Shown here: positions 1 through 27,392 of the stretch, one piece after another
Position numbering within the stretch: position 1 is the first letter of the stretch
Layout of the letters: each line of letters opens with the position of its first letter
Virus record (IMG/VR): IMGVR_UViG_3300034062_000334
Coordinates: 1 to 27,392 of that record
Reading direction: 5' to 3' (one strand)
Length of the DNA: 27,392 bases
Source: a virus
The notes under the pieces: model-generated
What the model saw: the letters and a program-made list of their open reading frames with translations, nothing else
Told to the model about the DNA's origin: nothing
The model's database searches: none
Made by a program: the position numbers and the translations under genes

Positions 1-35
1 GGTGTCATCGTCAACAACTATTTTGCGTAAAGGGG

Positions 36-64
36 TTGACCTATATGTCAAGTTGTGTTATACT
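36..64 (+). promoter_or_regulatory. Sigma70-like promoter for the early operon
   Basis: A -35 box TTGACC (36-41) is separated by exactly 17 bp from a -10 box TATACT (59-64). Both are one base away from consensus. It lies about 85 bp upstream of the first start codon (149) and nothing codes between them, so it should drive the DUF3150/MoxR/vWA operon. Host sigma factor use is inferred from the match alone. The 5' leader would carry the palindromic element at 111-140. It is the best promoter match I see in the window. Confidence 0.75.
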
Positions 65-110
65 TATAACTGAGTCGGGAAGGAAGTTGGCTCGGTTCGT
101 AAGTAAGAGG

Positions 111-141
111 CCAGCACTTGCTGGGTTGTTAATTAAAGGAG
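111..141 (+). repeat. Palindromic element copy 1 (leader, overlaps RBS)
   Basis: CCAGC (111-115) and GCTGG (120-124) form a 5-bp stem with loop ACTT. It is followed by a TTGTTAATTAAAGGAG tail whose end is the Shine-Dalgarno site of the gene starting at 149. Copies 3 and 4 have the same layout: hairpin, then TNATTAACTAAAGGGGA-like tail, then ATG. There is no T-tract, so it is not an intrinsic terminator. Because the promoter lies upstream, it would sit in the 5' untranslated leader. A role in translation or mRNA stability is inference. Confidence 0.7.
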
Positions 142-148
142 AGAGAAC

Positions 149-1069
149 ATGAACATGGAATTGCAAAAGCCCAAGCATCTCATCAGCTTGGCATCGAGTG
201 CGGTGTTGGTATCAATCGACACCAATGTGTGGTCGGCAACTAAGCAGGACAGGGGCATCAGCAATGAGGTTTCTGACGCAAAGAAAGCCGTTCGCAACGC
301 GGGCAAGTACACCAAGCATTTGCTCGCAGATCATCCCAAGCACAAGGCGATCGTCAACTATCGTCAGACTATCTATAACTGGACGAAGCGCAGGACATAT
401 CGTTGGAACGATGCAAACGATCTGTTACCAAGCATTGATGTGCCTCGCTTCAAGCAGGAGTTCGGCGAGCATAAGGCGCAGTTCGACAAGTTGGTGGATG
501 AGTTTCTTGCGTCATACAGTTCGATCGTGTCCGACATGGCGTTCAGCGCAGGCGATATGTTCAACCGAAGCGACTACCCAGCAGTGGATGAGTTGCGCCG
601 CAAGTTCGGTGTCGAGTTGTTTGTGAGTGAAGTGCCAAGCAACGACTTTCGCTGTGGCATTGCGAACGATATCGCTGATGATTTGTTTGAGACATACAGC
701 AGACAAGCCGAGAACATAGTGACCGAGGTGATGCTGGCTCAAAAAACAAGGCTCGTCGAAGTCATGCAGTCGATCAGTCATTGTTGCGGTGTGGATGAGC
801 TTGGCGTTGACGACAACACAGGCGAGACCAAGACTCGTAAGCGCAAGATCTATGACACCACTATCCAAAAGGCGTTGGAGATGTGCGAGACATTCAAGGG
901 TTTCAACTTAAACGCTGATCCCGATCTCGAGTTGGCTCGGGCATCGCTTGAGAGAGCATTGTCCGATGTGAGTGCAAGCGACATTCGAGAGAGTGACGCA
1001 GTGCGTTCAAGTGTGAAGGAGGATGTTGACAGCATCCTCAGTAAGTTCAGTTCTTTTCAGTGTGTTTAA
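149..1069 (+). CDS. DUF3150-like protein, partner of MoxR/vWA module
   Basis: 306 residues. The start is fixed by AAGGAG at 136-141, 7 nt upstream. By memory of the family it resembles DUF3150-type proteins of MoxR/vWA gene clusters. The recognisable segments are an N-terminal VSIDTNVW stretch, a tryptophan-containing WNDANDLLPS segment (about residues 80-90), a long helical stretch (about 95-130), then the DMFNRSDYP and LRRKFGVELF segments (about 130-155). It is mostly helical, soluble, and has no signal peptide or membrane segment. No enzymatic motif is visible. It is first in the operon, 15 nt ahead of the AAA+ gene, which fits a substrate-adaptor or regulatory partner of the ATPase; that role is inference. 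Family identity is moderately sure, function unknown. Confidence 0.7.
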   Translation: MNMELQKPKHLISLASSAVLVSIDTNVWSATKQDRGISNEVSDAKKAVRNAGKYTKHLLADHPKHKAIVNYRQTIYNWTKRRTYRWNDANDLLPSIDVPRFKQEFGEHKAQFDKLVDEFLASYSSIVSDMAFSAGDMFNRSDYPAVDELRRKFGVELFVSEVPSNDFRCGIANDIADDLFETYSRQAENIVTEVMLAQKTRLVEVMQSISHCCGVDELGVDDNTGETKTRKRKIYDTTIQKALEMCETFKGFNLNADPDLELARASLERALSDVSASDIRESDAVRSSVKEDVDSILSKFSSFQCV

Positions 1070-1084
1070 TCAAGGAGTAATCAA

Positions 1085-2161
1085 ATGAGCAAAATGAATT
1101 TCACCCCCATGGTATCCATCAGCGAACTACGGAAAATGATTCCGCTAATAGGTTCACAACTGACGCTCGTCATACAGTCCGAGCCTGGGTGTGGCAAGAC
1201 GTCGCTGTTGGGCATGATGGAAGCAGATCATGGCGACAAGTACGACTACATCTATGTGGACTGCCCAGTCAAAGATATGTCGGACATCGGTATGACTATT
1301 CCCAACCATGCAAGCAAGACGCTTGAGTATTACGTTGCGGAGTTGTTCAAGCTCGACAGCGACAAGCCCAAGATGATCTTGCTCGACGAGTTGATGAAGT
1401 CGCCCAAGCTTCTGCAAATTATCTTTACCCGCATGATGTTGGAAAGAATGGTAGGTGACAGGCCACTACCTGCTGGGTCGGTAATCATTGCGACATCGAA
1501 CAATGCCTCGGATGGTGTAGGCGACTCGATGCTTGCTCATGCGGCAAATCGTGTGTGTATCGTGCGGATGGCTAAGCCCACAGCTGATGAGTGGTTGACA
1601 TGGGCAACAGCTAATGGTGTCTCTCGGGTTGTTCGGGCGTTCGTGTCCATGTTCCCTCGGGTGATGGCATCGTACTTGGAAGGCGATAACCAAAAAGATA
1701 ATCCATACATCTTCAAGCCAAGCTCGGGCACGTTGTCGTTCTGTTCGCCTCGTTCATTGGCGAAGTGCGATGTGATCGTGAAGCATCGTGATGTCATGGG
1801 TGAGAACGCAACCATGGTCGCATTGGCAGGCACGATCGGTGCGTCAGCGGCAGGCGATATGGCGGCGTTCATGTCGTTGGAGAAATCATTGACAGATGTT
1901 AAGGACATCGTGAAGAACCCGTTGGGCGTGACCATGCCGACAGACATATCAGCGCAGTTGATGATTATGTTTCAAGCAGTAGATACATTGGCGACACAGG
2001 ATGAGTTGACATCGTTCATGGAGTTCGTCGAGCGTATCCAATCATCCGAGGTGCAAGCGGTGTTCTTCACCATGATGATGCGTAGTCCCAAGGCAGTTCG
2101 TCTTGCTCGTAACAATGCAAAGATCGCTGAGTGGGCTAAGAACAATCACGAATTATTCTAA
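1085..2161 (+). CDS. MoxR-type AAA+ ATPase
   Basis: 358 residues with AAGGAG upstream. Walker A is SEPGCGKTS (32-40), with serine in place of the usual first glycine. Walker B is MILLDE (97-102), and sensor 1 is the IIATSNN stretch (134-140). Length and layout fit MoxR/CobS-like AAA+ proteins, which remodel or insert cofactors into partner proteins and typically pair with a von Willebrand A domain protein; here that partner starts at 2447. The C-terminal third is helical lid sequence without known motifs. Expected to be a soluble hexameric ATPase acting on the vWA protein; that pairing follows from family knowledge and context. The ATPase call is secure, the substrate unknown. Confidence 0.9.
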   Translation: MSKMNFTPMVSISELRKMIPLIGSQLTLVIQSEPGCGKTSLLGMMEADHGDKYDYIYVDCPVKDMSDIGMTIPNHASKTLEYYVAELFKLDSDKPKMILLDELMKSPKLLQIIFTRMMLERMVGDRPLPAGSVIIATSNNASDGVGDSMLAHAANRVCIVRMAKPTADEWLTWATANGVSRVVRAFVSMFPRVMASYLEGDNQKDNPYIFKPSSGTLSFCSPRSLAKCDVIVKHRDVMGENATMVALAGTIGASAAGDMAAFMSLEKSLTDVKDIVKNPLGVTMPTDISAQLMIMFQAVDTLATQDELTSFMEFVERIQSSEVQAVFFTMMMRSPKAVRLARNNAKIAEWAKNNHELF

Positions 2162-2169
2162 GGAGTTGA

Positions 2170-2367
2170 ATGATGATAACCATTACTGAGTTGGAGTTTG
2201 TTTTGTTCATTGCGTTCGGTGTCATGACTGCGATGTGGTTTCGACTGCGAGCCGAGTTGTATATGCACAAGCGTATTACCACAGAGTTGATGACTCGCAT
2301 TGCAAGTGGCAAGATGAAAGTTGTTGAGACTGATGATGGCTTTAACTTTGAGGACATCAAGTCATGA
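2170..2367 (+). CDS. Small single-span membrane protein (65 aa)
   Basis: 65 residues. AAGGAG overlaps the stop codon of the ATPase gene 8 nt earlier, so it is translated in the same operon. Residues about 9-25 form one hydrophobic span (FVLFIAFGVMTAMWF), followed by a positively charged stretch (RLR, HKR) and an acidic soluble tail. By the positive-inside rule the C terminus would be cytoplasmic. It overlaps the next start by ATGA at 2364. I do not recognise a family. Placed between the MoxR ATPase and the vWA protein, it could anchor the complex to the membrane; this is inference. Confidence 0.7.
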   Translation: MMITITELEFVLFIAFGVMTAMWFRLRAELYMHKRITTELMTRIASGKMKVVETDDGFNFEDIKS

Positions 2368-2450
2368 GTGAAGCTAAATGGTTGACTCTCGTCTATGTGT
2401 TGGCGATGGTCGTGATTGTGTTAGATATATTTTATTGGAGAGCAGTATGA
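2364..2450 (+). CDS. 28-aa membrane micropeptide
   Basis: An uninterrupted 28-codon frame starts at the ATGA shared with the upstream stop (2364-2367) and ends at the ATGA shared with the downstream start (2447-2450). Almost the whole peptide is one hydrophobic helix (residues 6-25, WLTLVYVLAMVVIVLDIFYW). Overlap on both sides is the same translational coupling used by proven genes nearby, which is the main reason to accept it. It has no strong ribosome site of its own; coupling from the 65-aa gene is expected. No family is recognised. It may pair with the preceding membrane protein. Confidence 0.6.
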   Translation: MSEAKWLTLVYVLAMVVIVLDIFYWRAV

Positions 2451-3733
2451 GTAAGCAAGAAACACGCGTGAAGAAGGCGCACATTGCGCTGATGAAACAC
2501 CCCGAGACAGCGCTGTATTCGGGCGTGATGTTGATGGGTAAGAGCGAGGTCGTGGACAGTGGATGTCCTACGGCATACACCGATGGTGTCAACAAGGTCT
2601 ATGGTCGCAAGTTCTTGGAGGGTGTGGACTCTGAGCCCAAGGTTCGTGGCTTGATACTGCATGAGAATCTTCATGTGGCGTTGAAGCAATTGCCAAGAGG
2701 TAAGGATATGTTTGAGGAGAATCGCAAGCTCGCAAACATAGCCGCTGACATGGTTGTCAACAACATCATCGAAGATATTAAAGGCACAGTCAATGGTTCG
2801 ACTGAGCGTATCGTGGAGTTACCTGATGGTGGTGTCTATGACTCCATGTTCCGAGACTGGTCGATGCGTGAGGTATACAACTATCTCAAGAAGAACTGCA
2901 AAAGTGGCAAGAAGCCCAAGGGCAACAACAACGGCGGTGGCGGGAAAAGTAACGACCCAGCCGATACTGGGTCGGGAGATAGCGATGATGACGAAGGCAC
3001 TATCACCATCAACGGCAAGACCTATGATCTTTCTGACGCAGACGAACATGATCTAGATAACCTGAAAGACCTGACGCATGAGCAGATCAAGGAAGTCAAC
3101 GATGCGATCGACAAGGCGTTGCGTGAGGGCGGGATGTTGGCGGGTCGCATGGGTGCAAAGATTCCTAGATCAATCTCTGACTTGCTTGAGCCCAAGGTCG
3201 ATTGGCGTGATGCGTTGCGTGAGTTTGTATCGAGCGCCATCAAGGGCAAGGATGAGTTCACTTGGCGCAAGATGAACAAGCGGCATCTCGCTAATGACAT
3301 CTACCTACCAAGCATGGAGAACGAAACGATCGGTGAGGTGGTCATTGCGATCGACACGTCGGGTTCAATCGGTAGCGAGCAGATCACCGAGTTTGCGACA
3401 GAACTGGTCTCTATTTGCGATCTTTGTTCTCCCGAGAAGGTTCGTGTTCTGTGGTGGGATACCGATGTGCATGGTGAGCAAGTCTTTGTAGGCAACTATC
3501 AGGACATCGCTGGTCTACTCAAGCCGATGGGTGGGGGCGGTACTCATGTGTCGTGTGTCAACCACTACATCAACAAAGAGAAGATCAATGCCGAGTGTGT
3601 GATCGTGTTCACTGATGGCTATGTTGAGAGCGACATCGCTTGGACTATTCCTAGCCCAACCCTGTGGATGGTTACCGAGAACAAATCGTTTGAGCCCCCT
3701 GTCGGCAAGAAGGTGAAGTTTGGTGATGACTAA
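2447..3733 (+). CDS. DUF2201-type putative metallopeptidase with vWA domain
   Basis: 428 residues from ATG 2447, chosen because GGAGAG lies just upstream and it overlaps the micropeptide stop by ATGA. An in-frame ATG at 2378 is upstream but would run over that peptide. The N-terminal half carries HENLH (72-76), an HExxH zinc motif. A low-complexity Gly/Asn/Asp linker (about 150-185) follows and includes a palindromic element. The C-terminal half is a von Willebrand A domain with MIDAS motif DTSGS (303-307), a GGTHVS threonine region and FTDGY (D390). The architecture matches DUF2201_N plus vWA-like proteins, which pair with MoxR ATPases. Proteolysis is a prediction from the motif; the partner role is from context. 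Confidence 0.88.
   Translation: MSKQETRVKKAHIALMKHPETALYSGVMLMGKSEVVDSGCPTAYTDGVNKVYGRKFLEGVDSEPKVRGLILHENLHVALKQLPRGKDMFEENRKLANIAADMVVNNIIEDIKGTVNGSTERIVELPDGGVYDSMFRDWSMREVYNYLKKNCKSGKKPKGNNNGGGGKSNDPADTGSGDSDDDEGTITINGKTYDLSDADEHDLDNLKDLTHEQIKEVNDAIDKALREGGMLAGRMGAKIPRSISDLLEPKVDWRDALREFVSSAIKGKDEFTWRKMNKRHLANDIYLPSMENETIGEVVIAIDTSGSIGSEQITEFATELVSICDLCSPEKVRVLWWDTDVHGEQVFVGNYQDIAGLLKPMGGGGTHVSCVNHYINKEKINAECVIVFTDGYVESDIAWTIPSPTLWMVTENKSFEPPVGKKVKFGDD
2954..2980 (+). repeat. Palindromic element copy 2 (inside vWA gene)
   Basis: GACCCAG (2954-2960) and CTGGGTC (2967-2973) form a perfect 7-bp stem with loop CCGATA. The following GGGAGATA matches the tail of copy 5 with two changes. It is translated as DPADTGS within the Gly/Asn/Asp linker of the vWA protein, in the same frame as the coding parts of copies 3 and 5. 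Confidence 0.65.
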
Positions 3734-3983
3734 ATCAATGATATACATTGCAAGCGAGGTTGCATACAAACGCAATGCGATCGAGAGAGATCGTCATCGA
3801 CTATCAAAAGAGTTAGCGCAGGAACTCAGAGATCAGATGGAGGATGGCGCTTATCTCTTTTGCGTAGAGAAACTATCAGGCAACACAGAACAGCCGAAGC
3901 TTTGGCGTGATGTGTTGACATGGCTTACTGAAATTGACACCCCAGCACCCGCTGGGTCATTAACTAAAGGGGAAACAGAATGA
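3726..3983 (+). CDS. Small hypothetical protein (85 aa)
   Basis: 85 residues from ATG 3726. The frame can also be opened at TTG 3720. ATG 3726 is preferred because AAGGTGAAG lies about 10 nt upstream and the gene overlaps the vWA stop by 8 nt. It is charged and helical, with one cysteine and two tryptophans in a KLWRDVLTWL stretch near the end. The last 13 residues (PAPAGSLTKGETE) are written entirely by palindromic element copy 3. It ends in an ATGA overlap with the next gene. Family not recognised. Confidence 0.6.
   Translation: MTKSMIYIASEVAYKRNAIERDRHRLSKELAQELRDQMEDGAYLFCVEKLSGNTEQPKLWRDVLTWLTEIDTPAPAGSLTKGETE
3941..3975 (+). repeat. Palindromic element copy 3 (gene junction)
   Basis: CCCAGC (3941-3946) and GCTGGG (3951-3956) form a 6-bp stem with loop ACCC. 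It is followed by the tail TCATTAACTAAAGGGGAAA, whose AAAGGGGA is the ribosome site for the start at 3980. The same bases code for the C terminus of the preceding 85-residue protein, so the element is both coding and a leader. There is no T-tract. Confidence 0.75.
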
Positions 3984-4957
3984 AGGGTCTTAGCTATGCT
4001 CGTCTTGAGCAGATCACGAAAGTGGAGAAACCATACCGAGGCACTACCGATCGGTATCCTGTGGGCAATCGTAGGCACAACCTCAAGAACTTCTTTGTGC
4101 GAGAGGAGGATGGCGTAAAAGTATTTGATGTGACATACGGCACACGCTTCAAGTCACATTCTCTAACGAAAGAGGAATACGATGAGATGGAATCGGTGGG
4201 CGCAAAAGACATCCACAAATACGACTATGGCGACCGATGGGAATACATGAGATACGAAACATTGCCATTCAGAATCGGCACAGTGTATCCAGCAGGATAC
4301 TTTCAATTCAACGCTGATACCTACTATGGGCAGGGCGATCGCACGTTCTTGAGTGATTGTTCTCATGGATGGTTCTGCAATGATTCACGCAGGGGCGGCA
4401 TGGTGTGGACATTTGGTAATAAGGCTAACTACAGATGTATTCCAATCTTCAAGGGTATGCGTGTCTCGACTGCGGATAACTTTGAAGTGCTTGATGACTA
4501 TGTGGTGGTCGGCAAGAAAGTAAATCGCAAGGTGGGCAAAGATCTTCTTGCAGGATATGAGACTTTCTACAAGACTGCTGAGACCATGTGCAAGGCTATG
4601 TCTAGAGAATTATTTCTTGAGACGGCTAAGGAAATCATTGAGGAGGAACAACGAGACTACAAGAAATTCTTTGAAGAAGCCGAAGCAAGGCGAGATCAAG
4701 CGCCACTTGATGCAATGATTCTCTATGCCATGGCATTGGATGTGGGGAAGATCGAACAACAGATCACACATCCGAATTGGTATCAAGCCGAGCCTCATGA
4801 GATATTTTGCAATCTCAAGCGACACATGAACAAGCGACTCTACAAGGAACATCCCGAGGTGTTCATCCCTGTGCATTACGGCAAGGGCGAGGCGTATCCA
4901 CCAAGCATTTGGGGATATGAAGTCATGGTCAATGGTGAAGTTCAGCAACAGTATTAA
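3980..4957 (+). CDS. Hypothetical protein (325 aa), unrecognised
   Basis: 325 residues starting at an ATGA overlap with the previous stop, with AAAGGGGA 8 nt upstream. It is rich in aromatic residues: an N-terminal half with many Tyr/Trp/Phe and two cysteines (SDCSHGWFC, about residues 121-129), and a C-terminal half with a long charged helix (EEEQRDYKKFFEEAEARR, about 220-240) then HPNWYQ and a basic NLKRHMNKRLYKEH stretch. No signal peptide or membrane span. I recognise no family or catalytic motif. It is bracketed by palindromic elements 3 and 4, a unit shared with the next gene. Confidence 0.75.
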   Translation: MKGLSYARLEQITKVEKPYRGTTDRYPVGNRRHNLKNFFVREEDGVKVFDVTYGTRFKSHSLTKEEYDEMESVGAKDIHKYDYGDRWEYMRYETLPFRIGTVYPAGYFQFNADTYYGQGDRTFLSDCSHGWFCNDSRRGGMVWTFGNKANYRCIPIFKGMRVSTADNFEVLDDYVVVGKKVNRKVGKDLLAGYETFYKTAETMCKAMSRELFLETAKEIIEEEQRDYKKFFEEAEARRDQAPLDAMILYAMALDVGKIEQQITHPNWYQAEPHEIFCNLKRHMNKRLYKEHPEVFIPVHYGKGEAYPPSIWGYEVMVNGEVQQQY

Positions 4958-4962
4958 TCAAC

Positions 4963-5000
4963 GACCCAGCAAGGGCTGGGTCACTAACTAAAAGGGGAAA
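4963..5000 (+). repeat. Palindromic element copy 4 (leader)
   Basis: The best copy: GACCCAGC (4963-4970) and GCTGGGTC (4975-4982) form a perfect 8-bp stem with a 4-nt loop AAGG. The tail is ACTAACTAAAAGGGGAAA, and its AAGGGG is the ribosome site for the ATG at 5004. It fills almost the whole 46-nt gap between two unrecognised genes. The lack of a T-tract argues against an intrinsic terminator. Confidence 0.8.
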
Positions 5001-5003
5001 GAG

Positions 5004-5921
5004 ATGAGCAGATATATTCTTGCGGGATTCGAGAGCGAAGAGCTTGAGCAAGTACTCAAAGCGAGCAATGCGTTCCCACTGGTACGAGAGATGTGCCACA
5101 AGTTTGGTTTGAAAGTTTTAGCCGAGGCTGAGCTTGGTGGTGGCAGACAAGCGTTCCAGTTGTGCTTGCCCAATGGCATGGCGGTCGGTAAGGCGTATGT
5201 TCAGTTGAACGCAGACAACAAGCTCGAGTATTGCTATCGCACACCATACTACAAGAAAGAGCGTGGTAGTAGTGACGAGGACAAGCAGACATTGCGTAGC
5301 ACCAAAGTCTCTTCACTGATGGCTACTCTTAGTAGAGTCAAAGCTATCCTCAGCGTTGATGACTTGATTGGTAAGAAGATGACCAAATTAAGTAGTGCAA
5401 TGGACATCATGGAAACCTCGATGGGTAACACTCACAAGTCAACGAGCGAACTTCAAGCTGATGAGATTCAAGCATTGCTCTGTGCGTTCCTAGGGGAAAG
5501 TCCTAATGGAAATCACATCACAATCGATACACTTAAATGTAAAAAGGTACTTGACAAATACAATGAAGTTGATAGGATACGAGTCAAGAGGTTAGAAGAA
5601 GTCGGTCGGTTCTTTCGCAATCCTTTCTACATGATTGGTGCAGATAGTTTTGGTCACTTCATAGTTGGCAAAGTCAAAATCGTAGGGGAGAAACAGTATG
5701 AAATCGTTGAGCAGTTCAAGCGTTATGCAGACATCACCGAGCGTGATGATCTCATCCCTGTGATGACCATGACTAAGTTAGCGTACGAAGGTAAGGGGGC
5801 GCATATGCAGAATGGCTACATCCCAAAGGCTGATATGTATGACGAGAATCTTGACGCAGTGTTCTTCTACGAGAGACAAGCCACACACTACGACTACATT
5901 TGGATGGCTACCCCATGCTGA
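5004..5921 (+). CDS. Hypothetical protein (305 aa), unrecognised
   Basis: 305 residues, with the AAGGGG ribosome site provided by palindromic element 4. It is an alpha/beta-looking soluble protein: an N-terminal segment to about residue 85 with Gly-rich ELGGGRQAF, a Ser/Thr/Lys-rich helical middle (about 90-190), and a C-terminal segment with aromatic FRNPFYMIGADSFGHF (about 208-223). No signal peptide, membrane span, nucleotide-binding loop or metal motif is evident. The stop overlaps the start of the next gene by 7 nt. No family recognised. Confidence 0.75.
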   Translation: MSRYILAGFESEELEQVLKASNAFPLVREMCHKFGLKVLAEAELGGGRQAFQLCLPNGMAVGKAYVQLNADNKLEYCYRTPYYKKERGSSDEDKQTLRSTKVSSLMATLSRVKAILSVDDLIGKKMTKLSSAMDIMETSMGNTHKSTSELQADEIQALLCAFLGESPNGNHITIDTLKCKKVLDKYNEVDRIRVKRLEEVGRFFRNPFYMIGADSFGHFIVGKVKIVGEKQYEIVEQFKRYADITERDDLIPVMTMTKLAYEGKGAHMQNGYIPKADMYDENLDAVFFYERQATHYDYIWMATPC

Positions 5922-6259
5922 ATGACCTCGCCCCAGTCGTGCATCCATATAACTGGGACTTAGTGCGAGTCCCTGTTCGTCGCATAGAAGATCACTACAT
6001 CGTGTATGTGGCAGATGGCTATCACCGACGATACGACAAGGACACATTGCCTGACGAGTTGAAGACAAAGCTCTCAATGATTCTTTCAATCCCACACAAG
6101 AAGGTCGAGGCTGACCACGAACTCAGCAAGCTCTCGCTATACACCAACACTCAGTCAGAAGAACTTGGCGAGATCGGGTGGAGAGCATCCGAGTCGTACT
6201 ACTGTGTGGTGTTGACACGCCCAACATTGGCATTAATGAGAGGAGAGAACGATGGCTAG
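5915..6259 (+). CDS. Hypothetical protein (114 aa)
   Basis: 114 residues from ATG 5915, overlapping the previous stop by 7 nt, with GGATGG nearby. A TTG at 5900 would add five residues and is less likely. The sequence has an N-terminal beta-rich part (WDLVRVPVRRIEDHYIVYVADGY, split here only as a description of about residues 14-36) and a charged helical middle. It ends eight bases into the VRR-NUC gene. I recognise no family. Its position directly before a nuclease gene suggests a linked function but nothing more. Confidence 0.6.
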   Translation: MLNDLAPVVHPYNWDLVRVPVRRIEDHYIVYVADGYHRRYDKDTLPDELKTKLSMILSIPHKKVEADHELSKLSLYTNTQSEELGEIGWRASESYYCVVLTRPTLALMRGENDG

Positions 6260-6551
6260 TACACCCGAGGGCAAGGTCAAGGACAAGATCAAGAAGATTC
6301 TTAAGGCACACAACATCTACTATGCGATGCCGCATGGGGCGGGGTTTGGTAACGCGGGTGTGCCTGACTTCTTATGTTGTTGGAAGGGAAAGTTTGTAGC
6401 AGTCGAAGCCAAAGCGAATGGCGGTAGAACTACGGCGTTGCAGGATAAAAACATATCTGATATTGAAGCCTCGGGGGGCACAGCGTGGGTCGTTGATGAA
6501 AACAATATCCATGTGTTTGAGATTTGGATAAAAGAGGAGATGTTCACATGA
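6252..6551 (+). CDS. VRR-NUC domain nuclease
   Basis: 99 residues forming a single VRR-NUC domain, a PD-(D/E)XK fold. Residues 36-40 GVPDF carry the catalytic Asp39, and VAVEAKA holds Glu52 and Lys54 in the E-x-K motif. An N-terminal basic helix (EGKVKDKIKKILKAH) and the HGAGFGNAGVPD segment are typical of phage stand-alone VRR-NUC proteins. This size is normal for phage members. Such nucleases act on branched or structured DNA, and in phages sit in replication/recombination regions, as here. RBS is GAGGAGAG. It overlaps the preceding gene by 8 nt and the following membrane peptide by ATGA. Confidence 0.92.
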   Translation: MASTPEGKVKDKIKKILKAHNIYYAMPHGAGFGNAGVPDFLCCWKGKFVAVEAKANGGRTTALQDKNISDIEASGGTAWVVDENNIHVFEIWIKEEMFT

Positions 6552-6658
6552 AAGTATTTTGGTGGACAGTCCTAGCGGTGAATATGTTAGCGGCCTTATG
6601 TACTGGGCTGGTCACGCTTGGCTGGTGGATAGCGTCAGCATTACCAAGGAGTTTTTAA
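6548..6658 (+). CDS. 36-aa membrane micropeptide
   Basis: A 36-codon frame starts at an ATGA overlap with the VRR-NUC stop and ends one base before the next ATG (6659). GAGGAG lies about 10 nt upstream. Residues 3-33 are almost entirely hydrophobic and tryptophan-rich (FWWTVLAVNMLAALC then TGLVTLGWWIASAL), enough for one membrane helix. The perfect fit between two coupled genes supports translation. Function unknown; phage micro-membrane peptides often affect host membrane or superinfection, but no specific evidence is visible. Confidence 0.6.
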   Translation: MKVFWWTVLAVNMLAALCTGLVTLGWWIASALPRSF

Positions 6659-6862
6659 ATGGATGAACAAGACCGAAGTAATTTGCGTGATCTTCACGCA
6701 GGATTTGCAATGATGGGTTTATTGATTCGGGGAGAACATCCTCCGACGATACCTAGCCTTGCTTATGAACTTGCAGATTCAATGCAAGAGGCACGAGAAC
6801 TGCATGGGGCAGGAATCGTATCAGTGAAACGCCGTACCAAAAAGGAGAAGGCAGATGAATAA
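6659..6862 (+). CDS. Small conserved-type phage protein (67 aa)
   Basis: 67 residues with AAGGAG 7-8 nt upstream. The central stretch DLHAGFAMMGLLIRGEH followed by LAYELADSMQEARE resembles a widespread small phage protein family: a helix of FAAxALxGLL type, a short loop, then AYxxADxMLxAR. The identification is from memory of the pattern and has no assigned function. The C terminus is strongly basic (KRRTKKEK). It overlaps the next gene by 8 nt and lies in the same operon. Confidence 0.7.
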   Translation: MDEQDRSNLRDLHAGFAMMGLLIRGEHPPTIPSLAYELADSMQEARELHGAGIVSVKRRTKKEKADE

Positions 6863-7328
6863 ATCAGCGAAAGTAAGGATGCTGTTGCGTAGGAATCCAA
6901 ACATTAAAGCGAGTGCAGTCATCGAGACGCTTGACTGTACCCTGCAACAAGCTCATGTGATGTTAAACACTCAGAGGAAGAAACTTCACATCTTCAAGAG
7001 AAAAGATGGGGTGTATGTGGCTAAACCTATGATGGATAGACCCACCGTAGTTAAGACCCCAGCCGATGCTGGGTCGTTAGATAAAGTCCCAAGCATCGTA
7101 GAAGAACACTTCCCGATCACAATGCAACCTGACCCAGTGAATCACCCCGAGCATTACAAGGTGGGTGGCATCGAGACTATCGACTTTATCGAGGGAAAGA
7201 ATCTTGGCTATAACCTTGGCAATGCGGTGAAGTACATCAGCAGAGCAGACCACAAGGGCAACAGACTCCAAGACTTACAGAAGGCTCAGTGGTATCTCAA
7301 CAGAGAGATCAACAAAGCACAGGCTTAA
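6855..7328 (+). CDS. DUF3310 protein with N-terminal winged-helix-like region
   Basis: 157 residues. Residues 93-155 match the DUF3310 pattern: DPVNHPEHYKVGG, IETIDFIE, LGNAVKYISRA, HKGN, then KAQWYLNREI. DUF3310 is found in T7 gp1.7-type proteins, linked to nucleotide kinase activity in T7, so a role in nucleotide metabolism is possible. The N-terminal 55 residues look like a small helix-turn-helix region (SAVIETLDCTLQQAHVML). A linker (about 67-77, TPADAGSLDK) between the two parts is written by palindromic element copy 5. It is the last gene before a strong terminator. Confidence 0.85.
   Translation: MNKSAKVRMLLRRNPNIKASAVIETLDCTLQQAHVMLNTQRKKLHIFKRKDGVYVAKPMMDRPTVVKTPADAGSLDKVPSIVEEHFPITMQPDPVNHPEHYKVGGIETIDFIEGKNLGYNLGNAVKYISRADHKGNRLQDLQKAQWYLNREINKAQA
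7055..7085 (+). repeat. Palindromic element copy 5 (inside DUF3310 gene)
   Basis: CCCAGC (7058-7063) and GCTGGG (7068-7073) form a 6-bp stem with loop CGAT, then TCGTTAGATAAAG. The bases CAGCCGATGCTGGGTCG match copy 2 with one change. It is translated as TPADAGSLDK in the linker between the HTH-like region and DUF3310, in the same frame as the other coding copies. Confidence 0.65.
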
Positions 7329-7333
7329 TTCGT

Positions 7334-7359
7334 AGGCATGGTTCGCCATGCCTTTTTTT
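7334..7359 (+). terminator. Intrinsic terminator
   Basis: A perfect 8-bp stem AGGCATGG/CCATGCCT (7334-7341 and 7346-7353) with a TTCG tetraloop is followed directly by seven Ts (7353-7359). It begins 5 nt after the DUF3310 stop and closes the first operon. Confidence 0.92.
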
Positions 7360-7405
7360 GTGACTATCAAAAACGTTATTTGAAACCAGTTATTTAAGGA
7401 GAACG

Positions 7406-7747
7406 ATGATGCTGACTGGATTAGAAATCATGAGGCACAAGCTAATTACCCTGCATGAAACACGGAGTAACTTTGTACCTATTGGCAGTATTGAGTTGAA
7501 GCTGGCGGTGGCTAGAGCGGAGGGTTGCAAAATCAAACTGCAACAAACAAGGTATCACCACGTTGTTGACGGCACGACTGTTACGTCAGTGGATGAGTAC
7601 AAGCCGACATACTATTACTACGACGATGCGCCGTTGCCATGCTTTGACCCTTATCTTGTTGCAATGGAGTTTTATCTGAAGGAGAAAGGGATAACAGACA
7701 GTGACTACATTAAACCCAAGGTGAAAAGGGAGGACGACGATGATTGA
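7406..7747 (+). CDS. Hypothetical protein (113 aa)
   Basis: 113 residues starting at 7406. An adjacent ATG at 7409 has slightly better spacing from AAGGAG (7396-7401) and could be the true start. It contains a hydrophilic N-terminal half, a tyrosine cluster (KPTYYYYDD, about residues 66-74) and an acidic end (KREDDDD). There is no recognised domain. It is the first gene after the terminator at 7359, but I see no convincing promoter in the 46-nt gap, so readthrough or a non-sigma70 promoter is possible. It overlaps the next gene by 8 nt. Confidence 0.65.
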   Translation: MMLTGLEIMRHKLITLHETRSNFVPIGSIELKLAVARAEGCKIKLQQTRYHHVVDGTTVTSVDEYKPTYYYYDDAPLPCFDPYLVAMEFYLKEKGITDSDYIKPKVKREDDDD

Positions 7748-7952
7748 ATCAATACAAACATTTTTTGGCAAGATACGTGGACTGCGTGGTGATCGTCAAA
7801 CAATCATCAACCAAACGATGATGTGGAGATGCACTGTGTGCGGAAATATTTTTAAAACAAAGGAAGAGGGAGATTTGCATGGAGTGTCCTCACTGCGGTG
7901 CGTGGAGTCTAGTGAAAGAAACAAGATCGTCCCCCACAAGATACAGGCGTAG
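7740..7952 (+). CDS. Small protein with CxxC zinc-knuckle
   Basis: 70 residues with a strong GGAGG site 6 nt upstream and an 8-nt overlap with the preceding gene. Residues 28-35 read MMWRCTVCG, a CxxC knuckle, followed by FKTKEEGDLH and a later cysteine, so one zinc site is plausible (Cys, Cys, His, Cys). The last 24 codons run in a different frame over the start of the next zinc-ribbon gene (7879), an unusually long 74-nt overlap. Either both are real or the last part of this frame is incidental. No family assigned. Confidence 0.5.
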   Translation: MIESIQTFFGKIRGLRGDRQTIINQTMMWRCTVCGNIFKTKEEGDLHGVSSLRCVESSERNKIVPHKIQA

Positions 7953-8085
7953 GAGGGAGTGTGCAAATGAGCATAGCTTCACAACCGAAGAAGTCGTCGT
8001 CTCGCAAGAGAAGATCAGAGCAGAAAACACAGAACGTCTCAGAGTTATCAGAACAAAACGTGTGGAGTCCAAAAAACAATTATGA
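7879..8085 (+). CDS. NrdR/Ogr-like zinc-ribbon protein (68 aa)
   Basis: 68 residues with GAGGGAG upstream. It opens with MECPHCGAWS and continues with VKETR, RRRREC, and NEHSFTTEE, the order seen in the zinc-ribbon of NrdR and in small phage zinc-finger regulators: CxxC, ETR, RRR-x-C, H/C, FTT. There is no ATP-cone, so it is only the DNA-binding half, with a basic helical C terminus. A DNA- or RNA-binding regulatory role is inferred from the fold. Its stop overlaps the DNA polymerase start by ATGA, so the two should be co-translated. Confidence 0.75.
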   Translation: MECPHCGAWSLVKETRSSPTRYRRRRECANEHSFTTEEVVVSQEKIRAENTERLRVIRTKRVESKKQL

Positions 8086-9947
8086 AAACTGTAACTCTTG
8101 ACTTTGAGACTTACTACGCAAAAGGCTTGGGCTTCAAAACCCAAACGACCGAGGAGTATGTACGAGATCGTCGCTTTGAAGTAATCGGCGTTGGCGTGAA
8201 GATCAACGAACAACCGACTACTTGGTTCTCAGGAACGAAGGATGAGATCAAAGAACATCTACTGAAGATTGACTGGGATGATGCGGCCCTGCTGTGTCAC
8301 AACACCTTGTTCGATGGATGTATCTTGGCATGGCACTTTGGAGTCAACCCTGCGCTACTACTTGACACCCTATGTATGGCTAGGGCGATACATGGCGTGG
8401 ATGCAGGCGGCTCACTCAAGGCGTTGGCTCTGCGGTATGGGATTGGTGAGAAAGGCGACGAGGTGATACACGCCGAAGGTAAGAAACGCCTTGACTTCAG
8501 CGAAGAAGAACTTCAGCGATATGGTGAGTATTGCATGAACGACGTCGATCTCACTTTGAAGCTCTTCAAGATACTCGTGAGCGCGTTTCCTGACAACGAA
8601 ATTAAATTGATTGACATGACATTGCGTATGTTCACGCACCCGCTGTTTCATGTGGACGATGCGTTGCTTCAAGACCGCCTCATTGATCTGCAAGAAGAGA
8701 AGATGGCGCTACTCCAAACATTGATGGAGAAACTCAAATGCAAGGACGAAGAAGAGGTTCGCAAGAAGCTGGCGAGTAACAAGCAGTTCGCTGCCGTGTT
8801 GGAAGAACTTGGCGTCAAGCCACCCATGAAGGTAAGTCCACGGACAGGGAAGGATACGTATGCACTGGCTAAAAACGATGAGGGGTTTTTGGCGCTCACT
8901 GAACATGAAGACGAGTTCGTACAACACCTATGTGCTGTACGCCTTGGAACGATGTCCACCTTGGAAGAATCTCGTATCCAACGCTTCATTGATATTGGAA
9001 AGCGTAATAAGGGACGCCTGCCCATACCCCTCAAGTATTACGGCGCTCACACAGGCAGATGGGCTGGCTCTGATAAGGTCAATTTCCAGAATTTGCCCAG
9101 TCGAGATAAGAAGAAAAAGACCCTCAAGAATGCAGTTATCCCGCCCGACGACTTTGTTGTTATCAACTGCGATTCGTCGCAGATCGAGGCGCGTGTCTTG
9201 GTATGGCTTGCTGGACAGGAGGACGTCACTCAACAGTTTGCGAATGGAGAGGATGTCTACTCTGCGTTCGCGTCCAAGATATATGAACGACCCATTAGCA
9301 AAGAGAATCCTGTGGAACGCTTCGTTGGAAAGACCTGTATTCTGGGTCTAGGCTATGGCACTGGCGCGTTAAAACTTCAGCACACGCTCAAGACAAGTCC
9401 CCCCGGGGCAATCGTCACTGAGGCAGAAGCCAAGAGTTATGTTGATACATACCGAGATGCCAACGACAAAGTCATTCAGCTTTGGCGGGATGGCGACAAG
9501 GTCATCGCTGACCTTGCCTACTGGGGTAACACCAAACCCTACACCTACGGCAAGCACAAATGCTTGAAGGTCACCAAGGAAGGGATAACCCTGCCCAACG
9601 GACTGATGATTCGTTACCCCGAGCTTAAGAAGGATACTGAAGAATCTAAAACGCGATACATCTACAAGTCACGTAAAGGGCCTGTTTCCATATGGGGCGG
9701 ATCGCTAGTTGAAAACGTAGTTCAAGCATTGGCAAGGATTGTCGTAGGCGAGCAGATGCTCAAGATACAAGAGCGATACCGCGTTGCTTTAACAGTTCAT
9801 GATGCGGCTGTCATCTTAGTTCCTGAGTCGGAGAAGGACGAGGCTCTTGCATATATCGTCGAGTGCATGTCTGCGCCACCCGAATGGGCTAAGGGATTAC
9901 CCGTGGCTTGCGAGGCGAAGTGGGGATACAGCTATGGGGAGTGTTAA
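8082..9947 (+). CDS. polA: Family A DNA polymerase (3'-5' exonuclease plus polymerase)
   Basis: 621 residues without a 5'-3' exonuclease domain. Proofreading domain: LDFETYY (Asp7, Glu9), CHNTLFDG, and YCMNDVDLTLKLF. Polymerase: GRWAGSDKVNFQNLPS, motif A CDSSQIEARVL (Asp364), motif B R413-K417-L421-GLGYG, and motif C VHDAA (His573, Asp574, Ala575). The position equivalent to E. coli Phe762 is leucine (421). Length and layout match phage replicative PolA. Its own ribosome site is weak (GGAG 14 nt away), so it relies on ATGA coupling with the zinc-ribbon gene. It replicates the phage genome with the primase-helicase encoded at 14815. Confidence 0.97.
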   Translation: MKTVTLDFETYYAKGLGFKTQTTEEYVRDRRFEVIGVGVKINEQPTTWFSGTKDEIKEHLLKIDWDDAALLCHNTLFDGCILAWHFGVNPALLLDTLCMARAIHGVDAGGSLKALALRYGIGEKGDEVIHAEGKKRLDFSEEELQRYGEYCMNDVDLTLKLFKILVSAFPDNEIKLIDMTLRMFTHPLFHVDDALLQDRLIDLQEEKMALLQTLMEKLKCKDEEEVRKKLASNKQFAAVLEELGVKPPMKVSPRTGKDTYALAKNDEGFLALTEHEDEFVQHLCAVRLGTMSTLEESRIQRFIDIGKRNKGRLPIPLKYYGAHTGRWAGSDKVNFQNLPSRDKKKKTLKNAVIPPDDFVVINCDSSQIEARVLVWLAGQEDVTQQFANGEDVYSAFASKIYERPISKENPVERFVGKTCILGLGYGTGALKLQHTLKTSPPGAIVTEAEAKSYVDTYRDANDKVIQLWRDGDKVIADLAYWGNTKPYTYGKHKCLKVTKEGITLPNGLMIRYPELKKDTEESKTRYIYKSRKGPVSIWGGSLVENVVQALARIVVGEQMLKIQERYRVALTVHDAAVILVPESEKDEALAYIVECMSAPPEWAKGLPVACEAKWGYSYGEC

Positions 9948-9971
9948 AATAAGTAAAGTGGGAAAAGACTT

Positions 9972-10208
9972 ATGACACCTAAAAGCTTTGACATTGATAC
10001 CTGCAAGGAAGTTGTAGGAGATGCACGTATGCGAACCCTTGAAGCCAAGGCGCGACAAGATGCCGACAGTGGAATCGTGGATGCGCCAGCAGATGTAGAG
10101 GGAACTTACTGGGATAGAGTGTATTCATACATGGAGTACATCGTGTACGTAACAGCGCACCACAAAAGGCTAGAAAGAATACAACGCATGAAGGAGAGGC
10201 AAGCATGA
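9972..10208 (+). CDS. Hypothetical protein (78 aa)
   Basis: 78 residues after a 24-nt gap from the polymerase stop, with a GTGGGAAAAG purine stretch as a modest ribosome site. Acidic in the middle (DADSGIVDAPADVEG), then an aromatic helix (YWDRVYSYMEYIVYV, about residues 46-60) and a basic end (KRLERIQRMKERQ). No recognised domain. The stop overlaps the next start by ATGA. Short length and lack of motifs leave function open; position inside the replication operon is the only clue. Confidence 0.65.
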   Translation: MTPKSFDIDTCKEVVGDARMRTLEAKARQDADSGIVDAPADVEGTYWDRVYSYMEYIVYVTAHHKRLERIQRMKERQA

Positions 10209-10486
10209 CTGAATCAAGATACATAGACCCCGAAGATGAAGCGTTCAATGACATTGAGCGACAAGCACGACAGCGCAAGGAAGCGGTGAGGGCGGCGATG
10301 CGCAGAGTAGATGAAGATGATGACATTCAAATCTACCAACGCCCATGGGTAAATCTGACGGATGAGGAGATTGACCAAGGCTATGAAACAACTGGGCATT
10401 ACCAAACACTAAGACCGCAAGACAAGTTTGCTGTGTATGCGTTAGCCAGAGCCATTGAAGCCAAACTCAAGGAGAAGAACACATGA
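10205..10486 (+). CDS. Small conserved-type phage protein (93 aa)
   Basis: 93 residues, coupled by ATGA to both neighbours, with GGAGAGG upstream. The N-terminal half is highly charged. The C-terminal half reads PWVNLTDEEIDQGYETTGHYQ then QDKFAVYALARAIEAKLKEKN, a pattern I know as a common C-terminal segment of small phage proteins located near replication genes. No function is established for it. It directly precedes the RecB-like nuclease gene. Confidence 0.75.
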   Translation: MTESRYIDPEDEAFNDIERQARQRKEAVRAAMRRVDEDDDIQIYQRPWVNLTDEEIDQGYETTGHYQTLRPQDKFAVYALARAIEAKLKEKNT

Positions 10487-11139
10487 GCTACACATGGTCG
10501 TTTTCATCGTTCAAGCAGTACGTCAACTGCCCCAAGCAGTATCAAGAGATCAAGGTGCTGAAGCGTTTCTTTGTAAAGCCAACGCAGGAGATGACCTACG
10601 GCAACGAAGTACACAAAGCGCTTGAGCATTACGTCAAGGATGGCACTCCACTTGCCAAGAACTACGAACGGTTCAAGGCGCTGATGGACACGCTGATGGA
10701 GATTGATGGTGAGAAACATCCAGAACTGAGGATGGCTCTTGATCGGGATGGCAACGCCTGTGAGTACGGTAAGGGGTACTGGGTGCGGGGTATTGTTGAC
10801 CTGCTTATAACGGAGGGCGACCTCGCCCACATTCTCGACTACAAGACTGGCAGTAGCAAGTACCCTGATACAAAACAGTTAAAGCTGATGGCGCTGATGA
10901 CCTTTGCCAAGTTCCCACAGATTAACCGAGTCAAGGCTGGTCTGCTGTTCGTGATGCACGATGCGTTCACAACTGAAGAATACACCCGAGATCAGATCCC
11001 CGAGTTGTGGAAAGCGTTCAAGAATGACCTTGCACGGATGGATGCTTCATACGAAAATGACGTTTGGAATCCTAATCCCACCCCGCTGTGCGGCTGGTGT
11101 CCAGTAACAACCTGCGACTTCTACAAAGAAAGGCGTTGA
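10483..11139 (+). CDS. RecB/Cas4-like PD-(D/E)XK exonuclease
   Basis: 218 residues with AAGGAG upstream and an ATGA overlap at the start. Motifs in order: SFSSFKQYVNCP (Cys16), GNEVH (His44), GIVDLL (Asp106), ILDYKTG (Asp119, Lys121), QLKLMAL, and C-terminal CGWCPVTTC (Cys203, Cys206, Cys211). The nuclease residues match the PDDEXK_1/RecB family. One N-terminal plus three C-terminal cysteines is the pattern used by AddB and Cas4 to hold a 4Fe-4S cluster, although the last spacing (x4) is one shorter than usual. It probably processes DNA ends in recombination or replication. Confidence 0.93.
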   Translation: MSYTWSFSSFKQYVNCPKQYQEIKVLKRFFVKPTQEMTYGNEVHKALEHYVKDGTPLAKNYERFKALMDTLMEIDGEKHPELRMALDRDGNACEYGKGYWVRGIVDLLITEGDLAHILDYKTGSSKYPDTKQLKLMALMTFAKFPQINRVKAGLLFVMHDAFTTEEYTRDQIPELWKAFKNDLARMDASYENDVWNPNPTPLCGWCPVTTCDFYKERR

Positions 11140-11141
11140 CC

Positions 11142-11396
11142 ATGCCATACGTAACCAAACCAAGACCCTATAAAAAAGAATATGAACAACAACAAGCCCG
11201 TGGAGAAAACGATAACCGAATGGAGCGACAACGCGCCCGAAGAAAGCTTGATGCCGAAGGTGTTAGCCGCAAGGGAAAAGATGTTGCGCACGTCAAGGCT
11301 CTATCTAAAGGCGGATCAAACAAAGACGGTGTCCGACTTGAAGCGCCCAGCAAGAACAGATCTTTCGCAAGAAAGTCCAGTGGCGCAATGAAGTAA
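11142..11396 (+). CDS. HNH-like small phage protein
   Basis: 84 residues from ATG 11142, two bases after the nuclease stop, with AGAAAGGCG upstream. The frame stays open upstream to 11088, but that would overlap the nuclease gene by 52 nt. The C-terminal half GKDVAHVKALSKGGSNKDG...KNRSF resembles small phage proteins with DxDHxxPLSKGG-N...N, an HNH-type zinc fold. Here the usual DVDH is DVAH, so the first catalytic/metal Asp is absent while His is kept; nuclease activity is doubtful. The N-terminal half is very basic (MPYVTKPRPYKKEYE; RQRARRK), consistent with DNA binding. Confidence 0.75.
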   Translation: MPYVTKPRPYKKEYEQQQARGENDNRMERQRARRKLDAEGVSRKGKDVAHVKALSKGGSNKDGVRLEAPSKNRSFARKSSGAMK

Positions 11397-11560
11397 TTGT
11401 CATCGCGTTAAGGCATGAGTGTGCGGTGGCGGGGGATTAGTTGTCCCCCTCTTAACCATGTCAGTCAGGCGGTGTTTTCGAGACCCCCTCTCCTTTCGCA
11501 CGACGGGCTTGACCGACTGACCCCCGTAAGGGGTCATGTTAAAACTCAGTAAAGGTCAGT
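11397..11560 (+). other. Structured non-coding leader before SNF2 helicase gene
   Basis: This 164-nt gap is the longest between genes. GTTAAG (11407-11412) can pair with CTTAAC (11451-11456), enclosing a 6-bp GGGGGA/TCCCCC hairpin (11431-11436 with 11444-11449). A second hairpin TGACCCC/GGGGTCA (11518-11524 with 11530-11536, loop CGTAA) lies 25 nt before the start codon. GTCAGTC (11460-11466) could instead pair with GACTGAC (11515-11521), which overlaps the second stem, so two alternative folds exist. No T-tract and no strong promoter is seen. A regulatory leader is an inference. Confidence 0.5.
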
Positions 11561-13117
11561 ATGGAAGTCATTGAAAAAACGGCGGTACGCATGGTGATAC
11601 CGTCACATCAAGTAAATCTCTTGGTCGGGCACATCGAAAAGTGCGAGGTACTAAGTGATGACGGTGAATCAGCCGAGCTACTGATTTATTGGGGCATTGA
11701 GGAGATGCAACGCCTCGTCAGGATATACGGAGAAGCTCCTTCCCCAATATACGAACAGTACGACTGGCCCGGAATGTATACGCCATTCGTCCACCAGAAA
11801 ACTACTGCATCATATCTAGCTCTTAGAGACAGGGTATTTTGTTTCAATGAGGCAGGTACAGGCAAGACGTCCTCAGTTATCTGGGCGGTGGACTACCTGA
11901 TGAACCAAAAGCAGATCAAGCGGGTGCTGGTCATATGCCCGCTGTCCATCATGTACTCGGCTTGGCAGGCTGACATCTTCAAAACCGCCATGCACAGAAC
12001 CGTTGCGGTAGCCTACGGAGATGCCAACAAGCGTAAGAAGATTATTAATGGAGAGTACGAATTTGTCATCATCAACTTCGATGGGGTGGGGATTGTTGCG
12101 GATGACATAAGTAAAGTAGGGTTTGACCTAATTGTAATTGACGAAGCGAACGCATATAAAACGGTATCTACAAAACGCTGGAAGACCTTGGCTAAGCTCA
12201 TCACTCCCTCAACCAAACTTTGGATGCTCACAGGCACACCCGCCTCGCAGTCTCCGCTGGATGCGTTTGGCTTGGCGAAGCTGGTCAACCCTACTGGCGT
12301 ACCCAAGTACGTAACCGCATGGCGCGATAAGGTCATGCAACAGATCACATCCTTCAAGTGGATACCAAAGAAGACTGCGCAGGCCGATGTATTTGCCGCC
12401 TTGCAACCCGCCATCCGCTTTGAGAAAGCCCAGTGTCTTGACCTGCCCGAGGTGGTGTATCAGACAAGAGAAGTACCCCTGACATCTCAAGTCCTCAAAT
12501 ACTACAACTGGTTGAAGAACCAACTGTTGATCGAGGCCGCAGGAGAGCAAGTCAGCGCAGTTAATGCGGCAGCGAAGCTTAGCAAGCTGTTGCAAATATC
12601 GGGTGGAGCAGTCTATACCGATACCAAAGAGGTCGTGGAGTTTGATGTTTCACCACGCCTTAACGCCTTGATGGAGGTGCTGGAGGAGACGATACACAAG
12701 GTAATTGTGTTCGTGCCATACACGCACACCATCGAGTTAGTTTCAAAACATCTCAGTAAAGAAGGAGTCATCAGTGAAGTAATCAACGGAGCAGTATCAG
12801 CAAAGGAGCGTTCGGACATCATCAACAGATTCCAAACGCAGGAAGATCCACGAGTATTAGTTATTCAACCTCAAGCCGCATCGCATGGCGTGACATTGAC
12901 TGCCGCCGACACAGTAGTGTTTTGGTCTCCAGTCATGTCTGTGGAAACGTACTTGCAGTGCATTGCGCGTATTGACCGTGTCGGGCAGAAGAACAGTATG
13001 ACAGTCGTCCATCTACAAGGATCGGAGGCTGAACGTAAGGTGTATCAGATGCTTCAAGGCAAGGTGAATATGCACGAGAGCTTGGTTGAGTTGTACAAAC
13101 AGGAGTTGGGAATATGA
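11561..13117 (+). CDS. SNF2-type DEAD/H-box helicase
   Basis: 518 residues with AAAGG 5 nt upstream. Helicase superfamily 2 motifs in order: motif I EAGTGKT (97-103), motif Ia region VLVICPLSIM, motif II DEAN (194-197), motif III LTGTPA, a second RecA domain with VIVFVPYTHT, IQPQAASHGVTLTAA (motif V), and motif VI QCIARIDRVGQ (466-476). The arrangement fits single-subunit phage SNF2/Swi2-like translocases, as found beside PolA in many phages. It should be an ATP-driven DNA translocase or branch-migration enzyme; the exact substrate is unknown. Its stop is coupled by ATGA to the next gene. Confidence 0.95.
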   Translation: MEVIEKTAVRMVIPSHQVNLLVGHIEKCEVLSDDGESAELLIYWGIEEMQRLVRIYGEAPSPIYEQYDWPGMYTPFVHQKTTASYLALRDRVFCFNEAGTGKTSSVIWAVDYLMNQKQIKRVLVICPLSIMYSAWQADIFKTAMHRTVAVAYGDANKRKKIINGEYEFVIINFDGVGIVADDISKVGFDLIVIDEANAYKTVSTKRWKTLAKLITPSTKLWMLTGTPASQSPLDAFGLAKLVNPTGVPKYVTAWRDKVMQQITSFKWIPKKTAQADVFAALQPAIRFEKAQCLDLPEVVYQTREVPLTSQVLKYYNWLKNQLLIEAAGEQVSAVNAAAKLSKLLQISGGAVYTDTKEVVEFDVSPRLNALMEVLEETIHKVIVFVPYTHTIELVSKHLSKEGVISEVINGAVSAKERSDIINRFQTQEDPRVLVIQPQAASHGVTLTAADTVVFWSPVMSVETYLQCIARIDRVGQKNSMTVVHLQGSEAERKVYQMLQGKVNMHESLVELYKQELGI

Positions 13118-13533
13118 CAGAAGTCGAAGAAATTGAGGAAACAAAACTTGATGAATTAGTCAAAGTATACTTGACAATTCGTTCAGCCCGTGAGAAGATG
13201 AGAGCAGAGTGGGAAGGCCAAGATAAGGCGCTTGAGGGTGAGATGAAAGTCCTTGAGCAGAATTTCATGGTGACCTGCAACGAGAGTAATGCCAAGAGCA
13301 TCCGAACAAATAACGGCACAGTGATTCGCAAATTGAACGAACGCTACACCGTAGCTGATGGCGAAAGCTTCAGAAAGTTTGTGTTGGAGAACGAAGCGGT
13401 TGATTTGATGGAGGCACGTATCCATCAGGGCAACTTCAAAGAATTCATTAAGGAACGCAAAGACGAAGGTCTGCCGCCCGGAGTGAATGTGATGAGGGAA
13501 TTTACGATCGTCGTTCGTAAGCCCTCCGAGTAA
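13114..13533 (+). CDS. Conserved-type phage coiled-coil protein (139 aa)
   Basis: 139 residues with AGGAG upstream and an ATGA overlap with the helicase. Residues 10-50 form a charged helix (LVKVYLTIRSAREKMRAEWE, then KALEGEMKVLEQ). There follows NAKSIRTNNGTVIR, a KFVLENE helix, and a C-terminal LPPGVNVMREFTIVVRK. I recognise this layout (helix, S-x-RT-x-xGT, FI-x-E, LPPG, VRR/K) from a common family of phage proteins next to single-stranded DNA-binding or recombination genes. Biochemical function unknown. Confidence 0.8.
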   Translation: MTEVEEIEETKLDELVKVYLTIRSAREKMRAEWEGQDKALEGEMKVLEQNFMVTCNESNAKSIRTNNGTVIRKLNERYTVADGESFRKFVLENEAVDLMEARIHQGNFKEFIKERKDEGLPPGVNVMREFTIVVRKPSE

Positions 13534-13562
13534 TCAGTTAATTTAGTAACAAGGAAAATCAA

Positions 13563-14417
13563 ATGAGTACAGATCTCGCAACAATGTTCAGTGGTGCAAT
13601 GACCCCCATCGCGGGCTTAGATGAAGACACACTTGCCGTAGCAGGCGGTGCGCGTTCCAACAAACGCATCTCTATCAAGGGCGGTGTGTTTCGCAAATAT
13701 TCAGGTGGCAAGGAAATCGGTGCAATCGAAGACCGCCACATGAACGTCATCTTTGTCAAGATGGCACACAAAGCCTCCCGTATGTTTTACGAAGGCGCGT
13801 ACCAAGAAGGTCAAAAGATCAGCCCTAACTGCTGGTCAACCGACTCTGAGACCCCCGACGCTGATGTCAAGGCTCCCGTAGCAAGCAAGTGCGCCGACTG
13901 CGACAAGGCCGTCAAAGGTTCTGGTCAAGGTGGTTCTGGTACAGCCTGCCGCCTGTCTTGGCGCACTGCCGTGGTTCTGCCCAACGATCCATCAGGAGAT
14001 GTGATGCAGTTGGTTCTGCCTGCGACATCATCTTTCGGTAAAGAAGATAACGGTCGATTCCCATTCCGTCCTTACATCCAACACCTTGCGTCACACAACG
14101 TAAGCGCTGGCCGGGTGATTACTAAGATGGCCTTCGATACGAAATCTCCTACGCCAAAGGTTCTGTTCAGTCCTGCGGGCAAGGTTGAAGATGCTGATTT
14201 GCAGACCATTGCCAATCAAGCAAAGAGCCCTGCCGCCGAAGCCGCTGTGAAGATGAATGTCTTCCAGTCGGATAGCGAGGAAGTTGCCGCACCAGCAAGC
14301 CACCGCAATGAGATTCCAGAGGAAGAAACTTCTGAGCCTACCAAGCGCGAATCTACCAAGCCGGTCGCCGCTGAGAAGGACATCAACGACGTCGTAAAAA
14401 AGTGGTCTAAGAAATAA
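13563..14417 (+). CDS. Putative ssDNA-binding-type protein with zinc cysteines
   Basis: 284 residues with AAGGAAAA upstream. Residues 30-80 give RISIKGGVFR, and MNVIFVKMAHKASRMFYEG, a beta-rich core. Cys90, Cys110, Cys113 and Cys129 could bind one zinc (NCWS, SKCADC, GTACRLSW). The C-terminal 70 residues are Ala/Glu/Pro/Lys-rich and disordered, ending EKDINDVVKKWSKK. In phages with PolA and SNF2 helicase, proteins of this look sit at the position expected for the ssDNA-binding protein. The assignment is by context and general architecture, and the basic tail tip differs from the acidic tips of bacterial SSB. It could also be an unrelated DNA-binding protein. Confidence 0.65.
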   Translation: MSTDLATMFSGAMTPIAGLDEDTLAVAGGARSNKRISIKGGVFRKYSGGKEIGAIEDRHMNVIFVKMAHKASRMFYEGAYQEGQKISPNCWSTDSETPDADVKAPVASKCADCDKAVKGSGQGGSGTACRLSWRTAVVLPNDPSGDVMQLVLPATSSFGKEDNGRFPFRPYIQHLASHNVSAGRVITKMAFDTKSPTPKVLFSPAGKVEDADLQTIANQAKSPAAEAAVKMNVFQSDSEEVAAPASHRNEIPEEETSEPTKRESTKPVAAEKDINDVVKKWSKK

Positions 14418-14426
14418 GGAGTAACA

Positions 14427-14747
14427 ATGCCACGGACATACAGTAAACAGTTTATTGAAGGGTTGGATCAAGCGAATCCAAACAGGGCAGGGATTGCCCT
14501 AGCTAATGCTTGCGTGAAAGGAAACCTGCCCGCAAAGTATGTAGCATATGCGCTGGATGTAACTCGGATGACGGTTTTCAGTTGGTTCCGTGGCAGTTAC
14601 ATTCGGCATAAAAATTTGCTGAAGGTTGAAGCCATAACCGAACTGATTGAGAGCGACACCGCAAAAGGTGTTCTTCCAGCAAAGAACAATGCAGAGGCGA
14701 AAGCCTATCTTGAAGAGATGGTCGGGAGGTCATTCGACAAGAACTAA
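14427..14747 (+). CDS. Helix-turn-helix protein (106 aa)
   Basis: 106 residues, AAGGAG 6 nt upstream overlapping the previous stop. Residues about 24-60 read LANACVKGNLPAKYVAYALDV then TRMTVFSWFRGSY, a HTH of the phage type in which V-T-R-x-T-V-x-x-W forms the recognition helix. It probably binds DNA as a small regulator or an accessory replication protein. Its position just before the primase-helicase gene, with a hairpin leader between them, would allow control of that gene, but no operator is visible. Confidence 0.75.
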   Translation: MPRTYSKQFIEGLDQANPNRAGIALANACVKGNLPAKYVAYALDVTRMTVFSWFRGSYIRHKNLLKVEAITELIESDTAKGVLPAKNNAEAKAYLEEMVGRSFDKN

Positions 14748-14772
14748 ACGGGGGTAACTCCGACTTCATCAA

Positions 14773-14812
14773 CCAGAGCGAGCATAGCCTCGCTCTTTTC
14801 AACTCTGGCGAG
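14773..14812 (+). terminator. Hairpin leader before primase gene (terminator-like or RBS switch)
   Basis: AGAGCGAG (14775-14782) pairs with CTCGCTCT (14789-14796), followed by a short run of four Ts (14796-14799). This could be a weak terminator. CCAGAG (14773-14778) can instead pair with CTCTGG (14803-14808), and CTCGC (14789-14793) with GCGAG (14808-14812), both touching the GGCGAG ribosome site of the gene at 14815. The folds exclude each other, so attenuation or control of translation is possible; this is inference. Confidence 0.55.
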
Positions 14813-14814
14813 AC

Positions 14815-17658
14815 ATGTTAAAACAATTCTACGAGAAAGCATTGCCAAGTCAGGGTGTCTACTGTGTCAGTGGTTTGTCCAATGGGAGAATGGCGAACCG
14901 ATTTGCAGAGACACTCGACGGCGTATTGGAAGAAATTGAAAAGCTCAAAGACAAGAAAGCAGATGTATTTGTAGCACTTGGAACATTTGAAGGATACAGT
15001 CGCAAAGCAGATGACTGTTTGTTTGTCAGATCATTCTTCATTGATCTGGATGTAGGCGAAGGTAAAGAGTACGCAAGTAAAGCAGATGCCCACACTGCGC
15101 TCTACAAACTGCAAGGGGCGGCAGGCTTACCAGACCCAGTGGTGATTGACTCCGGTGGCGGAATACATGCTTACTGGATCATGGACACAGACATCCCCAA
15201 GGATGTATGGAAGCCAGCCGCAGAGATATTTAAAACAATCTGTCTTGAACGCATAGCCATTGACCCCGTAGTCACAGCAGATGCCGCACGGATCATGCGG
15301 TGTCCAGAGACATTCAATTACAAGACGGGAACCCCACGCCCCACGTCGGTTATCACCGATACGATTCACGTGTATAGCTGGCAGGAGTTCAAATCATTCT
15401 TGTACGGTGATACAGATGAAATCATTGAAAGGCCGCAAGAGTCACAGAACATTCTTGCAAGCATACCTAAAGGCTTGGATGACGACACCAAGGAAATACT
15501 CAAGCTAGATAATTTTCCCCGCAAGTTCTCGGTGCTGGCGCAAAAAAGCGTAGACGATGAAGGTGGCTGCGCACAGATTAAGTTTATGTGTGAGAACGCA
15601 AAGACTTTAGAAGAACCTATGTGGTTCGCTGGGCTATCAATAGCCAAATTTTGTGATGACGGCGCTACTGCCATACATGAATTATCTGAGGATCATCCTG
15701 ACTACAACCATGCAAAAACAGAAGAAAAAGCAAGTCGCTTTCCTGCTCCACGCACCTGTGCTTGGTTCATCGACAACTATCCCAGCCGATGCGAAGGATG
15801 TCAGCACAGAGGCAACATCATCAGCCCCATCACTCTTGCTCGAGAGTTCACCCCCGCCGCAAAGACAGATAAGGAGGAATCAGTATGGCAAGCACCGAAT
15901 CCCCAAACGGTTCCTGATTTCCCAGACCTACTGATGCCCTTTGTGCGGGGACAGCACGGCGGCATTTACTTTGTTCCAGCACCGAAAGTTGACAAGAAGG
16001 GAGTCAAGCACCAAGACGATCCAGTCCTCATCCTGTCTCACGACTTGTATCCAATTTCTCGCATGGTCAGCCCGCTTGATGGCGAGTGCTTACAGATGCG
16101 CCTTGTGTTACCCAAGGACGGGTTCCGCGAGTTCCTTTTGCCGATGAAGCATGTATACGCCAAGGAAGCTCTTAAATCAATCATGTCGAGTAACGGAGTA
16201 TTTTTTGCATCTCACCACGACCAACACATTATGAACTATGTAATCAAATGGGGGCAGTACCTCCAGACCACAGAAGCCGCCCTTCAGATGCGTATGCAGA
16301 TGGGGTGGACAAAAGAAAGAACCGTTGATACCGAAGAATGGCCCACACGGGGTTTTGTAATAGGTAAGAAAGAAATTACCCACAAGGGCGAGATTATTGA
16401 TGCGCCGTCGTCTCCGTTTGTCAAAGGCTTATCCAAACACCTTATCAAGCACGGCACGTTCCAGCGTTGGCGTGAGTCAATGGATTATTTAAGCAAACCC
16501 GGCTTTGAGCTACATGCGTTTGCATCTATGAGTGGACTTGGTTCTCCATTGATGTGTTACACAAATACTTCTGGCGTAGTCATGAGTCTTTTTGGGGATT
16601 CGGGCAATGCCAAAACAGGCGCAATGTATGCAGGACTGAGTATGTTTGGGCATCCTAAGAACATGAGTGTGGTGGACGGTACTGACAACGGTTTCACGGG
16701 GCGTTATCTTGGTTTGCATAGCATGATGTTTGGGTTGGACGAGGTTGGTGACAAAGACGGCAAAGAGCTTGGCAAGTTGATACACAACGTATCTCACGGC
16801 AAAGCCAAGATCAGGATGCAAGCGTCTGTTAACGCTGAGCGTGAATACGAAATGTCAGCGTCATTGATTGCAGTGATTACTTCAAACCACGGTATATATG
16901 GCATATTGGAAGCCGCCAAATCAAATCCTAATGGCGAAGCGGCTAGGTTGATTGAGTTTGTAATCAAGCGTCCTGAGATGCTTGAAAAAGATTCAAGGTT
17001 GGGTAAGTATATTTTTGATGCGTTCAATTACAACTACGGACATGCAGGCCCGATGTTCATCAAAGAAATCATTACCCGTGGCGACAACTATGTGTTGGAT
17101 CACATTCTTAAATGGGAAGACAAATTTATCCGCGACTTTGGCGACTATGTTGAGTATCGGTTCTATCAAAACTTGCTTGGCGTGAACATGGCTGCGGCAA
17201 CGATTGCCAATGAACACAACATCACAGATTACGCACTTGAACGGACATATGAGGTTACCGTTGCCAGCATGATTGACATTCGGGAGAAGGTCATCAGGGT
17301 TAACCGCTCCGACTTTCCCTCTTTGCTTGCTGACTTTATCAACCGCAATATGGCAAATATCCTTGTCATTAAGGAAGGTAGAGTCACAATGGAACCTCGA
17401 GGCCCGATCGTTGCGCGTATCGTCAGTGAAGAAAGTCTTGTGCAAGTATCTAAAGCAGAGCTGAAGAAGTTTCTTGCAGAACGCAAGATCAGTACACGGG
17501 AGTTTGAGGCAGACATGCGCTCACGCAACAAGTTGATAGATGACAAGAAGGGGCGCTTGACTACTGGATGGAAGAACGCCATCAGCGTTGACCCAGCTTA
17601 TCTGTATTGGTTCAAGACTGAAATACCCAGTGAACTGATTGATGATTCAGCTACCTGA
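14815..17658 (+). CDS. AEP-type primase fused to DUF927/SF3-like helicase
   Basis: 947 residues. The first 210 look like an archaeo-eukaryotic primase fold: IDLDVG (Asp77, Asp79), the SGGGIHAYW histidine motif, and DAARIMRCPETFNYK. A cysteine segment (Cys315, Cys326, Cys329, then His331) may bind zinc. The C-terminal half has a helicase core: Walker A GDSGNAKT (594-601), with alanine replacing the usual glycine before Lys600, Walker B MFGLDEV (Asp642, Glu643), and VITSNHG as sensor. Together these make a one-chain primase-helicase, typical of phages without a DnaG/DnaB pair. The ribosome site GGCGAG is weak and overlapped by hairpins. It should prime and unwind DNA for the PolA at 8082. Confidence 0.88.
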   Translation: MLKQFYEKALPSQGVYCVSGLSNGRMANRFAETLDGVLEEIEKLKDKKADVFVALGTFEGYSRKADDCLFVRSFFIDLDVGEGKEYASKADAHTALYKLQGAAGLPDPVVIDSGGGIHAYWIMDTDIPKDVWKPAAEIFKTICLERIAIDPVVTADAARIMRCPETFNYKTGTPRPTSVITDTIHVYSWQEFKSFLYGDTDEIIERPQESQNILASIPKGLDDDTKEILKLDNFPRKFSVLAQKSVDDEGGCAQIKFMCENAKTLEEPMWFAGLSIAKFCDDGATAIHELSEDHPDYNHAKTEEKASRFPAPRTCAWFIDNYPSRCEGCQHRGNIISPITLAREFTPAAKTDKEESVWQAPNPQTVPDFPDLLMPFVRGQHGGIYFVPAPKVDKKGVKHQDDPVLILSHDLYPISRMVSPLDGECLQMRLVLPKDGFREFLLPMKHVYAKEALKSIMSSNGVFFASHHDQHIMNYVIKWGQYLQTTEAALQMRMQMGWTKERTVDTEEWPTRGFVIGKKEITHKGEIIDAPSSPFVKGLSKHLIKHGTFQRWRESMDYLSKPGFELHAFASMSGLGSPLMCYTNTSGVVMSLFGDSGNAKTGAMYAGLSMFGHPKNMSVVDGTDNGFTGRYLGLHSMMFGLDEVGDKDGKELGKLIHNVSHGKAKIRMQASVNAEREYEMSASLIAVITSNHGIYGILEAAKSNPNGEAARLIEFVIKRPEMLEKDSRLGKYIFDAFNYNYGHAGPMFIKEIITRGDNYVLDHILKWEDKFIRDFGDYVEYRFYQNLLGVNMAAATIANEHNITDYALERTYEVTVASMIDIREKVIRVNRSDFPSLLADFINRNMANILVIKEGRVTMEPRGPIVARIVSEESLVQVSKAELKKFLAERKISTREFEADMRSRNKLIDDKKGRLTTGWKNAISVDPAYLYWFKTEIPSELIDDSAT

Positions 17659-17842
17659 GCCGGAGTGGATTTTTCCGTTTAGTTCTATGGAAGTGGGGGA
17701 TAGTTTTTTTATCCCTACCCTCCGTTTCGCTGAGATTATCTATTCCATAGATTGCGGATCAAAACGTGCCGACATCAAGGTGAAGTCTTACATCACAGCC
17801 AAGGATGGGCACATTGGTGTCCGAACTTGGCGTGTTCGTTAA
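17642..17842 (+). CDS. Small conserved-type phage protein (66 aa)
   Basis: 66 residues from ATG 17642, overlapping the primase stop by 17 nt; a TTG at 17639 is also possible. The segment WIFPFSSMEVGDSFFIPTL, then DGHIGVRTWRV at the end, matches a common phage protein family with FPF-x-x-M-x-VGDSFFVP and DG-x-GVRVWR. I believe this is the DUF7303 type but cannot confirm. Probably a small beta-barrel-like accessory protein. It is the last plus-strand gene, and its stop shares TTAA with the stop of the opposing giant gene. Confidence 0.75.
   Translation: MIQLPEPEWIFPFSSMEVGDSFFIPTLRFAEIIYSIDCGSKRADIKVKSYITAKDGHIGVRTWRVR
17839..17842. other. Convergent stop codons sharing TTAA
   Basis: The plus-strand TAA (17840-17842) and the minus-strand TAA (complement of 17839-17841) use the same palindrome TTAA. 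There is no hairpin with T-tract on either strand within about 60 nt, so opposing transcripts probably run into each other or stop further inside the neighbouring gene. Confidence 0.9.
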
Positions 17843-20800
17843 GGCTCAATGTTGTAGCCCTTGAGTCGCTCGATGATCTCATGCTTGAGCATGTTCTGTT
17901 GAAGGATGTTCAGCCGCAGAAACTCTTCTTTGTCAATCGGCGGTATATCCATTACACGTATCTCATTTGCCCGTTTGCGGATCTTGTCAAGTCGCGCCAC
18001 CTGCTGGTTATAAATACTGATGGCGCTCTCCACGCCGGGGTTCTCAGCCCTGAATTCCAATGCGGTAGCCCTATTGGTCTTGTTCAGTGTCTTCAAACGT
18101 GTTTCTAAGTCTTTAACCTTTTCTTGCACCTTGGTGAACTCGCGGGCATCGACGTTCGACTTAGAGCCAAAGAAAGACCCAAGCAGTGCCAGATCAGTCT
18201 TTGGATTAAATCTCTTATCACCCTTAGACAAATCAATCCAGTTGTAAGCCATCTCACCAAGACGGGCTATACCATCAACATAGCTGTTGGTAAGGAAGTA
18301 CATGGTGTTAGGAGAAATATTTCGCTCACCCTTGGTTTTGTCATACAGCCATGCCGCAAAATCTTTATACACCTCGGGAATTCTGTCGCCACCCGTGAAC
18401 GCATCGCCAAACTTACGCTGCGTAGCACTGTTGATTGTCTGACCGATACCGTTCATGTTCATAAGGTATTCAGATACAGGCCGCAACATGGAAGGAACTA
18501 CTGAGTCAAACGCCCACATTAATGGCGATTCAGATGGAGGTATCTTGGAGATGGGGATAGGCAAGAATGAGTCAGTCAGGATTGACCCGAGTATGTTGCC
18601 CATGCCATCTTTAAATGATGTTTGCCCATGAACCATGCCACCGATCTGAGCACCAATCGAAGGGAACGCGCCAAGACCAAAACCCCAAGGTATCTGGATG
18701 ACAACATCCCTGCCCAAACCAACACTGTCAGGGATGTGAAACCGTGCGTTGCGAGTCCATTGCTGCATATTGTCACTGCGCACGCTGTTGCGTTTCCATT
18801 CGTCATCGGGAGCCATCATCATTGCCATTAAATATGCAACATATCCAGAAGCAGTCAACCCAACGACCATGATTTGAGAATTTGTACGCAGCTTCTTAAA
18901 GTTCTTAATGTACTCAGCTTTGGCTTTTGGATCATCTCTAACCACAGCGGGCATATTCTCCTCTGCCCATGAGACGGGAGTAAATGCAGGTGAAGCTGTT
19001 TCAATGGCTCGCGTAGCACTGATTGCAGATGGGCGAATAAACATATATAACCCGCCAAGCTCACGCCCGTAAGTACCAACCTTTTCAAAGTTGGTCAGAT
19101 TCTTTGTCTCAGCAGCGGCTTGTGTGCAGGCTGCTCGTTCGGCAGGTGACATCTCCCCATTCGGGCCTTTGACGTCAGACACGCCGTCCTTTATCTGTTG
19201 CTTGTAGTAGTACTCCTTAAAGATGGAATACGCAGCAGTCCGGCTTGTCAATTCAAACATGCCACTCCATGAGTCAAGAAGCGCGTCAATACTTTCTTTT
19301 GTACTTGCCACCCAATTTTTATTCTTTAACTTACGCAGCTTTTCCGTGTTGTTCTTAATTGAGAAGCTCTCAATATAGGCTGTCTTGCCGCCAAACTTAA
19401 TTAGCTCAAGCATGTCGCGCACAAACGGATCTTTCTTGGCGCTGTTAATCATCAGCTGTTGGCTTTGCTTGTCGCCCTTTTCATTTAAAAGAGCCACTTC
19501 CCATGCTTTGCCCAAACCGTTCTGCAACACACGAGCAGCCATCAAACCAATGTACTTAGGAGCAGACAGCGGCCCCATTTTGCCACCGCCCATGTTCCAA
19601 GCGTTGGTAAACATATCAACAACAAAGTTCTTTGGCGCAAAGTTGATGTTGTATCGGGTGTGCTGCGCACCAATCCAACCTGTGACATCGTTTGCCAAAT
19701 CCCACAGAGGCTTTTCTTCTTTGAATGAGTACCGCACCGCATTCAACAACTTTGGATTGTTAATACGCAATATGTCGATAGACCCATCTTCGTTGTAATG
19801 GAAAATGTTTGCGCCGCCCTTGTACTTTGACAAATCAACAGTTTCACGCGCAGTGAAGGGAATATGCTCAACTATTTCGCCGTCAATAATTCCCGTGCCA
19901 TTTGGATTTAGTTTGCTCTTAGGCAGTGCGTTCTTAATTGACTGTGAAAAGTTACGCCGCCCAGCACGGTCTGCACCTTTGTAAGCATCTGACATGAGTT
20001 GTAGTAATGGGTTGTCAGACACCGCAAAGCGCCCGTGAGTCGCGTGTTCAATTTCTTGTAACGCCTTACCACGGCTTCCTTTTCCAGTCCCTATACGACC
20101 TTGACCCATCGTGTCGGGATCAAGCAAATCTGCCATTGCGGTGTTCTTTGAAACGCCCTTGAATGGCATGTAAAACTGATAGTCATACATACCCGTAACA
20201 TTAGATACAGGGTATGACCAGTAGTTACCAATCTTGTTTAACTCTTTTGTGGCTTTTGCCAAATCTTTGGTTGAGTCAAAAATTTTCATGATGGCGTCTT
20301 GCTGCTCTTGCGGCAACGCATCAAACTGCGTCTTGCGCAGATCTACTTCTTTCTGGTCAATACCTAGCACGTTATACAGCGCGTTCTCTTTCTTGAGTGC
20401 TTGTGCTGAGTTGGGTTTGGTAGGATCAATTTTGATATCACGAGGCGTATACCCTGCTACGTCTGCATAGTTCTCAGCCAGCGATGTGAGTTCGCTCCAG
20501 AGTTGTTTCTGTTGGGCAGCGGTAAGTTCGACCTGATCTTTCAAGCCCGGAATACCTTTGCTGGGGTCACCAAGAATTTGAGTGCGGCGCTCCGCTGCAC
20601 TGATTGGCTTACCGTTCTGCACAAGATTCTTAGTTGTATTCAACGGCACTGCCTGCACCCACAAAGCTGTACGACGTTCTGGCTCATGGAACATCTCAGC
20701 AAACATATGGAAGTCAATTAAGGCATCATCAAATGACTTATCCGCAACTTTCATCCAGTCACCAAACGCCTGCTTTAAATTAGTAAGAGGCTCATCAATA

Positions 20801-23800
20801 TAATGCGTCAAGAATTGCAGCTTCTCGCCAGTTGCCAGCGTCATGTGCTCAGCTATGTTGTTAAACGAGCCACTCATGTCACGCACAATTTTTCCGCCAA
20901 GATCCGCTCTACGCTCAAAGCTGCCAATCTCATAGGTTGTGTCTACAAATGCAGTGGCTTTGTCTCGCCATCCTTGCACCTTGAACAAATCCTTGACCGC
21001 TTTCACAAGTTTGGAACCCGGGTATTCTTTCTCGCTTAGCTTATACGCCTCACGATTTTTAGGATCGTCCATACCACCAACACGAGGCAGCCTTTGACTG
21101 CCCTTACCTTTTGGAACTTTTGGAGCCTTGGCGGGCAAGTCAGTCAAATAGATAGGCTCAGTGGGCACTGAAAGAATGTCTTCAAACGCAGAATTTAACT
21201 CCATCATGAAGTTGTTGGACACCATCTGACCCGGCTTGTAACCAACAATACCTGCAATAGCTTTTTTAAACTCTGACCACATTGACTTCTTGCCGGGCAT
21301 ACGATCAAGGATCTTGTCTTTGCGCAGACCAAAAGCCACGTCTTGAGCGTACTCAACGCCTTCACCTTGCAAATCAACTTGAAAAATTTTGTCAGTCAAA
21401 GCATAAGCAAGAAACTCATATGGGTTGTCATAAGCGTTTGGATGCCGACTTTCTAAAGCACCTTTCGTGCTTTTCATGATTGCCAGAATTTGCTCAACAG
21501 CTTTTATCTGATACTGCGTAAGAAGGTTTTTCTTCCCCGTCAAAAAGAGGTTCATCACCCGTACGCTGGCAGCGTGTACCACTTCGTGCAGAATAGTTGT
21601 ATAGGTCAGGCCTTCAGGCGTCACATAGATTGTGTCTTTGTCGGCTTTGTATATAGCCAGATCACCGTCAGGCAAGCTATCTACAAACTTAATCTGTGTC
21701 TTCAAACCAAGGTTTGCTACTAGCTTGGCGATCTGCTGATAAATTTTTCGGTGCGTGACATCCGCGTTTTTTAATTTTTCGGCAATACCTTTCAACAAAC
21801 CTTCAAGATTGTTATCCTTAGCCAACTGCACAAGGTCGTTGGGTAATTGCTCCGATGCTTTTGGCATTTCACCAGATGTGCTGCTTTGTTTGTCGCGCAG
21901 TTTCTGGTAGTACTCTTGCAACTTCTCAGACTTCTGGCGAACTTCATCCTTAATCTTTTGGATGTTTTTGTTCTGGGCTTGTTTATCTTTAGAAGATATG
22001 TCGCCGTTCTCGCTGATGATCTGTTGTGCAACTTCAGCAAAACCTACATCTTGCTGTAGACCAGAATTGTTTGCTACCGTCCGTAGGTATATGGCTTTTG
22101 CTGCGTTGGATAAATCTCTCCAAGCAGGGAATTTAAACCCATACACTTTTCCTGTGACTTCACGGTTGTCTTCATAACCTTTAATTAAGCGCTGGTCATT
22201 GCGATTAAGAGTGCCTTCACCTTCGCGGCTTTCAATACCTTGCTGGCGACGGAACTCCAAAAGAGCCCTTGCAGCTTCCTCATGTTCTTTTGGCGTGTTG
22301 TTGCGTATCTTGTCTAGATAGACTTCCTTCTCAACAGGCGTGATCTCTTTATCCCAGTTAGGGAGCTTGTTCTTTACTTGTAGATTTTTTTCAGCCTCAA
22401 CAATCTGCGCATCTAATTCATCAATCAACGCCTGATTTACTGGGTCGTCAAGATTCGCATCCTCAAGCTTGACTTCAGCGTCTTCCCGCGCCTTGTAAAG
22501 CTGTTTAATTTTTTCAGCCGAGACGTCACGAGCCTTATTGTGCTCATCAGCAGCGGCGTTTATTTCTTCCCGCTTGGCTTCATAGTTCTCAATGATTGCG
22601 TCATCAACTTTTATGTTGGGTAGGGATTTGCCACGCGATTCTTCAAGCAAGCGTTGCCGTTCTTGCTCTACTCGTTTTTCATATTTATCTGCTAATTTCA
22701 TAGCAGCCCGCACTGCCTCAGGACTTGAGCCTATTATTGGAAAAACAGGTGCGCCGCCTTGAACGCTTGCGCTTGCTTGCAAACCTTGGTCTATCAGTTT
22801 TTGGGTACTTACATAAGGACTGCGTTTTGCAGGCAGGCCGTCAGAAGATGGCTTAAACAGTTCTAACCCATGCTGTTCTTCCAGCCGGTTGAGATAGTTG
22901 AGTTTGTTTTTAATGAGTTTGCCCGCCGCCCCATCTTCGATTAGGTTTAAAACTTCATCACGACGTTTACTAATTTCGTCTTGAGTCTCTTGGCTCAGTG
23001 CAGAGAATTCAGTCTTCGCTCCAGTATCACCTGTAGGGACAGCAGCTCCAGCTCCTCCCACACCTCCGGGTTGATTGACTGAAGCTCTGGGGGCATTGGC
23101 TGTAGTATTGGCTGCTGCATCCACGCCAGCGCCTGCTCCACTTGGTGCATTGTCAGTTCCACTTGGTGCTCCTTGTCGGCTTGTTTGCTCTTGATTACGA
23201 AGACCAAGAATAGTTTCTATCTCCCAAGTAGCTAAACCGCCACGGCTATTAGCAAAATTAAGTTCGTAGAGTATGCGCTCAGGAGTTCTATCCGGCACAC
23301 TCAATACTTCTCCAGCGCGTTGCAGAGCTTCTGGGGTTGTCAATGCACTCATAGGCACAGGCTGTCTAGTCCCGTCCTGAACTTGCATAGCAGGTTCGCC
23401 CTCTTGTGCTACGGGCAATTGAGGTTTTACTGACGCAGGTTGCGCCGCTGCCGCAGGAGGTGTAGCCGCAGGAACAGATTGCGTTGGTGCTCCTTGTCCG
23501 AGATGAGCCTTGATTGCTTCAATTGCTCGTGCATTAAATCCTTCGCCAGCAGGCACATCAAGACCCAGTTCTTTAACTAGATTCTTTGCCTTAAATGTAT
23601 TTGGCTTACCTTCATCTATGTACGCTTGCGCCTTAGCCAACGCATCAGTAGACGCTGGAGGTGTAGTCGCAGGAGGTGTAGTCGCAGGAGGTGTAGCGCC
23701 CGACGACGTTGCTGCATTAATTAAGTCAAGCTGTTCCTGTGTAGCTTGTGGAGCGCCTGCCTTTATGTCGTCACTTGCAGTAGTGAACAAGTCTTTGTAG

Positions 23801-25023
23801 TCTTGGCCTGCGCTTTGATCCGTAGCTGCTTCGCGTTTGGCTGTGTAACCTTCCCGTGCGCCAGCAGCCGCGCCCATACCAAAACCTGCCGCACCTTCCA
23901 TAGTGCCTTGACTGACAACACCACGCATTGTGGGTACATCAAAGCCCTCGCGTTGCAACGCAATATTTTGCGCCATTTGTTCTTGCGCACCTTGCGGGAA
24001 TTCGGTTGCAAACTCTTTACCCGCCGTTATAACGCCTTGTTTGACAACGCCTCGTTCCGCTGCAAGCGCCGTTTCTCTTGCCGTAACTTCTTTAACCGCA
24101 GCTTTGGCGGCTTCTCTACCCGTTGTTTGTGTAGCAACGGTAGCGGCAGCTTGTTCTGCTGTGGTTCGCCCAATAATATCTTTTGCCAGCTGCCGGGCAA
24201 TAACAGGCTCCACACCTGTTCTAGCTCCAACTACGCCAATTGCCGATGCAAGCAAAATCTGATCTAAGTTCTTGCCACCATACTCTTGCGCCTTGACCGC
24301 AGCGGCTTCAATTTGGTCGGGCGTCATCTTGGTCTTTTCAGCCAAGACTTGTTTGGTGGCATCATAGATCGCGCTCTTGGCAGTGCCCGCGCCCATGATT
24401 GCGCCTGTACCAAGCGTAAGCCCTGTAGCTACCAGCGGCGCACCGCCAGTAACCAAAGTAACTAAGCCAGCAAGAATAGCGGGGGCAGCAGTACCTAAAG
24501 AGTTAGAAATAACATCAACAGGCGCAACAGACATTGCCTTAATACCCGCTGTCACCTGATCCAGAATGCCTTTATCTTCCGCCTCTTTCATGATGCGGGC
24601 AATTTCTTTGCTGTCTTTCTTGGACTGAGCGCTGTACAAAGCAGCTATCTCATCTTCTACACCACGAAGACTTTTAGACACACCACTATCTGCACCAAAC
24701 GCATCGGCAATTAAGCGTACACCTGTAACAGCACCAGCCCCTACCTTAAGAGGCACGTCGGCAAACTGACGAAGAACACTTTGGTCTTGCGGTCTTGGTT
24801 CAGGCGCTTTTGCAGTCTGACCGGGAATTTGGTCAACAGCGCTTCTACCATCTATAGGTGGCGTAGCAGCTTTAACAGTTAAGGGCATCCACTCGTTTTT
24901 TATCAACCCAAACTTTTCCCCTGTATCAGGATTACTAGCCGTTTTAGAAAAAGGAACCCACTCGTTATCAATCAACGCGAAGCGTTCCCCTGTATCAGGA
25001 TTGGTAGCAGTTTGGAGTGCCAT
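17839..25023 (-). CDS. Giant polyvalent virion-type protein with HExxH peptidase motif and LPD38-like C terminus
   Basis: 2394 residues. The N terminus has two tandem 23-residue repeats (NPDTGE-R/K-F...LI-x-NEW-x-P; residues 8-24 and 31-47). A hydrophobic Ala/Gly-rich stretch follows (about 176-215), then Pro/Thr-rich linkers (ATTPP repeats near 440) and long coiled coils (about 750-1100). HEVVH is at 1146-1150 with a possible third zinc ligand at Glu1203 (NPYEFLAYAL). The C-terminal region has the look of large polyvalent protein domain LPD38 (LGLGRDVVIQIPWG-like and MLRPVSEYLMN segments). Such proteins are packaged and ejected into the host. The ribosome site is weak; translation is coupled, 2 nt after the upstream stop. 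Confidence 0.85.
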   Translation of the reverse strand: MALQTATNPDTGERFALIDNEWVPFSKTASNPDTGEKFGLIKNEWMPLTVKAATPPIDGRSAVDQIPGQTAKAPEPRPQDQSVLRQFADVPLKVGAGAVTGVRLIADAFGADSGVSKSLRGVEDEIAALYSAQSKKDSKEIARIMKEAEDKGILDQVTAGIKAMSVAPVDVISNSLGTAAPAILAGLVTLVTGGAPLVATGLTLGTGAIMGAGTAKSAIYDATKQVLAEKTKMTPDQIEAAAVKAQEYGGKNLDQILLASAIGVVGARTGVEPVIARQLAKDIIGRTTAEQAAATVATQTTGREAAKAAVKEVTARETALAAERGVVKQGVITAGKEFATEFPQGAQEQMAQNIALQREGFDVPTMRGVVSQGTMEGAAGFGMGAAAGAREGYTAKREAATDQSAGQDYKDLFTTASDDIKAGAPQATQEQLDLINAATSSGATPPATTPPATTPPASTDALAKAQAYIDEGKPNTFKAKNLVKELGLDVPAGEGFNARAIEAIKAHLGQGAPTQSVPAATPPAAAAQPASVKPQLPVAQEGEPAMQVQDGTRQPVPMSALTTPEALQRAGEVLSVPDRTPERILYELNFANSRGGLATWEIETILGLRNQEQTSRQGAPSGTDNAPSGAGAGVDAAANTTANAPRASVNQPGGVGGAGAAVPTGDTGAKTEFSALSQETQDEISKRRDEVLNLIEDGAAGKLIKNKLNYLNRLEEQHGLELFKPSSDGLPAKRSPYVSTQKLIDQGLQASASVQGGAPVFPIIGSSPEAVRAAMKLADKYEKRVEQERQRLLEESRGKSLPNIKVDDAIIENYEAKREEINAAADEHNKARDVSAEKIKQLYKAREDAEVKLEDANLDDPVNQALIDELDAQIVEAEKNLQVKNKLPNWDKEITPVEKEVYLDKIRNNTPKEHEEAARALLEFRRQQGIESREGEGTLNRNDQRLIKGYEDNREVTGKVYGFKFPAWRDLSNAAKAIYLRTVANNSGLQQDVGFAEVAQQIISENGDISSKDKQAQNKNIQKIKDEVRQKSEKLQEYYQKLRDKQSSTSGEMPKASEQLPNDLVQLAKDNNLEGLLKGIAEKLKNADVTHRKIYQQIAKLVANLGLKTQIKFVDSLPDGDLAIYKADKDTIYVTPEGLTYTTILHEVVHAASVRVMNLFLTGKKNLLTQYQIKAVEQILAIMKSTKGALESRHPNAYDNPYEFLAYALTDKIFQVDLQGEGVEYAQDVAFGLRKDKILDRMPGKKSMWSEFKKAIAGIVGYKPGQMVSNNFMMELNSAFEDILSVPTEPIYLTDLPAKAPKVPKGKGSQRLPRVGGMDDPKNREAYKLSEKEYPGSKLVKAVKDLFKVQGWRDKATAFVDTTYEIGSFERRADLGGKIVRDMSGSFNNIAEHMTLATGEKLQFLTHYIDEPLTNLKQAFGDWMKVADKSFDDALIDFHMFAEMFHEPERRTALWVQAVPLNTTKNLVQNGKPISAAERRTQILGDPSKGIPGLKDQVELTAAQQKQLWSELTSLAENYADVAGYTPRDIKIDPTKPNSAQALKKENALYNVLGIDQKEVDLRKTQFDALPQEQQDAIMKIFDSTKDLAKATKELNKIGNYWSYPVSNVTGMYDYQFYMPFKGVSKNTAMADLLDPDTMGQGRIGTGKGSRGKALQEIEHATHGRFAVSDNPLLQLMSDAYKGADRAGRRNFSQSIKNALPKSKLNPNGTGIIDGEIVEHIPFTARETVDLSKYKGGANIFHYNEDGSIDILRINNPKLLNAVRYSFKEEKPLWDLANDVTGWIGAQHTRYNINFAPKNFVVDMFTNAWNMGGGKMGPLSAPKYIGLMAARVLQNGLGKAWEVALLNEKGDKQSQQLMINSAKKDPFVRDMLELIKFGGKTAYIESFSIKNNTEKLRKLKNKNWVASTKESIDALLDSWSGMFELTSRTAAYSIFKEYYYKQQIKDGVSDVKGPNGEMSPAERAACTQAAAETKNLTNFEKVGTYGRELGGLYMFIRPSAISATRAIETASPAFTPVSWAEENMPAVVRDDPKAKAEYIKNFKKLRTNSQIMVVGLTASGYVAYLMAMMMAPDDEWKRNSVRSDNMQQWTRNARFHIPDSVGLGRDVVIQIPWGFGLGAFPSIGAQIGGMVHGQTSFKDGMGNILGSILTDSFLPIPISKIPPSESPLMWAFDSVVPSMLRPVSEYLMNMNGIGQTINSATQRKFGDAFTGGDRIPEVYKDFAAWLYDKTKGERNISPNTMYFLTNSYVDGIARLGEMAYNWIDLSKGDKRFNPKTDLALLGSFFGSKSNVDAREFTKVQEKVKDLETRLKTLNKTNRATALEFRAENPGVESAISIYNQQVARLDKIRKRANEIRVMDIPPIDKEEFLRLNILQQNMLKHEIIERLKGYNIEP
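23657..23701 (-). repeat. 15-bp tandem repeat encoding Ala-Thr-Thr-Pro-Pro units
   Basis: GGAGGTGTAGTCGCA occurs twice in a row (23657-23671, 23672-23686) and a third partial copy follows (23687-23701, ending GCGCCC). On the minus strand it writes Ala-Thr-Thr-Pro-Pro in a linker of the giant protein. Such repeats are prone to copy-number change by slippage. Confidence 0.85.
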
Positions 25024-25025
25024 CT

Positions 25026-27392
25026 TTAATCTACTTTAGCGCCGGGAGGTGGAGGGGGCGCTCCTGTATCAGATCCTTTTTTTGCCTTGGTATCTGGGAG
25101 ATCAATTTTTCTTGCGCGTAAACGGTCTTCCAAGATTGATACAGTTTTATCTGCTGTATCACGCATGGTTTTAAAAGAACCTTGAAATTCTGCCAGTGCT
25201 GTTTTAGCGTCAGACTGCATTTTTCTAGCCGCTGGAGAACTATTTCCATCTATTGTGGCGTTAGAGTCAGCTAAAGCCCTTTGATATTCATCAGACTTCA
25301 TGATATTGCCAATTCGTTGTTCAGCAGTTCCTTTTGCATCCTGCGCAGATCTCCAAATTCCAAGCAGTCTATCAGTGCTTGCATCCGCCTTATCCGCAGA
25401 ACGCCATGAAGCATCAATCTTCTTAAGTCTTTCGTCAGAGTCAATCCTCATCTGCGTAATGTCTCTTTGCAGACCCGCGTAGCGAATGTCTTTTGCTTCT
25501 TCGCGTTGACCCTGACGAATATCTTTTGCTTCGGCGCGTTTGTCTGCGCGTACGCCTCTAGCTTCTTCTTCTTGAATCTTGATGATCTCTAGATTAACCG
25601 TCTGCATCCTGTCAGCCCACTTAGTTTTAAGAGCCGTGGCAGCTTCAAAGTCGCCCTTCTTCTCAAGGCGAGTAGCTTCATCAAGTCCAGCAATAGACTT
25701 GTCGATCTCCATACGGATTCTTTTAGCTTCTTTCTCATCAGAAATAATATTAGCCACATTTGCTTTTACCGCACTCATACCAGCAACGAGAGTTGGGCCG
25801 GGTGTTGAACCCCATGTAGAGAAGAATTCTGCTGCGCGAAGATATCTGTTGCGCCTTGCTTCATCTTCGGCATTAGCACGCTCCGCCATAAGTTTTGCTT
25901 TTTGCTCAACACCGGGTGCTTCAAGTCCCGCAGCTTGCTTAGCGGCTCGGACTTCTGCCAGTCGGTCTTCATATGAAACAGCCGCTTCTCTAGATACATC
26001 AGTCTGCAAAGCTTTCATTGCAGGAGTGAGATCAGTAGCGCCTTGAACTGCTTGATTCAAAGTAGGAGGAGCAGCGGGTGGAGTTGGCACAGCTTGCATA
26101 ATGCCTACTGGATTTTTCGTTATATCCTTAACAGGTTCGCCTTGCAATACGCGTTGCTGCAATATCTGGCTCGCAGTAAGTGGTGGCGCAACAGGTTTTT
26201 CGTCGGTAACAAGACTTTGATTATTTTCTTCAGTTGGTTCTTTAAACGCAATGATGCCGCCGCCAGCCATGCCGGGAGCTTTACTTAGTTGACGTTCACG
26301 CAAGATGCGCTGCGCCATGCGTTTGACTGAAGGGCTAGATGATTCTTTGAGTTGCTTTTGAAGACCCTGCTCGTCCATATTCTCAAGATCGCTCTCAACT
26401 TCACCGCCCACGTCATAAGAGATGATGCCGCCTTTGGCCTTTGCCGGTGCTGGTGGGTTAAAAGCGTTGTACAGAGACGCGCCTGTACCTGCTGTGCCAA
26501 TAGCTTGCGTCAAAGTGTTTGGTTGCGCCACGTACTGCTGAGTAGTCTGAGCCTGCATAGGCAAACCACGAATCATGTTGGACATAGTGCCCAACTGCAT
26601 AAGCGGGTATTGCTGCGCATTGGCATAGTCTTGCATCGCTTGGTTTATTTTCTGCTGCTCTAAAGCCTGCTGCTGAGCACCCATGGTGTTCTGCAAGTTA
26701 TAGATGCCTTGTTGCGAAGCAAGTTGTTGTTGACCAAGCCCAGCAAGATTTTGAGCGCCAGATATCATTTGACCGTAGCCAGCTTGTTGCGCACCAATAC
26801 CTGCACCAACGCCTTGCATACCAGCTTGCCTACCCTGAAGATCAAGATTAGCCCCGTACTGTTGGGCTTGCTGAGCTTCTTTAAAAGCAGACTGAAGACC
26901 AGTAGCTTGGATATCACCTTTTTGTAGCGATAAGTTACGTGCAGCTTCAGCGTCCATAATTGCTTGACGAGATCCTCCAAACGCACCAGCTTGAACTGCC
27001 TGAGCGTTACGTTGAGTTCCTGCAATATCAGCTTGGCGTTGTGCTTCACGTTGCTGTACATCCACCACATTCTGCATGTATGGAGACATGTATGCCTGCA
27101 TAGCATTAGGGTTTGTTGCCTGCTGCGCGTAACGGTTTCCTGCCCCAGCAGTTTCATAGCCCAGACCAGATAGGCCAACGCCTTGACCAGCAGTGCCTAA
27201 TGATCCTTGAATACCAGCGCCTGTAACATCCATAGCCTGCCCAAATTGACTCGGCGCTTGCATATTAGCTATGCCTTCTTGCGCTCTGGTCTGCATGGGC
27301 TGAAAACCTGCAATACCTTTGCTTGGGTCGTAGGAAGTTTGGTTTCCTTGCGCGTCATATGTACCGCCATACGCTTTGTATGGTTGGAAGCC
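25026..27392 (-). CDS. Gly/Ala/Gln-rich virion-type protein, 5' end beyond window
   Basis: 788 residues are visible. The frame is open to the window edge, so the ATG at 27296 is not the start. The first 32 visible residues hold two GFQP repeats 28 residues apart. About 270 residues of Gly/Ala/Gln-rich sequence follow, with YMSPYMQNVVDVQQREA and AGAFGGSRQAI. Two GGII motifs (KAKGGIISYDVGGE; AGGGIIAFK) flank a helical piece, then long charged coiled coil (about 560-680) and a Pro-rich end. It lies 2 nt upstream of the giant gene and shares its transcript. I take it as a structural or ejected virion protein, but I recognise no defined domain. Confidence 0.65.
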   Translation of the reverse strand, partial: GFQPYKAYGGTYDAQGNQTSYDPSKGIAGFQPMQTRAQEGIANMQAPSQFGQAMDVTGAGIQGSLGTAGQGVGLSGLGYETAGAGNRYAQQATNPNAMQAYMSPYMQNVVDVQQREAQRQADIAGTQRNAQAVQAGAFGGSRQAIMDAEAARNLSLQKGDIQATGLQSAFKEAQQAQQYGANLDLQGRQAGMQGVGAGIGAQQAGYGQMISGAQNLAGLGQQQLASQQGIYNLQNTMGAQQQALEQQKINQAMQDYANAQQYPLMQLGTMSNMIRGLPMQAQTTQQYVAQPNTLTQAIGTAGTGASLYNAFNPPAPAKAKGGIISYDVGGEVESDLENMDEQGLQKQLKESSSPSVKRMAQRILRERQLSKAPGMAGGGIIAFKEPTEENNQSLVTDEKPVAPPLTASQILQQRVLQGEPVKDITKNPVGIMQAVPTPPAAPPTLNQAVQGATDLTPAMKALQTDVSREAAVSYEDRLAEVRAAKQAAGLEAPGVEQKAKLMAERANAEDEARRNRYLRAAEFFSTWGSTPGPTLVAGMSAVKANVANIISDEKEAKRIRMEIDKSIAGLDEATRLEKKGDFEAATALKTKWADRMQTVNLEIIKIQEEEARGVRADKRAEAKDIRQGQREEAKDIRYAGLQRDITQMRIDSDERLKKIDASWRSADKADASTDRLLGIWRSAQDAKGTAEQRIGNIMKSDEYQRALADSNATIDGNSSPAARKMQSDAKTALAEFQGSFKTMRDTADKTVSILEDRLRARKIDLPDTKAKKGSDTGAPPPPPGAKVD

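Follow-up and report, generated by a model that had tools for sequence, protein, structure and literature searches.

A DUF3150-like gene linked to a MoxR-class ATPase and a metallopeptidase-vWA gene in a phage early region and on plasmids

The closest described relatives of the genes analysed here are gp24 and gp25 of Escherichia phage N4, a homologous ATPase and DUF2201 vWA protein whose genes keep this order and precede those for replication. This pair is core in the Schitoviridae (PMC7650795). N4 differs from the present locus in its direct neighbours, and no DUF3150-like gene was found in its 1-32 kb. The same MoxR / N-terminal metallopeptidase-vWA chaperone-cochaperone architecture has been described in group 2.2 jumbo phages, but the proposed role there is virion assembly and the passage on the pair mentions no third subunit (PMC7824862). 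In Synechococcus phage MinM2, MoxR, DUF3150 and VWA genes all lie within 4.5 kb, but their order is MoxR-DUF-vWA, small ORFs are interposed and identity is about 23-24%. The best solved folds for the ATPase are those of NorQ-NorD and CbbQ-CbbO. A vWA partner is common to both, whereas these systems serve cellular enzyme activation and come without DUF3150 and without the DUF2201 peptidase half. In NorQ-NorD structures the vWA protein is plugged into the MoxR ring and the MIDAS binds the target (PMC9976466, PMC13036017). A three-part logic, with a canonical DUF3150, is found on pRA1 and in similar Bet/Exo islands, but their AAA+ and vWA proteins belong to other subfamilies and give no DUF2201 metallopeptidase match. 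We found no functional study of a phage MoxR-vWA system in the literature searched, and no mention of DUF3150 in its open-access part.

The DNA analysed in this study, referred to below as the window, comes from an uncultured phage and comprises the 27,392 bases of a virus record in IMG/VR (IMGVR_UViG_3300034062_000334). The ATPase-vWA pair that it carries is already known as N4 gp24/gp25; the third gene seems to be unreported. The main new point is that DUF3150 accompanies AAA+/vWA pairs of two kinds, a link drawn from trios on phages and plasmids together with loci of the CobS/CobT type.

Three long ORFs, all in one direction, were called at 149-3733 (Table 1), as an earlier sequence-only reading had described them. 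The start of the vWA gene, set at 2378 by the ORF tool, was corrected to the conserved start at 2447, and two small ORFs that had been omitted (2170-2367 and 2364-2450) were added. A similar ORF of 61-67 aa is found in many close relatives at the place of the first, with no counterpart in the more distant loci checked; the sequence motif of the second recurs in the closest relatives only. Among the genes that follow the module are those for a VRR-NUC-like protein (a weak match), a DUF3310 protein, a family A DNA polymerase, a PD-(D/E)XK exonuclease, a SNF2-type helicase and a primase-like protein with DUF927. Beyond these, the opposite strand encodes an LPD38 protein of 2,394 aa and another that resembles DNA-ejection proteins.

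Table 1. Coordinates of the module and its leader in the window
Feature	Coordinates	Strand	Basis or remark
Sigma-70-type early promoter, TTGACCTATATGTCAAGTTGTGTTATACT	36..64	+	10/12 consensus, TG before -10
5' leader hairpin, CCAGC-ACTT-GCTGG	111..124	+	Between promoter and ribosome-binding site
DUF3150-like protein P0001, 306 aa	149..1069	+	PF11348, homologue, profile-profile and model evidence
MoxR-class AAA+ ATPase P0002, 358 aa	1085..2161	+	phrog_1297; N4 gp24 homologue
65-aa ORF, one predicted membrane span	2170..2367	+	Between ATPase and vWA genes
28-aa ORF, one predicted membrane span	2364..2450	+	Overlaps vWA start codon
DUF2201_N putative metallopeptidase and DUF2201 vWA protein P0003, 428 aa	2447..3733	+	Pfam; phrog_1314; N4 gp25 homologue

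P0003 passed both Pfam DUF2201 cut-offs (PF13203 and PF09967; 87.2 vs 23.2 and 58.9 vs 26.4 bits). In an alignment of 60 sequences the HExxH motif at 72-76 was present in 60/60, residues H72, E73, H76, D303, S305 and S307 were conserved at 1.00 and T366 and D390 at 0.98, and the MIDAS (DxSxS-T-D) was complete. The N-terminal HExxH half can be regarded as a putative metallopeptidase. N4 gp25 matched the vWA profile at 7.1e-59. The label 'HNH endonuclease' given to phrog_1314 in PHROG was rejected, as members of that family, N4 gp25 included, score as DUF2201.

P0002 matched the phrog_1297 ATPase at 6.7e-52, with no Pfam AAA model (AAA_3 and AAA_5 included) over its cut-off; N4 gp24 likewise falls just under the Pfam AAA cut-off (20.4 vs 22). 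N4 gp24, fetched after our ATPase profile had been built, matched this profile at 2.8e-66. The GxGK and LLDE motifs and residues N139, R156 and R223 are conserved, with values of 0.97-1.00 for G35, G37, K38, D101, E102, N139, R156 and R223 in a 60-sequence alignment. The best solved structures for the P0002 model were NorQ and CbbQ (Foldseek, 2.5e-7 for NorQ). VIA-align gave Z 11.9 for CbbQ2 (rmsd 3.9, 225 aligned) and Z 11.7-11.8 for NorQ, with ClpB chains tied within 1 at Z 11.2. When a profile built from relatives was used, Midasin was the best sequence-profile match. A beta hairpin at 71-82 of the model, between beta2 and beta3, has the position expected of the helix-2 insert and may represent it. 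The conserved residues, the best solved matches and the Midasin match point to a MoxR-class protein.

The assignment of P0001 is less direct. No family was found for it at ordinary thresholds in Pfam and PHROG searches, and it scored 10.1 bits (E 0.48) against DUF3150 (PF11348), under the curated cut-off of 24.9 bits. A diverged viral homologue, L095, scored 19.6 bits against PF11348. A homologue on a bacterial contig, L109, aligned to the phage family at 2e-45 and scored 27.1 bits, over the cut-off. Profile-profile comparison of the phage family with canonical DUF3150 (five members and pRA1) gave 96.6% and 6e-10 with hhalign, and the best BFVD match of the P0001 model (pLDDT 83), at 1.4e-17, was named DUF3150. 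Since the L095 score, L109 and the profile-profile and structure matches agree, we call P0001 DUF3150-like, a distant relative that does not count as a member under the Pfam criterion. Foldseek returned no PDB match under E 0.001, and VIA-align gave only generic helical-bundle matches (Z 8.5 or less) for residues 172-306, so that no fold class is claimed. In a comparison by Pfam with the vWA-MoxR-VMAP ternary conflict systems, which have VMAP as third component (PMC7159879), the third gene was DUF3150-like, with nothing else seen in it. Gp94 of mycobacteriophage Dylan was rejected as a relative, the structural match being weak (1.4e-3) and without sequence support; it adjoins an AAA ATPase, but of the classical AAA type.

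The family assignments made in the sequence-only reading thus hold, the ATPase through phrog_1297 and the NorQ/CbbQ fold match and the DUF3150-like protein through L109 and the hhalign value, although of the profile searches that it proposed only DUF2201 passed the Pfam cut-offs, AAA_5/MoxR and DUF3150 staying below theirs. The residues that it singled out for mutation (His72/Glu73 of P0003 and Lys38 of P0002) were correctly named and are 98-100% conserved in the 60-sequence alignments, and the HExxH and MIDAS motifs that it reported in P0003 are intact.

That reading also saw a strong promoter driving the module as the first operon. The site at 36-64 reads TTGACC-N17-TATACT, and a palindrome, TTGAC-N6-GTCAA, spans its -35 element, possibly as an operator. 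In the whole window, promoter-like sites were no commoner than in shuffles (16 vs 22), so the promoter score by itself proves nothing; the exact consensus TTGACNNATANGTNAAGTTNTGNTATACT occurs once in the window vs 0 times in shuffles. Nearly all relatives have the 29-nt site at the same place, before the corresponding gene, and judging from this conservation the promoter is genuine. Its status as first was not borne out. Most relatives with enough upstream sequence have this promoter twice, the other copy lying 1.0-2.9 kb upstream and preceding a run of small ORFs. Because of this copy the module is probably a second early unit, which probably looks like a first operon here owing to where the window begins. 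The leader also carries a hairpin, which was present in 24 of the 25 leaders compared; it has 5-7 pairs and lies between -54 and -38 relative to the start codon, with stems averaging 5.6 vs 3.0 in shuffles. Its position is kept across relatives while its sequence changes.

We further compared the 38 IMG/VR loci found with P0001. The order DUF-MoxR-vWA was present in 34 of them, and the remaining four end inside the module at contig edges. Among loci found independently with the polymerase as anchor, the trio was present wherever the contig was long enough; L094 looked like an exception, but its contig edge leaves no more of the module than the end of the vWA gene. In one clade the order is MoxR-vWA-DUF, and in one record MoxR-DUF-vWA, as in MinM2, so the trio is linked across three gene orders. 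Its identities track those of the polymerase, exonuclease and helicase and, in distant relatives, are higher than for the next two genes downstream. Its dN/dS values (0.07-0.18) are close to those of the replication genes. The distance matrices of the three genes correlate with each other and with that of the polymerase (0.98-0.99); the module has therefore descended with its genome instead of being swapped in. Within its lineage the trio belongs to the core genes and is under purifying selection.

Beyond this lineage, homologues of the vWA protein were found in 686 phage records and of the ATPase in 424, among them N4-like, Vequintavirinae, jumbo and cyanophage genomes. DUF3150-like genes were found in far fewer phages than the ATPase and vWA homologues, and no match was found in N4, in Roseobacter phage CRP-7 (gp16) or in Rhizobium phage TM27B (ORF 056). 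No DUF3150 was seen in most phages that have the pair, an observation that counts against a three-component machine; as N4 too is without it in the first 32 kb, DUF3150 is not needed everywhere.

On plasmids, 42 records matched a diverged DUF3150-like protein and 51 matched P0003, with nearly equal genus tallies, and the trio is found on about 42 plasmids, mostly of Burkholderiales. In the plasmid loci read (Burkholderiales, Rhodovastum) the ATPase, DUF-like and vWA genes lie together, in one of them near T4SS genes.

IncA/C-type plasmids, which we assumed to have a similar gene set, were checked on pRA1 (IncA). One stretch of it encodes a CobS/CbbQ-like AAA+ protein, Bet, Exo, a canonical DUF3150 and a CobT-like vWA protein; the AAA+ protein matches CobS at 8e-30, below the CobS cut-off. 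DUF3150 scored over its cut-off in 9 of 398 sampled Pseudomonadota genomes. In all seven loci re-read with longer flanks (7/7) a CobT-like vWA gene lies near the canonical DUF3150, with a CobS-like AAA+ gene within about 7 kb in six and Bet and Exo also present in three. A sub-threshold PF11348 match in genome G370, with no AAA+ or vWA neighbour, is probably due to chance. The IncA AAA+ and vWA proteins were not taken to be directly homologous to the phage pair, the similarity being at superfamily level only, with weak cross-hits. This superfamily-level relationship of the CobS/CobT-type pair also counts against the machine proposed below.

The supposition that the MoxR and vWA proteins belong to a chaperone-like class is supported, NorQ and CbbQ being ATPases that work with vWA partners; the residues required by a NorQD-type scheme are all invariant or nearly so in the phage proteins. 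The reading we favour, with somewhat less than even confidence, is that the trio is a three-component, ATP-driven protein-remodelling machine, expressed early in infection, with a target that is probably on the element's own DNA. The MoxR-class protein would most likely form a hexameric ring, on which the DUF2201 protein would dock through its vWA half, gripping the target through the MIDAS metal, and ATP hydrolysis would then pull or twist this target. The N-terminal HExxH domain may be a clipper or a second binding arm. The DUF3150-like protein would be a dedicated third subunit, probably an adaptor selecting the target or coupling it to the ring. We infer complex formation, the role of the DUF3150-like protein and the target, which would most likely be a protein complex in replication or recombination on the element's own DNA, more likely than a defence complex or a virion. 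In the phages the module precedes the polymerase, exonuclease, helicase and primase genes, a weak sign of a replication target because replication genes abound in the early regions of phages.

Anti-defence genes are usually patchy and fast-evolving. This bears on a machine for counter-defence or host takeover, an early complex that would dismantle or cut a host defence or regulatory complex, close to what had been suggested from the sequence. The early-type promoter, the intact HExxH and the presence of the trio on lytic phages and conjugative plasmids, both exposed to host defences, fit such a function, as does the use of MoxR-vWA cores by bacterial conflict systems (PMC7159879). However, P0001-P0003 matched no PADLOC model at E 0.01, and the trio is vertically inherited, never seen missing in its lineage and under purifying selection. 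Because the module is conserved and has no defence matches, a specialised anti-defence role is disfavoured; we abandoned it as the default reading, together with the unsupported suggestion of an action on anti-phage complexes, and consider it unlikely.

Less probable again is a virion-assembly chaperone that also brings about proteolytic maturation, a role that Iyer and colleagues proposed in jumbo phages (PMC7824862). Their proposal concerns the same pair and draws an analogy with a tail-assembly MoxR-vWA system of an archaeal virus; the core status of the pair in virulent phage families (PMC7650795) and, in cyanophage S-TIM61, its proximity to a virion structural gene agree with it. In the window, however, the trio is grouped with replication genes and follows an early promoter of host type, and virion assembly is probably not its sole role, because the trio is also on plasmids, which make no virions. 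A chaperone for metal insertion or enzyme activation, like CobN-CobST or NorQD and acting on a phage or host metalloenzyme, would agree with the closest solved homologues, which activate metalloenzymes or rubisco, and with the sub-cut-off CobS match of the DUF3150-linked AAA+ protein of pRA1. We regard this as very improbable; no conserved gene for a partner metalloenzyme was seen beside the module at the phage and plasmid loci read.

For mobile elements more widely, a protein-remodelling machine of this kind would lead to a bolder and more tentative proposal, namely that DUF3150 is the shared third subunit of an unrecognised class of AAA+/vWA machines. These would be built on two types of pair, be present on lytic phages, conjugative plasmids and integrative elements, and be needed to establish or recombine incoming mobile DNA. 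A housekeeping role in starting mobile DNA is more likely than that of an anti-defence protease. Genes of the N4 gp24/gp25 type belong to the core of a large phage family, and annotations still give them as unknown or, wrongly, as HNH endonuclease; a constant third partner in lytic phages and conjugative plasmids would give them a concrete complex and narrow the possible targets.

The window carries a repeated leader element, with four pattern matches against 0.04 expected, which consists of CCCAGC-N4-GCTGGG followed by a TTAA-TAAAGG-like sequence. Three of the copies directly precede a start codon each, at positions 149, 3980 and 5004.

Features located in the window, with strand where assigned
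Feature	Position	Strand	Remark
44-nt leader element, repeated	101-144, 3932-3975, 4956-4999, 7049-7092		Basis: pattern matches
Two small ORFs between the ATPase and vWA genes	2170-2367, 2364-2450		One predicted membrane span each
2,394-aa protein	17839-25023	-	LPD38 domain

The two small ORFs differ in their distribution, the 65-aa type being present again in many close relatives and the 28-aa type in the closest relatives only. The large LPD38 protein was without a PHROG match, and its gene adjoins one encoding a protein similar to phage DNA-ejection proteins.

In Escherichia phage nomo (Vequintavirus; L045:1-319) a weak match to the vWA profile (1.7e-4) overlapped a gene annotated as 'putative anti-sigma factor', which may therefore be the missing vWA partner, located on a divergent unit. 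CP057073.1, labelled in the database as an E. coli plasmid, has a gene layout resembling that of a Vequintavirus-type phage genome, and by this layout looks like such a genome and not a plasmid.

Two near-identical early promoters were observed in the relative L009 (L009:3214 and L009:5888), and similar pairs occur in other relatives, two per genome segment. These paired promoters contain an internal palindrome, TTGAC-N6-GTCAA, which may serve both of them as a common operator, recognised by a regulator of the phage.
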